From an uncultured Alphaproteobacteria bacterium (lineage in GTDB: Bacteria > Pseudomonadota > Alphaproteobacteria > HIMB59 > GCA-002718135), in assembly GCA_902621165.1 (NCBI GenBank), contig CACNKX010000002.1, positions 1 to 64,000 on the forward strand: DNA of 64,000 nucleotides, written 5' to 3'. The notes beneath the pieces were generated by a model that saw only the letters and a program-made list of their open reading frames with translations, was not told the origin of the DNA and ran no database searches. The translations under genes were made by a program, and so were the position numbers. This document shows, piece after piece, positions 1-64,000 of the stretch. Positions within the stretch are counted from its first letter, which is position 1. The number at the start of each line of letters is the position of its first letter.

Positions 1-2
1 TT

Positions 3-1052
3 TTCTCAGAGGGCAATCAACATTGGACACATTTAAAGTTTCTAATAATCCCATTAATAAAAGAATACAAAGTTTCATTTATTACTTTAAGTTTAAACGA
101 TTCAGGATTAAAATTAAAACATAAAAATTACAGTTCTTTTTTTTTTGGTAATTTATTTATATTAAATCTTTTTTTTCTTAATAATAATTCTAAATTCATA
201 ATTACATCATTGCCTGATCTTGGAAAATTATATTTTAAAAAATATAACAATAGTTGTAAATTTATTTATGTTTTTCATTCTCTTGCTAGCTCTCATACAC
301 AATATTTTAAAGATTCATTTGATAATTTTGATATAATACTTTGTGCAGGACCACATCATTTAAAAGAAATAAAGAAATCTGAAAAAATTCATAATAATAA
401 AAGAAAAATTTTATATAAATACGGATATCCAAGATTAGAGGAGATAAGTAGATCAAATCATATAATGAAAACTAAAATAAATGAGAAATATATTTTAATA
501 GCCCCATCGTGGGGTGAAAATAGCATTACTAATATTTGTTTAGAAGAAGTTATAAAAAATTTAATTTCTAATAATTATACAGTTATTTTTAGACCACATA
601 ATATGAGCCTAATTAAAGATAAAAAAATAATAAAAAATTTAATTAAACAATATTTTAATAATAATAAATTTGTGTTTGATAATAGTAATAGTTCTTTTGA
701 ATCACTTCTAAAAGCTGATTTAATGGTTACAGATTGGGGTTCAACTGGATCTGATTTTAGTTTAGGTCTCGAAAAGCCAGTTATTTATATAGATACTCCT
801 CCAAAAATCAGAAATTACGAATATAAAAATATATCTGAAGATGCTTTTGAATTTAAAATTAGAGAACAAATTGGTACAATAATAAATTTAAATAATTTGA
901 GCAATTTATCAAAACTTATAAACTATATTCTTTGTAATTTTAATAGAAGTGAATTTTTAAAGAAAAAAAACAAATTTCTAAATAATTATGTTTATAATTA
1001 CTTAGCTAGTGAAAATGAAGGGATAAAAATTATAAAACAAATTATAAAATAA
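3..1052 (+). CDS. CDP-glycerol glycerophosphotransferase-like protein, 5' end missing
   Basis: The ORF track starts this gene at a TTG at 210, but the frame stays open to the left edge (residues such as SEGNQHWTHLKFLIIPLI precede that TTG), so this is the 3' part of a gene that begins outside the window. The visible 349 residues have the C-terminal half of the TagB/TagF fold: an APSWGE segment, RPHN where the family has RPHP, and TDWGSTGSDF near the expected nucleotide-binding loop. Family members transfer glycerol-phosphate or a similar polyol-phosphate from a CDP carrier onto a growing polymer at the inner face of the membrane. The neighbouring sulfatase-like enzyme supports a role in surface polymer synthesis. 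The donor and acceptor cannot be read from the sequence. The region is extremely AT-rich. Confidence 0.75.
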   Translation, partial: FSEGNQHWTHLKFLIIPLIKEYKVSFITLSLNDSGLKLKHKNYSSFFFGNLFILNLFFLNNNSKFIITSLPDLGKLYFKKYNNSCKFIYVFHSLASSHTQYFKDSFDNFDIILCAGPHHLKEIKKSEKIHNNKRKILYKYGYPRLEEISRSNHIMKTKINEKYILIAPSWGENSITNICLEEVIKNLISNNYTVIFRPHNMSLIKDKKIIKNLIKQYFNNNKFVFDNSNSSFESLLKADLMVTDWGSTGSDFSLGLEKPVIYIDTPPKIRNYEYKNISEDAFEFKIREQIGTIINLNNLSNLSKLINYILCNFNRSEFLKKKNKFLNNYVYNYLASENEGIKIIKQIIK

Positions 1053-1276
1053 AAAATATAATTTAAGAAAAGATCATTTTAGTTTTTAATAGATTTATTT
1101 ATTTTTATTAAATTAATTTTTTGTAGTTTCTGTTCTTTAAGAAATAATTTCATAAACTAGATTAAATTGCTTTTCTTATTACTGCTTTTTAAATTCAATA
1201 TAAACCTAATTAAAATTTCTAAATTGTTATTTACTATTCACAAATATTATAATATCTTTAATTAGGTAATATTATT

Positions 1277-1492
1277 TTGTTAAATTTATATTTAATTATT
1301 TGGATACTTGTTTTCTTACCTCTACCTGCATATGCTTATCTTGATCCAGGTTTGGGAAGCCTCATTTTACAATCTATAATTGGTGGTTTTGCAGTAATTT
1401 TCAGTTTTATTTCTCTTTTTTGGTTTAAAATAAAATCTTATATTTTAAAGTTAAGTAAAAATTTCAAATCAAAATATATAAAAAAAAAATAA
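1277..1492 (+). CDS. Small membrane protein with YLDPG motif
   Basis: This 71-residue protein starts at TTG; no better start is visible upstream in frame. It has a hydrophobic N-terminus that reads like a signal peptide (ending LPAYA), then YLDPGLGSLILQ, a second hydrophobic helix of about 20 residues, and a lysine-rich tail. Small proteins with a YLDPG segment followed by one membrane helix are common beside polysaccharide genes, and this one lies just upstream of a membrane phosphatase/sulfatase-superfamily enzyme. I know of no established biochemical role. About 220 bases of AT-rich DNA without a recognisable gene precede it, which may hold its promoter. Confidence 0.6.
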   Translation: MLNLYLIIWILVFLPLPAYAYLDPGLGSLILQSIIGGFAVIFSFISLFWFKIKSYILKLSKNFKSKYIKKK

Positions 1493-1551
1493 AGTCTTAT
1501 ATTAAAATGAGAATAAATATAATCTCAAGTTTACGTAGATAAAAATTTTTA

Positions 1552-3162
1552 ATGAAAATTAGAATAAACTCTTTTCAAAGACTTTTTAAAGAATTTTTTT
1601 CTGGTTTTGTTGTTTTTTTGATTCCAATAGTATTTTTTTTAAAACCTTATAATTTAAAGCAATTAGCTACTTTGGAAATATTTATTATTATTGAATCTCT
1701 AGTTTTTATATTATTTTTTCTAATTTTAATTAGTTTTCTAATTAATTTATTAATTTTGAAAATATTTAAAATACAATCTCATTCAATTTTTATTATTTGT
1801 TGTTTTGGATTTTATCTACTTTTCTTTTTTGTTCCTATACACGAGATATTAGCTAAGACAATCTTTCAGAATGGATATGCAGGATTCTTTACATTGTTTT
1901 TACTTTTTTTAATTTGGCTAAGTACTTTTTTTTTAATATTATATTCTAAAAAATTTAATATATTTTTTACTAGAAGCCTTATTGTTTTTGCTAGTATAAA
2001 CATTATAATCTCCATATCTTCTTATCCTAAATATTTAAATGATATTTGGAATTCTAAAACAGATAATAATAAAATCAAAATCTCACAAAATACAATTAAA
2101 TCTGAAGAAATTAACGCAGCTATAACTAAAAATAAAAAAAATTATCAAAATATTTATTATATTATTATGGATGAAATGATGAGTTTAGAATCCTCTGCAA
2201 AAGTTAATATAATAAATGAAACACAAAAAATACAAATGAAAAATGATTTACAACAACTAGGTTATAAATATATTGATCAAAGTTATTCTTCTTATAATTC
2301 TTCGCATCTTACGCTAGCTTCAATTATGGAGATTGATTATCCAGCTACAGAACTTACACCTACGTATAATAATATTAAAAATTTTTTTCCTTTGATGATG
2401 TATCAAAATGAAAAATCTATTTTATTACCTGAAATAATAAATAAACTTGGAAGTAAGTTTATTTGGGTAGGTAATAATAATAGACCATGTCTAGAATGGG
2501 GTAATAATCCTTGGAATTGTACTTACAATAATAATACTAAAAAATTAAAACTTTTTATCAGGACTATTTATCATAATACTCCTCTTGAAATGTTTATTTA
2601 TAATTTTTTTAGTGCAAACACTACTACCGAATTATTATTAAGTGAAGATCTAACTTTATCATCTTATCCGCGATATGCAAAAAATAGCAAATTAAATGAA
2701 AATTCTAAATTTGTTTTTATAGATCGTTTGTTTCCTCATGCTCCATATAATGTTACTAAAGAATGCAATCCACGGATTAATGAAAAAAATATAAATCAAG
2801 AATTTGGATTTAAATCAAATTATCAATGTGCATTAAGAAAAATATTAGATTTTACAAAGTATATTTCTAAAGAAGATCCTAGAGCTATAGTAGTATTTCA
2901 GGGCGATCACGGTCATATTGATTTATTAAAAAAAAATTCAATTAGTGATAGTATTTTATATAGAGCTAGCATTTTTAATGCAATTAAAGCACCAGAAAAA
3001 TGTTTTAAAAAATTTGGAAAACCTAATTCTACTGTCAATACCATAAGATTTGTATTAAATTGTGCCTATGGTTTTGAATTTCCTTTTAGGCAAGTAATTC
3101 ATTACGGTGAATTTCCAAGAGATTCAGCATTTGGGATAAAAAGGCTATTAAAATTTAAATAA
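1552..3162 (+). CDS. Membrane-anchored sulfatase/LTA-synthase-like hydrolase or transferase
   Basis: This 536-residue protein has about five hydrophobic helices in the first 160 residues and then an extracytoplasmic alkaline-phosphatase-superfamily domain. Visible motifs are YIIMDEMMS (metal-binding Asp near residue 207), a Ser/Thr-rich SSHLTLASIM segment that would carry the nucleophile, LFPHAPY with a metal-binding His, and QGDHGH near residue 450. The family includes lipoteichoic-acid synthases, phosphoethanolamine transferases and sulfatases. This architecture, with an N-terminal membrane bundle and a shortened catalytic domain, is usually found in capsule or LPS clusters. It may add or remove a phospho- or sulfo-group on a surface glycan. 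The small YLDPG gene upstream is probably cotranscribed. The exact substrate is unknown. Confidence 0.75.
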   Translation: MKIRINSFQRLFKEFFSGFVVFLIPIVFFLKPYNLKQLATLEIFIIIESLVFILFFLILISFLINLLILKIFKIQSHSIFIICCFGFYLLFFFVPIHEILAKTIFQNGYAGFFTLFLLFLIWLSTFFLILYSKKFNIFFTRSLIVFASINIIISISSYPKYLNDIWNSKTDNNKIKISQNTIKSEEINAAITKNKKNYQNIYYIIMDEMMSLESSAKVNIINETQKIQMKNDLQQLGYKYIDQSYSSYNSSHLTLASIMEIDYPATELTPTYNNIKNFFPLMMYQNEKSILLPEIINKLGSKFIWVGNNNRPCLEWGNNPWNCTYNNNTKKLKLFIRTIYHNTPLEMFIYNFFSANTTTELLLSEDLTLSSYPRYAKNSKLNENSKFVFIDRLFPHAPYNVTKECNPRINEKNINQEFGFKSNYQCALRKILDFTKYISKEDPRAIVVFQGDHGHIDLLKKNSISDSILYRASIFNAIKAPEKCFKKFGKPNSTVNTIRFVLNCAYGFEFPFRQVIHYGEFPRDSAFGIKRLLKFK

Positions 3163-3210
3163 AATAATTGTTCAGTATTAATATTTATGAAATGATAATA
3201 TTTATAAATT

Positions 3211-4263
3211 TCATTTTAAAATATAATTTCTATTGATTTTTTTTGATATTAAAGGTCTCATTATTTTATTTGGTATTTTAAAATTATTAACCACTAAATC
3301 TCTTACGTAAGTACCACTAATAGCTAACATTTTACTACCTTTGCAGTTTTTACATTTAGTGATTGATACTTTACTACATAGATTACAATATTTAGGTTCA
3401 GCAAAAGTAATAATTTTAATTCCTAATTTTTTTTCATTTTTTTTACAAATTTTTTGAGATTCATATTTTTTATAATATTTAGATATCCCAGCATGGTCTC
3501 GTCCAACAATAAAGTGTGAACATCCATAATTTTTTCTTATTATTGCATGCAATAATGCTTCCTTAGGTCCAGCATATCGAGGATAAGAATTAAGTACTGA
3601 AAAAAAAACATTTTGGTTTTTATAAACTTTTTTTATGAGTAATTTATTTAATGATAAAATATATTTTTCTTTAAATTCACCTTTTTTGTACATTCCAATT
3701 AATGGCTGTATAAGAAGTGCGCCACACTTTTTTAATCCATATCTATGTATCCATTCATGCCCTTTGTGTGGAATATTTCTAGTATGAAAACCTGCAACAT
3801 TTGTTAAATAGTTTTTTTTAATAATATTTCTAATATCTTCAGGTTTTGAAAAATTAATAAATGAAAGAATATTTTCGTTAAAATTAAAAATTCTAGATGA
3901 AATAAAAAACTCTCCTTCATCCAAAAATTTTTTTACTCCAGGATGATAACGATCATTTGTACCAAATATAAAAGAGAATAATTTTAATTTTTCTTTTTTA
4001 GTTATTCTGTATTTTGAATAATTTTGAAAAGTACATACTTTAATATTATTAAAATATAACTGGATTGGAATATTTTTTTTTCTATAAATTTTTTCTTCAA
4101 TATTAAAATAAATAGGAATAGGAAAAAATTTTTTCTTATAAATTTGTTTTTTTGAAATATCTTTAAACTCTTTGTAATTTACAAATTTATTTATTGGATG
4201 ATAAACTTTAAATTTAATATTGCAAATTTCGAGCAACTGAAATTTTTTAATATCAATTCTCAT
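3211..4263 (-). CDS. ATP sulfurylase (sulfate adenylyltransferase)-like protein
   Basis: This 350-residue protein has the main ATP-sulfurylase signatures. FHTRNIPHKGHE (residues 159-170) is the QTRNPxHxxHE nucleotide-binding loop. VGRDHAG lies at 253-259, YPRYAGPKEALLHA at about 228-241, and ISGTYVRD near the C-terminus. Four cysteines (293, 296, 304, 307) sit where bacterial Sat enzymes carry a zinc site, with the usual final His replaced by Cys. Sat makes adenylyl sulfate (APS) from ATP and sulfate. The N-terminal PUA-like part is poorly conserved and very lysine-rich. The gene is divergent from the FAD-kinase fusion with 44 bases between them, so the two may share a control region. Assimilatory sulfate reduction genes are not present nearby, so a surface-modification role is more likely. 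Another adenylylated product is possible. Confidence 0.75.
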   Translation of the reverse strand: MRIDIKKFQLLEICNIKFKVYHPINKFVNYKEFKDISKKQIYKKKFFPIPIYFNIEEKIYRKKNIPIQLYFNNIKVCTFQNYSKYRITKKEKLKLFSFIFGTNDRYHPGVKKFLDEGEFFISSRIFNFNENILSFINFSKPEDIRNIIKKNYLTNVAGFHTRNIPHKGHEWIHRYGLKKCGALLIQPLIGMYKKGEFKEKYILSLNKLLIKKVYKNQNVFFSVLNSYPRYAGPKEALLHAIIRKNYGCSHFIVGRDHAGISKYYKKYESQKICKKNEKKLGIKIITFAEPKYCNLCSKVSITKCKNCKGSKMLAISGTYVRDLVVNNFKIPNKIMRPLISKKINRNYILK

Positions 4264-4307
4264 TTATTTAATTTATATATATAAGTTAATAAGTTCAATG
4301 AATTTAT

Positions 4308-6686
4308 ATGATTTTTGACTATGTTTCTATAGGCGGTGGAGTTATTGGTTTTACCTTTATAGAAAATTTAATAAAAAATATTTCTAATAACAAAAGGCAT
4401 AATTCCAAAATTTATAACTTTGCAATTATTGACACTGATCTAGATAATTTTCCTGGAGGTGTTGCATATGGTTTTAAAAACGCTTTACATGGATATTTTA
4501 ATAATCCATTAAGGTTAGCGCCAAAAAATTTTTCTGACTTCATAAAAAAAAATAATGAAATTAAAATATGTATAATTAATTATTTAAAAAAAAATGGTAG
4601 AAACACAGACAAAGAATGGATAAAAGAAAATCACAAAGTTCTTTTTAACCCAAAATCAGATCAATTTACTGAGATATATTTACCAAGAATTTCATTTGCA
4701 TTTTGGTTAAATTACAAATTTGCCAGATTAAATCAAAAAATAAAATTATTAGAAACAAGGGGAATAAAAATTCAATTAATATTTTTGCAAGGTAAAGTTG
4801 GTGATATTGCTAAAATAAACGAAAATTTTAAAGAAATAAAACCAGAAAAAGATTCATTTAAATTTTATAGATGTAAAAATATAAAAAAAAGTAAATTTGA
4901 TAGACCAATTTTCATAGACAATATTAAATCACTAAAATTCATATATTCTAGATATACATCAATTGGAATAGGTGTACCGCCACCAAGATTGTATGGTAAT
5001 GAAAAACTCAAAAATAACAAAAATTATCTCTGGGATTTTTACTCAGAAGGATCAACTAATAATTTAATAAATAAAATAATTAATTTTCCAAAAAAAAATG
5101 TCAGAATAACTTTTGTAGGATTTAAAGCTGGATTACTTGAAGCGCTTCCAGAGTTGAATGAACTAATAATAAGTAATAAAAAAACTATAACAGTAAATTG
5201 TATTTCCCCCACACTTAAAAGTTTACAAAAAGCAGAATTAAGTAGTAGAAAATATAAACTAAAATTTTTTAATAAGAACAATTTAGAAAAATTTTCAAGT
5301 GCCAAAAAAATATATGAAGGTATATTAAATGAATTTAATATTGGTATCAAAAATGGATATAATAGATATGATGTTTGGACTAAAATATTAAGCAGTGAAA
5401 TATTAAATAATTCAATTAAAAATTTAACTAAAAGTGAAATAAAAAATTATAATCTTATTTATTTTAAAAAAATAAGATCTCTTACAAGATATACATATTA
5501 TAAGCCAATTAAAATTAAAGATTTAATGATAAAAACACACAAACTAAAACTAATAGAAACTAAAGTTAAAAAAATTACTTATAAAAAAAATTATTTTGAA
5601 ATAATCACACCAAAGGGAGAATTTAAAGCAGATATAGTTATAAATGTTTCTGGACCAACAAATATTTCTGACAAAAACTTAAAATTAAAAATAATTAATG
5701 ATCTTAAAAAAAGAGGAATAAAATTTGATGAATCAGGCGTAAATGTGAATAGTGATTTTTCAATTTCAAATTTTAAAAATTTATATTCTACTGGAATTAT
5801 TACATCTGGTTTTAATAAAGATAGAAAAACGATAATTGAAGCAATAATTCAGAATTCTGTTATTTCATCAAATAAAATTTATGAAAATTTGATTAAAACA
5901 AATAATTTGAACAAAAATTTAATATACAAAAAATTTTTTTTAAAAAATCAAAAAATAAATTCATCAAGAAACTATATTAAAATTGGAGGTCTTTTTGGGC
6001 CAAAAAATATTTTTAAATTAAAAAATAAAGATATTACCATTGATGAAAACCAAATCAAAAAATATTATAACCACAATATTTTAAATATACCCTTAAAAAT
6101 TATACTTGATGGTAAAGCAGGATCCGGTAAATCATCAATAGCTGAGCTGTTTGCAATATACTACAACCTTATTGTTATAGATACTGGATACATTTTAAAA
6201 TATTTTTCTAAAGTAATAATATCTTCAAAATTAAATTATGAAGATTTGAAAGATAATAAAATAAAAACAATTTTTAAAAATATAAATTTAAATAATTTAA
6301 TTGAAAAAGATTTAGATAGAAAGAAATACAGAAAGATTTTAAGCCTAATTTCCAAGAACCTATATGTAAGAAAATATTTTAATAAAAAAATTTTAGAATT
6401 TTCAAAAATATTTGACAAATATGTATTTACTGGAAGAGATACAGGTCATAAAGTTTTTTTGAACAATAGAAATGTCCATAAATTTTTCCTCAATACAAAA
6501 GATATAATTGCAGCTAAGAGAAAATCGAATATAAAATCATTAAAAATGTCTAAGATTGAAACTTTAAAAAGAATTGAAACTGATCAAGAAAATACAACAT
6601 ATGGTCTTAACTCTATTGTAATTGATAACAATCATAATAATAAATACAAAACTTTTGGACAGATAATGGATTTATTAAATAAATGA
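4308..6686 (+). CDS. Fusion protein: FAD/NAD(P)-binding oxidoreductase plus cytidylate-kinase-like domain
   Basis: This is a 792-residue two-part protein. The N-terminal part (about 1-560) resembles the NAD_binding_9 type of FAD/NAD(P)-binding proteins. It has a GGGVIG dinucleotide loop at residues 9-14, FPGGVAYG near 50, a second nucleotide-binding stretch (ITFVGFKAG) near 270, and a late VINVSGP followed by an LYSTGIITSGF segment. The C-terminal part (about 590-792) is a P-loop kinase: LDGKAGSGKSS at 600-610, a DTG about 20 residues later, and FTGRDTGHKVF, all in the order found in cytidylate kinase (Cmk). The gene overlaps the next one by ATGA, so the two are translationally coupled. A flavoenzyme joined to a Cmk-like kinase is an architecture I do not recognise. 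The kinase substrate is unknown and need not be CMP. Confidence 0.75.
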   Translation: MIFDYVSIGGGVIGFTFIENLIKNISNNKRHNSKIYNFAIIDTDLDNFPGGVAYGFKNALHGYFNNPLRLAPKNFSDFIKKNNEIKICIINYLKKNGRNTDKEWIKENHKVLFNPKSDQFTEIYLPRISFAFWLNYKFARLNQKIKLLETRGIKIQLIFLQGKVGDIAKINENFKEIKPEKDSFKFYRCKNIKKSKFDRPIFIDNIKSLKFIYSRYTSIGIGVPPPRLYGNEKLKNNKNYLWDFYSEGSTNNLINKIINFPKKNVRITFVGFKAGLLEALPELNELIISNKKTITVNCISPTLKSLQKAELSSRKYKLKFFNKNNLEKFSSAKKIYEGILNEFNIGIKNGYNRYDVWTKILSSEILNNSIKNLTKSEIKNYNLIYFKKIRSLTRYTYYKPIKIKDLMIKTHKLKLIETKVKKITYKKNYFEIITPKGEFKADIVINVSGPTNISDKNLKLKIINDLKKRGIKFDESGVNVNSDFSISNFKNLYSTGIITSGFNKDRKTIIEAIIQNSVISSNKIYENLIKTNNLNKNLIYKKFFLKNQKINSSRNYIKIGGLFGPKNIFKLKNKDITIDENQIKKYYNHNILNIPLKIILDGKAGSGKSSIAELFAIYYNLIVIDTGYILKYFSKVIISSKLNYEDLKDNKIKTIFKNINLNNLIEKDLDRKKYRKILSLISKNLYVRKYFNKKILEFSKIFDKYVFTGRDTGHKVFLNNRNVHKFFLNTKDIIAAKRKSNIKSLKMSKIETLKRIETDQENTTYGLNSIVIDNNHNNKYKTFGQIMDLLNK

Positions 6687-7597
6687 TTAAAGAAGATCAA
6701 TTAAGTTGGGATTTATTTAATAAATATTCAGATTTACTATTAAAAAATTTACCATCTAAATCAGAACCATTTAATAGGCTTATAGCTCATACAAACAATT
6801 TTTTTGTAATTGCAGGTTATGGAGCTTTTAATCCTGGATATGTAATGTTAGTATCTAAAAAATTAATTCCATCATTTGCAAATATTGATAAAGAAAATCT
6901 TGACGAGTTTTTGTGGTTAAAAAATTTTCTTAATCGAATACTTAATGAGGTATTTTCAAACACATCAAGCTTAATTTTTGAACATGGTATGTGTGCTTGT
7001 TTAGGGGGATTAGATAGAGCGCATTTACACTTTTTAAGTTGTAAAAATATTAGTAAAAAAAACTTATTAAATGCAATTAATACTTCCCTATCAAGAAGAA
7101 GAACTGGTATAAAATCTTGTACATATGAAGGTGTAAAATATAATAATATTGAAGATATAGACTCCTTGTTATTTAATATAAATGATGAAAAAAAAATAAT
7201 CTTAGAAGGATACCAATACAAATTTGATGATATAAAGACTGATTATAAAATAGAAGATTATCCACTTAATTTAAATGCACTGATAAAAACAGAAAATCCA
7301 TACATATTTTTTGAAACTAAAATAAGAGAATGTTCTTTTATAACTCTTGAACATATTGATACACAATTTGGAAGAGAAGTATCATTTAATGTTGAGTATA
7401 ATGATAATAAAAAAATAAAAAATTTTATTAAACAAAATAATATTGAATTTAAAAATGATCATAAATTCTTTTGGAGATGGCAGGATTTTTATTTTGAAAA
7501 GAATATTTTAGAAACAATAAAAAAGTTAGCTTTTCACATTAATAAATATTATAAAAAAGAATATTTAAACTTATATAATTTTATATCTTTTGACTAA
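6683..7597 (+). CDS. HIT-superfamily (histidine-triad-like) protein
   Basis: This 304-residue protein begins with a recognisable HIT fold: FFVIAGYGAFNPGYVMLVSKK (residues 40-60), FEHGMC near 99, and LDRAHLHFL near 112-118. In the classical triad HxHxH the first His is Arg here, while the two later His, including the catalytic one, remain. HIT proteins hydrolyse or transfer nucleoside monophosphates from nucleotide conjugates. Members include adenylylsulfatases and Ap4A phosphorylases. The last 150 residues have no domain I recognise. The start codon overlaps the stop of the FAD-kinase fusion gene (ATGA), and the ATP-sulfurylase-like gene is two genes away. A role in releasing or moving AMP from an adenylylated intermediate is a reasonable guess, not a demonstrated fact. 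Confidence 0.65.
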   Translation: MIKEDQLSWDLFNKYSDLLLKNLPSKSEPFNRLIAHTNNFFVIAGYGAFNPGYVMLVSKKLIPSFANIDKENLDEFLWLKNFLNRILNEVFSNTSSLIFEHGMCACLGGLDRAHLHFLSCKNISKKNLLNAINTSLSRRRTGIKSCTYEGVKYNNIEDIDSLLFNINDEKKIILEGYQYKFDDIKTDYKIEDYPLNLNALIKTENPYIFFETKIRECSFITLEHIDTQFGREVSFNVEYNDNKKIKNFIKQNNIEFKNDHKFFWRWQDFYFEKNILETIKKLAFHINKYYKKEYLNLYNFISFD

Positions 7598-7703
7598 AGA
7601 TAATAGTTTTGTTTTATATAAAATGTTCTGCTAATTTCTTTTTTAATCAATGAATCTATATAACAATTAAATAAGATTAGATTTATATTATTTTAATTAC
7701 TTA

Positions 7704-8951
7704 TTATTCTAATAATTCTAAAACTTTTTCATTTAAATATGGAATTTTATTAAAATTTAACCCAATACCATCAGTCATAAAGTGAATTAATAGACCATTT
7801 CCATTGAATCTACTAACATTTATTAAGGGTAAAATTTTATTTTCATCACATTTGATTTTATAAAAAAAATATTCACTATACAAATTATTTTTATATAAAG
7901 AAATTTCTCCAAGTTCCAAATTTTTATCATCTTGAAATTTACAACCTTTTATTTCCTTATCAATTGTATTAATATTATATAAATTATTGTCTATATATTT
8001 TTCTTTAGGATAAATTATTGTATTTGAATGTTCTAAATTTTCTAATTTTACAATTCTCCAAAAATTGGCACCACCTATAGAAATAATTTTATTTTTTTTA
8101 TCATTTTCAAGAAAATTAATTAATTTGTTCATTATATTAGTTGATATGTATTCTTGATGCATAGGGAAAATAATTTTATGATATTTTTCTAAACTTTGTT
8201 TTTCTAATTGATAATCTAAAATCACATTAAAATTTTCGTACAAATTTTTATTTATATTATTTATAGAATCAGCTGTTTTTTCAGCCCAGAACAAATTTCC
8301 ATTTGAAGGTATTTCATTTAGATTAGCAATATAATTAATTTTTGAGGAATATTGATTATAACCATAAATGTTACTTGAATAATTGTAAAAATTTGTAGTA
8401 GGGAGTATTAATAAAATTTTAGATTTATTTTTATCTTGAGCTATTCCAAAATAAAAATAAAGTTTTTGTTTTACATCCTTTTCTAAAGATATATCACCTA
8501 TAAAATATAGTGATTTTTTACATTTTTCCGGAAGATTTTTTAATTTTAAAATAAAATCTTTTACAAAAACTGATGTAAAACATTTAATCTTAGTATTTTT
8601 AGTCACACCAACTAAATTAATTATAAAATTTTTATTTCTATTATTTGAATAGAAATAAATTTTGTTATTTATATTTAATTTAAATGATTCAAGACCATCA
8701 GTTTTAATAAAAAAATTTTTCTTCAAACTATCGTTCTCATTAATTAACTCTAATTTTGTATAAGATTGAGCTCTAATTATATTTTCTAGTTGAGATATAT
8801 ACTTATAAGGAAATATAACGCTTTTAATTAAATTTCTTTGATCAGATGATAATAACTTTTCAAATTTTATAAGATTTGATCCTATTAAAAAGTTGATTAT
8901 AATATAAATTAATCCAACTATAATTATTGAATAAAAGATAAATTTTTTCAT
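7704..8951 (-). CDS. Membrane-anchored protein resembling the DMFase large-subunit C-terminal domain
   Basis: This 415-residue protein has one hydrophobic helix at residues 4-24 and then a long soluble, probably periplasmic, part. The central region follows the pattern of the C-terminal domain of N,N-dimethylformamidase large subunits: an LPTTNFYNYSSNIYGYNQYS stretch, a VILDYQLEK region, IIFPMHQEYIS, and GGANFWRIV. That domain is found in enzymes and in many uncharacterised secreted proteins, so the name should not be read as an activity. The gene lies at the right border of the AT-rich polysaccharide region, facing the HIT gene. It may act on a surface component. I cannot identify catalytic residues with confidence. 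Confidence 0.5.
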   Translation of the reverse strand: MKKFIFYSIIIVGLIYIIINFLIGSNLIKFEKLLSSDQRNLIKSVIFPYKYISQLENIIRAQSYTKLELINENDSLKKNFFIKTDGLESFKLNINNKIYFYSNNRNKNFIINLVGVTKNTKIKCFTSVFVKDFILKLKNLPEKCKKSLYFIGDISLEKDVKQKLYFYFGIAQDKNKSKILLILPTTNFYNYSSNIYGYNQYSSKINYIANLNEIPSNGNLFWAEKTADSINNINKNLYENFNVILDYQLEKQSLEKYHKIIFPMHQEYISTNIMNKLINFLENDKKNKIISIGGANFWRIVKLENLEHSNTIIYPKEKYIDNNLYNINTIDKEIKGCKFQDDKNLELGEISLYKNNLYSEYFFYKIKCDENKILPLINVSRFNGNGLLIHFMTDGIGLNFNKIPYLNEKVLELLE

Positions 8952-8999
8952 AAATAATTGTCAAACATATTATTTAATAATCTCTATAATATGCCTTAA

Positions 9000-9086
9000 T
9001 TACTCCCATACTTCTTCAACATTCCAAAAAAGTGGTTTTAGATTTTTGTTTATAAAATCTTTTAATTTAAAAAAAACATTTTTTAT
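9000..9086 (-). pseudogene. Possible remnant of a coding region, 28 codons, no start
   Basis: Downstream of the rhodanese gene, the minus strand contains a frame without ATG that reads KNLKPLFWNVEEVWE before a TAA. The tryptophan- and charge-rich ending looks more like the tail of a real protein than random AT-rich DNA. A stop codon at its upstream end and the absence of a start make it a fragment at best. The rest of the 144-base gap between 8952 and 9095 shows nothing recognisable. Confidence 0.2.
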
Positions 9087-9095
9087 TTAAGAACA

Positions 9096-9461
9096 TCATT
9101 TCTTTAATTTTTCCCATTCAGCCATACCACCAGTGATATTTTTAACATTTTTAAGACCCATATCTTTCATAGTTTTAGTTGATAAAGTTCCTTGTCCACC
9201 CACACCACAAAATACAATATATTCTTTATCTGGATTTTCTCTAAAAAATTTATTTTCTAAAGGGCTACCTTCTGCCAAATAAAATTCAAGAAAAGCTCTA
9301 TCCAAATGAATTGCATTTCCTATTGTGCCATTTGAAAAACTTTCTTTATCTCTTACATCCACAAATTGTACATTTGGATCATTTATCTTTTCACTTGCTT
9401 CTGATGCAGAAATATTTTCTATTTTATCTTTGACACTCATCAATTCTTCAAATTTTTTCAT
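9096..9461 (-). CDS. Rhodanese-like domain protein
   Basis: This 121-residue protein is a single rhodanese domain. It has FVDVRDKESFSNGTIGNAIH (residues about 33-53), then VFCGVGGQGTLS with the candidate catalytic Cys near residue 85, and ITGGMAEWEK at the C-terminus. Such proteins carry persulfide sulfur on the active-site Cys and pass it to acceptors such as cyanide or thiols. The active-site loop CGVGGQG is glycine-rich rather than carrying the usual basic residues, so substrate preference may differ. The start is well fixed by an AAGGAGG sequence nine bases upstream, which is unusual in this window. A copy of the tmRNA-end repeat lies immediately upstream of that ribosome site. Confidence 0.85.
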   Translation of the reverse strand: MKKFEELMSVKDKIENISASEASEKINDPNVQFVDVRDKESFSNGTIGNAIHLDRAFLEFYLAEGSPLENKFFRENPDKEYIVFCGVGGQGTLSTKTMKDMGLKNVKNITGGMAEWEKLKK

Positions 9462-9470
9462 TTTTCCTTA

Positions 9471-9477
9471 CCTCCTT
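9471..9477 (-). promoter_or_regulatory. Strong Shine-Dalgarno site of the rhodanese gene
   Basis: On the minus strand AAGGAGG lies nine bases upstream of the ATG at 9461. Most genes in this window have no such site, so it both fixes this start and suggests high or independent translation of the rhodanese. Confidence 0.75.
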
Positions 9478-9484
9478 AATATGA

Positions 9485-9501
9485 GCGTTCTGTAGAACGA
9501 C
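9485..9501 (+). repeat. tmRNA-end-related repeat, copy R1
   Basis: GCGTTCTGTAGAACGAC is identical over 17 bases to part of copy R2 at 10494. Similarity extends on both sides: ATGAG precedes both, with a short deletion in R1, and an (A/C)ACT follows. It contains the inverted repeat CGTTC-TGTA-GAACG. R1 lies at the outer end of the ssrA-proximal islet, directly upstream of the rhodanese ribosome-binding site. Confidence 0.75.
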
Positions 9502-9682
9502 AACTTTGTTCATTCTTTCTAAAAAAACTTATTACCACATAACAAAGAAAATTAGTATTCCATAGCGTATATTACGCTTATATTTTTTACTCTCGAAGGA
9601 TAAATTTGATTTTATAAACAATTAAGTAAATATAATGTTTTCATATGATTTTATAAAAATCTTAATGTGGTAAAGAAATATT

Positions 9683-10357
9683 GTGAATAATATTTTTAAT
9701 AAAATTAACCTTTTGTTATGTATTTTGTTATGCTTGGTATTGGCAGGTTGTAAAATAGATTTTGAGGGTGATCTTTATACCTCAGATTTATTAACTATAG
9801 CTGAAGAAGGTGGATCAATTAATTTACCTATGGAAATAAAGTTTCAAGTATCTTCATGTGATGAAGATCTGACAAATTTAAATAATAAAATATCAACATA
9901 TTTTCAAGATTATAAACAAATAAGCTGTGGTACAGGTGAAGATTTTATGGATTACATTACCTCCAAAGTTTCTGTTCCTATTTACAATAATTTAGAGGAT
10001 TTCAACTTTGAAAATAAAAGCTTAATAGGTTACCAATCTACAATTTGGGAAGGTCAAACTAAACCATATGTCTATATCGTATTAAATCTTAATAAGTTTG
10101 AAGGATTGAGTGACTTTATTCAAAATGAAACATTCCAAGAATTGTCACTTGATGAAGGCATTTTAAAAGTAAATATTAATAATGATATTGAAACACAAAA
10201 ATTATCAATTTTTCCTTCTTTTGTTGATGGCGAGCCTATTGTTTTTAGAACTACATATGATTTAGAAAAAAGACAAAGTCTTTTAGTAGAGAGTTCAAAT
10301 ATTAGTGCAATGCATTTACAAGAAATTGGGTGGGCGCCATTATTTATATTTGAATAA
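9683..10357 (+). CDS. Putative lipoprotein of unknown function
   Basis: This 224-residue protein starts at GTG. The first 23 residues form a lipoprotein signal peptide ending LVLAGC, so the mature protein would start with a lipidated Cys at the membrane. It continues with KIDFEGDLYTSDLLTIAEEGG, then a conserved-looking domain in which three further Cys (in SSCDED and ISCGTG among others) could form disulfides. I do not recognise a named family. It lies alone between repeat copies R1 and R2, so it looks like cargo of a small inserted segment next to the tmRNA gene. About 220 bases upstream contain R1 and otherwise AT-rich DNA. Confidence 0.65.
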   Translation: MNNIFNKINLLLCILLCLVLAGCKIDFEGDLYTSDLLTIAEEGGSINLPMEIKFQVSSCDEDLTNLNNKISTYFQDYKQISCGTGEDFMDYITSKVSVPIYNNLEDFNFENKSLIGYQSTIWEGQTKPYVYIVLNLNKFEGLSDFIQNETFQELSLDEGILKVNINNDIETQKLSIFPSFVDGEPIVFRTTYDLEKRQSLLVESSNISAMHLQEIGWAPLFIFE

Positions 10358-10360
10358 TAG

Positions 10361-10504
10361 ATTTTTTTTAAATTATTTTTTTTGATTATTATTTTTATAA
10401 AAATTAGTTTTATTTACACGTATATAGTGCGTGATACTGGTGCATTTGCAAGAATGGATGAGCTAGAAGCCAAAATCTTGATTTATGAGTGGGGCGTTCT
10501 GTAG
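10361..10504 (+). pseudogene. Short open frame ending inside repeat R2, possible gene remnant
   Basis: This frame is open after the lipoprotein gene and ends at a TAG within repeat R2. Its last 24 codons read RDTGAFARMDELEAKILIYE and then WGVL, with a codon choice and GC level unlike the surrounding poly-T-rich DNA. A TTG at 10382 could start a protein of about 40 residues, but no ribosome site is visible. The most economical reading is that it is the tail of a gene whose 5' part was lost when segments were inserted or deleted here, with the repeat forming its 3' end. I do not recognise the family. Confidence 0.3.
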
Positions 10505-10514
10505 AACGACCACT
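10488..10514 (+). repeat. tmRNA-end-related repeat, copy R2 (imperfect palindrome)
   Basis: The 27 bases can fold as AGTGG, internal loop, CGTTC-TGTA-GAACG, then CCACT. The left part AGTGGGGCGTTCTGT matches the 3' end of the ssrA gene (copy R3 at 11288) over 15 bases. The right part matches R1 over 17 bases. It therefore links R1 and R3, as expected for a junction between two tandem insertions at the same attachment site. No T-run follows on either strand, so it is not a simple terminator. Confidence 0.75.
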
Positions 10515-10553
10515 AAATCATTATTAACAGAAAATAAGGACTTTTGGAAACTT

Positions 10554-10617
10554 CTTCGTAGAAACTTCGTAGTAAGTTTTCATTATTTTTCAGATTTCTT
10601 GTTTGGGTTCTTCGTAG
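10554..10617 (+). repeat. CTTCGTAG short repeats, left group
   Basis: CTTCGTAG occurs at 10554, 10565 and 10610. The first two are 11 bases apart and the third is next to the stop codon of the HEAT-like ORF. The first two sit between a GAAACTT and an AAGTTTTC, giving the group a partly palindromic outline. A matching group in the same orientation lies on the other side of the gene. Confidence 0.7.
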
Positions 10618-10622
10618 TTTTT

Positions 10623-11144
10623 TTATTCTTTAATTAAGGATAATAATTTTTTTGCTAGTCTAGAAACTGCCTTTCTCCTATCTTTTGAAAGTTTTTTAAT
10701 AATTTTTATATTTTCTTTTATTGTTTTATTATCAATTTTATTGAAAGTTATTAGAGCATTCATTGATTGACATAAAACAATCCAATCACTGGAGTTATTA
10801 AGATAATCAGATACAATTTTTTTTGCTTTTTTTTGTTCTTTATTTTCTAATTGATTAACTAATTCTGAAAATAATTGAGCGCAGGTCCATTGTGTGGAAG
10901 GTTGTTTTATTTTTGAAATTTTGTTTAAGAAAATATTTTTAAAATCTAAAAACCATTCTGGTTTTTGTCTAAATATTCTTTTAAAAGCATTTGATGTTCT
11001 TAATCTTACTATTTGGTCTGTGCTTGAATAACACTTAATTAACGAATTAATCCTATTTTTTTTAACAATAACATGTTCAGCAACTTTTATTGTATTACCT
11101 AGTGAATTTGGATTACCACCAGTTAGTTCAGACTCATAATTCAT
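10623..11144 (-). CDS. Small HEAT-like repeat protein
   Basis: This 173-residue protein is all-helical by pattern. The N-terminal ELTGGNPNSLGNTIKVAEHV motif followed by DQIVRLRTSNAFKRI, QPSTQWTCAQLFSEL, SSDWIVLCQSMNAL and DRRKAVSRLAKKLL is the recurring layout of a family of small HEAT/armadillo-type proteins of unknown function found scattered across bacteria. It probably binds another protein or a nucleic acid through its helical surface. No enzyme motif is visible. The gene is the only one in the segment between repeat R2 and the tmRNA gene, and groups of CTTCGTAG repeats lie just before its start and just after its stop. This placement suggests accessory, mobile origin. Confidence 0.65.
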   Translation of the reverse strand: MNYESELTGGNPNSLGNTIKVAEHVIVKKNRINSLIKCYSSTDQIVRLRTSNAFKRIFRQKPEWFLDFKNIFLNKISKIKQPSTQWTCAQLFSELVNQLENKEQKKAKKIVSDYLNNSSDWIVLCQSMNALITFNKIDNKTIKENIKIIKKLSKDRRKAVSRLAKKLLSLIKE

Positions 11145-11209
11145 TATAAATTAATTTGTTAAAATAAATCTAAAAATTAACATTACCTAATAATAAATTA
11201 TATATTTTC

Positions 11210-11240
11210 CTTCGTAGTAACTTCGTAGTAAACTTCGTAG
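11210..11240 (+). repeat. CTTCGTAG tandem repeats, right group
   Basis: CTTCGTAG occurs three times at 11210, 11221 and 11233, spaced 11 and 12 bases, so about one helical turn apart. They are in the same orientation as the left group at 10554-10617. They lie about 65 bases upstream of the start of the minus-strand HEAT-like gene. Helically phased short repeats are typical of protein-binding arrays (iterons or operators), but they could also be remnants of transposition. Confidence 0.7.
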
Positions 11241-11287
11241 AGAGTTTTCTATAAAAAATTATTGATATTACTGGATAATATTTAAAA

Positions 11288-11302
11288 AGTGGGGCGTTCT
11301 GT
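11288..11302 (+). repeat. Repeat copy R3 at the 3' end of the tmRNA gene (candidate attB core)
   Basis: AGTGGGGCGTTCTGT overlaps the end of the tmRNA coding piece (on the minus strand ACAGAACGCCCC then ACTTTTT). It is identical to the left part of R2. The 3' ends of ssrA genes are well-known integration targets, so this is the likely original site from which R2 and R1 were derived. Confidence 0.65.
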
Positions 11303-11520
11303 TGCTCGGTGCCCCTGACCGCGCTCACCTAGAACCTAGGCAGCAAGTGCTAATCTATTATCGTTAGCGTTTATAAAATAGCCCGATAACGGTGGTACAA
11401 TACCGGATAAAGTCTTTGTCTTTGAATTACCGTCAAACCTATTTCGTCCCCATATTTTGGTGGAGACGCCGGGTACCGCCCCCGGGTCCGAATAACTTAT
11501 TGCACAAAGCATTTATTATC
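11291..11520 (-). ncRNA. ssrA: Two-piece, circularly permuted tmRNA
   Basis: On the minus strand an acceptor piece comes first: GGACCCGG, a T-arm of CCGGG-GGCGGTA-CCCGG, and CGTCTCCACCA ending at 11458. After only six bases the coding piece starts at 11451 with GGGGACGAAATAGGTTTGAC. Its GGGGACG pairs with CGTCTCC of the other piece to form a 7-bp acceptor stem. The tag frame reads ANDNRLALAA then TAG (11368-11336), directly before a small CTAG hairpin. This is the permuted form known from Alphaproteobacteria, which is processed into two RNAs that rescue stalled ribosomes. The outer ends are approximate: the 5' end of the acceptor piece is not fixed, and a GGGGC/GCCCC stem followed by T-rich DNA marks the 3' end. 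The resume codon is probably GCT at 11368. This RNA is absent from the ORF track. Confidence 0.9.
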
Positions 11521-11542
11521 TTAGTTGCAAAGCAACGTAATT

Positions 11543-11571
11543 ATTATACCTTAAACTAATTATACTTGAAA
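11543..11571 (-). promoter_or_regulatory. Candidate sigma-70 promoter of ssrA
   Basis: On the minus strand TTTCAA (11571-11566) is followed after 17 bases by a perfect TATAAT (11548-11543). Transcription would start near 11536, just before a GTTGC-TTT-GCAAC hairpin that leads into the acceptor piece. The position fits the tmRNA precursor well. Confidence 0.5.
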
Positions 11572-11638
11572 GTTTTGTCTTGAGACCTAGCAATTAAAAA
11601 AAATATTGTTACTAATAAAGAGATAAAACAAACAAAAT

Positions 11639-12127
11639 ATGATTAAAGCAATAATGGCAATTGATGAAAAGGGAGGCATTAGTAAAGGCCAAAGTATGCC
11701 TTGGCCTAAAAATTCAATTGACCTAATGTGGTTTAAAGAAAATACTATAAATAATGTAGTAGTAATGGGTAGGAAGACCTGGGAAGATCCTTTTATGCCT
11801 ACACCTCTAAAATCAAGAATAAATGTTCTAATTACAAATAAAAATAAAGAATTAATTGAAGGAGCAGATTATTATTTAAGTGGAAACGTGAATAATGAAA
11901 TTCAAAATATTCAATCTGAATATACAAATAAGGATATTTTCATAATTGGTGGTTCAGAAATAATAAATTTGACATTTAACTTAATAGAACAATTTTACCT
12001 AACCAGAATCTACGGTAATTATAATTGTGAAAAATTTATAGATGTTTCTTTAATAGAAAATAATTTGAATATGATTAAAAAAATTGATGGCGATTCAACA
12101 TGTCATTTTGAAATTTGGGAAAAATGA
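11639..12127 (+). CDS. folA: Dihydrofolate reductase
   Basis: This 162-residue enzyme reduces dihydrofolate to tetrahydrofolate with NADPH. The usual motifs are in order: IKAIMAIDEKGGISKG at the N-terminus, MPWPKNSIDLMWFKE (substrate-binding helix), VVVMGRKTWE (NADPH loop) near residue 41, and IIGGSEIINL near 103. The length is normal for bacterial DHFR. Its stop codon overlaps the start of thyA as ATGA, so the two are translationally coupled. This fits their joint role, since thymidylate synthase turns methylene-THF into the dihydrofolate that FolA recycles. The product of codon 27 is Asp in SIDLMWFK, consistent with the catalytic acid of bacterial DHFR. Confidence 0.95.
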   Translation: MIKAIMAIDEKGGISKGQSMPWPKNSIDLMWFKENTINNVVVMGRKTWEDPFMPTPLKSRINVLITNKNKELIEGADYYLSGNVNNEIQNIQSEYTNKDIFIIGGSEIINLTFNLIEQFYLTRIYGNYNCEKFIDVSLIENNLNMIKKIDGDSTCHFEIWEK

Positions 12128-12954
12128 AACAATACCTAGATGCATTAAGATATTGTTATGATAATGGAACTGATGTTCAAAGCAGGGCAGGTAGCGTTAG
12201 AAAATCATTTGGGTTTCAAATGCATTATGATTTATCAAAAGGCTTTCCTGCTATAACAACTAAAAAACTAGCATGGAAATCTGTAATTTCAGAGTTACTA
12301 TGGTTTATTGAAGGTTCTGATGATGAGAGAAGATTAGCAGAAATTTTATACAATGATTCAAGAAAAAACTTAAAAGATAAAAAAACTATTTGGACACAAA
12401 ATGCTGAAGCAGATTATTGGAGGCCAAAAGCTCGATTTGTTGGTGATGTTGGCAAAATTTATGGTGTTCAATGGAGAAATTTTAATGGAGAAGATCAAAT
12501 TGTAAATTTAATCAAAGGACTAAAAGAAGACCCAAATGGCCGACGACATATAATTTCAGCTTGGAATCCTCCTGAGATAAAAAATATGTCATTACCGGCA
12601 TGTCATGCATTCTCGCAATTTTTTATTTCAAATAACAAATTAAGCTGCCAATTATATCAAAGATCATGCGATATGTTTTTGGGAGTTCCATTTAACATAG
12701 CTAGTTATAGTCTTTTGACTCACATGTTAGCTAGGGAGTGTAAATTAGAAGTAGGAACATTTATTCATTCTTTAGGAGATTTTCATATCTATAAAGAACA
12801 TTTTGAGCAGGTTAAAATACAATTACAAAGAGAGCCCAAAAAATTACCTGAGCTTCAGTTTGAAACAAAAAACTTTTTTAAATACAACGTTAATGATTTT
12901 AAATTAATTAACTATGAGCATCATGAAAAAATTGATGCTTTAATGAATGTTTAA
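12124..12954 (+). CDS. thyA: Thymidylate synthase
   Basis: ThyA methylates dUMP to dTMP using methylene-tetrahydrofolate. I place the start at the ATG at 12124 (MKQYLDALRYC), not at the track's 12115, because it matches the family N-terminus and gives the normal ATGA overlap with folA. The protein is 276 residues. Visible motifs are ELLWFIEGSDD, GVQWRNF, the active-site Cys in LPACHAFSQFF, the phosphate-binding QRSCDMFLGVPFNIASY, and HSLGDFHIYKEHFEQ. No thyX was seen. It faces mrp, whose stop lies within the last few bases, so the two genes converge tail to tail with a 4-base overlap. Confidence 0.96.
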   Translation: MKQYLDALRYCYDNGTDVQSRAGSVRKSFGFQMHYDLSKGFPAITTKKLAWKSVISELLWFIEGSDDERRLAEILYNDSRKNLKDKKTIWTQNAEADYWRPKARFVGDVGKIYGVQWRNFNGEDQIVNLIKGLKEDPNGRRHIISAWNPPEIKNMSLPACHAFSQFFISNNKLSCQLYQRSCDMFLGVPFNIASYSLLTHMLARECKLEVGTFIHSLGDFHIYKEHFEQVKIQLQREPKKLPELQFETKNFFKYNVNDFKLINYEHHEKIDALMNV

Positions 12955-13988
12955 TTTAGAGATTTTTTTAAGTTCTTAGCAATTGATATAAATTTTTTTG
13001 AAATTTCACCATCTGGATTGTCTATCAAAGCAGGTATTCCATTGTCTGATTGAATTCGTAAATTTGTATCAATAGGAATCTCTCCTAAAAAAGGTATTTT
13101 AAATTCTTCAGCTTCTTTTTTCACACCATCTTTTGAAAATATATAATGCTTTTGATTGCAATTATCACATATGAAATAACTCATATTTTCCACAATACCA
13201 AGAATATCAACATTAACTTTTTTAAACATGTTTATTCCTTTTCTGGCATCAGTAAGAGCTACATCTTGAGGAGTAGAAATTACAATTGATCCAGAAAGTT
13301 TTGAACTTTGAGCCAAAGTTAGTTGAGCATCACCAGTACCAGGAGGAAGATCGATTATAAGGTAATCTATTTGACCCCACTCAACCCCATTAAACATTTG
13401 CTCTAAAGCTTTCATTACCATTGGACCTCTCCAAATTGTTGGAGCCTCAGAGTCTAGAATAAAACCTATAGACATTAATTTTATCCCATAATTTTCCAAA
13501 GGTATAAGTTTTTTGTTTTCATTCATTATTGGTTTTTGAGAAATTCCCATCATTCTAGGAACACTAGGACCATAAATATCTGCATCAAGTAATCCAACTT
13601 TGAGATCAAGTGAGCTTAATGCTGTGGCAAGATTTACTGAAAATGTTGATTTTCCAACTCCACCCTTACCACTTGCAATTGCCACGATATTTTTTGCATC
13701 AATTTTAAATCTTTTCTCATCAGAAATATTTGTTTTATTTCTATCAGAGTTGATAATTACATTCACTGAAAGAACGCCAGAAATTTGCTCAACATTATTT
13801 TTAAGTAATCTTGCTATGTTTATATATGAGTCTTCTTTTTGACCTTTCACAAGCAAGGAAATGTTTACATTACCTTCTTTTACAATTGCAGATATGTTTT
13901 GATTTTTAGGATCAAAAGTAAGATTTGTTTCAGGATCACTAAATTTCTTCGAAAATGTATAAATTAAAGATAAAATTTCATCAGACAT
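12951..13988 (-). CDS. mrp: Mrp/ApbC-type Fe-S carrier P-loop ATPase
   Basis: This 345-residue protein has a short N-terminal MIP18/DUF59-like region (about 1-90) and a ParA/MinD-type ATPase. The deviant Walker A is ASGKGGVGKSTFSVNLA near residue 110, followed by LLDADIYGPSVPRMMG. The CDNC motif in MSYFICDNCNQKHYIF near residue 275 is the conserved CxxC that holds a transferable 4Fe-4S cluster at the dimer interface. LPPGTGDAQLTLAQ is also present. Members carry Fe-S clusters to apoproteins. It stands alone between thyA and hflK, with its start about 85 bases from the divergent hflK start. Confidence 0.93.
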   Translation of the reverse strand: MSDEILSLIYTFSKKFSDPETNLTFDPKNQNISAIVKEGNVNISLLVKGQKEDSYINIARLLKNNVEQISGVLSVNVIINSDRNKTNISDEKRFKIDAKNIVAIASGKGGVGKSTFSVNLATALSSLDLKVGLLDADIYGPSVPRMMGISQKPIMNENKKLIPLENYGIKLMSIGFILDSEAPTIWRGPMVMKALEQMFNGVEWGQIDYLIIDLPPGTGDAQLTLAQSSKLSGSIVISTPQDVALTDARKGINMFKKVNVDILGIVENMSYFICDNCNQKHYIFSKDGVKKEAEEFKIPFLGEIPIDTNLRIQSDNGIPALIDNPDGEISKKFISIAKNLKKSLN

Positions 13989-14074
13989 ACTTGATTTTTC
14001 CAGATTTACTCAAATATTAGTTATTAAATAATACAATTAGTGTTAGTAGATAGAGCCAATATTATCAATAATAT

Positions 14075-15181
14075 ATGAACTGGAATAAAAATAACAATGA
14101 CAACAATCCTTGGGGTTCAGGCGGAAATAACAACCCTTGGGGCTCCGGAGGTTCTGGAGACGGTCCAAACAGAAGAGATTTTGAAGATTCCATTAGAAAA
14201 GCAAAAGATAGGTTCGGAAATTTCAAATTTGGTGGCAGACGTAATCTTTCAATATTTATAATAGTAGCTATTTTACTATGGTTAGCTACTGGTTTTTATA
14301 GAGTTGAGCCTGATGAGCAGGGTGTAGAGCTTTTATTTGGAAGATGGAATGGTCAAACAACTGAGCCTGGATTACATTACTTTTTTCCAACTCCAATTGG
14401 TCAAACTGTAACACCTAAAGTTGAAGTAATTAGAAAAATAAACGTTGGATTTAGAAGTGCAAGTGATCTTGGTTTTGGTTCAAATTCAAATGCAGAGCGA
14501 AAAGTAATTGAAGAAAGTTTAATGCTTACTGGTGATCAAAACATAGCAGATGTTGCATTCACAGTACTTTTCAAAATAAAAGACGCTGGAAATTTTCTAT
14601 TCAAGCTTAGAAATCCAGAACTTACCGTTAAAGATATGTCTGAAAGTGTTGTACGTGAAGTTGTTGGTCAAAGAGATCTTCAATTCTTACTCACAGAAGG
14701 TCGTCAAGAGGTTGAACAAGTTGTAAGAAATGAATTACAACTAGTTTTAGATTCTTATGAAAGTGGTGTTTTAATTCAATCAGTACAGCTTCAAAGTGTT
14801 GATCCGCCCGATCAAGTTATTGATGCTTTTGATGAAGTTCAAAGAGCAAGACAAGATAAAGAAAGATTAGTTAACGAAGCAAACACTTATTTAAATAGAA
14901 TTGTGCCAAATGCTCGTGGTGAAGCAGCGAAACTTGTTGAAGCCGCTACAGCATATAAAGAGCAAGTGGTTAAACAAGCAGAAGGTGTGGCGCAAAACTT
15001 TATTGATGTTTATAACAGTTATAAAGACGCGAAAGAAGTAACTAAAAGAAGAATTTATTTAGAAACTTTAAGGGAAGTTTTAGAAGGAAAGAACAAAATA
15101 ATTTTAGACGATACTGGAAATGGACAGGGTGTAGTTCCTTACCTTCCATTGAATGAACTTAAAAAGTCAGGAAATAATTAA
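14075..15181 (+). CDS. hflK: FtsH protease modulator HflK
   Basis: This 368-residue band-7/SPFH membrane protein forms with HflC the large cage that surrounds FtsH and tunes its proteolysis. The N-terminus is rich in Asn and Gly (NPWGSGG repeated), as usual for HflK, followed by one transmembrane helix at about residues 60-78 and a periplasmic SPFH domain beginning YRVEPDEQGVELLFGRW. The C-terminal part has the long helical region (EVQRARQDKERLVNEANTYLN) and ends in a VVPYLPL segment. It starts the operon hflK-hflC-DUF2065-degP. HflC starts one base after its stop. Confidence 0.95.
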   Translation: MNWNKNNNDNNPWGSGGNNNPWGSGGSGDGPNRRDFEDSIRKAKDRFGNFKFGGRRNLSIFIIVAILLWLATGFYRVEPDEQGVELLFGRWNGQTTEPGLHYFFPTPIGQTVTPKVEVIRKINVGFRSASDLGFGSNSNAERKVIEESLMLTGDQNIADVAFTVLFKIKDAGNFLFKLRNPELTVKDMSESVVREVVGQRDLQFLLTEGRQEVEQVVRNELQLVLDSYESGVLIQSVQLQSVDPPDQVIDAFDEVQRARQDKERLVNEANTYLNRIVPNARGEAAKLVEAATAYKEQVVKQAEGVAQNFIDVYNSYKDAKEVTKRRIYLETLREVLEGKNKIILDDTGNGQGVVPYLPLNELKKSGNN

Positions 15182-15182
15182 G

Positions 15183-16058
15183 ATGAGATTTAGTGCAAGA
15201 AATTTACTTATAGTTTTAGTTTTATTTATTCTTTTCCTTACTTTCACGGGAGCTTTTTTTATTGTAAATGAAACTAAGCAAGCTTTAGTGCTTCAATTTG
15301 GTGACCCAAGAAAAGTTGTTACAAAACCGGGTCTTCAATTTAAAATTCCATTTATTCAAGATGCTGTTTTTTTAGATTCTAGATTACTTAATCTCGATCC
15401 CCAACCTGAAGAAATGATACTTTCAGATCAAAAAAGAATTATCGTTGATTCATTTGCCAGATATAACATTGTTGACCCTCTAAAGTTTTATCAGACAGTT
15501 AGAAATGAAACTACTTTTTCAGATAGATTTGGAAGAATTATAAATGCTGCTGTTAGGGGTGTAATTGCTCAATACTCTCTGACATCACTTCTCAGTGATG
15601 AACGTATTAACATTATGAATGAAATCGAAAAACAAATTAAAGTTAATGAAGATTCCTTTGGTGTCAAAATTGTTGATATAAGAATTGGAAGAACAGATTT
15701 AACTGAACAAGTTTCAAATAATGTTTATCAGAGGATGCGTTCAGAACGTGAAAAAGAAGCAAACTTATTAAGAGCAGAAGGTGAAGAACTATCTAAAGAA
15801 ATCGTTGCATCAGCAGATAGACAACAAACAGTTATTTTAGCTGAAGCTGAAAGAACGTCTTCAATACTAAGAGGTGAAGGCGATGCTGCAAAAAACAGAA
15901 TATTAGGTGATGCTTATAGTCGTGACGAGGAATTTTTTGATTTCTTAAGAACAATGCAAGCTTGTAAGGATACTTTTGGAGATACAGATATGTCTATGGT
16001 AATTGCTCCTGGAGAAGTTTGTGAAAAATTTTTTGGTGAAATAGATATCCAAAATTAA
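15183..16058 (+). CDS. hflC: FtsH protease modulator HflC
   Basis: HflC is the second subunit of the HflKC complex. I use the ATG at 15183 (MRFSARNLLIVLVL) instead of the track's 15153, which would run 29 bases into hflK and add ten residues before the membrane helix. The resulting protein has 291 residues: a transmembrane segment at about 7-27, an SPFH domain (NETKQALVLQFGDPRKVV, PGLQFKIPF), and a helical region with RMRSEREKEANLLRAEGEE. Its stop overlaps the start of the DUF2065 gene by one base (TAATG). All family features are present. Confidence 0.94.
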   Translation: MRFSARNLLIVLVLFILFLTFTGAFFIVNETKQALVLQFGDPRKVVTKPGLQFKIPFIQDAVFLDSRLLNLDPQPEEMILSDQKRIIVDSFARYNIVDPLKFYQTVRNETTFSDRFGRIINAAVRGVIAQYSLTSLLSDERINIMNEIEKQIKVNEDSFGVKIVDIRIGRTDLTEQVSNNVYQRMRSEREKEANLLRAEGEELSKEIVASADRQQTVILAEAERTSSILRGEGDAAKNRILGDAYSRDEEFFDFLRTMQACKDTFGDTDMSMVIAPGEVCEKFFGEIDIQN

Positions 16059-16258
16059 TGTTTGAAATATTACTAATAAGCATAGGTCTAGTGCTGATCA
16101 TTGAAGGTGTGTTCTATTTTTTCTTAGCGAACAATTTAAAAAAATATCTTGATATGCTCTCTGTTATTAATACACAAACTGTAAAAAATATTAGTTTATT
16201 TTTTGCTCTTCTAGGACTGTGCCTTATTTATTTCACGTTCAAATTCTATGATAATTAA
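16058..16258 (+). CDS. DUF2065 small membrane protein (YjeT-like)
   Basis: This 66-residue protein has two hydrophobic helices (about 1-22 and 43-64) separated by a short loop with NLKKYLDMLS. This is the size and shape of the DUF2065 family, whose E. coli member YjeT is also encoded beside hflK and hflC. Function is unknown. Its start overlaps the hflC stop by one base and its stop is one base before the degP start, so it is surely part of this operon. A role near the HflKC/FtsH membrane complex is suggested only by this conserved position. Confidence 0.8.
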   Translation: MFEILLISIGLVLIIEGVFYFFLANNLKKYLDMLSVINTQTVKNISLFFALLGLCLIYFTFKFYDN

Positions 16259-16259
16259 T

Positions 16260-17621
16260 ATGAGAATTAAATTTTTATTCTTAGTTTCTATTTTATTTTC
16301 GAAACCATTACTTGCAGTTCCTGAGAGTTTTGCTGATTTAGTAGAACAATTATCTCCTGCAGTAGTTAGTATTGCATCAACTACTATTGTTGAAAATAAT
16401 AGCCAAAATCAAATACCACAATTTCCAGAGGGATCTCCTTTTGATGATTTTTTCAAAGAATATTTTGATCGTGATCAAAGAAGATCTCAAAGACCAATGA
16501 CAGGTCTTGGGTCAGGTTTTATAATAAGTGAAGATGGTATAGTTGTTACAAATAATCATGTAATTGAAGGAGCTGATGAAATAACTGTTATTCTAAATGA
16601 TGAAACAGAGTTTACAGCTGAATTACTTGGAAGAGATCCAAAAGCAGACATTGCTGTATTGAAAATTGATCCTAAAAACAAAAAACTTACATATGTTGGC
16701 TGGGGAGACTCTGACAAGATGAGAGTTGGAGATTGGTCAATTGCAATAGGAAACCCTCTTGGTTTGGGAGGAACTGTCACAGCGGGAATTATATCTGCAA
16801 TCTCAAGAGACTTAGGTAGTGGGCCATATGTAAAATTTTTGCAAACCGATGCATCTATTAATCGGGGAAATTCAGGGGGACCTTTATTTAATCTAGATGG
16901 TGAGGTTATAGGAATTAACACAGCAATTGTATCACAAACTGGTGGAAGCATTGGCTTGGGTTTTGCTATACCCGCAAATAGTGCAAAAAAAATAGTGCAA
17001 CAACTAAAAGATTTTGGAAAAACTAAGAGAGGTTGGTTAGGTGTTCAAATTCAGCCTGTTACAAAGGATTTTGCAGAAAGCTTAGGGCTACCTGATCAAA
17101 AAGGAGCATTCATAACAAACGTAAATCCGAATGGACCATCTAAAACTGCAGGATTAGAACCAGGTGACGTAATTTTAAAGTTTAATGATATTGAGATTAA
17201 AAAAATGCCTGATTTACCAAGGGTTGTTGCGGAGTCAGATGTTGGCTCTACAGCAATTTTAGAAGTTTGGAGAAAAAATAAAAAGATAAATATTGAAGTA
17301 ATATTAGGAGAATTACCAGGAGAAGTTGTTACCGAAAGAAAAATAACATCAAATATTCAAAGTAATTTAAAAATAGAATCTTTAGGAATTACCATTGAAG
17401 ATCATATTAAAGGAGTCAAGGTAGTTTCAATTGAAGACATTGATAGCAGTTTACAAAATGGAGATATAATCACAGAAGTTAATAGAGAGATTATTAATAA
17501 TATAATTTCATTTGAACAATTGGTAAAATCATTAGAGAAAACAGGTAGATCGTCATTATTACTAAAAATAATTAGAGATGATGAGCAAAATTGGGTAACA
17601 ATTAAATTTAAGAATAATTGA
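16260..17621 (+). CDS. degP: Periplasmic serine protease of the DegP/HtrA family
   Basis: I place the start at ATG 16260, which gives a clean signal peptide (MRIKFLFLVSILFSKPLLA) and follows the DUF2065 stop by one base. The mature protein has a trypsin-like domain with the triad His (TNNHVIEGAD), Asp (DPKADIAVLKI) and Ser (RGNSGGPLF), and then two PDZ domains starting at WLGVQIQPV and near LGITIEDHIKG. The first PDZ has the GAFITNVNPNGPS pattern. The second is divergent and short. The enzyme degrades or refolds damaged envelope proteins. Being downstream of hflKC matches many alphaproteobacteria. The next gene, miaA, starts within its stop codon. Confidence 0.93.
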   Translation: MRIKFLFLVSILFSKPLLAVPESFADLVEQLSPAVVSIASTTIVENNSQNQIPQFPEGSPFDDFFKEYFDRDQRRSQRPMTGLGSGFIISEDGIVVTNNHVIEGADEITVILNDETEFTAELLGRDPKADIAVLKIDPKNKKLTYVGWGDSDKMRVGDWSIAIGNPLGLGGTVTAGIISAISRDLGSGPYVKFLQTDASINRGNSGGPLFNLDGEVIGINTAIVSQTGGSIGLGFAIPANSAKKIVQQLKDFGKTKRGWLGVQIQPVTKDFAESLGLPDQKGAFITNVNPNGPSKTAGLEPGDVILKFNDIEIKKMPDLPRVVAESDVGSTAILEVWRKNKKINIEVILGELPGEVVTERKITSNIQSNLKIESLGITIEDHIKGVKVVSIEDIDSSLQNGDIITEVNREIINNIISFEQLVKSLEKTGRSSLLLKIIRDDEQNWVTIKFKNN

Positions 17622-18541
17622 AAACTCAAATCTATTTTGTATTAGGACCCACTGCATCAGGAAAATCAAAATTTGCTTTAGATTTAGCCAAAAAACTAAA
17701 TGGTGAGATTATAAATGCTGATAGTATGCAAATTTATCATGAGTTAAGTATCTTAACTGCTAGGCCAACTATAAATGATATAAAAAAAGTAAATCACCAT
17801 CTTTATGGATTTGTAAAAGGTGATGTTAGATTTAATGTTCAAAAATGGTGTGAGGAAGCATCAAAAAAAATTTATTATTTGGTTAATAAAAATATAACCC
17901 CTATTTTAGTTGGAGGTACAGGTCTTTACATAGAATCTTTAATTAATGGAATAGTTTCAATTCCATCTATTCCAGAAGAAGTAAAAATAGAATCAGATAA
18001 AATGATTTTACAAATTGGTAAGGAAAATTTTTTTAATTTAGTTAAAGAGCTTGATAGTGATGCAATGATTAATATTGCACCTAATGATATTCAAAGAATA
18101 CGAAGAATATGGGAAGTAAATTTTTTTACTAAGAAAAAATTTAGTGACTGGAAAAAAAGTAAAAATAAAAATTTTATTAATTTAAAAAATTACAAAATAT
18201 TATTATTTCTTCCAGATAGAAAAGAAAACTATAGAAGAGTAGATTATAGAACACACCTAATGATAAAAGATGGTGCGATAGAGGAAGTCAAAAATTTACT
18301 TAAATTAAATTATAATAATAGTTTACCAATAATGAAAGCTCACGGAGTTCCTGAAATTCAATCTTATCTTAATAATGAAGTATCAATTGAGGAATGTATT
18401 TCTAAAATACAGCAAGTAACAAGAAACTATGTAAAAAGACAACATACTTGGTGGAGATCTTCAAATCTTAATATTTTTAAAAAATTTAATCAATTTCCGG
18501 ATGAAATTGACTTAAAATCCATTAATTTAGAGCAAAATTGA
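17618..18541 (+). CDS. miaA: tRNA dimethylallyltransferase
   Basis: MiaA adds a dimethylallyl group to N6 of A37 in tRNAs that read U-starting codons. The 307-residue protein has the P-loop LGPTASGKSKFALDLAKKL near residue 9, the DxxQ motif NADSMQIYHEL, the conserved LVGGTGLYIESLINGI near 100, and the C-terminal QVTRNYVKRQHTWWR tRNA-binding segment. The start is a TTG whose last bases overlap the degP stop (TTGA). No better start is available in frame, and the N-terminus KTQIYFVLGPTASGKS is the right length for the family. Confidence 0.95.
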   Translation: MKTQIYFVLGPTASGKSKFALDLAKKLNGEIINADSMQIYHELSILTARPTINDIKKVNHHLYGFVKGDVRFNVQKWCEEASKKIYYLVNKNITPILVGGTGLYIESLINGIVSIPSIPEEVKIESDKMILQIGKENFFNLVKELDSDAMINIAPNDIQRIRRIWEVNFFTKKKFSDWKKSKNKNFINLKNYKILLFLPDRKENYRRVDYRTHLMIKDGAIEEVKNLLKLNYNNSLPIMKAHGVPEIQSYLNNEVSIEECISKIQQVTRNYVKRQHTWWRSSNLNIFKKFNQFPDEIDLKSINLEQN

Positions 18542-18550
18542 ACTAATTTA

Positions 18551-18579
18551 TTGATTTTATTTTATCCACAGCCTATGAG
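18551..18579 (+). promoter_or_regulatory. Candidate promoter of the ilv operon
   Basis: TTGATT (18551-18556), a 17-base spacer, then TATGAG (18574-18579). The expected start point is about 18586, only about three bases before the ilvB ATG at 18589, so the transcript would be almost leaderless. There is no room for an attenuator or leader peptide. The -10 box is a four-of-six match, so this is a modest prediction. Confidence 0.35.
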
Positions 18580-18588
18580 CTAAAATCA

Positions 18589-20354
18589 ATGAATAACGAA
18601 ATAACAGGCGCTGAAATTGTCTTAAAAAGCTTAGCTGAACAAGGCGTAGAAGTTGTATTTGGATATCCTGGTGGTGCGGTATTACCCATATACGATACTT
18701 TATTTAAACAGAATTCAATTAAGCACGTTTTAGTAAGACAAGAGGGTGGTGCGATACATGCAGCTGAAGGTTATGCTAGATCTACTGGTAAAACTGGAGT
18801 CGTTCTTGTTACATCAGGACCTGGTGCAACAAATGTTGTTACTGGTTTAACTGACGCAATGATGGATAGTGTACCTATTGTATGTATAACTGGACAGGTA
18901 CCTCAACACCTAATTGGCAGTGATGCATTTCAAGAATGTGATACAACAGGTATAACGAGACCTTGTACTAAACATAATTACTTAGTAAAGGATGTTAATA
19001 AATTGTCTTCTGTATTTCATGAAGCATTTACCATAGCTCAAAATGGAAGACCAGGTCCTGTATTAATTGATATACCTAAAGATGTTCAATTTGCTTCAGG
19101 AACTTATGAAGAAAAAAATAAAATTATTATTCCCTCTCATAGATTGTTTGAACCAAGTCCTGATTTTGAAAAAAATAAAATTGAAGAAGCAGTAGAATTA
19201 ATTTCAAAAGCTAAAAAACCAATTTTTTATATTGGTGGTGGATGTATTAATTCTGGTCCAATGGCCTCAAAATTAGTTAGAGAATTTATAAATATGGTTG
19301 GGTCTCCAGTAACAATGACATTAATGGGTCTGGGGGTAGTAGGTTCATCAGATAAAAACTCACTTGGTATGCTTGGTATGCACGGAATGTATGAAGCTAA
19401 TATGGCAATGCATGAATGTGATGTCATGATTAATATCGGTGCAAGATTTGATGACCGTGTTACAGGAAGACTTGATGCTTTCTCGCCAAATTCAAAAAAA
19501 ATCCATATTGATATTGATGAAAGTAATATTAATAAAACTATAAATGTTGATGTTCCAATAATAGGTGATGTAAAACAGGTTGTTGAAAAGATGATCACTG
19601 TTTGGAAAGAAAAGAAATTTCAAATAGATGATAAAGCGTTAAAATTATGGTGGGATAAAATAAATAAATGGAAAGATATTGATTGTTTAAACTACAATAA
19701 TGAGGGTAAACAGATAAAACCACAATACGCAGTTCAAAGACTCTATGAGTTAACAAAAAATACAAAGACCTTTATTACAACTGAAGTAGGTCAGCACCAA
19801 ATGTGGGCTGCTCAATTTTATAAATTTGAGGAACCAAATAGATGGCTTACATCAGGTGGTTTAGGTACTATGGGGTATGGATTTCCTGCTGCAATTGGAG
19901 CCCAAGTTGGGCATCCAGATGCCCTAGTAGTTGATATAGCTGGAGATGCTTCAATACTCATGAATATTCAAGAAATGAGTACGGCTGTTCAATATAGATT
20001 ACCTGTAAAAATATTTATTTTAAATAATGAATACATGGGCATGGTAAGACAATGGCAGGAACTTTTACATGGGGGAAGGTATTCCGAAAGTTATACTGAT
20101 AGCTTGCCTGATTTTGTTAAATTAGCTGAAAGTTATAAAGCTGTTGGATTAAGAGCAAAGACAACTGATGAACTTGATGACGTTATAACTCAAATGATTG
20201 AAACAAAAAATACAGTAATTGCTGATATCTGGGTTACTAAAGAGGAGAATTGTTTTCCAATGATTCAAAGTGGATCTGCTCATAATGAAATGATGTTAAG
20301 TAAAGATCAAAAACAAGATAAAAAATCAGCCGAAAAAGGAAAAATTTTAGTTTA

Positions 20355-20355
<1 letters not shown>
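18589..20355 (+). CDS. ilvB: Acetolactate synthase, large catalytic subunit
   Basis: This 588-residue ThDP- and FAD-dependent enzyme makes acetolactate or acetohydroxybutyrate, the first common step to valine, leucine and isoleucine. Visible motifs are VFGYPGGAVLPIYD, the catalytic Glu in VLVRQEGGAIHAAEGYAR, TSGPGATNVVTGL, and the ThDP-binding VDIAGDASILMNIQEMSTAV followed by ILNNEYMGMVRQWQ. The regulatory small subunit gene overlaps its stop by one base (TAATG). The last residues are lysine-rich and not conserved. Order ilvB-ilvH-ilvC-leuA places the whole pathway start on one transcript. Confidence 0.97.
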
Positions 20356-21916
<1,561 letters not shown>

Positions 21917-21958
21917 ATGAAAGTTTAATTAAATCTTAATTAGTATATAAATCGATAA

Positions 21959-23515
21959 ATGACTGAAAAAATTTACATTTTTGATACAACTCTTCGAGAT
22001 GGAGAGCAATCTCCAGGAGCATCAATGAATTTAGATGAAAAGCTTCAAATTGCTGAAGTACTTGATGCTATGAGAGTTGATATTATTGAAGCAGGATTTC
22101 CAATTGCTTCAAATGGTGATTTTGAAGCAGTTTCTGAGGTTAGTAAGCATGTAAAAAATTCAACTATAGCTGGTTTAGCAAGAGCAAGCTTTAAAGATAT
22201 TGATCGTGCTTGGGAAGCAATACAACATGCTAAGTCCCCAAGAATCCATACTTTTATTGCAACTAGTCCACTTCATATGAAATATAAATTAAAAAAGACT
22301 GAAGAAGAAGTTTTAGAAGCTATCCAAAAAACTGTTTCTCATGCAAGAAATCTTTGTGACAACATTGAATGGAGCTGCGAAGATGGCGGAAGGTCAGAGT
22401 TAGAATTTTTATATAAATGTATCGAGCTTGCAATTAATTCTGGTGCTACAACTATAAATATTCCAGATACTGTTGGTTATACATTACCAGAAGAATTTGG
22501 TAAAATTTTCAAAAATGTTAAAAATAATGTTCCTAATATTGATAAAGCAATTCTTTCAACGCACACCCATAATGATTTAGGATTAGCAACAGCAAATAAT
22601 GTTGCTGCAATTAAAGAAGGTGCAAGACAGGTTGAGTGTACTATTAATGGTATGGGTGAAAGAGCTGGAAACTCATCTTTGGAAGAAATTGTGATGACTT
22701 TGAAAGTAAAAAAAGATCTTATGCCTTTTCATACTGATATTAAAACAGAATCTATTATGAAAGCATCTAGATTAGTATCATCAATAACAGGTTTTCCAGT
22801 TCAACCAAATAAAGCAATTGTAGGTGCAAATGCTTTTGCTCATGAAGCAGGAATACATCAAGATGGTATGCTCAAACATGCCGGAACGTATGAAATAATG
22901 ACACCTGAGTCAATAGGGCTTAACAAATCTTCACTAGTTCTTGGAAAACATTCAGGCAAACATGCATTTTCAGAAAAATTAAAAGAACTAGGTTATGAAG
23001 TAGGTGATAATGCTTTGATGGAATTATTTGGAAGATTTAAAGATTTAGCTGATAAGAAAAAAGAAATTTTTGAAGAAGATTTAATAGCATTAGCAGAAGA
23101 TAGAACTTCGTCATACGATGAACACATTAAATTTGTATCATTAGAAGTAAATGCTGGATCTGTTGAAAAAGCTGAAGCTAAATTAAAGATAGAAATAAAC
23201 GATAAAGTGGAAAATACTAAAATTAGTGGCAACGGCCCTGTTGATGCTACATTTAATGCTATAAAAAAACTCACCAATACAGAATTTAGGCTTAAACTTT
23301 ATCAAGTAAATGCAATTACAGCAGGTACTGATGCACAGGGAGAAGTTACTGTTAGACTTGAGGATGATAATTTATCATCACAAGCAAAAGGAAGTGATCC
23401 TGATATTATTGTTGCATCAGCAAAAGCTTATATTAATGCATTAAACAGATTGATCTTTAAAAAATCTAAATCTATTAAAGAGAATGCAGCAAGTTTAAAA
23501 ATAGAAGGAGTTTAA
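21959..23515 (+). CDS. leuA: 2-Isopropylmalate synthase
   Basis: LeuA condenses acetyl-CoA with 2-ketoisovalerate, the first committed step of leucine synthesis. The 518-residue protein is of full bacterial length. It has DTTLRDGEQSPGASMN at the N-terminus with the metal-binding Asp, HTHNDLGLATANNVAAIK with metal-binding His residues, the VNGxGERAGN equivalent INGMGERAGNSSLEE, and GIHQDGMLKHAGTYEIM. The C-terminal region from about 390 (VSLEVNAGSVEKAEAKL) is the LeuA allosteric domain that binds leucine. mreB follows three bases after its stop, so amino-acid and cell-shape genes may be cotranscribed. Confidence 0.96.
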   Translation: MTEKIYIFDTTLRDGEQSPGASMNLDEKLQIAEVLDAMRVDIIEAGFPIASNGDFEAVSEVSKHVKNSTIAGLARASFKDIDRAWEAIQHAKSPRIHTFIATSPLHMKYKLKKTEEEVLEAIQKTVSHARNLCDNIEWSCEDGGRSELEFLYKCIELAINSGATTINIPDTVGYTLPEEFGKIFKNVKNNVPNIDKAILSTHTHNDLGLATANNVAAIKEGARQVECTINGMGERAGNSSLEEIVMTLKVKKDLMPFHTDIKTESIMKASRLVSSITGFPVQPNKAIVGANAFAHEAGIHQDGMLKHAGTYEIMTPESIGLNKSSLVLGKHSGKHAFSEKLKELGYEVGDNALMELFGRFKDLADKKKEIFEEDLIALAEDRTSSYDEHIKFVSLEVNAGSVEKAEAKLKIEINDKVENTKISGNGPVDATFNAIKKLTNTEFRLKLYQVNAITAGTDAQGEVTVRLEDDNLSSQAKGSDPDIIVASAKAYINALNRLIFKKSKSIKENAASLKIEGV

Positions 23516-24559
<1,044 letters not shown>

Positions 24560-24567
24560 AAATTAAA

Positions 24568-25389
24568 ATGGCACCTAAGTTCCAAATAAAAGTTTTTCAA
24601 ATTTCAAGCTTAGTAAAGAATTTTATAATTATTTCTATTGTTACCTTATCTTTCCTTTTAGTTTTTTTTTCAAAATCTGATTTGTACCTTATAAATGGGA
24701 TAAAAAATATATCTAGTTCAGTAATTATTCCGATTACAAGAGCCATATCAGCTCCAGTAAATGCCTTTTCTAATTTTGTTGATGAATATAATAACTTTAG
24801 AAGTTTAAAATTTGAAAATAAAATTCTTCAAGAAGAAATAATACGATTAAAGAAATGGCAAACATTAGCAATACAAAATTCAAGAGAGAATAAAGTTTTA
24901 AAAAAATTATTAAATGCAACTGATAATAATTTAACTCTAGTAAAGACAGCATCTCTTATCAATAGAAATGATACACTCTATACCAAATTAATAAATTTAA
25001 ATGCTGGTTATGATGATAAAATTATGAAAAATATGTCAGTTATAAACGAACGTGGATTGGTAGGTAAGGTAATTGATACAACTGCAAATAATTCTAGAGT
25101 AATTCTTTTAACTGATCCTAATCTATCTATTTCTGTAAAATCCATATCTGATGGTATTTTTTCTTTGCTTACTGGAAAAGGAGATGGAAAATATTTAGTA
25201 AGCTCATTTGTTAAAGAAAATAAAATGCCTAGATTAGGAGATATTGTAGTTACAAGTGGAACAACTCAAATCTTTCCTGTAGATTTATTAGTTGGAAAAG
25301 TAGCAAAAGTTGAAAAAAATAGATTTTTTGTTTTGCCATTTGTTGATTTTAAAAATATTGATTATGTACAAATTGTTACTTCAGAATAA
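24568..25389 (+). CDS. mreC: Rod-shape protein MreC
   Basis: This 273-residue protein has one membrane helix (about 17-37), then a predicted coiled coil (FRSLKFENKILQEEIIRLKKWQTL) and a periplasmic beta-rich region with NAGYDDKIMKNMSVIN-ERGLVGKVI, which is characteristic of MreC. It connects MreB filaments to the PBP2-RodA synthase through MreD. It starts eight bases after mreB, and its stop overlaps the mreD start (TAATGG). Confidence 0.93.
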   Translation: MAPKFQIKVFQISSLVKNFIIISIVTLSFLLVFFSKSDLYLINGIKNISSSVIIPITRAISAPVNAFSNFVDEYNNFRSLKFENKILQEEIIRLKKWQTLAIQNSRENKVLKKLLNATDNNLTLVKTASLINRNDTLYTKLINLNAGYDDKIMKNMSVINERGLVGKVIDTTANNSRVILLTDPNLSISVKSISDGIFSLLTGKGDGKYLVSSFVKENKMPRLGDIVVTSGTTQIFPVDLLVGKVAKVEKNRFFVLPFVDFKNIDYVQIVTSE

Positions 25390-25874
25390 TGGAGTTTTCC
25401 AAATTTCTAAACTCCTCATCTAAACTAAATATCATTTTAATTATAAGTTTCTCAATTTCGGTAAATTCCTTTATTTTATTTCCTAATGTTAATAATGCAT
25501 TTTATATATTATTTCATTTAACTTTAATTTATCTAATATTTTATCATTACCATTATTATCTTTATGTTCTAGCTTTCATATATGGAATTTTATTTGATTT
25601 ATTATTATTAAATAATATTGGAGCCCATTTAATTACCTTTTTATCTTTATTAACTTTATTTATATTTTTAAGAAGATATTTAATTAGGTTATCTTCGTAT
25701 CAAATTATATTTATTTATTTTATAACATTAGTTATATTACTTTTAATTGAACAACTTTTAGCAATTCTAATACACAACTATAAATTTAATTTTAGTTCCT
25801 TCTTTAATTTCTTTTTAATTTCTTTAATTATATTTATTCCTACTGTATTTTTGTTTACTAAATTGGATAAGTGA
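25389..25874 (+). CDS. mreD: Rod-shape membrane protein MreD
   Basis: This 161-residue protein is nearly all hydrophobic, with five or six membrane helices. There is little sequence conservation, as is usual in this family, but IYGILFDLLLLNNIGAHL fits the MreD pattern (GxxxDLL...G...G). Placement between mreC and mrdA settles the call. It probably couples MreC to the PBP2-RodA complex. The start overlaps the mreC stop and the next gene begins one base after its stop. Confidence 0.85.
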   Translation: MEFSKFLNSSSKLNIILIISFSISVNSFILFPNVNNAFYILFHLTLIYLIFYHYHYYLYVLAFIYGILFDLLLLNNIGAHLITFLSLLTLFIFLRRYLIRLSSYQIIFIYFITLVILLLIEQLLAILIHNYKFNFSSFFNFFLISLIIFIPTVFLFTKLDK

Positions 25875-25875
25875 A

Positions 25876-27678
25876 ATGTTTTACTCAGAGGATAAAAAAC
25901 AATATTCAGTTCTAAATAGAAGAACTTTTTTATTATACATATTAAAAGTATCTTTTTTTGGTATTGTAGGCTGGAGATTGTATGATATTCAAATAAAAGA
26001 CTCACAAAAATATAAAACTCTTTCAAAAAATAATCAAATAGATGTTGAGATTATATACCCTATTAGGGGTAAGATTTATGATACAAACAAAAAGGTTTTA
26101 GCATCTAATATAAAGGTATTTGATGTGTACATAATTCCTGAAAACACAAAGAATATAAATAAATCTTTAAAAGAATTAAATCAAATTATTAAAATTAATT
26201 TTAGTGATAGAAAGAAAATACTAGATTTATCTAAAAAAGTTAAAAAATTTCAAAAAATAAAAGTCTTTGAAAATATAAATTGGTCACAGCTCGAAAAAAT
26301 TGAATCAAATAAACTTAATATAGAGGGAATATTTATTTCTCAAGATTATATGCGAACTTATCAGTTTGATAATACTGTTTCACATTTGATCGGTTATACA
26401 AACAAACCCAATCGGGAAGAAGTTGAATTACCTTTTATTTCAAATATGCCTAACCTAGAGATTGGGAAAGATGGTATTGAAAAAAGTTTTAACCCGTACT
26501 TAATAGGTAAATCAGGACAAAGAGAGATTGAAGTTAATTCTTATGGAAGAGTAATTCGTGAAATATCAAGGCAAGATAGTCAGAAAGGAAGAGATATTCA
26601 TATAACTATCGACCTTAGAATTCAACAATATGCTTTAAATTTATTAAAAGAACACAAAGCAGGATCTGTAGTACTTATGGATATTAAGAATGGTAACATA
26701 TTATGTATGGCCTCAACTCCATCTTATAATCCAAATAAAATTATACAAAAACCAAATAAGGAATATTGGGATTCAATTTTAGAAAACGAATTGTCTCCCC
26801 TAACTTATAGATCTATTCAAGGTTTATATGCTCCAGGTTCAACTTTTAAAATGGTTGTTGCCATAGCTGGGATAATCCATGGAATTATTGATACAAATAC
26901 CAAACATTTTTGTAGTGGAAAAATTGGTTTAGGTGATAGACTTTATCATTGTTGGAAAAATAATGGTCACGGCTCGATGAATGTTAGTAATGCAATCAAA
27001 GAATCATGTGATGTTTTCTTCTATGAAATTTCAAAAAAAATTGGGATAGATAAAATCTCTAAAGTTGCTGAAGATTTTGGTTTAGGCAAAATATATGATA
27101 TCCCTTTACCTAATCAAAAAAAAGGGATTATTCCTTCACGTGATTGGAAAAAGAAAAAATATGATGAAAGTTGGTATCCTGGAGAGACTCTAATCTCTGC
27201 TATTGGTCAAGGGTTTGTATTAACTAATCCACTACAACTTGCAGTAATGACTTCAATTATTGCTTCTAATGGAAAAAATATAAAACCAAATATTATTAAG
27301 CAAAATAACGACATTGAATTTGAAAAATTAGAAAAATACCAAAATGCAATTCAAATTATTAAGAGTTCGATGTTTAAGGTGGTCAATGAAAGTAAAGGTA
27401 CAGCTTATAATTCGAGATCTGCTTTTGCACCTTTTGCTGGTAAGACAGGAACTTCTCAAGTTAGAAGAATAACTGTAGCCGAAAGAGAAAGTGAAGATTT
27501 TAGGAAAAAAGAAGTAGAATGGAAAAAAAGAGATCATGCTTTATTTGTTGGATATATGCCAGTTGAAAATCCTAGATATGCTGTTTCGGTTGTTATTGAA
27601 CATGGAGGTTCGGGAGCATCAACTGCAGCACCCATAGCTAAAGAAATTTTCCAATTTACTAAAAATTTAGAAATTTAA
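25876..27678 (+). CDS. mrdA: Penicillin-binding protein 2 (elongation transpeptidase)
   Basis: PBP2 cross-links peptidoglycan in the lateral wall together with RodA. The 600-residue protein has an N-terminal membrane helix (about 16-33), the dimerisation domain starting YPIRGKIYDTNKKVLASNI, and a transpeptidase domain. The active-site Ser is in GSTFKMVVA (SxxK) near residue 320, the second motif is SCD in KESCDVFFYE, and the third is KTGTSQ near 520. A KSGQREIEVNSYGRV segment is typical of the PBP2 pedestal. It overlaps rodA by one base. Confidence 0.95.
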   Translation: MFYSEDKKQYSVLNRRTFLLYILKVSFFGIVGWRLYDIQIKDSQKYKTLSKNNQIDVEIIYPIRGKIYDTNKKVLASNIKVFDVYIIPENTKNINKSLKELNQIIKINFSDRKKILDLSKKVKKFQKIKVFENINWSQLEKIESNKLNIEGIFISQDYMRTYQFDNTVSHLIGYTNKPNREEVELPFISNMPNLEIGKDGIEKSFNPYLIGKSGQREIEVNSYGRVIREISRQDSQKGRDIHITIDLRIQQYALNLLKEHKAGSVVLMDIKNGNILCMASTPSYNPNKIIQKPNKEYWDSILENELSPLTYRSIQGLYAPGSTFKMVVAIAGIIHGIIDTNTKHFCSGKIGLGDRLYHCWKNNGHGSMNVSNAIKESCDVFFYEISKKIGIDKISKVAEDFGLGKIYDIPLPNQKKGIIPSRDWKKKKYDESWYPGETLISAIGQGFVLTNPLQLAVMTSIIASNGKNIKPNIIKQNNDIEFEKLEKYQNAIQIIKSSMFKVVNESKGTAYNSRSAFAPFAGKTGTSQVRRITVAERESEDFRKKEVEWKKRDHALFVGYMPVENPRYAVSVVIEHGGSGASTAAPIAKEIFQFTKNLEI

Positions 27679-28775
27679 TGTTAAATAAAATACAAAATTT
27701 AAATTACTTATTGATTTTCTTAATAATATTAATTTCTTTTATTGGTGCAGCAGGTTTATATTCTGCAGCAGGAGGATCATATAATCCTTGGGCATCAAGA
27801 CATTTGATTAGATTGGCACTTTTTATATTTTTAGCAGTTATCTTAGCTTTAATAAATATTAAATATATTTATCAATTTGCTTATGTCTTTTTTATTTTAT
27901 CATTATTACTTTTGCTTTCAGTTGAATTAATAGGTGTTTTTGGTAAAGGAGCAACTAGATGGATAAATGTATTTGGTTTTAGTATCCAACCATCAGAATT
28001 AATAAAAATTACTATAATACTAGCACTAGCTAGATTTTATCATGATTTAAAATTTGATGAAATCAAGCGAATAAAAAATTTATTTTTTCCAATATTAATC
28101 TTATTTTTACCATTTGCTTTAGTTGTTATACAGCCAGATCTTGGAACTGCTTTAAGTATAGCAATGCTTGGAATTCTCATTTTATTTGCAAGTGGAATAA
28201 GAATTTGGAAGTTTGTATTGGGATTTTTTGTTTTGATATTATCAATTCCATTGTCATTAAATTATTTACAACCATATCAAAAAGATAGAATTTTTTCTTT
28301 TTTAAATCCTGAGGCTGATGCACTTGGAAGAGGATATCAACTTATACAATCTAAAATTGCTTTAGGATCTGGCGGTCTAACTGGTAAAGGTTTTTTAGAG
28401 GGATCTCAATCATATCTTCAGTACTTACCTGAAAAGCAGACTGACTTTATCTTTACTTTAATTGGAGAGGAATTTGGTTTTATTGGTACTATGTTTATAA
28501 TTTTACTATTTCTATTATTAATATCAGTTTGTTTTTATATAAGTATTAAATCCAATCATATTTTTGGTAGAATTCTATCAATCGGTGTTGGTAGCAATTT
28601 ATTTATATATGTGATTATGAATATATCTATGGTATCTGGCTTAATGCCTGTTGTTGGAATTCCATTACCTTTAATTTCTTATGGGGGATCAGCAATGCTT
28701 GCAATAATTATATCTTTAGGACTAGTACTTAATGCAGAATTGAATGGAAATTTAAAAAAATTACATAATGCTTGA
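27678..28775 (+). CDS. rodA: Peptidoglycan glycosyltransferase RodA
   Basis: RodA is the SEDS glycan polymerase of the elongasome. The 365-residue protein has about ten membrane helices. SEDS motifs are visible: GKGATRWINVFGFSIQPSELIKI, VIQPDLGTALSI, the catalytic Asp region in YLPEKQTDFIFTLIGEEFGFIG, and GLMPVVGIPLPLISYGGSAM. It starts at the ATG that overlaps the mrdA stop. The livG start lies inside its last eight bases, so the rod-shape operon runs directly into the transporter operon. Confidence 0.95.
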   Translation: MLNKIQNLNYLLIFLIILISFIGAAGLYSAAGGSYNPWASRHLIRLALFIFLAVILALINIKYIYQFAYVFFILSLLLLLSVELIGVFGKGATRWINVFGFSIQPSELIKITIILALARFYHDLKFDEIKRIKNLFFPILILFLPFALVVIQPDLGTALSIAMLGILILFASGIRIWKFVLGFFVLILSIPLSLNYLQPYQKDRIFSFLNPEADALGRGYQLIQSKIALGSGGLTGKGFLEGSQSYLQYLPEKQTDFIFTLIGEEFGFIGTMFIILLFLLLISVCFYISIKSNHIFGRILSIGVGSNLFIYVIMNISMVSGLMPVVGIPLPLISYGGSAMLAIIISLGLVLNAELNGNLKKLHNA

Positions 28776-29535
28776 AATAAATAATGTTAATAAATTTTTT
28801 GGAGGATTAAAAGCAGTCCACAATGCAACAATGAAAGTTGAAATGGGCTCAATCACAGGTTTAATAGGTCCAAATGGAGCAGGCAAAACAACATTATTTA
28901 ATACTATTGCAGGATTATATGATCCAGATGAAGGAAGTATTATTCTTAATAATGAAGATATTTCTTTTTTAAAACCTCACGAATTATTTGCAAAAGGAGT
29001 TCTAAGAACTTTTCAAATTGCCCATGAGTTTTCAACTCTAACTGTTCTTGAAAATTTAATGATGGTGCCACCAAATCAATTTGGTGAAAAATTATCGTAC
29101 GCTTTATTAAGTAATGCTAAAGTAAAGCAACAAGAAGAAGAAATAAGACAAAAAGCTATCGATGTAATAAATTTTTTAAATTTAAGTCACTTAACACAAG
29201 AACTTGCAGGCAATTTATCTGGGGGACAAAAAAAACTACTTGAGTTAGGGCGAACTATGATGGTTGATCCTCAAATCGTCTTACTTGATGAGGTAGGGGC
29301 TGGAGTAAACCGAACATTGCTTAATGAAATTACTGATGCAATTTTAAAATTAAATAATGAAAAGAATTATACGTTTTTTGTAATTGAGCATGATATGGAC
29401 CTCATAGAAAAAATTTGCGATCCTGTAATTGTGATGGCTGAAGGTTCAGTTTTATTCAAAGGAAATTTTAATGAAGTGAAAAATAACGAAACAGTTATAG
29501 AGGCATATTTAGGCAAAGGTATTAATAAGAATTAG
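28768..29535 (+). CDS. livG: Branched-chain amino-acid ABC transporter ATPase LivG
   Basis: This 255-residue ATPase has Walker A LIGPNGAGKTTLFNTI, signature LSGGQKKLLELGRTMM, Walker B IVLLDEVGAGVN and switch His in FFVIEHDMDLIEKI. The layout, with the insertion around the Q-loop (FQIAHEFSTLTVLENLMMVP), is that of the LivG subgroup. It energises uptake of branched-chain amino acids or similar solutes together with LivF. It overlaps the end of rodA. The Walker B Glu is present (LLDE), but VGAGVN replaces the more common P(A/T)AGLN. Confidence 0.92.
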   Translation: MLEINNVNKFFGGLKAVHNATMKVEMGSITGLIGPNGAGKTTLFNTIAGLYDPDEGSIILNNEDISFLKPHELFAKGVLRTFQIAHEFSTLTVLENLMMVPPNQFGEKLSYALLSNAKVKQQEEEIRQKAIDVINFLNLSHLTQELAGNLSGGQKKLLELGRTMMVDPQIVLLDEVGAGVNRTLLNEITDAILKLNNEKNYTFFVIEHDMDLIEKICDPVIVMAEGSVLFKGNFNEVKNNETVIEAYLGKGINKN

Positions 29536-29541
29536 AATTTT

Positions 29542-30246
29542 ATGAATAACTTAATTGGTAAAAAATTAACTGCTGGATATGGAGGGGTCGATATTATTAA
29601 AGATATCAATTTAGAAGTAAATAAAGGTGAAATTGTTGTTATAGTTGGCCCAAATGGAGCAGGTAAATCAACAGCAATGAAAGCATTGCTTGGTATGTTA
29701 AGTTTAACGTCAGGTTCTGTTGAATACTCAAATGAAGAAATTTCTTCAATGCTACCTCAAAATAGAATTAATTTAGGATTGGCATTTGTTCCTCAAACAA
29801 ACAATGTGTTTACTGGTATGACAGTAGAAGAAAATTTAGAAATGGGAGGATTTTTAAGAGATGATGATATTATTCATACCATTAATGATGTTTATGATCT
29901 TTTTCCTATTTTAAAAGAAAAAAGAAATCAAAGCGCAGGAGAATTATCTGGTGGTCAAAGACAACAAGTAGCTTTTGGTAGAGCTCTTATGACTCAACCA
30001 AAAATTTTGATGTTAGATGAACCAACTGCAGGAGTATCACCAATTGTAATGGATGAATTATTTTCAAGAATTATAGAAGTTCGTAAAACTGGTGTTGGCA
30101 TACTAATGGTTGAACAAAATGCAAAACAAGCACTTGCTATTGCTGATAGAGGGTACGTTTTAGTAAATGGAAAAAATAGTAGAGAAGGTACAGGTGAAGA
30201 ACTATTGAATAATCCAGAGGTTAGAAAGTCTTTTTTAGGAGGTTAA
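29542..30246 (+). CDS. livF: Branched-chain amino-acid ABC transporter ATPase LivF
   Basis: This 234-residue protein is the second ATPase of the transporter. Walker A is VGPNGAGKSTAMKALLG, the signature is LSGGQRQQVAFGRALM, Walker B is ILMLDEPTAGVSPIV, and the switch region is ILMVEQNAKQALAIADRGYVL, which is typical of LivF. It starts six bases after livG and livH follows one base after its stop, with a GGAGG inside the last codons (TTAGGAGGTTAAAATG) that serves as a good ribosome site for livH. Confidence 0.93.
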   Translation: MNNLIGKKLTAGYGGVDIIKDINLEVNKGEIVVIVGPNGAGKSTAMKALLGMLSLTSGSVEYSNEEISSMLPQNRINLGLAFVPQTNNVFTGMTVEENLEMGGFLRDDDIIHTINDVYDLFPILKEKRNQSAGELSGGQRQQVAFGRALMTQPKILMLDEPTAGVSPIVMDELFSRIIEVRKTGVGILMVEQNAKQALAIADRGYVLVNGKNSREGTGEELLNNPEVRKSFLGG

Positions 30247-30247
30247 A

Positions 30248-31261
30248 ATGATTGATTTTCTAAATTCTATAATTGTACTTCTAAATTTTATTATAATTCC
30301 AGGTATTTCTTATGGCTCTCAACTTGCACTTGGTGCACTTGGAGTTACATTTGTTTACGCTATACTTCGTTTTGCCAATTTTGCACATGGTGAAATCATG
30401 TCATTTGGAGCGATGATAACAATTTTATTTACGTGGTTTTTTCAATCACAAAATATTGGTTTAGGAATTCTGCCAACTGCCTTATTAGCTTTACCTATAG
30501 GAATAATAGCAACAATTATCTTATGCATTATTTCTGATAAATTTGTTTTTCAATATTACAGATATCAAAAAAGCGTTCCTGTTGTTTTAGCAATGGTTTC
30601 AATTGGGGTTATGTTTGTAATAAACGCTATAATAAGAATTATAATTGGAACAGAAACTATAAAATTTTCTGATGGACAGAAATTTATAATGAAAGCCAAA
30701 CAGTTTAAAGTAATGACAGGTTTAAATGAAGGATTAGCATTAAAATCTTCTCAAGTTATTACAATATTAATCACTATTTTGCTTTTAACTTTTACTTTCT
30801 GGTTTTTACAAAAAACAAAAACTGGAAAATCAATGAGAGCATTTTCTGATAATGAAGATTTAGCATTATTGTCTGGCATTAATCCTGATAGAGTAGTTTT
30901 TACTACATGGATTATTGTAGGTGTTTTGGCATGTGTTGCAGGTACACTTTATGGATTAGATAAAAGTTATAAGCCAATTATTTATCTCAACTTAGTCTTG
31001 CCAATATTTGCATCAGCAATTGTTGGAGGAATTGGTAGTCCATTTGGAGCTGTGGTAGGTGGATATGTCATCGCTTTTTCAGAAATTATGGTAACGTATG
31101 CTTATAAGAAATTTTTTGTCTATCTACTTCCAAGTTCTATAGAGCCAACAGGTTTAGTACAATTACTTTCAACTGATTATAAATTTGCTGTATCATTTTC
31201 AATTTTAGTTATCGTTTTATTGATTAGACCATCTGGAATATTTAAAGGAAAAGTCTTATGA
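30248..31261 (+). CDS. livH: Branched-chain amino-acid ABC transporter permease LivH
   Basis: This 337-residue permease has about eight hydrophobic helices. GSQLALGALGVTFVYAILRFANFAHGEIMSFGAM near the N-terminus is the classical LivH start. The cytoplasmic coupling loop MRAFSDNEDLALLSGINPDRV and the GGIGSPFGAVVGGYVIAFSE segment are conserved. It forms the membrane channel with LivM. An extra hydrophilic segment around FSDGQKFIMKAKQFKVMTG lies between helices. It overlaps livM by ATGATG (four bases). Confidence 0.92.
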   Translation: MIDFLNSIIVLLNFIIIPGISYGSQLALGALGVTFVYAILRFANFAHGEIMSFGAMITILFTWFFQSQNIGLGILPTALLALPIGIIATIILCIISDKFVFQYYRYQKSVPVVLAMVSIGVMFVINAIIRIIIGTETIKFSDGQKFIMKAKQFKVMTGLNEGLALKSSQVITILITILLLTFTFWFLQKTKTGKSMRAFSDNEDLALLSGINPDRVVFTTWIIVGVLACVAGTLYGLDKSYKPIIYLNLVLPIFASAIVGGIGSPFGAVVGGYVIAFSEIMVTYAYKKFFVYLLPSSIEPTGLVQLLSTDYKFAVSFSILVIVLLIRPSGIFKGKVL

Positions 31262-32631
31262 TGAAGTTTGAAAGATATGAGTGGTTAGCTATCACAATCA
31301 TGATTTCTTTATTTATTTTTGTAGGCTTTATTCAAGGATGGTCAGTAAGTTTAGTAATTTTAAACATGTGCATTATTTCAGCAATAATGACAATGGGAGT
31401 AAATATTTCTTGGGGCTATGCAGGAGTAATTAATTTTGGTGTAATGGGTTTTCTTGCCATGGGTGGATTAGCTGCAGTTCTTGTTTCTTACCCTCCAATT
31501 GCTGAGTCATGGCAGGTTGGAGGTAGAGGGTTAGGTATTAGTTTTGCTTTACTTGTCGTATTGGTCATTGCTGTAATGTATATTAATAAAATAGTAATCC
31601 AAAAAAGAAATAGGTATATTTTAAATTCTCTTATAATTTTTTTTGGTATTTTAATTATCAGACATTTTTATTTAAATGCTACACATAATATTGAAGATAT
31701 TAATCCTGCAATAGCAGGGTTTTTAGGTGGCCTTGGATTACCAATAATTTTCTCTTGGATAGTAGGAGGTTTATTTGCTGCAGGTGTTGCATTTGTAATT
31801 GGTAAAGTAGCTCTTGGATTACGATCAGATTATCTTGCTATTGTAACTCTTGGTATTTCAGAAATAGTTGTTAGTGTTTTAAAACATGAAGAATGGTTAT
31901 CTAGAGGGGTAAAAAATGTAATCGGTTTAAAGAGACCAGTTCCTTATGAAATTGATTTACAAAACGCAGATTGGTTTATAAATTTAGTTACATATCTAAA
32001 TTCATCAAAGTTAAATAACATTATTGATTTGGGTGATAGACAACAAGTATTAAACAATCTTATAATTGATGGTTCAGGAATTTTTGTAAAATTATCTTAC
32101 GCCATTTTATTTCTGATTGTTATGTTGATAATTTTCTATTTTGCAAACAAAGCTCAATTATCTCCTTGGGGAAGGATGATGAGAGCTATAAGAGACAATG
32201 AAACTGCTGCAAATGCAATGGGTAAAGATGTTGTAAAACAACATTTAATAATTTTTGTAATAGGAGCTGCAATTGTAGGTGTTGCGGGTGCAATGCTTGT
32301 TACTTTGGATGGATTATTTACTCCTTCAGGATATCGACCACTTCGTTTCACTTTTATTATTTGGATTATGGTTATTGTAGGTGGTAGTGGTAATAATTTA
32401 GGCGCTATATTTGGTGGTTTTGTCATCTGGTTTGCTTGGATTGAAGCAGCACCACTTACAACATTTATTATTAATCAACTTACAGTAGGATTAGAGCCTA
32501 CTAATGTTCTAAAATTACATTTACTCAATAGCGTTCCTTACTTTAGATACTTATTTATGGGTTTAATTTTATTGTTAATTTTACGCTATAGGCCTAAAGG
32601 AATTATACCTGAGAAAGTAAGGCACTCATAA
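31258..32631 (+). CDS. livM: Branched-chain amino-acid ABC transporter permease LivM
   Basis: This 457-residue permease is longer than many LivM proteins, with an insertion after helix three (KIVIQKRNRYILNSLIIFFG) and another hydrophilic stretch around 215-260. Core features are SWGYAGVINFGVMGFLAMGG, LRSDYLAIVTLGISEIVVSVLKHEEW, the coupling loop WGRMMRAIRDNETAANAMGKDV and VIVGGSGNNLGAIFGGFVI. It is the last gene of the operon and is followed within five bases by a terminator hairpin. Confidence 0.9.
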   Translation: MMKFERYEWLAITIMISLFIFVGFIQGWSVSLVILNMCIISAIMTMGVNISWGYAGVINFGVMGFLAMGGLAAVLVSYPPIAESWQVGGRGLGISFALLVVLVIAVMYINKIVIQKRNRYILNSLIIFFGILIIRHFYLNATHNIEDINPAIAGFLGGLGLPIIFSWIVGGLFAAGVAFVIGKVALGLRSDYLAIVTLGISEIVVSVLKHEEWLSRGVKNVIGLKRPVPYEIDLQNADWFINLVTYLNSSKLNNIIDLGDRQQVLNNLIIDGSGIFVKLSYAILFLIVMLIIFYFANKAQLSPWGRMMRAIRDNETAANAMGKDVVKQHLIIFVIGAAIVGVAGAMLVTLDGLFTPSGYRPLRFTFIIWIMVIVGGSGNNLGAIFGGFVIWFAWIEAAPLTTFIINQLTVGLEPTNVLKLHLLNSVPYFRYLFMGLILLLILRYRPKGIIPEKVRHS

Positions 32632-32634
32632 AAA

Positions 32635-32657
32635 AACCCCAGCTAAAAGCTGGGGTT
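32635..32657. terminator. Bidirectional terminator between livM and the binding-protein gene
   Basis: A perfect 10-bp stem AACCCCAGCT / AGCTGGGGTT with a three-base loop AAA separates the two convergent genes. On the minus strand a run of six T follows directly, so it is a good rho-independent terminator for the binding-protein gene. On the plus strand the T-run is delayed, so termination of livM is likely but weaker. Confidence 0.85.
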
Positions 32658-32681
32658 AAAATAAAATAATTTTTTTAAGTA

Positions 32682-33863
32682 TTAAAGAGCGCCAACAGTA
32701 ACGAATTCTCCACCACTAACTTCTAACTCTTTAAACGCACCAGCGGCATCACCAAACGCATTAAATTCTACGTCTGTTGCACCTTGGTAATCAATATCTT
32801 TACCAGCAGCTAACATTTGTAAGCCGTATGATAATTGACCAGGGTTAATTACAATACCTGGAGCATTAGATACTTTAGCAATATTGTTTAATATTGATTG
32901 CTTATCAGCAGATCCACCAGCTTGAATTGCAAGAGCAATAATTGCTGCAGCATCATAAGATTCTCCAACATATGGAGCACTTCCATCCATGCCATTTGCA
33001 GCTGCTAGTTCTCCAAACTTAGCTGAACCTTTTGAAATTGCACCTGGCATAGAACCAAATGATCCTTCAAGATCAGCACCGATATTATCTACAATTGATT
33101 GACCAATCATACCATCAGAAAGAACAAAAGTGTCAAATGCACCTGAATCTAAAGATGCTTCGATCATTCCTTTTCCACCATCATCAATATAACCAATTAC
33201 TAGTAATGCGTCTCCACCAGCTGATGCAAGAACACCAACTTCTGATGAATAATCTGCTTTACCATCTTCGTGTGCAGCAGATGCTGTAATAGTTCCACCA
33301 CCACGTGCAAATGAAGCTTCAAATACTTCAGCTAAACCTTTTCCGTAGTCATTGTTAGTATAAGTTACAGCAATACTTTCAATTCCTCTGCTTAAAGCAA
33401 GTTTAGCTAATACTTGACCACCTTTTGCATCAGATGGAGCAGTACGCCAAAAAGTTCCATTATCAGGAACTTTACTTAAACCTGGTGAAGTTGCAGATGG
33501 AGATACCATTAAGATACCATTTGGTACTGCAACGTTTGCATTAATCGCGCCTGTTACACCTGAACAGTCAGCACCCATAATAGCAGTTACACCTTGTGCA
33601 ACTAGATCCTCAGCAGCAGCAGTTGCAGCAGCAGAGTCTACACAAGTTGAATCAGCCTCTAAGATAGTAATTGATTCACCACCTAAAAGATTTCCAGAGT
33701 TTGATGCTTCATCAAATGCCATTCTAGCACCATCTCTCATAGCAGGAGTTAAAGATTCAATTGGTCCTGTAAAACCAAGAATAATTCCTACTTTAATTTC
33801 TGCTAATGCAGCAGTCGTTACAGTCGACAAGCTCACAATAACAGCTAGAAGTAATTTTTTCAT
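32682..33863 (-). CDS. livK: Branched-chain amino-acid-type ABC transporter substrate-binding protein
   Basis: This 393-residue periplasmic binding protein has a clear signal peptide (MKKLLLAVIVSLSTVTTAALA) and a Peripla_BP_6 fold. Indicative segments are IKVGIILGFTGPIESLTPAMRDGARMAFDEA, a possible disulfide pair Cys in STCVDS and ADCSGV, and YTNNDYGKGLAEVFEASF. It is converging with livGFHM and surely supplies their substrate. The coding sequence is much less AT-rich than the rest of the window, which suggests strong codon selection and high expression, as is common for binding proteins in marine oligotrophs. A GGAGG lies just before its ATG. Confidence 0.92.
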   Translation of the reverse strand: MKKLLLAVIVSLSTVTTAALAEIKVGIILGFTGPIESLTPAMRDGARMAFDEASNSGNLLGGESITILEADSTCVDSAAATAAAEDLVAQGVTAIMGADCSGVTGAINANVAVPNGILMVSPSATSPGLSKVPDNGTFWRTAPSDAKGGQVLAKLALSRGIESIAVTYTNNDYGKGLAEVFEASFARGGGTITASAAHEDGKADYSSEVGVLASAGGDALLVIGYIDDGGKGMIEASLDSGAFDTFVLSDGMIGQSIVDNIGADLEGSFGSMPGAISKGSAKFGELAAANGMDGSAPYVGESYDAAAIIALAIQAGGSADKQSILNNIAKVSNAPGIVINPGQLSYGLQMLAAGKDIDYQGATDVEFNAFGDAAGAFKELEVSGGEFVTVGAL

Positions 33864-33867
33864 ATTT

Positions 33868-33872
33868 CCTCC
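33868..33872 (-). promoter_or_regulatory. Shine-Dalgarno site of the binding-protein gene
   Basis: On the minus strand TTTGGAGGAAATATG gives a GGAGG close to the start at 33863. Such a clear site is rare in this window and fits high expression of a periplasmic binding protein. Confidence 0.6.
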
Positions 33873-33976
33873 AAAAAAGTATACTTTTTATGTACGGTAT
33901 CTCATATACTAGTTCCAAAAATCAATCATGCAATTTTTTCATAAAAATATCTAAGAATTAAGCCAAAAACCACAAA

Positions 33977-34005
33977 TTGACTTCATTTGCCTCACCAGAT
34001 AAAGA
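33977..34005 (+). promoter_or_regulatory. Candidate promoter of gpsA
   Basis: TTGACT (33977-33982) with a 17-base spacer to TAAAGA. The -35 is strong and the -10 weak. The start point would fall about two bases before the gpsA ATG at 34014, again a nearly leaderless arrangement. Confidence 0.3.
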
Positions 34006-34013
34006 TTAAAATA

Positions 34014-34994
34014 ATGACAATTGGAATTCTTGGTGGAGGAGTTTGGGGAAGTGCACTTGCACGAGTATTAAGTAATAATAAAGTTATTATTTATGCTCGA
34101 GATGAACAAATTGTTAAATCAATAAATGAGCTTAGAATTAATCCAAAATTAAAATACAGTTCATTTAATGAAAATGTCACTGCTACTAGTTCTTTAAAAG
34201 AAATTAGATACGTAAAATTTTTATTTATAACTTTACCTGCTCAAAATATAAGGGAGGTAATTAAGGACTCTTCATTACATAATAAGAATCATCATATTAT
34301 TATATGTTCTAAAGGTATTGAAATATCGTCATCAAAATTTTTAACAGATGTATTTCAAGAAATGATGCCTTTTAAATCAATTAGTATTTTATCTGGCCCA
34401 TCTTTTTCAAATGAAGTATCTCAAAATTTACCAACTGCATTAACACTTGCAACAAAAGATAAAAAAGATTTCGAGAATATTTCTAAACTTATACCTTACA
34501 AAGAGTTTAGAATTTATTATTCAAATGATTTAATTGGAACACAGATAGGCGGTGCGTTAAAGAATATATACGCAATAGCGGCAGGTATTGCAGAAGGATT
34601 AAATTTAGGAGAAAATGCTAAAAGTGCACTCATATCTAGATCTTTTGCAGAAATGACACGATACGCAAAAAAATTTAAATCTGATAAAAATACATTATTT
34701 GGTTTATCTGGGCTTGGTGATCTCATTTTAACATGTAGTTCTAAAAGTTCTCGTAATACACAATTTGGTATTAAATTAGCTTCATCAAAATATGATAATT
34801 TTTTAGATCTTTTAAAATCTCAAGAAGTAACAGAAGGTTATTATACAGTTAAAGCAGTCTATAATATTTCACAAAAAAAAAAAATTGATATGCCAATTAT
34901 GGAGTCTGTATACAATATACTTTATAAACAACATGATTTAAAGGATGAACTAAGTAATTTACTGAACAGACCAATAACAGAAGAAAAAATTTAA
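34014..34994 (+). CDS. gpsA: Glycerol-3-phosphate dehydrogenase (NAD(P)+)
   Basis: GpsA reduces dihydroxyacetone phosphate to sn-glycerol-3-phosphate for phospholipids. I use the ATG at 34014 (MTIGILGGGVWGSALARVL), since the dinucleotide loop of this family starts right at the N-terminus and the nine extra residues from the track start are not conserved. The 326-residue protein has ILSGPSFSNEVSQNLPTAL, the catalytic Lys in GGALKNIYAIAAGIAEGL, and GLSGLGDLILTCSSKSSRNTQFG. It precedes the deoC-ALDH genes with two bases between, so it may be their first cistron. Confidence 0.94.
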   Translation: MTIGILGGGVWGSALARVLSNNKVIIYARDEQIVKSINELRINPKLKYSSFNENVTATSSLKEIRYVKFLFITLPAQNIREVIKDSSLHNKNHHIIICSKGIEISSSKFLTDVFQEMMPFKSISILSGPSFSNEVSQNLPTALTLATKDKKDFENISKLIPYKEFRIYYSNDLIGTQIGGALKNIYAIAAGIAEGLNLGENAKSALISRSFAEMTRYAKKFKSDKNTLFGLSGLGDLILTCSSKSSRNTQFGIKLASSKYDNFLDLLKSQEVTEGYYTVKAVYNISQKKKIDMPIMESVYNILYKQHDLKDELSNLLNRPITEEKI

Positions 34995-34998
34995 TTTG

Positions 34999-35943
34999 AT
35001 GACAAAAAAAATATTTTATAATTTAGACACAAGCTGGGTGAATAATACACAAATTAATTTGAGTGCTGTAGAGCGTCGAACATCTACCTTAACAAAAAGA
35101 AGAACTGTAAAAAAGGAATTTCAAGTCGCTTGGTTGTTAAAAGCTATTACTTTAATCGATCTTACTACACTAAGTGGTGATGACACTTTTGGAAAAGTTG
35201 AAAGACTGTGTAATAAAGCTCTTAATCCCATTGATGCTTATATTCTTCAGGATTTAGGGTTAGAAAAAAATGCTGTCAGAGTAGGAGCTGTATGTGTTTA
35301 TCACCATCTAATAAAAGATTGTACAAAACTAATTCAAAACAAAATACCAATTGCTGCAGTTTCTACCGGTTTTCCTGCAGGTTTGTCATCTTATACGACC
35401 AGAAAAAAAGAAATTTCTGACTCTATTAAAGATGGTGCTGATGAAATTGATATTGTTATCAATAGAGGATACGTTCTCCAAAATAATTGGAAAAAATTAT
35501 ACGAGGAGGTTCGTAGCTTTAAAGAAACTGCAGGTAAAACAAAAATTAAAGCTATTCTTGGTGTTGGGGATCTTGAGACTCTTCGAAATGTAGCTAAAGC
35601 ATCTTTAGTTTGTATGATGGCTGGTGCTGATTTTATTAAAACATCAACAGGAAAAGAAAGTATAAATGCTAATTTAAATAATAGTCTTGTAATGTTGAGA
35701 ATGATTAGAGATTTTTATACAAAAACTGGAAAAAAGATTGGTTTTAAACCTGCAGGTGGAATATCAACGGCTAAATCTGTCTTAGAATTTTTAATATTGG
35801 TTGCTGAAGAGTTAGGATTTGAATGGGTTAATCCTAAATTATTGCGAATTGGTGCCTCTAGTTTATTAATTGATATAGAAAGACAACTCTATCATTACAC
35901 TAGTGGCAGGTATGCAAATAAAGAAAAACTTGCAATAGGATAA
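34999..35943 (+). CDS. deoC: Deoxyribose-phosphate aldolase
   Basis: DeoC splits 2-deoxyribose-5-phosphate into acetaldehyde and glyceraldehyde-3-phosphate. The protein (314 residues from the ATG at 34999) belongs to the long form. It has IDLTTLSGDDT at the N-terminal side of the barrel, VRVGAVCVYHHLI, AAVSTGFPAGLSS, the Schiff-base Lys in GADFIKTSTGKE, and a second active-site Lys in IGFKPAGGIS. The aldehyde dehydrogenase directly downstream would remove the acetaldehyde, and ribokinase further on would supply the sugar phosphate. Together they form a nucleoside/deoxyribose salvage block. Confidence 0.94.
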   Translation: MTKKIFYNLDTSWVNNTQINLSAVERRTSTLTKRRTVKKEFQVAWLLKAITLIDLTTLSGDDTFGKVERLCNKALNPIDAYILQDLGLEKNAVRVGAVCVYHHLIKDCTKLIQNKIPIAAVSTGFPAGLSSYTTRKKEISDSIKDGADEIDIVINRGYVLQNNWKKLYEEVRSFKETAGKTKIKAILGVGDLETLRNVAKASLVCMMAGADFIKTSTGKESINANLNNSLVMLRMIRDFYTKTGKKIGFKPAGGISTAKSVLEFLILVAEELGFEWVNPKLLRIGASSLLIDIERQLYHYTSGRYANKEKLAIG

Positions 35944-35944
35944 T

Positions 35945-38305
35945 ATGGATAAAGTTATTAAAAATTTTAAAAATATATCTTATGGTCCTGCACCAGAAGA
36001 CAGTAAAGAAGTTAATAGTTGGATAAAAAATTTAAAAAATCCAAATAATCATTTTATTAATGGTAAGTTTGTAAAATCATCTAGCTCAAAAAAATTAAAT
36101 ATAATTAATCCTTCCACAAATAAAAAAATTGCAACATTATCAGTCGCTTCAAAAAAAGATGTAAATGTCGCAGTAAGTGCTGCTAAAAAAGCTCACATTA
36201 AATGGTCTAAATTATCATCTTTTGATCGATCAAAATATTTATATGCCCTAGCTCGTCTCATTCAAAAAAATTCAAGATTTATTTCTGTTTTAGAGACCAT
36301 TGATAATGGTAAGCCTATAAGAGAAACAAGAGATATAGATATTCCACTTGTTGCAAGACATTTTTATTATCATGCTGGGTGGGCTGCGAGGAATACAAAT
36401 AATTCTGATAATTCTATAGGTGTTGTTGGACAAATTATACCATGGAACTTTCCGTTATTAATGTTAGCGTGGAAAATTGCCCCTGCAATTGCTCTTGGAA
36501 ATACAGTAGTGTTAAAACCTGCAGAGTATACCTCTCTAAGCGCTCTCTATTTTGCTGAACTTTGTGAAAAAGCTAAAATTCCACAAGGTGTAATTAATAT
36601 TATTACGGGAGATGGTTCTACTGGTGAACATATAACATCACATAAAGATATTAAAAAAATTGCCTTTACGGGATCAACTGAAGTTGGAAAAAAAATAATT
36701 CAAACAAATACTAATCCAGATAAAAAAATGACAATGGAACTTGGTGGTAAATCACCTTTTATTGTATTTGAAGATGCAGATTTAGATAGTGCCGTAGAAG
36801 GTGTTGTTGATGCGATTTGGTTTAACCAAGGCCAGGTATGTTGTGCGGGATCAAGACTCTTAGTACAAGAAAGTATTGAGAAAAAATTTATTCAAAAACT
36901 TAAGAAAAGAATGGAAAAACTTCGTGTTGGTGATCCATTAGATAAGTCAATTGATATCGGCGCTATAGTTGCACCGGTCCAACTTAAAAAAATTAATTCT
37001 TTAGTAAATAAAGCACAAAAAGATGGAAATAAATTATGGCAGCCTTCATGGTCATGTCCAACAAATGGTTTATTTTATCCTCCATCTTTATTTACAAATG
37101 TAACACCGTCATCTTTTATTGCTCAAGTAGAAATATTTGGGCCAGTTTTAACAACAATGACATTTAGAACACCTAGTGAAGCTGTATCCATTGCAAATAA
37201 TACTCCATACGGACTTGCGGCAAGTATTTGGTCTGAAAATATTAACTTAGCTTTAGATATTGCTCCAAAAGTAAAAGCTGGAGTCATCTGGATAAATTCT
37301 ACAAACTTATTTGATGCTGCGTGTGGTTTTGGGGGATACAAAGAAAGTGGTTTTGGAAGAGAAGGTGGTTCGGAGGGTATTAGAGCATATTCAAAATTAC
37401 CACTTCCTCTTTCTAAGTCAAAAAGAGGAAAAAAATCATCTAAAGGTCAATCATCTAATTCTATAGATAGAACTCCAAAATTATATATTGGAGGTAAACA
37501 AAAAAGACCTGATAGTGGTTATTCCTTTTCTTCTTATGATGCTCATAATAATTTTATTTGTGATGTTCCAAATTCAAATCGCAAAGATGTAAGAGACACC
37601 GTTGAGGCTGCATCTAAAGCAGTTGGCAAATCTTCCACTAATTTTAATAGAGCTCAAATTCTTTATTACTTAGCCGAAAATTTACAAAATCGAAAAAATA
37701 CCTTTTCTAGCTTACTATCATCTCTAATTGGTATTTCGCAAAAAGATGCCGAAAAAGAATTTGATCAATCAATAGAAAGATTATTTTATTACGGTGCTAT
37801 GGCTGATAAGTTTGAAGGATCTATTCATAATCCTCCTATAAGAGGTTTAACACTAGCTGTTAAAGAACCGATAGGCGTTGTTGCAAATATTTTAAATGAT
37901 GATTATCCACTATTAAGTTTAATAACTACATTAGGATCAAATTTTGCAGCAGGAAATGCTAGTATTATTGTTCCAGGACAAAAGACATCTCTTTTAGCAA
38001 CAGAATTGTATCAATTACTAGAAACTTCTGATGTTCCAGCAGGCTATATTAACATCCTTACAACTAAACAAAATAGTTTGAATAAAATCTTATCCGAACA
38101 TGAAAATATTGATGGTATTTGGTTTTTTAGTGAAAATAATAATGAGCGTCTGAAGGTTATTCAAAGTACAACATCAAATTTAAAAAGAACTTGGTGTCCA
38201 CAATCAAAAAATCTTGATTGGTCTTCGAAAGAAGAAGATTTCTTAGAAGAGTTTTTATATCAAAGTACACAAGTAAAAAATATTTGGATACCATACGGAG
38301 AGTGA
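35945..38305 (+). CDS. Tandem aldehyde dehydrogenase (ALDH16 family type)
   Basis: This 786-residue protein contains two ALDH domains in series. The first (about 35-490) is complete: PWNFPLLMLAWKIAPAIALGNTVVLKPAE, FTGSTEVGKKI, the catalytic Glu in MELGGKSPF, the catalytic Cys in FNQGQVCCAGSR, and GGYKESGFGREGG. The second (about 510-786) has the same fold order (PKLYIGGKQKRPDSG, EPIGVVANILNDDYPLL) but no catalytic Cys in the expected place, so it is probably structural. That arrangement is known as ALDH16. Next to deoC it very likely oxidises acetaldehyde or another sugar-derived aldehyde with NAD. The stop is 12 bases before the mutarotase gene. Confidence 0.88.
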   Translation: MDKVIKNFKNISYGPAPEDSKEVNSWIKNLKNPNNHFINGKFVKSSSSKKLNIINPSTNKKIATLSVASKKDVNVAVSAAKKAHIKWSKLSSFDRSKYLYALARLIQKNSRFISVLETIDNGKPIRETRDIDIPLVARHFYYHAGWAARNTNNSDNSIGVVGQIIPWNFPLLMLAWKIAPAIALGNTVVLKPAEYTSLSALYFAELCEKAKIPQGVINIITGDGSTGEHITSHKDIKKIAFTGSTEVGKKIIQTNTNPDKKMTMELGGKSPFIVFEDADLDSAVEGVVDAIWFNQGQVCCAGSRLLVQESIEKKFIQKLKKRMEKLRVGDPLDKSIDIGAIVAPVQLKKINSLVNKAQKDGNKLWQPSWSCPTNGLFYPPSLFTNVTPSSFIAQVEIFGPVLTTMTFRTPSEAVSIANNTPYGLAASIWSENINLALDIAPKVKAGVIWINSTNLFDAACGFGGYKESGFGREGGSEGIRAYSKLPLPLSKSKRGKKSSKGQSSNSIDRTPKLYIGGKQKRPDSGYSFSSYDAHNNFICDVPNSNRKDVRDTVEAASKAVGKSSTNFNRAQILYYLAENLQNRKNTFSSLLSSLIGISQKDAEKEFDQSIERLFYYGAMADKFEGSIHNPPIRGLTLAVKEPIGVVANILNDDYPLLSLITTLGSNFAAGNASIIVPGQKTSLLATELYQLLETSDVPAGYINILTTKQNSLNKILSEHENIDGIWFFSENNNERLKVIQSTTSNLKRTWCPQSKNLDWSSKEEDFLEEFLYQSTQVKNIWIPYGE

Positions 38306-38317
38306 TATACTAAAAAT

Positions 38318-38776
38318 ATGTTAATTAATGTCGATCCTATTTTAAGTCCTGATATATTAAAAACATTACGTGAAATGGGCCATGGTGATAGACTTGTTAT
38401 ATCCGATATTAATTATCCTGCTCATTCGAACCACAATAGAGTTCACCGATTAGACGGCCTTGATATGACAACTGTTATGAGAGCTGTTTTATCTGTTTTT
38501 CCATTGGATAGTTTCGTAGAGTCAGCTGTTCACCGAATGGAAGTTGATAATCAGCCAGATGAAATTAATGATGCAAATAAAGAAGTAATTGATGCAATTA
38601 AGGAAGTATCAGGAGATCATTGGAAAATAGGTTCATACGAAAGACAAGAATTTTATAAGCAATCAAGATCAACCTATGCATATATTACAACAAGTGAAAG
38701 ACGACCTTACTGTAATTTTATTTTAACAAAAGGTGTTATTAAACCAGATGGTACTGTTTGGATAATCGATAAATAA
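38318..38776 (+). CDS. RbsD/FucU-family sugar mutarotase
   Basis: This 152-residue protein has the RbsD/FucU pattern: ILKTLREMGHGDRLVISDINYPA with the catalytic His near residue 21, a central MEVDNQP segment, and a C-terminal CNFILTKGVIKPDG. These proteins interconvert the anomers of ribose, fucose or related sugars so that the following kinase or isomerase gets the right form. The motif PAHSNHNRV and overall length are closer to FucU than RbsD, but the ribokinase directly downstream makes a pentose substrate plausible. The specific sugar cannot be decided from sequence alone. Confidence 0.85.
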   Translation: MLINVDPILSPDILKTLREMGHGDRLVISDINYPAHSNHNRVHRLDGLDMTTVMRAVLSVFPLDSFVESAVHRMEVDNQPDEINDANKEVIDAIKEVSGDHWKIGSYERQEFYKQSRSTYAYITTSERRPYCNFILTKGVIKPDGTVWIIDK

Positions 38777-38778
38777 TT

Positions 38779-39693
38779 ATGTCGATTAGTATTCTTGGTA
38801 TTTTTGTTGCTGATCTCGTTTTTTTTGGTGAAAAAATTCCAGTTGAAGGTGAAACTATTCTTGGTAAAAATTTTGTTATTGGTCCTGGTGGCAAAGGATC
38901 AAACCAAGCAGTAGCTGCAGCTAAGGCTGGTGCAAAAACTTTTTTTATTTCAAAGATTGGTGACGATCAATTTGGCTCTATGGCAACTGAGATTTATGAA
39001 AATTCTGGTGTTGATTATAGCAATGTTATTATTTCAAAAGATCATTCAACTGGTGCTGCAGGTATACTTGTAAATGAAGGAACAGGAGCTAATGCTATAA
39101 ATGTTTTTCCAGGTGCAGCAGGAGCAATTACTATTGAAGATATAGATAAAGCAGAAGAGGCAATTAAAAACTCAAGTATATTTCTTTCACAACTAGAGGC
39201 ACCAAAGGATGTTGTTACCTATGCATTAAAAAAAGCACATAGTTTAAATGTAAAAACAATTTTAAATCCTGCTCCAGCAGCTGAAATAGATGAATCTTTA
39301 TTTTCTATGATTGATTATTTTACACCAAATGAAACGGAAGCAAGTTTTTATGTGGATCACAATGTTGAAACACATGAGGATGCTGAGAAAGCTGCTATGC
39401 AATTATTAGAAAAAGGAATTAAAAATGTTGTTATTACTCTTGGAGAAAAGGGAGCTTTCTTTGCCAATAATGAAGAAAAATTTTCTTTACCTGTAGCTAA
39501 TCTTTCAAATCCAGTAGTCGACACAACAGGTGCTGGCGATGCTTTCAATGCAGGTTTTGCTGCAGCACTTACTGAGGGTCAAAATATTAAAGATGCTCTA
39601 AAATTTGCTAGTGCTACTGCTGGCTTATCAACAACTAAAATTGGTACGGCAAATTCTATGCCTTCTCGAGAGGAAATTGATAAACTTTTATAA
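38779..39693 (+). CDS. rbsK: Ribokinase (PfkB family)
   Basis: This 304-residue PfkB-family sugar kinase has the N-terminal signature GPGGKGSNQAVAAAKAGAKTFFISKIG and the C-terminal DTTGAGDAFNAGFAAAL with the catalytic Asp. NPAPAAEIDESLF and TPNETEA are typical of ribokinase. It phosphorylates ribose, or deoxyribose, at O5. With deoC, the ALDH and the mutarotase it gives a route from free (deoxy)ribose to central metabolism. No dedicated sugar transporter gene is next to it. The 3' end contains the promoter of the next small gene. Confidence 0.92.
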   Translation: MSISILGIFVADLVFFGEKIPVEGETILGKNFVIGPGGKGSNQAVAAAKAGAKTFFISKIGDDQFGSMATEIYENSGVDYSNVIISKDHSTGAAGILVNEGTGANAINVFPGAAGAITIEDIDKAEEAIKNSSIFLSQLEAPKDVVTYALKKAHSLNVKTILNPAPAAEIDESLFSMIDYFTPNETEASFYVDHNVETHEDAEKAAMQLLEKGIKNVVITLGEKGAFFANNEEKFSLPVANLSNPVVDTTGAGDAFNAGFAAALTEGQNIKDALKFASATAGLSTTKIGTANSMPSREEIDKLL

Positions 39694-39705
39694 TTATTGT
39701 ATAAT
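39677..39705 (+). promoter_or_regulatory. Strong sigma-70-type promoter inside the end of rbsK
   Basis: TTGATA (39677-39682), 17 bases, then a perfect TATAAT (39700-39705). The start point expected near 39712 is about three bases before the ATG of the small membrane protein, so the message would be leaderless or nearly so. It is the best promoter match I found in the window. Confidence 0.6.
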
Positions 39706-39714
39706 ATAATTATC

Positions 39715-39894
39715 ATGCAATTATTTTTAGAAAGACTGATCTATTTTTGGGCTGGGATTACAGCTATTGGTCTTTTAATAGCCGTAGCTTATTGGGCAAT
39801 CGCAACTATAATTTACGTAGCTTTTATCTCTCTCTTTGTTGCTATCGCAGCTACTCTTTTCTATCATTTTTATTGGTCCAAAAGAGATAATTAA
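39715..39894 (+). CDS. Small two-helix membrane protein of unknown function
   Basis: I start this gene at the ATG 39715 (MQLFLERLIYFWAGI) because the track's TTG start at 39697 would lie upstream of the predicted transcription start. The 59-residue product is mostly hydrophobic, with helices at about 8-28 and 29-50, and ends YHFYWSKRDN. No family is recognised. It has its own promoter in the end of rbsK. The exonuclease gene follows after 32 bases and may share the transcript. Confidence 0.6.
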   Translation: MQLFLERLIYFWAGITAIGLLIAVAYWAIATIIYVAFISLFVAIAATLFYHFYWSKRDN

Positions 39895-39926
39895 TAGTCT
39901 ATAAATACCAATAAGGTTATTTTTCA

Positions 39927-41438
39927 GTGTCAAAATATATATTTTACGATTTAGAAACATCAGGAAGAGGTAAGAAAGAATATCCAACTGCTTTTGGTAC
40001 TACTCCAAAATGGGAGCAGATAATGCAAATTGCTGCAATAGTTACTGACTCAAAGTTTAATCAAACAAATCAAAATATGAATGAGTTCTGTAGACCTCGA
40101 ACATCAGTGATTTCTCAACCTGGTGCATTAATAACAACACTTAAAGGTATGAGAGAGGCACTTGATGCCCCACAGTCATCTTACGAATTAATGAAAAAAA
40201 TTAATGAAACTTTTGATGAATGGAAAAAAGATGATCCAAGATCTACTTTTATTGGCCACAATATAATAGAGTTTGATGAATCAGTTCTCGAATATAATTT
40301 GTTTAGTCATATGTTTTATCCTTATGTAACAAGAAAGAGTAGGGGTGATACATTAAATTTAGCGAGAGGTTTATATGCCATCAACCCATCAAGCATAAAA
40401 ACACCTTTAACAGAAAGAGGTAATCCTAGTTTTAAATTAGAAAAAATTGCAGAGATGAACAACTTGCCTGTTGAATTTGCTCATGATGCATTTTCAGATG
40501 TTAAGACATCAATTGCTTTGACAAAATATATTAACGAAGCAGACAAAACTAATTGGAATCAGCTTCAAATGACAATGAGTAAAGAAGATGCAATTGAATA
40601 TATAAATAAAAACAAAGGCTTCTGTTTTATGACAAGTTTTGGAGGAAGAATTAAACTTCAAGCTTTGTCGATGGTATGTGAGTCTCAGTACAATGGTTGG
40701 TTTCATACAATTGATTTAGCTCATGATCCGACACCATTAATAGAAGCTAATTCTGAAGAATTTAAAAAACTTATCAAAAGAAAAAATAGATACGTTATTA
40801 CTAATCAACATCCTATTATTCTACCAGGTAAAATTGCTTCTAATTATGAGCCATACGATGAGATTGGTTCAGATGTACTAAATGAAAGAGCAAAAATAGT
40901 TTTTAAAAATAAAGATTTAGCAGACAAGTTTAAACTTATGGAAATTGATAGGCGTATTGAAAAAGAAGATGAAAAATCTCAAGATAATGTTTTTCCTGAA
41001 AGTGCAGCAAATGCCTTTCTTGATTTTAAACAATCAACAGAAATAGCTAAATTTCATGAACAGAATGACTGGAATGAAAAATATAAAATTGCCCTTTCAA
41101 TTAAAGAGCCAAGAGCAAACTTTATCTTAAAAAGACTTATATTTGATGAAAGTCCAAAAACTCTATCAAAAGAAGATTTTAAAATGGTTCACCGAGAGTT
41201 ACATGAAAGGTTAGTTATTAATCAAGAAAGACCCTTTACAACGATACCAGAAGCAATGTCTCAAACTGATACTGAATTGGTTAAAATGGAAGAAAGTGAT
41301 GATGAACATAAAGCTCAAAAAATGCAAATTTTAAAAGATTACAATGTCTATTTAAATTTTATGGAGAAATATTTCTCTAATAAAAATGCTGAACCTCTTC
41401 CTAGTGGTAAAGAACTGAGCAAAATAATCTTTGGTTAA
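39927..41438 (+). CDS. sbcB: Exonuclease I
   Basis: This 503-residue protein is an SbcB-type single-strand 3'-5' exonuclease. It has the DEDD exonuclease core: YIFYDLETSG (first Asp and Glu), FIGHNIIEFDESVLEYNL (second Asp), and EFAHDAFSDVKTSIAL (last Asp with His). FCRPRTSVISQPGALITT matches the family segment, and the SH3-like and helical ExoI C-terminal domains follow. It starts at GTG. It degrades single-stranded DNA during recombination and mismatch repair. The uppP start overlaps its stop by one base (TAATG). Confidence 0.9.
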   Translation: MSKYIFYDLETSGRGKKEYPTAFGTTPKWEQIMQIAAIVTDSKFNQTNQNMNEFCRPRTSVISQPGALITTLKGMREALDAPQSSYELMKKINETFDEWKKDDPRSTFIGHNIIEFDESVLEYNLFSHMFYPYVTRKSRGDTLNLARGLYAINPSSIKTPLTERGNPSFKLEKIAEMNNLPVEFAHDAFSDVKTSIALTKYINEADKTNWNQLQMTMSKEDAIEYINKNKGFCFMTSFGGRIKLQALSMVCESQYNGWFHTIDLAHDPTPLIEANSEEFKKLIKRKNRYVITNQHPIILPGKIASNYEPYDEIGSDVLNERAKIVFKNKDLADKFKLMEIDRRIEKEDEKSQDNVFPESAANAFLDFKQSTEIAKFHEQNDWNEKYKIALSIKEPRANFILKRLIFDESPKTLSKEDFKMVHRELHERLVINQERPFTTIPEAMSQTDTELVKMEESDDEHKAQKMQILKDYNVYLNFMEKYFSNKNAEPLPSGKELSKIIFG

Positions 41439-42223
41439 TGTTTGAACTTCAATATTTTATTATTGGTATTGTCCAAGGCTTTACTGAATTTTTACCAATT
41501 AGTTCTTCTGGGCATTTGGTTCTTGTATCAGAATTGACGACTTGGCAGGATCAAGGTCTCTTTACAGATGTCGCTGTTCATGTTGGAACATTATTAGCAG
41601 TTATAATTTATTTAAGATCACAAATAATAGCTCTAGCTAAGAATTTTTTTTCTTTTCAGCTAACTCAAAATGATAATTTAATTAAAATTATTATTGCAAC
41701 AATACCTGCGGTTATAGTTGGATTTTTTATTTTTGATTTTGTTCAATTATATTTCCGCGATATAAAAGTTGTTGCAGTATCAAGTGTTGTTTTTGCTGCT
41801 TTATTATTTGTAGCAGATCATTTTAAAATCAAAATGTCTTCCTGGGAGAATATGAGTTATGTGCAGGCCTTTATCATTGGTGCATTTCAAGTATTAGCTT
41901 TTATACCTGGTGCAAGTAGAGCAGGTGTTACAATTACTGGGGCACGTTTTCTGGGTTTTGATAGATCATCTGCAGCAACATTTTCTATGCTTTTATCTAT
42001 ACCCCTTATTTTAGCATCTTTAGTTTTAACAAGTTTAGATTTAATAAGTAGCTCTGAGATAAATATAAATTTATACAAATCTTTATTTGCAGCATTTGTC
42101 GCCTGTATTACTGCTCTAGTATCAATTAACATCATGATGAGAATTATACAAAGTTCAACCTTTAACATTTTTATTATTTATAGAGTTTTACTAGGATTTA
42201 TCTTATTATATTTTTATGCATAA
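41438..42223 (+). CDS. uppP: Undecaprenyl-diphosphatase
   Basis: UppP (BacA) dephosphorylates undecaprenyl diphosphate to recycle the lipid carrier of peptidoglycan and other cell-wall glycans. The 261-residue protein has seven or eight membrane helices and the two family motifs, GIVQGFTEFLPISSSGHLVL (first, with the catalytic Glu) and FIPGASRAGVTITGARFLGFDRSSAATFSMLL (second, with the conserved Arg and Ser). The product is somewhat shorter than the E. coli enzyme. It overlaps the next gene by eight bases. Confidence 0.95.
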   Translation: MFELQYFIIGIVQGFTEFLPISSSGHLVLVSELTTWQDQGLFTDVAVHVGTLLAVIIYLRSQIIALAKNFFSFQLTQNDNLIKIIIATIPAVIVGFFIFDFVQLYFRDIKVVAVSSVVFAALLFVADHFKIKMSSWENMSYVQAFIIGAFQVLAFIPGASRAGVTITGARFLGFDRSSAATFSMLLSIPLILASLVLTSLDLISSSEININLYKSLFAAFVACITALVSINIMMRIIQSSTFNIFIIYRVLLGFILLYFYA

Positions 42224-43145
42224 AATATCTGGAGTCTTTAGCGCTGCTCTAACACCGGTAAAAAGTGATTTATCAATAAATAAAGACCTCTACCTTCGTC
42301 ATTGTCAGTATTTAATGAGAGAAGGGCACGATGGTCTTGCTATTTTTGGCACAACAGGTGAAGCAAATAGTTTTTCTGTTCAAGAAAAAAAAGATCATAT
42401 AGATTTTTTGATTTCAAATCGAATAGATCCTAAAATTCTTATGCCAGGTACAGGTTCGTCTTCATTGAAAGAAGCAATTGATATGACAAAACATGCTTCC
42501 TCTCATAAAGTAAGAGCAGTTCTTTTATTGCCACCATTTTATTATAAGAATGTTACAGATGAAGGAGTAATTAACTATTATCGTCATTTAATTGAAAATG
42601 TTGGTGATAGTGAACTTCATTATGTTTTATATCACATACCGCAAAATACATATGTTCCCATAAGTTTCAAAACTATTGAAACACTATTAAAATTGTATCC
42701 AAGTAATATTGTTGGTTTAAAAGATTCAAGTGGTGATGGTGAACGTATGATGAAGGTTATAAAATATTTCAATAATTTTTCAGTATTTTGTGGTCATGAT
42801 AGTCTAGCTTTAAGTATAAGCAAAAGGGGAGGAGCTGGAGCAATTACTGCAGGTACAAATGTTTGTGGAAAATTACTTAGCTTTATTTTAAAAAATTATA
42901 AAAACGAAAATTCAATTAAAAATTTTAATGAATTACAGAGTCTTTTAGAAAAAATAAGACAAGTTATTACGACACATGAACCTATTAGTTTAATGAAGGC
43001 TTATTTTTCCATTGTAGATAATATTTCTGAATGGAATAATGTATTACCACCATTAAAAAAAATTGATGATCCTGAAAATCATAAACTTGTTTTAATATTA
43101 AAAGAATTAGTAAAAAAAATAGATCCGTTAATAGCGAATACGTGA
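42216..43145 (+). CDS. DapA-family aldolase/lyase
   Basis: This 309-residue member of the dihydrodipicolinate-synthase/N-acetylneuraminate-lyase family has the N-terminal IFGTTGEANSFS (the GTTGE pyruvate-binding loop), the Tyr in YVLYHIPQNT, and the Schiff-base Lys in IVGLKDSSGD. It joins or splits pyruvate and an aldehyde. Several substitutions relative to true DapA (for example the wide LMKAYFSIV C-terminal part and no other lysine genes nearby) suggest a different substrate, such as a sugar acid. It overlaps uppP upstream. Its 3' end overlaps the converging fxsA gene by 18 bases. Confidence 0.8.
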   Translation: MHKISGVFSAALTPVKSDLSINKDLYLRHCQYLMREGHDGLAIFGTTGEANSFSVQEKKDHIDFLISNRIDPKILMPGTGSSSLKEAIDMTKHASSHKVRAVLLLPPFYYKNVTDEGVINYYRHLIENVGDSELHYVLYHIPQNTYVPISFKTIETLLKLYPSNIVGLKDSSGDGERMMKVIKYFNNFSVFCGHDSLALSISKRGGAGAITAGTNVCGKLLSFILKNYKNENSIKNFNELQSLLEKIRQVITTHEPISLMKAYFSIVDNISEWNNVLPPLKKIDDPENHKLVLILKELVKKIDPLIANT

Positions 43146-43487
43146 GTTAAAATATTTTTTTGCTTGAGTTGCTATTAAATTTTGGACAGGTTTTAAAAAG
43201 ACAGCAAAACCAATACAATCAGTAAAGAAACCAGGAGTAATTAATAGTAATCCTGATACTAATAGAAAAATACCCCCTTTAATTTCTTCGGTGGGCATTA
43301 CACCTTGTGATAAGTTTCGTTGTGCATCAAATAATAATTTGATCCCTTGTCTACGAACAAGAAATATTCCCACTAAAGCGGTGGCTAGTATAATTGCAAT
43401 AGTATTTAAAATTCCAATATTGGAGCCGATTGTTATAAAAATGCTTATTTCAATTATTGGAATAATAATAAACGCTAGAAAAATCAC
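43128..43487 (-). CDS. fxsA: FxsA-family membrane protein
   Basis: This 119-residue protein has the FxsA pattern: IIPIIEISIFITIGSNIGILNTI at the start, ALVGIFLVRRQGI (the conserved RRQG), and LLVSGLLLITPGFFTDCIGF, with three or four hydrophobic helices. In E. coli FxsA is associated with relief of F-plasmid exclusion of T7. The wider cellular role is unknown. It overlaps the SbmA-like gene start region by one base and may form an operon with it. Confidence 0.88.
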   Translation of the reverse strand: MIFLAFIIIPIIEISIFITIGSNIGILNTIAIILATALVGIFLVRRQGIKLLFDAQRNLSQGVMPTEEIKGGIFLLVSGLLLITPGFFTDCIGFAVFLKPVQNLIATQAKKYFNSRIRY

Positions 43488-44488
43488 TAACGTACTATAC
43501 CAGTTTTTTCATCCTGAATGTTTTTTTCTATTTTATTCTCAAATTCTCTTAATCTTTTATAGACACTTGCAAGTTCTATAATTGTAGGCCATGCTCTGAA
43601 TAAATATTGTAGTGATCCTTCTACTCTTCCAAAAGCTCTTATAATTTGTTGCATAACACCAAGTGTCATTACTCCAGCCACAATTGCTGGTGCTAAAAAA
43701 ATATACGCTGCAAGAACGTTAGCTTGTAGATAAGCTAATCTTCCAATACTAAAATAGAGATAATACAAATAACTCTTAAAGTGAATTTCTCTAACTCCTT
43801 GAAAAAGTTCTTCTAATGATTTTGGTCTAATACTTCCATCATCTTCTGCAATAACTAAAATTTTTCTATAAGCAGCTTCTTTTTTTTGAAGATCATATTC
43901 TATACCAACTAGTCTTAGTAACCATGCTAGTACAATCATTAAAATTGTACCACCAACAGCCCATATAAATGCTCCAGATACTAAACCGTATTGCCAATCA
44001 CCAAACCATAAAATTGGTATACCAACTGATAAAGTCATTAAGAGAGGGAAGAACTCTACTAGTACAAGAACTGACTCAATTAAGCTCGTTCCAAGACCTT
44101 CCATAATTCTACTAAATTTTATCGTATCTTCTTGAACCCTTTGACTTGCACCTTCGATTGTTCTCGCTTGGTCATAAACACTATGGTACCACTCAACCAT
44201 TGCTGTTCTCCATCTAAAAAGAAAATGAGAAGTAAGGAATGAAATTGCTAGTCCTAATGCAATTGAAATAGCAGCAAGTTGAGCAAAACTAAATAAAGCA
44301 CCCATGTATTCTTGCATAGTTATAGCATTTGGTGTCCCCAGTGCTTTTTGGATCATGTCATAAAATTCACCAAACCATTCATTGATCTGAACATCAATCT
44401 GAACTTGGACCCATATAGAAGTAAGAATGACTACTGAGCCTACATAAGCCCATACATACCACTTTGGTTCAGTGAAAAATTTAAACAT
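43487..44488 (-). CDS. SbmA/BacA-family peptide transporter, short form
   Basis: This 333-residue membrane protein clearly belongs to the SbmA/BacA family. FRWRTAMVEWYHSVYDQARTIEGASQRVQEDT matches the most conserved stretch, and VEGSLQYLFRAWPTIIELASVYKRLREFE matches the C-terminus. E. coli SbmA is about 406 residues. The roughly 75 N-terminal residues, including the first helix, are missing here, with no in-frame extension upstream. The family imports peptide antibiotics and is needed for persistence in rhizobia, using the proton gradient rather than ATP. Whether the short form still transports is unknown. It is transcribed with fxsA and lies downstream of the 27-codon ORF. Confidence 0.85.
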   Translation of the reverse strand: MFKFFTEPKWYVWAYVGSVVILTSIWVQVQIDVQINEWFGEFYDMIQKALGTPNAITMQEYMGALFSFAQLAAISIALGLAISFLTSHFLFRWRTAMVEWYHSVYDQARTIEGASQRVQEDTIKFSRIMEGLGTSLIESVLVLVEFFPLLMTLSVGIPILWFGDWQYGLVSGAFIWAVGGTILMIVLAWLLRLVGIEYDLQKKEAAYRKILVIAEDDGSIRPKSLEELFQGVREIHFKSYLYYLYFSIGRLAYLQANVLAAYIFLAPAIVAGVMTLGVMQQIIRAFGRVEGSLQYLFRAWPTIIELASVYKRLREFENKIEKNIQDEKTGIVR

Positions 44489-44537
44489 TGAGTATATATA
44501 TGTTCAATTAGATTTTAAAAAAGAAGGTAGGTATTAA

Positions 44538-44621
44538 TTATTTCTTCTTTTGACGCTTTTTGTTTCTTCTATATTTAGAGCCTCTTTTACGTCTGCCTCT
44601 ATGTTTTTTTGGATATCCCAT
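44538..44621 (-). CDS. 27-residue highly basic protein, not in the ORF track
   Basis: On the minus strand an ATG at 44621 opens a 27-codon frame starting MGYPKKHRGRRKRGSKYRRN and ending in KKRQKKK before TAA. Arg and Lys make up more than half of it, with Gly and Tyr at the start. Size and composition recall tiny ribosome-associated proteins such as Thx, but I cannot show homology. A good promoter (44633-44660) ends about 12 bases before the ATG. The ORF lies in the 175-base gap between the LysR and SbmA genes, so it has its own transcript or leads the SbmA-fxsA pair. Confidence 0.55.
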   Translation of the reverse strand: MGYPKKHRGRRKRGSKYRRNKKRQKKK

Positions 44622-44632
44622 AATGTAGATAC

Positions 44633-44660
44633 GGTATACAAAAATAAAAAATTAAGTCAA
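44633..44660 (-). promoter_or_regulatory. Promoter of the 27-residue basic ORF
   Basis: On the minus strand TTGACT (44660-44655), 16 bases, then TATACC (44638-44633). A start near 44626 would leave a leader of about five bases before the ATG at 44621. It begins only a few bases after the LysR stop codon. Confidence 0.5.
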
Positions 44661-44663
44661 AGA

Positions 44664-45551
44664 CTAATAATGCCAATCTTTAGCTTCATTAAATAAAAAA
44701 TCCCTAAAAACTTCAAGTCTTCTATCGTTTTTAAAAGATTCAGAATAAACAAAGTATGTTTGATATGATGGGCCTTCTAAGTTAGGTAGAACGCGTACAA
44801 GCTGCGGTTTATCTGCAACCATATAATCAGGCAAAGATGCTAGACCCCCACCTTTTTCAATAGCAAGTGACATCGCGTAAATACTATTCACTCTAAATTT
44901 AGGTCGTCTTTTTGTTCCTTCTTTTCCAATTTTTAATATCCAATCAATATTAGAAACAGGAGAAGGTAATCCAGCTCCAAAGCAAATTAAATCATGTTTA
45001 TCTAAATCATTTACATTTCTTGGTATTCCACTTTTTTGTAAGTAATCTGAAGAACCGTAAATGTGGTTATGAAAATTAACAAATTTTTTAAAAATTAAAT
45101 TTGCCTGTGTTGGCTTCTTTACTCTAACTGCAACATCAGCAACTCTTGCAGATAAATCAACTTCTTCATCACTCATAATTAAATTTACATCTATCTCTGG
45201 ATATTGATTAGCAAATTTAGTTATTCTTGGCGTGAGCCATGCTGATCCAAAACCAACAGTTGTGCTTACGGTTAATTTTCCTACTGGTTTAGTTTTTTTA
45301 TCTAATAATTTTTTTTCAAAATCAGAAATTGAAAAATTAATTTGATTTACAGTATTAAATAAATTTTCACCTTGCTCTGTTAACCTGACACCTTTTTGAT
45401 GTCTTATAAACAAGGGTGTTTTTAAATCATATTCAAGATCTTGTATTTGTCTACTAAGCGCAGATTGACTGATATTTAGTTTGGCACTTGCCTTTGAAAT
45501 GCTTCTTGAAATTGCAATTTCGTAAAATGATTTTAATTTATCCCAGTCCAT
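44664..45551 (-). CDS. LysR-family transcriptional regulator
   Basis: This 295-residue protein has the LysR winged helix at the N-terminus (KLKSFYEIAISRSISKASAKLNISQSALSRQIQDLEYDLKTPLF) and a periplasmic-binding-like effector domain from about residue 90 (GKLTVSTTVGFGSAWLTPRI). It is close to the group where the effector domain recognises small acids, but the ligand is not known. It overlaps rpe (TAATG), so it is cotranscribed with it, unlike the usual divergent arrangement of LysR genes. Its target may be the SbmA/fxsA pair or genes elsewhere. Confidence 0.9.
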   Translation of the reverse strand: MDWDKLKSFYEIAISRSISKASAKLNISQSALSRQIQDLEYDLKTPLFIRHQKGVRLTEQGENLFNTVNQINFSISDFEKKLLDKKTKPVGKLTVSTTVGFGSAWLTPRITKFANQYPEIDVNLIMSDEEVDLSARVADVAVRVKKPTQANLIFKKFVNFHNHIYGSSDYLQKSGIPRNVNDLDKHDLICFGAGLPSPVSNIDWILKIGKEGTKRRPKFRVNSIYAMSLAIEKGGGLASLPDYMVADKPQLVRVLPNLEGPSYQTYFVYSESFKNDRRLEVFRDFLFNEAKDWHY

Positions 45552-46198
45552 TATCTTAAGGAATTTATAATTTCATAATATTTATTTTGATTTTGAGATA
45601 ATAAATAAGATCCTACTGCTAACACATCAGCTCCATTATCTTTACATATTTTTGCATTTTCATTATTTACTCCACCATCAACAGCTATCTTGTAGTTATA
45701 ATTATTATTTTTTCTAATTTCATCTAAATCTTTAATTTTTTTCACTTGCTCATGCATAAATTTTTGACCACCAAAACCAGGTGTGACTGTCATAACTATT
45801 ATTTGTTGCACTTTACTTAATAAATGATCAATATCTGTAATATTTACCTTAGGGTGAATGGCTATTCCTGCTTTAATTTCAACATCACTTATCATTTTAA
45901 TAATTTCTTCTGGGTTATCATCAACCTCAGGATGAAAAGTAATGATATCTGAGCCAGCTTCTACAAATTCATTGATATATTTCTTTACCGGTTTAATCAT
46001 GAGATGCACATCTAAAATTTTAGAGGTAACCTTTCTTAATGATTTAACTATATTTGGTCCAAAAGTAATATTGGGGACATAGTGGCCATCCATGATGTCT
46101 ATATGAATATAATCAGCGCCATTTAGATCTAAAGATCTAACTTCTTCTTCTAATTTGAGAATATCTGCTGATAATATTGATGGTGATATTTTTATCAT
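45551..46198 (-). CDS. rpe: Ribulose-phosphate 3-epimerase
   Basis: Rpe interconverts ribulose-5-phosphate and xylulose-5-phosphate in the pentose phosphate pathway. The 215-residue TIM barrel shows ISPSILSADILKLEEEV, the metal-binding HIDIMDGHYVPNITFGP, LDVHLMIKPVKKYI, FHPE, MTVTPGFGGQKFM and IAVDGGVNNENA. The layout is complete. The gene is followed by LysR with a one-base overlap and is divergent from the cupin gene, with 38 AT-rich bases between them. Confidence 0.95.
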   Translation of the reverse strand: MIKISPSILSADILKLEEEVRSLDLNGADYIHIDIMDGHYVPNITFGPNIVKSLRKVTSKILDVHLMIKPVKKYINEFVEAGSDIITFHPEVDDNPEEIIKMISDVEIKAGIAIHPKVNITDIDHLLSKVQQIIVMTVTPGFGGQKFMHEQVKKIKDLDEIRKNNNYNYKIAVDGGVNNENAKICKDNGADVLAVGSYLLSQNQNKYYEIINSLR

Positions 46199-46236
46199 TT
46201 ATAAAGAGATATATAATATATAAATAAACATTCATA

Positions 46237-46581
46237 ATGAATTCTATCACAGAAAAACCTTGGGGATCATTTGAGATACTAAAGTCAGGTAAAAAATTCC
46301 TAGTAAAAAAAATTTTTGTAAAACCAGGAGGAGTTTTATCTCTTCAAAGCCATGAACATAGATCTGAGCATTGGATTGTCGCTGAAGGAGAAGCTGAAGT
46401 CACAATTGACAAAAAAGTAATTAATTTAAAAGAAAATGAGAACATTTTTATTCCTAAAGGAGCAATTCATAGAATGGCTAATAGAAAAGATCGTGATTTA
46501 GTTATTATAGAAATGTGGTACGGTGATAATCTTAATGAAAATGATATCAAAAGGTACGAAGATATTTATGAAAGAATTTAA
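46237..46581 (+). CDS. Cupin of mannose-6-phosphate isomerase type II
   Basis: This 114-residue protein corresponds to the stand-alone C-terminal cupin of mannose-1-phosphate guanylyltransferase/mannose-6-phosphate isomerase. Visible motifs are KPWGSFEIL, VLSLQSHEHRSEHWIVAEGEAEV (metal-binding His), FIPKGAIHRMAN, and IIEMWYG. It probably isomerises mannose-6-phosphate and fructose-6-phosphate to feed GDP-mannose-based glycans, though a role as a sugar-binding or regulatory cupin is possible. A one-base overlap joins it to the DUF6165 gene. Confidence 0.8.
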   Translation: MNSITEKPWGSFEILKSGKKFLVKKIFVKPGGVLSLQSHEHRSEHWIVAEGEAEVTIDKKVINLKENENIFIPKGAIHRMANRKDRDLVIIEMWYGDNLNENDIKRYEDIYERI

Positions 46582-46964
46582 TGCTTATTAATACTCCTAT
46601 ATCGCTTGGCGAACTTGTAGATAAAGTTTCTATTTTAATTATTAAACAGAAAAATATAACAGATGAAACTAAGCTTGATCATGTCAAAAAAGAATTAGAT
46701 TTTCTCCAAAAGACATTGATGAATTATGTCCAACAAGAAAAAATAAATAATTATTTAGAAAATTTGATAAATATTAATTCTAAACTCTGGAATATAGAAG
46801 ATGATATTAGAGAGTGCGAAAGAAAAAAATTATTTGATCAATCATTTATTGATTTAGCTAGAAGTGTCTATTTTACCAATGATGAAAGAGCAAAAGTAAA
46901 AAATGATATTAATAAAACCTTTGGCTCTGAATTAGTAGAGGTAAAATCTTATGAGGAATATTAA
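46581..46964 (+). CDS. DUF6165 protein
   Basis: This 127-residue protein is largely helical, with INTPISLGELVDKVSILIIKQK at the start, LWNIEDDIRECERKKLFDQSFIDLARSVYFTNDERAKVKNDIN near the end, and a central coiled-coil-like part. This pattern matches the DUF6165 family, which is commonly found in LPS or surface-sugar gene sets and is of unknown function. It overlaps the cupin gene by one base, so the two are coupled. It converges on the polyprenyl synthase gene with no gap between the stop codons. Confidence 0.65.
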   Translation: MLINTPISLGELVDKVSILIIKQKNITDETKLDHVKKELDFLQKTLMNYVQQEKINNYLENLININSKLWNIEDDIRECERKKLFDQSFIDLARSVYFTNDERAKVKNDINKTFGSELVEVKSYEEY

Positions 46965-48002
46965 TTAATAAATTCTTGAAACACTTTTGGTAACAAGAGA
47001 TACTAATTTTTCTTTGTAAATGTTATCTTTAAATATATCAACTGAGTCTACAGCTACATTTGAAAAGTGATTAGCTCTTGTAAGAGTATCTTCAATACAT
47101 TGATATTTATTTATTATTTCTAAAGCCATTTCAAAATCATCATCATTTTGGTTAAGATCAGATATTGTTCTTTCCCAAAACTTTTTTTCTTTATCATTTG
47201 ATCTTCCGTATGCCAATATTATTGGAAGAGTAATTTTACCTTCTTTAAAATCATCTCCAGTATTCTTTCCTAATATTTTTTTGTTTGAAGAATAATCAAT
47301 AGCATCGTCAATTAATTGAAAAGTCATGCCAAAGTTTGTTCCAAATGATTTTAATGCATTAACCTCAGCTTCTGTTCCAAGACCACTAATTGATCCAACT
47401 TGACATGCTGCACTAAATAAAGAGGCAGTCTTTGCATTTACAACTTCAAAATAAATATTTTCATTTATTTCTAAATTTTTATCATTAACAAGTTCTAAAA
47501 CTTCTCCTTCAGAAATTACAACACTAGTATCTGCTAATATCTTTAACGTTTCAGTATTTCCATATTTTGTCATTAGTTGAAAAGCTCTACTGAATAAAAA
47601 ATCACCAACTAATACACTTGTTTTATTTTTCCATTTCTCATTTGCTGTAGGTTTTCCTCGTCTTTGTTTACTCTCATCTATTACATCATCATGTAATAGT
47701 GTTGCTGTATGAATGAATTCTACTGCTGCTGATAAACCGATATGATTCATTTTATTTTCAATTTCACTAGTTCCATTTCTTGTCATATGAAAACTTGAAA
47801 CAGTTAAAAGAGGTCGTAATCTTTTACCACCTGATAAGATAAGGTATTTTCCAACTTCATGAACTAAAGGTACATTACTATCTAATTTATCAAGAATTAT
47901 GGTGTTTACGGATACTAAATCTTCTTTGCATAGATCTGTTAATTCTCTGATCTCATCTTCAAATGAAAAATCTTTTTTTTTAAGTGGAAGAACATTATCC
48001 AT
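46965..48002 (-). CDS. ispB: Polyprenyl diphosphate synthase (octaprenyl or similar)
   Basis: This 345-residue trans-prenyltransferase has both Asp-rich motifs: LLHDDVIDESKQRRGKPTAN (first) and FQLIDDAIDYSSNK (second). GGKRLRPLLTVSSF near residue 58 binds pyrophosphate. Members make the side chain of ubiquinone, with the chain length set by residues just before the first Asp motif. Those are small (FIHTAT), as in long-chain enzymes. It is a single gene convergent with DUF6165 and divergent from the S49 protease. Confidence 0.9.
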   Translation of the reverse strand: MDNVLPLKKKDFSFEDEIRELTDLCKEDLVSVNTIILDKLDSNVPLVHEVGKYLILSGGKRLRPLLTVSSFHMTRNGTSEIENKMNHIGLSAAVEFIHTATLLHDDVIDESKQRRGKPTANEKWKNKTSVLVGDFLFSRAFQLMTKYGNTETLKILADTSVVISEGEVLELVNDKNLEINENIYFEVVNAKTASLFSAACQVGSISGLGTEAEVNALKSFGTNFGMTFQLIDDAIDYSSNKKILGKNTGDDFKEGKITLPIILAYGRSNDKEKKFWERTISDLNQNDDDFEMALEIINKYQCIEDTLTRANHFSNVAVDSVDIFKDNIYKEKLVSLVTKSVSRIY

Positions 48003-48131
48003 ATTGTTTAACTATTAGAATATTATGTTAATTCATTAACTTAATTGACGCACTTAAACTCAAATTACCAAAATTACAAACAAATGCTACATAACGCTTT
48101 AAGAAAAGATTAACATTTGTTATTAGATATT

Positions 48132-48947
48132 ATGTTTAAAAGGTTATTTTCAAAGAGTACTACAATACCAGTTTTACGTTTATCTGGCATTATATCATCA
48201 CAGTCAGGCTTCACAGGCTCTGGTCTAGCAATCAATAATTTAGAAAAGTTAATTGATAAGTTATTTGCTGAAAAAAAATCTCCTGTTGTAGGTTTGATCA
48301 TTAATTCACCTGGAGGCTCTCCCACACAATCCTCTTTAATAGCAAAAAGGATCATCGATCTAGCTAAGGAAAAAAACAAAAAAGTTTTAGCATTTGTCGA
48401 AGATGTTGCAGCTTCTGGTGGTTATTGGTTAGCATGTGCTGCTGATGAAATATATATTGATCAAAACTCTGTTATTGGATCAATAGGTGTTATTTCACCA
48501 GGTTTTGGTTTTGTTGATCTTCTAAAAAAAGTTGGAATTGAAAGAAGAGTGTATACATCTGGAAAAAGTAAAAGTTTTCTTGATCCTTTCAAAGAAGAAA
48601 AACAGGAAGACATTGATAGATTAAAAAATATTCAAGAACAAATTCATGATAATTTTATTAATTATGTAAAAGATAGAAGAGGTTCAAAACTCGATCAGAA
48701 TAAATTAGATGACATCTTTTCTGGTTTATTTTGGGTTGGTAATAAAGCTATCGATTTAGGTTTAGCAGATGGTATTGGCACAATAAAACCAATTTTAGAA
48801 GAGAAGTTTGGAAAAAAAATTAAAATTAAATTAATCAGTCAAAAAAAATCATTTTTACAACGTAGGTTTTCTTCTACAATATTTAATTCTGAAGAAATTT
48901 TAAATAAAATTGAAGAACGAATTATGTTTTCTAGGTTTGGTTTGTAA
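48132..48947 (+). CDS. S49-family signal-peptide-peptidase-like protease
   Basis: I start at ATG 48132 (MFKRLFSKSTTIPVLRLSG). The TTG at 48117 would add five uninformative residues. The 271-residue protein has a single S49 domain with VVGLIINSPGGSPTQSSLIAKRI, the nucleophile Ser in VEDVAASGGYWLACAADEIY, SVIGSIGVI, and the general-base Lys in VYTSGKSKSFLDPF. No signal peptide or membrane helix is obvious, so it is a short SppA/SohB type acting on membrane-proximal peptides. Its stop overlaps the start of the small membrane gene by one base. Confidence 0.9.
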   Translation: MFKRLFSKSTTIPVLRLSGIISSQSGFTGSGLAINNLEKLIDKLFAEKKSPVVGLIINSPGGSPTQSSLIAKRIIDLAKEKNKKVLAFVEDVAASGGYWLACAADEIYIDQNSVIGSIGVISPGFGFVDLLKKVGIERRVYTSGKSKSFLDPFKEEKQEDIDRLKNIQEQIHDNFINYVKDRRGSKLDQNKLDDIFSGLFWVGNKAIDLGLADGIGTIKPILEEKFGKKIKIKLISQKKSFLQRRFSSTIFNSEEILNKIEERIMFSRFGL

Positions 48948-49108
48948 TGAAATTTCTAGTTTTAGTTGTAATTTTAGCTTCTATTTTATTATTTTTAAGA
49001 TTTAAGAAAAAAAAACAAGACAAATTCACTAATAATAAAGTAAATAATGACTCAGTAATCGATTTAGAAAAAGATCCAAGAACGAAAGAATATAAACCAA
49101 AAGATTAA
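48947..49108 (+). CDS. 53-residue single-helix membrane protein, not in the ORF track
   Basis: The ATG at 48947 overlaps the S49 stop (TAATG) and opens 53 codons. Residues 2-18 ([17 protein letters not shown]) form one membrane helix, followed by a lysine cluster and a hydrophilic tail ending in [17 protein letters not shown]. The tail has the shape of small alphaproteobacterial proteins with a D-L-x-x-D-P-x-T/C motif, but I cannot name the family. It sits seven bases upstream of the glycyl-tRNA synthetase gene, so it belongs to this transcription unit. Confidence 0.7.
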
Positions 49109-49115
49109 GAGTTAT

Positions 49116-50477
49116 ATGACTGCACAAACAATGGAAGAGTTAGTTTCTCTTTGCAAACGAAGAGGTTTTTTATTTCAATCAAATGACATCTATGGCGGTA
49201 TCAAAGGTTTATATGATTATGGACCAATGGGTGTCGAGTTCAAAAATAATCTCAAACAAGCTTGGTGGAAATCAATGGTATATGAAAGAGATGATACCGA
49301 AGGTTTGGATGCCTCAATTTTAAGCTCTCCAGTAGTTCTAAAACACTCAGGCCATGAAGATACTTTTACCGATCCTTTAGTTGATTGTCGCGCATGTAAA
49401 TCAAGGTGGAGAGCAGATCAATTATTTGAAAATAATAGATGCCCAAATTGTAAATCGGAAGATCTTACTGAGCCAAGACCTTTTAATTTAATGTTTAAAA
49501 CTGCAATTGGACCAGTAGATGATGGTTCGTCATTCGCATATTTAAGACCAGAAACGTGTCAGCAAATTTTTACTAATTTTAAAAATATATTAGACTCTAC
49601 GTCTAGAACTGTTCCTTTTGGTATCGCACAAATGGGAAAAGCATTTAGAAATGAAATAACACCTCGTAATTTTATCTTTAGAGTTAGAGAGTTTGAACAA
49701 ATGGAATTAGAGTTTTTTGTTAAACCAGGTACTGATGATGAATGGCATGAATATTGGATAAATAAAAGAATAGAATGGTGGGTTAATCAAGGAATAAAAA
49801 AAGAAAACTTAAAAAAAATTGAAGTAGAAAAAAATGAATTAGCTCACTACTCAAAAAGAACTGTTGATATAAATTATGTGTTTCCTCACGGTGAAGAGGA
49901 ACTAGAAGGGGTAGCCAATAGAACTGACTTTGACTTAGGTTCTCATACTAAAAATCAAAACGATTTTAAAATTACATCAGAAGTTATGAAAAACTCCTCT
50001 TCAACTACAAAATTAGCTGTTCAAGATTTAGAAGAAAAAAAATGGTATATTCCTTATGTAATTGAGCCATCAGCTGGTGTTGATAGAGGGGTTCTTGCTT
50101 TATTAAATGAAGCTTATCGTGAAGAAAATGTAGATAATGATAATAAAAGAATTCTTTTATCTCTAAAACCTCATCTTTCACCTATTAAAGCTGCAGTTAT
50201 TCCTCTCAAAAAGAATAATGAGGAATTAGTTAATTTATCTAAAGAAATAAAATCTAATTTACAGAAATTGGGATTGGGGAGAGTTGTTTTAGAAAATTCA
50301 GGAAACATTGGTAAGAATTATAGAAGACATGATGAAATAGGAACACCAATTTGTTTAACTGTAGATTTTGAAACTCTAGAAGATAAAAGTGTTACTGTTA
50401 GGGATAGAGATACTATGAAACAGGAAAGAGTTTCTATCGAAAATTTATCTGAATATTACAAAAAATATTTTAATTAA
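49116..50477 (+). CDS. glyS: Glycyl-tRNA synthetase, homodimeric (eukaryote/archaeal-type)
   Basis: This 453-residue enzyme attaches glycine to tRNA-Gly. It is the single-chain dimeric type, not the alpha2beta2 form. Segments include [31 protein letters not shown], a four-Cys zinc-like pair (CRACK and CPNCK), class II motif 2 ([34 protein letters not shown]), and the motif 3 region [16 protein letters not shown]. The C-terminus is the anticodon-binding domain ([12 protein letters not shown]). Many alphaproteobacteria carry the two-gene form, so this type is worth noting. It follows the small membrane gene closely. Confidence 0.93.
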
Positions 50478-50486
50478 TAAAATTGT

Positions 50487-51635
50487 ATGAAAAAAGTTAG
50501 CGATATTCATGCAATTAAAATTATATTTTTTATAACTGCTTGTTATGTAGGTTTATGGGCTATTAGGATACCTACAATAAAGGATCAACTTCAAACTGAT
50601 TATGTTGGTGTTGGATATATTATGTTATCATTTGCAATTGGTTCAATTGTTGCAATGATTTTTGCCAATGCTCTTATTCTGAAAACTTCTACAAAATCTA
50701 TTTTAACATTCACCTTAATTGCCGAAGGTTGTTTGTGGTTGCCAGTACCTTTCATTCAAGAATTATGGCTTTTTATGGTTTTCTCATTTGTTTTTGGTAT
50801 GAGTTATGGTGCATTCGAAATAGCATGCAATGTTTATGCATCAAATTTAGAAGTTAGAGAAAAAAAATCAATGATGTCAGGGTTTCATGCATTTTGGAGT
50901 CTTGGAGTTTTATTTGGATCTCTAATTACAAGCTTTTTACTAGAGTGGAATTATTCTTTTATTTTTAATATACTTTTGTATGTTATCATTCTTCTTCCTT
51001 TGAGTTTGTATTTTGTACTTTGTTTAGAGTCACAAGTTGAAACAAAATCAGAAGACTCCAGTAAAAAAAATATATTTTTTATTTGGCCCTTACTTATTTT
51101 TTTATTAGCATTAATTGCAATGGCAAACGCTCTAACGGAAGGAAGTGTTGATGCATGGGGAGCTCTCTATATGAGAGATTTTATTCAAGTTGATGGTTTC
51201 TATATCGGCTTAGCAACTCTAAGTTTTAATATTTTTATGGTTATTGGAAGATTTAGTGGTGATTGGGTAAGAGATAAAATCGGAGTTTTTCTTTTGATTT
51301 TCTTTTTATTTTTATCGACGATTATAAGTTTAATAATTTTATCTAATTTCAGCAGTATTTATGCAGCTATTATTGGTTTTTCATTATTAGGTATTGGAGC
51401 ATCTTCAATTGTTCCTATCGCATATAGTTTAGCTGGAAAAATTGAGGGAATTGACAGTGGAGTAGGGATAACAATCATTTCAATTGCAGTTTACGGAACA
51501 TTTATAGGTGCTCCAGCTTCATTAGGATTTATAGCAAACAACTATGGAATTAATAACATATTTGTTCCAATGTTAATAATTTTTATGATTTTAATAATTC
51601 CAGTAAGTTTTTATAGAAAAAAATTTTCAGTTTAA
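50487..51635 (+). CDS. Major facilitator superfamily transporter
   Basis: This 382-residue membrane protein has about twelve hydrophobic helices. ACYVGLWAIRIPTIKDQLQTDYVGVGYIMLSFAIGSIVAMIFA is the N-terminal MFS pattern of the group that includes YbjJ-like permeases, and FSGDWVRDKIGVFLLIFFLF holds the cytoplasmic loop between helices 8 and 9. SFVFGMSYGAFEIACNVYASNLEVREKK and the segment SGFHAFWSLGVLFGSL are similar to that group. The substrate cannot be told from sequence. It is followed, tail to tail with a nine-base overlap, by ygfZ on the other strand. Confidence 0.8.
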   Translation: MKKVSDIHAIKIIFFITACYVGLWAIRIPTIKDQLQTDYVGVGYIMLSFAIGSIVAMIFANALILKTSTKSILTFTLIAEGCLWLPVPFIQELWLFMVFSFVFGMSYGAFEIACNVYASNLEVREKKSMMSGFHAFWSLGVLFGSLITSFLLEWNYSFIFNILLYVIILLPLSLYFVLCLESQVETKSEDSSKKNIFFIWPLLIFLLALIAMANALTEGSVDAWGALYMRDFIQVDGFYIGLATLSFNIFMVIGRFSGDWVRDKIGVFLLIFFLFLSTIISLIILSNFSSIYAAIIGFSLLGIGASSIVPIAYSLAGKIEGIDSGVGITIISIAVYGTFIGAPASLGFIANNYGINNIFVPMLIIFMILIIPVSFYRKKFSV

Positions 51636-52457
51636 AAAATCAAAAGATAATGAATCATTAATTACTAAATTTTGATTTTTATTTTTTATTTTATTAACAA
51701 AATTAATGTTTAATGCTGCAAAAATATTTGAATTTGCTTTTGATACAATTGTGCCTATTTTTTTATTATCTACTATCAACTCATCTCCCTCTAGCACATC
51801 TCCACTTTTTATTTTTAAAGAGTAAAGTTTTTTCTTAAGTAATCCGCGGTATTTCATTCTTGCAGTAATTTCTTGACCCACATAGCATCCTTTATCCCAA
51901 TCAATAGCATTTAAATTATCAAAATTATTTTCTAATAATAAAGATTTATTTTCTAAAATATCAAATGGTGAGTAGGGTGTTGTATGATTAATTAAAATTT
52001 CATGATATGCAGTTTCGTTAATTTCTTTCAATCTCTCTTTTTCAATTAAAATTTTTTTATTAATTATAAGTTTTTTACCTAAGTTTATATTTCTAGGATC
52101 ATTTAAATAAACATTATAAACACCCTTATAATCAATATTAAATAATGAATAAGAATTAAGATTATTAATTTCTTTAATTTCTATATCAGAGCGAAGTTTA
52201 TAAATCTTTAATCGTGATAATAAATTATTAAAAAATTTATCATTAGTTTCAAAAATATAGTTTCCATTTATATTGAATATAAAAAAATCTGCTAAAAATT
52301 TACCCTGAGGTGTTAATAGACATGAATAAATAATTGATCCATCGTTACATTTTTCAATGTCATTAGTAATTAAATTTTGAATAAATGATTTACTATCTTT
52401 TCCAGAAACCTCAAAAAATCTTGAATTCAGATGATGAAAAAAGTATTTATCTTTCAT
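51627..52457 (-). CDS. ygfZ: Folate-binding Fe-S maintenance protein YgfZ
   Basis: This 276-residue protein has a GcvT-like folate-binding fold and the diagnostic motif KGCYVGQEITARMKYRG (K-G-C-Y-x-G-Q-E) near residue 192, which contains the conserved Cys. YgfZ is needed for full activity of certain Fe-S enzymes such as MiaB, in a tetrahydrofolate-dependent way. The N-terminal FFEVSGKDSKSFIQNLITNDI is also typical. It is short compared with the E. coli protein (326 residues) and has a divergent C-terminus. It lies divergent from the GT9 gene with a 45-base gap. Confidence 0.9.
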   Translation of the reverse strand: MKDKYFFHHLNSRFFEVSGKDSKSFIQNLITNDIEKCNDGSIIYSCLLTPQGKFLADFFIFNINGNYIFETNDKFFNNLLSRLKIYKLRSDIEIKEINNLNSYSLFNIDYKGVYNVYLNDPRNINLGKKLIINKKILIEKERLKEINETAYHEILINHTTPYSPFDILENKSLLLENNFDNLNAIDWDKGCYVGQEITARMKYRGLLKKKLYSLKIKSGDVLEGDELIVDNKKIGTIVSKANSNIFAALNINFVNKIKNKNQNLVINDSLSFDFLN

Positions 52458-52502
52458 AATTATCTAAATATATATTGAATATATTAAAAGTGTAATATTT
52501 CT

Positions 52503-53426
52503 GTGAAAATTCTTGTTATTTCGTCAAATCTTATTGGAGATACAATTCTATCAACTGGAGTAATAAATTATTTTAGTAATAAATATCCTGAAACTAAATT
52601 TACATTTGTAATTGGTCCATCTGCTAAATCAATTTTTAAAAACTTTCAATCTGTAGAAAACATAATCACTGTTTCAAAAAAAAGATACAATATGCATTGG
52701 TTAGATATAATTTCTAATTGTTATGGAAAGAAGTGGGATATAATTATTGATTTTAGAAGTTCGTTGTTATCATATTTTTTAAAACATAAGCAAAAATTTA
52801 TTTTTAAAAAAAAATCTAATCTAAACCATGTACAGCAATTATCTAATTACTTTAAATTTGATTGTTCAGATTTGTTTATTGAGACAAATACAGAAGAAGA
52901 AGAAATAGTTATAAAACATTTGTCTAATGATTTTAAATATTTTGTTATATTCCCAGGTGGAAATTGGAAACCAAAAATTTGGAGTATTAAAAATTATAAT
53001 TCACTATTAATCAAAATTTTATCTCAAAATAAAAATATTAAATTTATTTTAGTTGGCTCAAAGTCAGAAGAAGAACATTATTTAAATGAAATAACAAAAA
53101 ATATTGATAGTAATAAGATTATTAATTTATTTGGTGCATCATTGACTCAAACTGCTGCTTATATGAAGAAATCAAAATTGTTTATTGGAAATGATTCAGG
53201 ATTATCACATATGGCTTCAGCCACAAAACTAAAGTCTATAGTATTATTTGGGCCAACAAATGATGTGATTTACGGTCCATTTATGAAAGATTCACAAGTT
53301 ATAAGAACAAATGAAAGCTATGACTATTTTAAAAGTATAAATATTGATAAAACAAAGTCCTATATGGACTCTATAAGCGTAGAAAAGATTTATTCTACAT
53401 TACAAAAAAATAATTATTGTGAATAA
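52503..53426 (+). CDS. GT9-family glycosyltransferase (heptosyltransferase-like)
   Basis: This 307-residue protein begins at GTG with KILVISSNLIGDTILSTGVINYF, the GT9 N-terminus with the conserved GD-x-I/L. The C-terminal half has FVIFPGGNWKPKIWSIKNYNSLL and the sugar-nucleotide-binding LFIGNDSGLSHMASATKLKSIVLFGPT. Members add heptose or another sugar to the LPS core. It overlaps pyrC by eight bases. The donor may not be ADP-heptose in this organism, since no heptose genes are visible here. Confidence 0.88.
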   Translation: MKILVISSNLIGDTILSTGVINYFSNKYPETKFTFVIGPSAKSIFKNFQSVENIITVSKKRYNMHWLDIISNCYGKKWDIIIDFRSSLLSYFLKHKQKFIFKKKSNLNHVQQLSNYFKFDCSDLFIETNTEEEEIVIKHLSNDFKYFVIFPGGNWKPKIWSIKNYNSLLIKILSQNKNIKFILVGSKSEEEHYLNEITKNIDSNKIINLFGASLTQTAAYMKKSKLFIGNDSGLSHMASATKLKSIVLFGPTNDVIYGPFMKDSQVIRTNESYDYFKSINIDKTKSYMDSISVEKIYSTLQKNNYCE

Positions 53427-54453
53427 AAATATTGAAATAATTCAGCCTGATGATTGGCATGTACATTTTAGAGAAGGTGACATGTTAGAAATGGTTACTA
53501 ATTTCTCTTCAAGAATAAATAATAGATGTGTGGCAATGCCAAATACAGAAATTCCCATAACAGATACTAATAAAGCTTCTGCTTATAAAAGGCTTTTAAA
53601 TAAAGCATCTATTAATAATTTTGAACCACTTATACCGTGTTATTTAAATGAAAATTTAGATTTAGAAGATTTTAAGAAAGGTATTCAAAATAAAGTATTC
53701 TTTGGATCTAAACTTTACCCATCAAATGCAACTACAAACTCAAGTCATGGAGTAAGTGACATTTCAAAAATCTTTAAATTTTTAGAGATTTTAGAAGAAG
53801 AAAAAAGTCCATTACTAATACATGGTGAAAAAGTAGCTGAAGATATAGATATTTTTGATAGAGAAAAATATTTTATAGATGATGAATTAAGCATTATTAG
53901 AAAAAAATTTCCCCTTTTAAAAATTACACTTGAACATGTTTCAACTTCATATGGAGTTAATTATATAAAAGAAAATGAAAATATTGCAGGAACAATTACA
54001 CCTCACCACATGCTTTTAACAAAAAAAGATGTATTTCATGATGATTCTATTAATCCTCACCATTTTTGTATGCCAGTTGTTAAAAACGAAACAGATTTAA
54101 TAGAATTAAGAAAAGCTGCATGTCACAATAATTCTAAATTTTTTTTAGGCACTGACTCAGCTCCACATCCAATTCAAGAAAAAAAACCAGATATGTCATC
54201 TAAGCCGGGAATATTTTCATCTCCTTGTTCAATAGAATTATATGCAGAAATTTTTGACCAAGAAAATGCAATTGATAAATTAGAGATATTTTGTGCAATT
54301 AATGGAGCAAAACATTATAGTTTTCCAATTAATGATAAAAAAATTAAATTAGAAAAAAAAGAATGGATTATGTCAGAATTGTCTAGTTATAATGATATTC
54401 ATGTTAAGAATTTTTATGCGAACAAAAAAATTAATTGGAAAGTAGTCCATTAA
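53419..54453 (+). CDS. pyrC: Dihydroorotase, class II (PyrC)
   Basis: PyrC cyclises carbamoyl-aspartate to dihydroorotate in pyrimidine synthesis. The 344-residue protein starts at GTG. Metal ligands are visible in WHVHFREGDML (HxH near residue 14), the carboxylated Lys in FGSKLYPSNATTNSSHG near 95, LLIHGE, LEHVST, and the catalytic Asp in FLGTDSAPHPIQEK. The layout follows the E. coli enzyme. It overlaps the GT9 gene at the start. The NDUFA12 gene begins 17 bases after its stop. Confidence 0.95.
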   Translation: MNKNIEIIQPDDWHVHFREGDMLEMVTNFSSRINNRCVAMPNTEIPITDTNKASAYKRLLNKASINNFEPLIPCYLNENLDLEDFKKGIQNKVFFGSKLYPSNATTNSSHGVSDISKIFKFLEILEEEKSPLLIHGEKVAEDIDIFDREKYFIDDELSIIRKKFPLLKITLEHVSTSYGVNYIKENENIAGTITPHHMLLTKKDVFHDDSINPHHFCMPVVKNETDLIELRKAACHNNSKFFLGTDSAPHPIQEKKPDMSSKPGIFSSPCSIELYAEIFDQENAIDKLEIFCAINGAKHYSFPINDKKIKLEKKEWIMSELSSYNDIHVKNFYANKKINWKVVH

Positions 54454-54470
54454 TCTTTATAGAAATATTA

Positions 54471-54827
54471 ATGTCATTAGGAACAAAAATCTATACTTGG
54501 CTTAAGGGAAACTTAGTTGGTAGTGATGATTTAGGGAATAAATATTACTCTAGCTCCAAAGATTTTAACGATTTAAAAGCAAAAAGATGGGTAATTTTTA
54601 ATGGTGAAATAGAGGCATCAAATATACCGCCGCACTGGCATGCTTGGCTTCACAAATCTATTGATAATCCTCCAATTGACTATTCACATAAATACAAATG
54701 GCAAAAAAATCATAAACCAAATATGACTGGTACTAGTGATGCATATTTCCCATCATCTCATCCTCTTTCAAAAAATTATGATCCAGAAAAAAAAGAAGAA
54801 GAATATAAATCTTGGACTCCTAATTAG
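54471..54827 (+). CDS. NDUFA12-family complex I accessory subunit
   Basis: I use the ATG at 54471 (MSLGTKIYTWLKGNLVGSDDLGNKYYSS). The track start at 54435 runs back into pyrC. The 118-residue protein has the NDUFA12 core: VGSDDLGNKYY, RRWVIFNG-like (here KRWVIFNGEIEASNIPPHWHAWLHK), and a C-terminal YDPEKKEEEYKSWTPN. This supernumerary subunit of NADH:ubiquinone oxidoreductase is found in mitochondria and Alphaproteobacteria and so is useful for taxonomy. Its last 50 bases overlap the start of the DUF2155 gene. Confidence 0.92.
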   Translation: MSLGTKIYTWLKGNLVGSDDLGNKYYSSSKDFNDLKAKRWVIFNGEIEASNIPPHWHAWLHKSIDNPPIDYSHKYKWQKNHKPNMTGTSDAYFPSSHPLSKNYDPEKKEEEYKSWTPN

Positions 54828-55182
54828 AGTAACAATTTTTTTTCTCCTACCGCTAACTGTTTCTGCTGAAACTATTGAAAAAAAGTATGCTTCATTTAAG
54901 TTACTAAATAAGACTACTAATAAAGTTTCTTCAAAAAATATTTTGGTAAATTCTAAAATATCATGGGAAACTTTAAATATTGAAGTTTTGTATTGTGGAA
55001 GCACTCCTCCAACTGAAATTCCTGAAGATTATGTTTTGATTGATGTTTACGATACAGTCAATAATATTAATACTAATATTTATAAAGGCTGGATGATTTC
55101 TTCTTCTCCTGATGTTACTTCTTTAGAAAATCCTATTTATGATCTTTGGTTAGTTGATTGTAGTAACGATAAGACTTCTTGA
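54778..55182 (+). CDS. DUF2155 secreted protein
   Basis: From ATG 54778 the product is 134 residues: a lysine cluster, a signal peptide (LLIRVTIFFLLPLTVSA), and a DUF2155 domain with ISWETLNIEVLYCGSTPPTEIPEDYVLIDVYDT, YKGWMISSSPDVTSLENPIYDLWLVDC. Two Cys at the ends of the domain could pair. The family is found beside NDUFA12 and aat in many alphaproteobacteria, and its function is unknown. The first 50 bases lie in another frame of the NDUFA12 gene, and the last 46 overlap aat on the opposite strand. Confidence 0.85.
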   Translation: MIQKKKKKNINLGLLIRVTIFFLLPLTVSAETIEKKYASFKLLNKTTNKVSSKNILVNSKISWETLNIEVLYCGSTPPTEIPEDYVLIDVYDTVNNINTNIYKGWMISSSPDVTSLENPIYDLWLVDCSNDKTS

Positions 55183-55790
55183 AAATTATTAATATCCTCA
55201 AAAAAACTTTCAATTTCTAAACTTTCTTTTAGTTTACTTTCATAAATTTCAGTTTCCATCTCATACGCTCCAAACTGAACTAAATGAGGATTGAAAAACT
55301 GTGAATCTAAAATGGAAAAATTATTTTTTTTCAATATTGCCAATAAATAAAGTAGACAAAACTTACTTGTATTGGTCTTTAGACTAAACATACTTTCTCC
55401 AAAAAAACATGATCCTATATGTAAGCCGTATAAACCACCAATTAGATTATCATCTTCATAACATTCTACACTGTGACATATACCTATTTTATGTAATTCA
55501 ATATATGTATCTAAAATAATTTCGTTAATCCAAGTATCTTGATCTTTTCTTTTAATTTCTTTGCACAACTCTATAACATTTGCAAAATTTTGATCAATTT
55601 TAAAACTATATTTTGTTTTTTTAAACTCACTAAATAGTTTCTTTGGATAATGAAAATTTGAAATTGGAATGATAAATCTTAATTTGGGTTTATAAAATTT
55701 TATTTCTTCAGAATACTTACTATCAGCCATCGGAAAGTAAGCTTTTTTATAAAATTCTATTAAGCTATTTAAATCAATTATTTTACTCAA
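55137..55790 (-). CDS. aat: Leucyl/phenylalanyl-tRNA-protein transferase
   Basis: Aat adds Leu or Phe to proteins starting with Arg or Lys, marking them for ClpS-ClpAP under the N-degron rule. The 217-residue protein contains GICHSVECYEDDNLIGGLYGLHIGSCFFGESMFSLKTNTSKFCL, the family core, and LDSQFFNPHLVQFGAYEM. The first part, PKLRFIIPISNFHYPKKL, replaces the usual W-x-P-RG segment and is more divergent. It starts eight bases inside accC and is the last gene of the minus-strand cluster aroQ-accB-accC-aat. Confidence 0.94.
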   Translation of the reverse strand: MSKIIDLNSLIEFYKKAYFPMADSKYSEEIKFYKPKLRFIIPISNFHYPKKLFSEFKKTKYSFKIDQNFANVIELCKEIKRKDQDTWINEIILDTYIELHKIGICHSVECYEDDNLIGGLYGLHIGSCFFGESMFSLKTNTSKFCLLYLLAILKKNNFSILDSQFFNPHLVQFGAYEMETEIYESKLKESLEIESFFEDINNFQEVLSLLQSTNQRS

Positions 55791-57114
55791 TTAAATTTGA
55801 CATAAAATTAATGTTATAACTTCCTCTTTTAAACTCATCAGTTTGAATAATTTTTTGATGTAGTTGAATATTAGTATTTATTCCCATAATGACATATTCT
55901 TCTAGTGCTCTATTCATTTTTTTTAGGGCCTCTGATCTTGTTGCCCCGTAGGTAATTAGCTTACCAATCATACTATCATAGTGGGATGGAATTGAGTATC
56001 CATCGTAAACAGCTGAGTCTACTCGAATGCCAAGTCCTCCAGGTTGATGATATTGTGTTATCTTACCAGGTGATGGTATAAAACTTTCTGGATGTTCGGC
56101 ATTAATTCGACATTCAATTGAATTACCTTTAAGTTCTATATCTTCTTGTTTTATTGTAAGTTTTTCACCATTAGCAACGAGAATTTGCTCCTTAACAAGA
56201 TCTATTCCAGTAACCATCTCTGTTACTGGGTGTTCAACTTGTAATCTTGTATTCATTTCCATAAAATAAAATTCATTATTTTCATATAAAAATTCTAATG
56301 TTCCAACTCCTTCATACCCGATTTCTTTCATAGATTTTCTACAAAGTTCAGAAATTTTTTCTCTATTTTCATTTGTTAGAACTGAGCTTGGACTTTCTTC
56401 AATAAGTTTTTGATGCTTCCTTTGAATTGAGCAGTCTCTTTCTCCAAGAGTAACTACATTTCCAAATGAATCACAAAGAACTTGAATTTCAATATGTTTA
56501 GGAGATGTTAAAAATTTTTCTAAATAAACATTTTCATCATTAAATGATTTTTTTGCTTCAATTTTTGCTTCATTTATAGCTTTATTTAAATCATCTTCTT
56601 CTGTAACAATTCTCATTCCTTTTCCACCACCACCACTCGCTGCTTTTACTATAATTGGGTATTTTACTTTTTTTATAAAATCTTCAATTTTATTTTTATC
56701 GCTTAAGTCATTAATACCTTTTACTGTTGGCACTCCAGTTTGATCCATTATTTTTTTTGCATCAATTTTGTTACCCATCATTTTGATATGTTCTGATTTT
56801 GGCCCAATAAATTTAATATTGTGTTCTTCAATAATTTCGGCAAACCTTTGATTTTCACTTAGAAAACCATATCCGGGATGAATTGCATCTACATCAGTTA
56901 ATGTTGCAGCAGTTATAATTGCAGGTATGTTTAAATAACTTGATTGTGCAGAGGCAGGTCCAACACAAATACTTTCATCAGCCATTCTTACATGCATTGC
57001 ATTTTCATCAACATCAGAGTGAATAGCTACAGTTTTGATTCCTAGTTCTCTGCAGGCTCTAAGCACACGTAAAGCAATTTCACCTCTATTAGCAATCAGT
57101 ACTTTTTTGAACAT
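55783..57114 (-). CDS. accC: Acetyl-CoA carboxylase, biotin carboxylase subunit
   Basis: AccC carboxylates biotin on AccB with ATP and bicarbonate, the first step of fatty-acid synthesis. The 443-residue ATP-grasp enzyme has KVLIANRGEIALRVLRACRELG at the start, the glycine-rich loop KAASGGGGKGMRIV, ERDCSIQRKHQKLIEE, EFYFMEMNTRLQVEHPVTE, and GHSIECRINAEHP-like (here GNSIECRINAEHPESF). The start overlaps the accB stop by one base, so the two subunits are translationally coupled. Confidence 0.97.
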   Translation of the reverse strand: MFKKVLIANRGEIALRVLRACRELGIKTVAIHSDVDENAMHVRMADESICVGPASAQSSYLNIPAIITAATLTDVDAIHPGYGFLSENQRFAEIIEEHNIKFIGPKSEHIKMMGNKIDAKKIMDQTGVPTVKGINDLSDKNKIEDFIKKVKYPIIVKAASGGGGKGMRIVTEEDDLNKAINEAKIEAKKSFNDENVYLEKFLTSPKHIEIQVLCDSFGNVVTLGERDCSIQRKHQKLIEESPSSVLTNENREKISELCRKSMKEIGYEGVGTLEFLYENNEFYFMEMNTRLQVEHPVTEMVTGIDLVKEQILVANGEKLTIKQEDIELKGNSIECRINAEHPESFIPSPGKITQYHQPGGLGIRVDSAVYDGYSIPSHYDSMIGKLITYGATRSEALKKMNRALEEYVIMGINTNIQLHQKIIQTDEFKRGSYNINFMSNLIE

Positions 57115-57560
57115 TATTCAAAAATTATAAGAGTATCACCATATTCAACAGGCTGACTATTCAAAGTAACTATTTTTTTGATAATACCAGACCTAGGAGC
57201 TTTGATTTCATTAAAAGTCTTCATTGCTTCAATTAACAACAAAGTATCACCAGCTTTAACATGTTGACCAACTTTAACATAAGGTTGTGAATTTGGATCT
57301 GCAGAAAGATAAGCAACTCCTACCATTGGAGATTTAACAATATTATCTTCATTTACAACTTCATTCTTATTTTCAACCTCTTTAACTTCAGTATTTTTTT
57401 CTAATTTTTGAACAGAAACATTATTCTCAACGAAGTCGTTTGAGGTAATCTCAATTTCATAATCATTTTTTTTTATTTTTATTTTAGCAACTCTATTAAT
57501 TTTTGATTCTTTGACGATTAACTTAATATTTTCTAAATCTGTTTTATCTATTTTAGTCAT
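57114..57560 (-). CDS. accB: Acetyl-CoA carboxylase, biotin carboxyl carrier protein
   Basis: This 148-residue protein has a hydrophilic N-terminal region, a flexible linker, and a C-terminal biotinyl domain of about 75 residues. The biotinylated Lys is in LLIEAMKTFNEIKAP, where EAMK is conserved and the usual Met after Lys is Thr. VKSPMVGVAYLSADPNSQPYVKVGQHV precedes it, with the thumb-like segment typical of acetyl-CoA carboxylase carriers. It ends in PVEYGDTLIIFE. It is preceded by aroQ with two bases between them. Confidence 0.95.
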   Translation of the reverse strand: MTKIDKTDLENIKLIVKESKINRVAKIKIKKNDYEIEITSNDFVENNVSVQKLEKNTEVKEVENKNEVVNEDNIVKSPMVGVAYLSADPNSQPYVKVGQHVKAGDTLLLIEAMKTFNEIKAPRSGIIKKIVTLNSQPVEYGDTLIIFE

Positions 57561-57562
57561 AC

Positions 57563-58000
57563 TTATTTATAAATTAATTTGCATATTGCTTCAATTCCTA
57601 GAAGATAACTATTTCCACCAAATCCACATATTAAGCCATGCACTCCTTCGGAAGTAATACTTTTTTTTCTATACTCTTCTCTTGAATAAATATTTGAAAG
57701 ATGAATTTCTATCTTGGGCTTATTTATTGCTCTTAATGAATCTAGAATGGCTATTGATGAATGAGTAAATGCTGCTGGATTAATAATTAGACCATCAAAT
57801 TTATCATTTACTTCATGAATTTTATCAATTATTTCTCCTTCATTATTAGATTGGAAAAAAATAATTTCTAATTTCTTCTCTATACCTATTTTTTCACAAT
57901 CAGATTTAATCTTATCTAAACTGTCTTTACCATAAATATCATCTTCTCTATTACCTAATAGATTTAGATTAGGGCCGTTAATAATTAATATTTTTTTCAT
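57563..58000 (-). CDS. aroQ: 3-Dehydroquinate dehydratase, type II
   Basis: AroQ removes water from 3-dehydroquinate in the shikimate pathway. The 145-residue protein has IINGPNLNLLGNREDDIYG with the catalytic Arg and Tyr region, LIINPAAFTHSSIAILDSL, IEIHLSNIYSREEYRKKS with the catalytic His, and GLICGFGGNSYLLGIEAI. It is of the normal dodecameric type length. Its start lies 23 bases inside the end of the dCTP deaminase gene. Confidence 0.96.
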   Translation of the reverse strand: MKKILIINGPNLNLLGNREDDIYGKDSLDKIKSDCEKIGIEKKLEIIFFQSNNEGEIIDKIHEVNDKFDGLIINPAAFTHSSIAILDSLRAINKPKIEIHLSNIYSREEYRKKSITSEGVHGLICGFGGNSYLLGIEAICKLIYK

Positions 58001-59060
58001 TATATTTAAAATGCTTACTTAATTTTAAACCTTGATTTTGGTAATTTGATTTAATATCTTTTCCGTATACAATATTACTATTTTTGTTCAACTTTTCATA
58101 TTTAATTCTAGCTATAGTTTGACCATCTTCTAATAAAAAAGGTACTTCATTTGTTTTTACTTCCAAAACTGCATATGATCCCTTAGGCATACCAAAACCA
58201 GGATCAAAAAAACCTGCATAATGTGCTCTGAAGTCTCCAATACCTGTATCATACGGTATCATTTCACCAGCTAAATTTGATGGTATCACAACCTTTTCTT
58301 TTGATCGCAAAATATAAAATTTGTTTTTTTCAATGACTAATCTTTTATTATTTTTTTTAATTATATCCCAAAAATCATTTATTTTATGACTATTAATTTT
58401 AGAAAAATTTAAAACTGGAGTACTTTTTTTAGCTACGTAAGCAATAATGTTTGATCCAGCTAGATCAACTGATAACTTTAACCCATTATCAATTTTAATA
58501 TCGTCTCTAGTTTGATTTGAAATTTTTTGTTTTTTATTTAAGTTAATTAATTGCTTATCAGTCAGATAATTATGATTTTTATTTATAAGTCTTAATTGAT
58601 TTAATGAATTAGTTTTTTTAAATAATACATCAAATGACCTTGATGTTATTTCTAAAAAAATTTCACCTTTATAGTTTTTAGGAATTTTTTCGTATTCTTC
58701 TGCATAATCGACAAGAGATCTACAAAAAATATCTAATCTTCCAGTACTACTTTTGGGGTTACAGTGACCAAATATATTATTTTTTAAATTAAGTCTTTCA
58801 TTAAGTCTAACAATGTAAGTTTTGTTTTTTTTAAATATGAATTCTTTATCCAAACTTATTTTTTTTATAGCTAAATCTTTTAATTTATTTCTAACCTTTG
58901 TATTATAGGATAAAAAACTATGCTTAATTTCATAACACTCTTCACTTAATGATAAATCTATACTTGATGGTTGTATTTGAGTATTTTGAATATTTTCAGT
59001 AATGATAAAATTTTTATTAATTAAATTTATATAATCCTGGTATACTAGCGATCCATTCAT
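57978..59060 (-). CDS. dcd: 2'-Deoxycytidine 5'-triphosphate deaminase, two-domain form
   Basis: This 360-residue protein is twice the length of E. coli Dcd and follows the long alphaproteobacterial form with two dUTPase-like domains. The first has IQPSSIDLSLSEECYEI and GHCNPKSSTGRLDIFCRSLVDYAEEYEKIP, with the SS-R core. The second has GAHYAGFFDPGFG-like residues (here FRAHYAGFFDPGFGMPKGSYAVLEV) and VPFLLEDGQTIARIKYEKL. Dcd converts dCTP to dUTP, feeding thymidylate synthesis by ThyA. It overlaps aroQ at its end and the M48 gene at its start (ATGA). Confidence 0.88.
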   Translation of the reverse strand: MNGSLVYQDYINLINKNFIITENIQNTQIQPSSIDLSLSEECYEIKHSFLSYNTKVRNKLKDLAIKKISLDKEFIFKKNKTYIVRLNERLNLKNNIFGHCNPKSSTGRLDIFCRSLVDYAEEYEKIPKNYKGEIFLEITSRSFDVLFKKTNSLNQLRLINKNHNYLTDKQLINLNKKQKISNQTRDDIKIDNGLKLSVDLAGSNIIAYVAKKSTPVLNFSKINSHKINDFWDIIKKNNKRLVIEKNKFYILRSKEKVVIPSNLAGEMIPYDTGIGDFRAHYAGFFDPGFGMPKGSYAVLEVKTNEVPFLLEDGQTIARIKYEKLNKNSNIVYGKDIKSNYQNQGLKLSKHFKYNEKNINY

Positions 59061-60355
59061 AAACTTTTATTTTGAATTATATTAACTAATTGTAATAAAT
59101 CCCTATTTTTAGTTTTTTTAAAGTTTGTTATTTGGATTTCAAAAACTTCTTTTTTAATATTATTTATTGACAAAACAAAGTTAAGAAATTGTAACCATTC
59201 TTCTTTATTTAATTTTTGTGCTAATTCAATATATTTTAATAGAACATTTTTATTATTAAAATATTTATATAAAAGATCTTTATTGTTTTGAAAAATTATC
59301 TCTGTATCACTAATAGATAAATTAGTTATTTTTATATTTTCAAATATTCTAATCTTTGAATAATAATTTAAAGGGTAGTTTTCTAAATTTTTTTTATAAA
59401 ATTTTACAGCTTCATCTGTATATCCATAAGAAAATAATATATCTGCTTTAGTTTCTAGCAAAAAATTATTTTTATTATTTTTAATTATTTCATTTAAATT
59501 CTTTAAAGACATTTTTAGATTTCCATTTCTAGCAATTTTAATTGATTCTGCATAAGATTTAAAAGGTTCATTTAATCCATTTAAAACTTCCTCATTATCA
59601 CTATAACCTACAAATTTTGCTTTTATGTAATTAAATCTTTCATTGTAATTTTTATTAAAATTGATTTCTTTATTATCTTTGAAGTTTTCTATTAACAAAA
59701 TCCTATCTTTAAAATATGGATGAGTACTAATTCTTTGTTTGTCTTTTGAAAAACCTTTGTCTGATAATTTTTGTTCTATTGTCTCTAACAATGTTTGAAT
59801 TGATTTAGAATTAGTATTTAGTAAATTTAATGTTTTCAATGCATATAAATCTGCTTCCATTTCTTGATCTTTACTAAGGACTATATTTTGATTTGATAAA
59901 ACAGCTGTACTTAGAACACTTCCTTGTATTAATTGAGGATTCTGAGTTAATGTTGAACCAGCAATTATAGATAAAAGTCCTATGTTATTATACTTTTTAC
60001 TGTCTTCTATCGTTTTTTTTCTAACCGCAATATGGTTGAGAACTATATGAGCAACTTCATGAGCTATTACAGATAATAGTGCTACATAGTCTGAACAATA
60101 AATTATTAATCCAGAATTAATGTGTATTACATTATTAATATCTACAAAAGCATTTATTTCATTACTATTATTTATTTTAAATTTAATTTTTTTATTTATT
60201 TTATTTACTTTAATTATATCTTCTAAAATCTGATTAATAAATTCCTCAGTTTCGTAATCTAGTATTTGTGAGCCATAACTACTTTTAAAAGAAAAAATAA
60301 AAAATAAAAAAAAAACTAATATTTTTTTAAGACCACCATCCAGTTTTTTCTTCAT
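59057..60355 (-). CDS. M48-family metalloprotease with TPR-like C-terminus (BepA-like)
   Basis: I choose the ATG at 60355 (MKKKLDGGLKKILVFFLFFIFSF), which gives a good signal peptide. The start at 60370 only adds five residues deeper in rne. The approximately 432-residue protein has the zinc motif HEVAHIVLNH with a later EMEADLYALKTL Glu/Asp ligand, and ends with helical repeats (SYGYTDEAVKFYKKNLENYP). This is the layout of periplasmic BepA/YfgC, which assists outer-membrane protein assembly. It overlaps rne by about 28 bases. Confidence 0.87.
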   Translation of the reverse strand: MKKKLDGGLKKILVFFLFFIFSFKSSYGSQILDYETEEFINQILEDIIKVNKINKKIKFKINNSNEINAFVDINNVIHINSGLIIYCSDYVALLSVIAHEVAHIVLNHIAVRKKTIEDSKKYNNIGLLSIIAGSTLTQNPQLIQGSVLSTAVLSNQNIVLSKDQEMEADLYALKTLNLLNTNSKSIQTLLETIEQKLSDKGFSKDKQRISTHPYFKDRILLIENFKDNKEINFNKNYNERFNYIKAKFVGYSDNEEVLNGLNEPFKSYAESIKIARNGNLKMSLKNLNEIIKNNKNNFLLETKADILFSYGYTDEAVKFYKKNLENYPLNYYSKIRIFENIKITNLSISDTEIIFQNNKDLLYKYFNNKNVLLKYIELAQKLNKEEWLQFLNFVLSINNIKKEVFEIQITNFKKTKNRDLLQLVNIIQNKSL

Positions 60356-62249
60356 CTTCGTTTGTGTCACTCTCTGTTATATTTAAATCATTATCCGTAT
60401 CAATTATACTGCCTTCTTTGATTTCATTATTATCTAAATTATTTTTCTTAATATTTTTTTTTGTTTTTTTAGTTTTTATTACCTTCTTTTTTTTAATTAC
60501 TTTAGTAGTTTTACTTTTTTTCTTAGTATTTATTTTTTCAATATTATTAGACTGATAATTTTCATCAATTTCAATTAAAGGATCATGTAAAGAATATTGT
60601 GGATCAAAATAAAAATTGATTTTTGATTCAAATTTATTTTCTAATGAATTTATCTCACTTTTTTTATTGTTTAATAAATTTTCTGCTAATCCACTATTAC
60701 ACTTAACATTAATTATTGATTTTTTATTTTCAAAGATTTTTTCTTTAATTACTTTTAATATCTGATCAATTATTGAAGAAGAATTCAAAATTAAACCTGA
60801 TCCTTTGCAATAATTACATCTTTCAAAAGATTTATCTATTAAACTCGATCTTAATCTTTGTCTTGATAGTTCCATTAATCCAAACATGCTTATTCTTCCA
60901 ATTTGAACTCTCGCTCTATCTCTTATTAGGGCAGTTTTTAAACTTTTTTCAACTTTAAAATTATTTCGATAATCATCCATATCAATGAAATCAATAACTA
61001 CTAAGCCTCCGAGATCCCTTAATCTTAGTTGTCTAGCTATCTCTACTGCAGCTTCTAAATTTGTTTTTAAAGCAGTATTTTCAATATTTCTCTCAGATGT
61101 ATTTTTCCCAGAGTTTACATCTACTGCCACCAATGCTTCAGTAGTATTAATTACAATAGAGCCACCAGATTTTAATTTTACATTTAGACTAAAAAGATCA
61201 TTAATTTGTGTTTCAATATTATTTGAAACAAAAAGCGAGTTTTCATCAGATTTGTATTGTTTTATTTTTTTAACAAATGTTGGTGCTAAATTTTTTGTAA
61301 TTTTTTTAACTTTATCGTATCCATCTTTCCCTTCAACCAAAATTTTTTCTACGTCTTCACTAAGCATATCTCTAATTGCTCTTTTTAAAACGTTGCCTTC
61401 TTCATGAATCATTTCTGGCGCTTCTGATTTTAAAGTAATTTCTCTTATTTTATTCCATTGACTTACAAGGAATGAGAGATCTTTTGAAATTTCTTTTTTT
61501 GTTCTTCCGATTCCAGCTGTTCTTACAATTACTGACATTTTTTCTGGTATTTCTACTGATGCTAAAATCTGCTTTAATTTCTTTCTTTCTTCTATATCTC
61601 CAATTTTTCTTGATATGCCATCACTATTCATACTATTTGGCATTAGGACACAATATCTTCCTGCAAATGATAAATATGTTGTTAGTGCTGCACCTTTTAA
61701 ACCTCTCTCTTCTTTATTGATCTGAACAAGTAAGACTTGTTTAGGTCGAATTACATCTTGAATTTTATATTTTCTAAAATAATTGAAATATTCTTTCCTG
61801 GGGCTTAATTTTTTATTTTTTCTTTTTCTTATAGAGATAGTTTTTTCATCTGTACTTTCTTGTTCTTCTGCAGATTTAGTTTCAATATTTTCATTCTCAA
61901 TTGCATCTAGGTCGTTTATATTTTCTAAGTTTTGTAAATCATCATCTTCTTTTTCATTATTTATTTTATCGTTAAGTTCTTTTATTTGTTTTTCATCAGC
62001 AGCTGGAATTTTAAAGTAATCTGGGTGTATTTCTGTAAGAGGTAGAAACCCATTTCTATTTGTTCCAAAATCAACAAATGCTGCTTGAAGAGACGGTTCT
62101 ATCCTTGTAATTTTAGCTAGATAAACATCCCCTTTGACTGCATTTTTTTTATTTGTTTCAATTTCAAAATCGTCAAGTTTACCATCTTCTGTAACTGCAA
62201 TTCTTGTTTCATTGTTATTTGTTGTATCAATAAGTATATTTTTTGACAT
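60327..62249 (-). CDS. rne: Ribonuclease E/G
   Basis: This 640-residue endoribonuclease initiates mRNA decay and rRNA/tmRNA processing. The N-terminal S1 domain contains KGDVYLAKITRIEPSLQAAFVDFGTNRNGFLPLTEI. A charged acidic/basic insertion (about 95-140) follows. The DNase-I-like domain has LVAVDVNSGKNTSERN and LGGLVVIDFIDMDD with the two catalytic Asp. The zinc link CNYCKGSG follows. The C-terminal tail of about 100 residues is a lysine-rich then acidic stretch ending KTGWWS. That is short compared with the E. coli degradosome scaffold, but the terminal tryptophans may bind PNPase as in Caulobacter. Confidence 0.93.
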   Translation of the reverse strand: MSKNILIDTTNNNETRIAVTEDGKLDDFEIETNKKNAVKGDVYLAKITRIEPSLQAAFVDFGTNRNGFLPLTEIHPDYFKIPAADEKQIKELNDKINNEKEDDDLQNLENINDLDAIENENIETKSAEEQESTDEKTISIRKRKNKKLSPRKEYFNYFRKYKIQDVIRPKQVLLVQINKEERGLKGAALTTYLSFAGRYCVLMPNSMNSDGISRKIGDIEERKKLKQILASVEIPEKMSVIVRTAGIGRTKKEISKDLSFLVSQWNKIREITLKSEAPEMIHEEGNVLKRAIRDMLSEDVEKILVEGKDGYDKVKKITKNLAPTFVKKIKQYKSDENSLFVSNNIETQINDLFSLNVKLKSGGSIVINTTEALVAVDVNSGKNTSERNIENTALKTNLEAAVEIARQLRLRDLGGLVVIDFIDMDDYRNNFKVEKSLKTALIRDRARVQIGRISMFGLMELSRQRLRSSLIDKSFERCNYCKGSGLILNSSSIIDQILKVIKEKIFENKKSIINVKCNSGLAENLLNNKKSEINSLENKFESKINFYFDPQYSLHDPLIEIDENYQSNNIEKINTKKKSKTTKVIKKKKVIKTKKTKKNIKKNNLDNNEIKEGSIIDTDNDLNITESDTNEDEEKTGWWS

Positions 62250-62358
62250 ATTGCCGAAACCCCGTAAAAATTTTTATAAATTAAAGTCATTTTTGAATAT
62301 TTGTATAATATTTGCCTAATGTCACATTTTTAACTATTTCACAATGTAGTTTATAAAT

Positions 62359-64000
62359 ATGAATAGTTTATCTGCTTATATAAAATTATTATTAATTTTA
62401 CTATGCATATTTGCATTTATTTCAATTTCAACAATATTTTATACACTTTGGCGATACTCACCAGAATTACCATCTTATGAAAATATCGTAAATTATAAAC
62501 CAAATTTGTCCTCAAGAATTTATAGCTCAGATGGATTACTACTGAAAAGTTTTTATACTGAAGAAAGAATATTTATTCCTGAAAGTAGAATACCTGAAAA
62601 TATAAAATTAGCTTTTTTATCATCTGAAGACAAAAATTTTTATAGACATTATGGTGTTGATTTAATTGCAATAGTTAGAGCACTTTTTACTAATATACTA
62701 AATACTTATTCTGATAGAAGAGTAGTTGGGGCCTCAACAATTACACAGCAAGTAGTTAAAAATCTTTTATTAAGTAATGAATTAAGTTACGGCAGAAAAA
62801 TTAAAGAAATTATTTTATCTGTAAGAATTGAAAATATTTTAGATAAGAATTCTATTTTAGAATTATACTTAAATGATATTTATTTAGGATATGGCTCTTA
62901 TGGAATTGGCACAGCAAGTTTGAATTATTTTAATAAATCTATTTATGATCTAGAACTTCATGAAATAGCTTTTTTAGCTGCATTACCAAAGGCACCAAAT
63001 AATTATAATCCAAAAACTAATTACTTAAAAGCCATTGAAAGAAGAAATTGGGTAATTGATAGAATGTATCAAAATGGATTTATAAAAAAAGAAGATCTAA
63101 TATATAAAAATAAACCTCTTCAGGTCTTTAAACGTAATGATAGAAAATTTTCAGAAGCAGATTATTTTTATGAAGAAATAAGAAAAGAATTATATTCAAA
63201 ATATGGAAAAGAAAAACTTTATTCAGATGGATTAATAATCAAGACTGCACTAGATTCAGAAATACAAAAAAATGCAAACATCAGTTTAATTGATGGATTA
63301 ATAGAATACGAAAAAAACCAGGGATGGCATGGTTTAATAGAAAATACAAATTTTGATAACTTCTTTAAAAATCAAAATTATTATAAAAAAATAAATCCTT
63401 TTTTCCCGAATTGGGAAACTGTTATAATTAATAAAATATATAAATCTAAAATTGAGGTATATGATAATTCTAAAGTTAAATTAATTGTTAATTTAAATAG
63501 CCCCGAAAATATCTGGCTTTCTAATGAAGATTTTAATGTCGGTGATGTAATTTACATTGAAAGAAAAAATAACTCTTACACTATAAAACAGGAACCGCTA
63601 GTAAATGGCGCAATTATTGTTATGGACCCTTATAATGGAAATATATTAGCTCTTTCTGGGGGATATAGTTTTCACAAAAGTGAATTTAATAGAGCTACTC
63701 AAGCAAAAAGACAACCTGGATCAGCATTTAAACCCATTGTTTACCTAGCTGCATTGAATGAAGGTTATACTCCCTCAACTTTAATACTAGATGCGCCTTA
63801 TGTAGTTGATCAAGGTCCAGGTCTTCCAAAATGGAAGCCATCAAATTATACAGATGAATTTTATGGGTTAACAACAATGAGAACAGGTATTGAAAAGTCT
63901 AGAAATTTAATGACAGTAAGACTGGCTAATAGAATTGGGATGGATAATATTTTAAATATGGCAAAAAAATTTAATATAAATGAAGGTTTTGATGATAAAC
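62359..64000 (+). CDS. mrcA: Class A penicillin-binding protein 1A, 3' end missing
   Basis: The ORF track omits this gene because it runs past the window end. The ATG at 62359 (MNSLSAYIKLLLILLCI) is followed by a membrane helix (about 7-29), then the GT51 glycosyltransferase domain: LSSEDKNFYRHYGVDLIAIVRAL, TITQQVVKNLLLSNELSYGRKIKE. The transpeptidase domain has the SxxK motif in KRQPGSAFKPIVYLAAL near residue 455. The SxN and KTG motifs lie beyond 64000. It builds and cross-links peptidoglycan. It is divergent from rne across 109 bases, which carry a TATAAT at about 62301 on this strand. Confidence 0.93.
   Translation, partial: MNSLSAYIKLLLILLCIFAFISISTIFYTLWRYSPELPSYENIVNYKPNLSSRIYSSDGLLLKSFYTEERIFIPESRIPENIKLAFLSSEDKNFYRHYGVDLIAIVRALFTNILNTYSDRRVVGASTITQQVVKNLLLSNELSYGRKIKEIILSVRIENILDKNSILELYLNDIYLGYGSYGIGTASLNYFNKSIYDLELHEIAFLAALPKAPNNYNPKTNYLKAIERRNWVIDRMYQNGFIKKEDLIYKNKPLQVFKRNDRKFSEADYFYEEIRKELYSKYGKEKLYSDGLIIKTALDSEIQKNANISLIDGLIEYEKNQGWHGLIENTNFDNFFKNQNYYKKINPFFPNWETVIINKIYKSKIEVYDNSKVKLIVNLNSPENIWLSNEDFNVGDVIYIERKNNSYTIKQEPLVNGAIIVMDPYNGNILALSGGYSFHKSEFNRATQAKRQPGSAFKPIVYLAALNEGYTPSTLILDAPYVVDQGPGLPKWKPSNYTDEFYGLTTMRTGIEKSRNLMTVRLANRIGMDNILNMAKKFNINEGFDDK

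Follow-up and report, generated by a model that had tools for sequence, protein, structure and literature searches.

The interval between ssrA and a rhodanese gene in a streamlined marine alphaproteobacterium is, most likely, a tandem array of mobile cassettes without integrases, whose cores are recombined at ssrA by rare ssrA-specific integrases. The locus lies in the window, by which we mean the whole stretch of 64,000 nucleotides analysed. The attB target is the 3' end of ssrA, and three copies of this end (core ACAGAACGCCCC), of which R1 is the degenerate one, delimit two cassettes, one of 800 bp and one of 1009 bp. The features of the locus are as follows.

9096..9461, minus strand: rhodanese-domain gene, conserved right flank (Pfam PF00581; syntenic in relatives)
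9482..9493, minus strand: att core copy 3 (R1), attR towards the rhodanese gene, 2 mismatches
9482..10490, minus strand: cassette 2, 1009 bp, left end from another class, right end decayed
9683..10357, plus strand: cassette 2 cargo, 224-aa DUF7424 lipoprotein (Pfam PF24199, 3.1e-22)
10491..10502, minus strand: att core copy 2 (R2), inside the imperfect palindrome AGTGGGGCGTTCTGTAGAACGACCACT (10488-10514)
10491..11290, minus strand: cassette 1, 800 bp, class A, right-end core included
10554..10617, minus strand: cassette 1 distal arm-type repeats, three CTACGAAG, exact words at 10554, 10565 and 10610
10623..11144, minus strand: cassette 1 cargo, ORF for a 173-aa HEAT-like helical protein
11210..11240, minus strand: cassette 1 ssrA-proximal arm-type repeats, three CTACGAAG, exact words at 11210, 11221 and 11233
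11288..11575, minus strand: ssrA, permuted alphaproteobacterial tmRNA gene (Rfam RF01849, 219 bits; ARAGORN tag ANDNRLALAA)
11291..11302, minus strand: att core copy 1 (R3), ACAGAACGCCCC, tmRNA 3' end
11639..12127, plus strand: folA (DHFR), conserved left flank (Pfam PF00186)
12115-12954: thyA-like ORF, after folA

The repeats that bound the two cassettes are specific. AGTGGGGCGTTCTGT is found exactly at 10488 and 11288, and GCGTTCTGTAGAACGAC exactly at 9485 and 10494; shuffled sequences gave an expectation of 0.02 matches per repeat with 2-3 mismatches allowed. The sequence-only reading had reported this sharing, taken R3 for the 3' end of ssrA and seen a single gene in each segment. All of this was borne out, since the copies are exact and beyond chance, R3 ends a permuted alpha-tmRNA, and the one sizeable gene of each segment encodes the 173-aa helical protein and the DUF7424 lipoprotein, respectively. 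The palindromic core common to R1 and R2, CGTTCTGTAGAACG, occurs at these two places only in the whole 1.42-Mb assembly when up to one mismatch is accepted. The long palindromic identity of R1 and R2 is the right end of one cassette class and not a part of the tmRNA. R2 itself (10488-10514) is an imperfect palindrome of 27 bp for which a stable hairpin is predicted on either strand. As for the cargo, the 173-aa protein gave no match in a Pfam search, and single-sequence structure prediction returned a helical model of low confidence. The cargo family of cassette 2 also occurs in one relative (G005), in a different cassette context. With its decayed right end, cassette 2 of the window may be immobile.

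We then compared the locus in relatives, single-cell genomes of the AG- series recorded as 'uncultured Alphaproteobacteria', which we take to be GORG-Tropics cells. In the window's genus 102 genomes were searchable, and occupancy was counted on 44 relatives' loci having both flanks on one contig. Seven of the 44 are empty, a single intact core lying 21-23 bp upstream of the rhodanese start codon. The other 37 are filled with inserts of 560-6362 bp, most of which are split into segments that are each closed by a further core, and in arrays cut by a contig end 7 or more bounded cassettes can follow one another (G082). Insertion at the ssrA site, as the sequence-only reading had proposed, is thus well supported by empty, single-cassette and multi-cassette loci, and segment-free relatives do keep one repeat copy in the rhodanese-ssrA-folA interval. 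Genome-wide, the repeat is limited to ssrA arrays, a few sites excepted: outside the arrays we counted 1 core match (at most 1 mismatch) in about 498 kb, both strands counted. Given the stable fold of the R2 palindrome, the repeats might be taken for products of chance or for regulatory hairpins (terminators or operators) multiplied near ssrA. Across species, however, each inserted segment comes with one repeat copy and empty loci have a single one, and we regard the probability of this explanation as negligible. The content of the arrays turns over: 47 cassette types were distinguished across the 44 loci, 42 of them seen once, and none of the 10 locus pairs whose flanks are 97% identical or more had an identical array. 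The ssrA array of G082 (L085) exceeds 10 kb, and its cassettes repeat small secreted proteins starting MKTLLTLFVLFFSS.

The cassettes also share an internal anatomy, namely direct repeats of one short word inside both ends. Of 98 cassettes scored, 57 have an 8-mer that occurs three times or more and is represented at both ends, a pattern seen in 0 of 1960 dinucleotide shuffles and in 1 of 81 internal controls. For 24 of the 98, this arm test detected no word common to the two ends. The words are class-specific (CTACGAAG, TGCACACA, GTGCCGTT, ACGCGTNN and others) and lie about 50-80 bp inside one end and deeper at the other. Class-A words were present in 38 of the 102 genomes, nearly all at ssrA, and the reversed control pattern in none. 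The attP of phage tyrosine integrases has arm sites, for instance P and P' in lambda, and the arm layout of the cassettes appears to match such an attP. Bounded cassettes mostly measure 120-3676 bp, one reaching 11.2 kb, and of their ORFs of at least 100 aa, 121 of 170 run antisense to ssrA, the common HEAT cassette being an exception. Small, mostly one-gene cassettes in tandem with a site at every boundary, one of them (R2) imperfectly palindromic, could also suggest an integron-like system in which attC-like sites recombine as folded single strands through an integron integrase. However, the palindrome of R2 is absent from the ends of other classes, both ends contain long direct-repeat arms, the integrases found belong to the phage type and the prevailing antisense orientation of the cargo does not fit, all of which makes an integron extremely improbable.

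Integrase-bearing members of the ssrA family are rare, with two confirmed loci and an uncertain, contig-truncated one (G064). Among 84 representative cassette proteins, one was an integrase. It belongs to a core-bounded cassette of 3436 bp (G107) in which the integrase is split in two ORFs beside ArsR/ArsP cargo, and which has GTGCCGTT arms at both ends. Integrase-less cassettes of G070 and G089 carry TGTGCCGT arms, of the GTGCCGTT type found in the G107 element. In G088 an intact integrase of 336 aa starts 101 bp past the ssrA core; it matches Pfam PF00589 (1.8e-25) and has the R, K, HxxR, H and Y positions. Its identity to the pieces in G107 is 51-62%. In addition, relics of the 5' end of this integrase gene were found at +97 to +101 from the core in G076 (about 51 aligned residues, E 3.6e-11), G089 (26 residues, E 1.3e-6), G005 and G085, all in integrase-less cassettes and with unchanged leader spacing. 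At least some cassettes without an integrase therefore derive, by deletion or replacement, from ssrA elements that had one. An integrase with CTACGAAG arms, the class of cassette 1 of the window, was not found, nor was a tyrosine recombinase in the window's assembly, which is 83% complete. The sequence-only reading had supposed that the segments depend on an integrase located elsewhere; dependence on a tyrosine integrase is well supported by the arm repeats at cassette ends and the integrase relics. The ssrA element of G064 (L097) combines an Arc-like repressor, a serine resolvase and a contig-truncated 115-aa protein, P0001, and is possibly autonomous. P0001, considered as an integrase N-terminus, was set aside as evidence because it showed no significant family, phage or fold match.

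The sister genus has cassettes with the same core, class-A arms among them; the sister family is possibly HIMB59-like. There, one cargo family of 171 aa occupies cassettes of about 810 bp in three genomes (L315, L320, L323) with differing arm words, GCATACAC, GCAGACAC and GCATACAG, which suggests rapid arm turnover around a constant cargo. The chromosomal recombinases of the two genera are distinct. The usual one in the window's genus is a syntenic, divergent tyrosine recombinase of 352-365 aa (L144, L299-L301; G064, G028, G029), and no XerC/XerD-like match was found in this genus. The sister genus has two XerC/XerD-like proteins, of 329 and about 286 aa, and no relative of the 352-365-aa protein, which may replace the Xer system in the window's genus. 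Being syntenic and usually the sole tyrosine recombinase of a genus in which Xer-like proteins were not seen, this host protein could be thought to mobilise the cassettes in the manner of IMEX at dif/pdif modules. We judge this very improbable: the sister genus has cassettes, yet no relative of the protein was found there, the arms are class-specific but the protein shows no additional N-terminal domain, and elements with their own ssrA integrase exist.

Cassettes carrying the HEAT gene, present in 32 of 88 loci, allowed movement to be followed. Over 300 genome pairs the median DNA identity of this gene was 98.3%, compared with 88.5% for folA; it exceeded folA by more than 5 points in 243 pairs, and the reverse by that margin was seen in none. 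The HEAT cassette occupies the first or second place in the array, beside neighbours that vary, and in the congeners G005 and G022 the window's 800-bp cassette is matched at 800 of 800 positions. We also found it in a SAR11 cell ('Pelagibacteraceae', L269), at ssrA, with 798 of 800 positions identical (99.8%). This match begins and stops at the core, the flanking genes being about 65% identical in nucleotides and about 50% in protein, and the tmRNA of this cell differs as well (69% identical, tag ANESYALAA). A second SAR11 cell (L268) has a copy with 784 identities over 787 aligned bases; it lies next to rnhA, outside ssrA, at a core-like secondary site. Chimerism in this single-cell collection is reported as rare, about 1% by GUNC (PMC11247762), and such precise att junctions would be odd for a chimera. 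A 99.8% identical cassette in a distant SAR11 cell indicates that single genes are apparently swapped between common marine microbes, some of the commonest in the sea. The mobility advanced by the sequence-only reading is therefore well supported as horizontal movement, both by the identity of the HEAT gene relative to folA and by the SAR11 copy. The HEAT cassette was also observed away from ssrA in G083 (L255) and G031 (L258), in an island adjoining a tRNA-Gly gene, which in G031 also contains integrase genes.

These observations bear on another explanation, according to which the cassettes are dead fossils of old ssrA insertions and the arrays are exchanged by homologous recombination through the folA-ssrA and rhodanese flanks. 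The arrays are nearly without integrases, some cassette ends have decayed, R1 of the window included, and streamlined marine bacteria are known to swap islands via flank recombination (PMC10734472). Nevertheless, the same cassette occupies different array positions with different neighbours, it is found at a SAR11 ssrA despite a flank identity of only about 65% and, in a second SAR11 cell, away from ssrA, and the arm words are conserved at both ends. We therefore find the fossil explanation unlikely, although recombination via the conserved flanks could account for part of the spread within the genus. Neither a circular form nor a phage, plasmid or IMG/VR contig bearing a cassette was found; the HEAT cassette had no match in phages, plasmids or IMG/VR, and the class A and C arm words had none in IMG/VR. 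Matches to the ssrA core in IMG/VR, considered as attP, turned out to be phage tmRNA genes and unrelated sequences. Several AT-rich IMG/VR viral contigs (L122-L124, L127, L129, L130, L132, L134) have tmRNA genes of their own that end in the bacterial ssrA core.

For mobile cassettes served by ssrA-specific integrases, we propose the following mechanism. Each cassette would be a reduced integrative element, an attP surrounding, as a rule, one cargo gene, the integrase gene having been deleted or replaced. This attP would consist of the 12-bp core common to ssrA and of class-specific arm repeats inside both ends. Since the cassettes do not have the enzyme, another element of the same cell must supply it, probably as a tyrosine integrase from rare elements of the G088/G107 type, present now or transiently; the shared core and arms make such action in trans on integrase-less units plausible. 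The integrase would join the attP core of a circular cassette to the ssrA core, leaving the tmRNA undamaged because the core is its final bases. A newcomer would land beside ssrA, and older cassettes would be displaced outward or excised. Some vehicle presumably carries the cassettes between cells. It is possible, although we would stop short of calling it probable, that SAR11, the lineage of the window and the sister family of the latter have in ssrA a shared single-gene port. Integrase-less attP cassettes would then be pooled and circulate between orders on integrases from rare helper elements, the arm words serving as addresses that determine which cassette is moved by which helper.

In SAR11 and related streamlined marine bacteria few mobile elements have been recognised, and their route of gene gain is consequently an open question. 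The locus described here shows that single genes can be acquired precisely, rapidly and across orders at a defined port in the chromosome, and its anatomy of core, arms and integrase makes the mechanism directly testable. Screening for these motifs could redefine many unexplained accessory genes of ocean bacteria as cassettes.

Several known systems can be compared with these arrays. CIMEs, or cis-mobilizable elements (PMC5704250), arise by accretion at a common att site, and the cassettes resemble them as att-flanked, tandem elements without integration or transfer genes, probably decayed from integrative elements. The core stands at both cassette ends, as attL and attR, and once in empty sites; relaxase and conjugation families are absent from the top 25 families listed; and the integrase relics indicate decay from an integrative element, with no ICE/IME transfer genes seen in the parent elements. 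They differ from CIMEs in measuring 0.1-3.7 kb as a rule with usually one gene, in having as parents small integrase elements in which no conjugation genes were seen, and in that several arm specificities share one core. The sequence-only reading had called the cassettes satellite-like; their small size and single genes hold, but CIME-like, att-flanked cassettes describe them better than phage satellites because no phage or helper link was found. Indeed, regarding satellites such as PICI, PICMI and VEIME, no viral contig or phage record had the HEAT cassette. Integron cassettes and CALINs are short-cassette arrays needing an integrase in trans (PMC11389934). No match to the integron-integrase family above cut-off was obtained among the recombinases tested, and unlike paired attC boxes the site here is a double-stranded, attP-like one with direct-repeat arms. 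Compared with IMEX and pdif modules, the site is the end of ssrA and not dif-like. The tycheposons of Prochlorococcus, as described in PMC10872708, measure 4-200 kb and carry a tyrosine recombinase at tRNA-type genes. They share with our locus cargo elements at such genes, tyrosine recombinases and streamlined marine hosts, whereas the cassettes here are mostly of 0.1-3.7 kb and without recombinase.

Tandem ssrA islands bounded by ssrA repeats of about 20 bp have been described in Dehalococcoides (PMC3146451), where some of them lack an integration module and have been proposed to be CIMEs. Tandem islands are here too bounded by the ssrA 3' repeat, but those of Dehalococcoides are larger and use the serine recombinase DsiB, in contrast to short cassettes and a tyrosine integrase (PF00589). 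Additive flexible islands of Ca. Methylopumilus (PMC10872708) and Ca. Actinomarinales (PMC7771536) share, according to the available parts of these papers, repeated tRNA 3' ends, cassettes down to about 330 bp, strain-level turnover, mostly unknown cargo and transfer of gene cassettes between genera. Our locus likewise has variable cassettes, added at a single conserved tRNA-type gene with direct repeats of its 3' end. Relative to what those parts describe, it adds a tmRNA target, arm sites, integrase relics, an intact integrase and the occurrence of an almost identical cassette in another order. The text of a paper on flexible islands of the HIMB59 order nowhere uses the word tmRNA, and this locus is not mentioned in the available passages. 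The array is thus of the same kind as CIMEs, the Dehalococcoides ssrA islands and additive flexible islands. What is new is the tmRNA target in these alphaproteobacteria, attP-like arms on single-gene units, integrase relics together with their parent, and near-identical exchange with SAR11.
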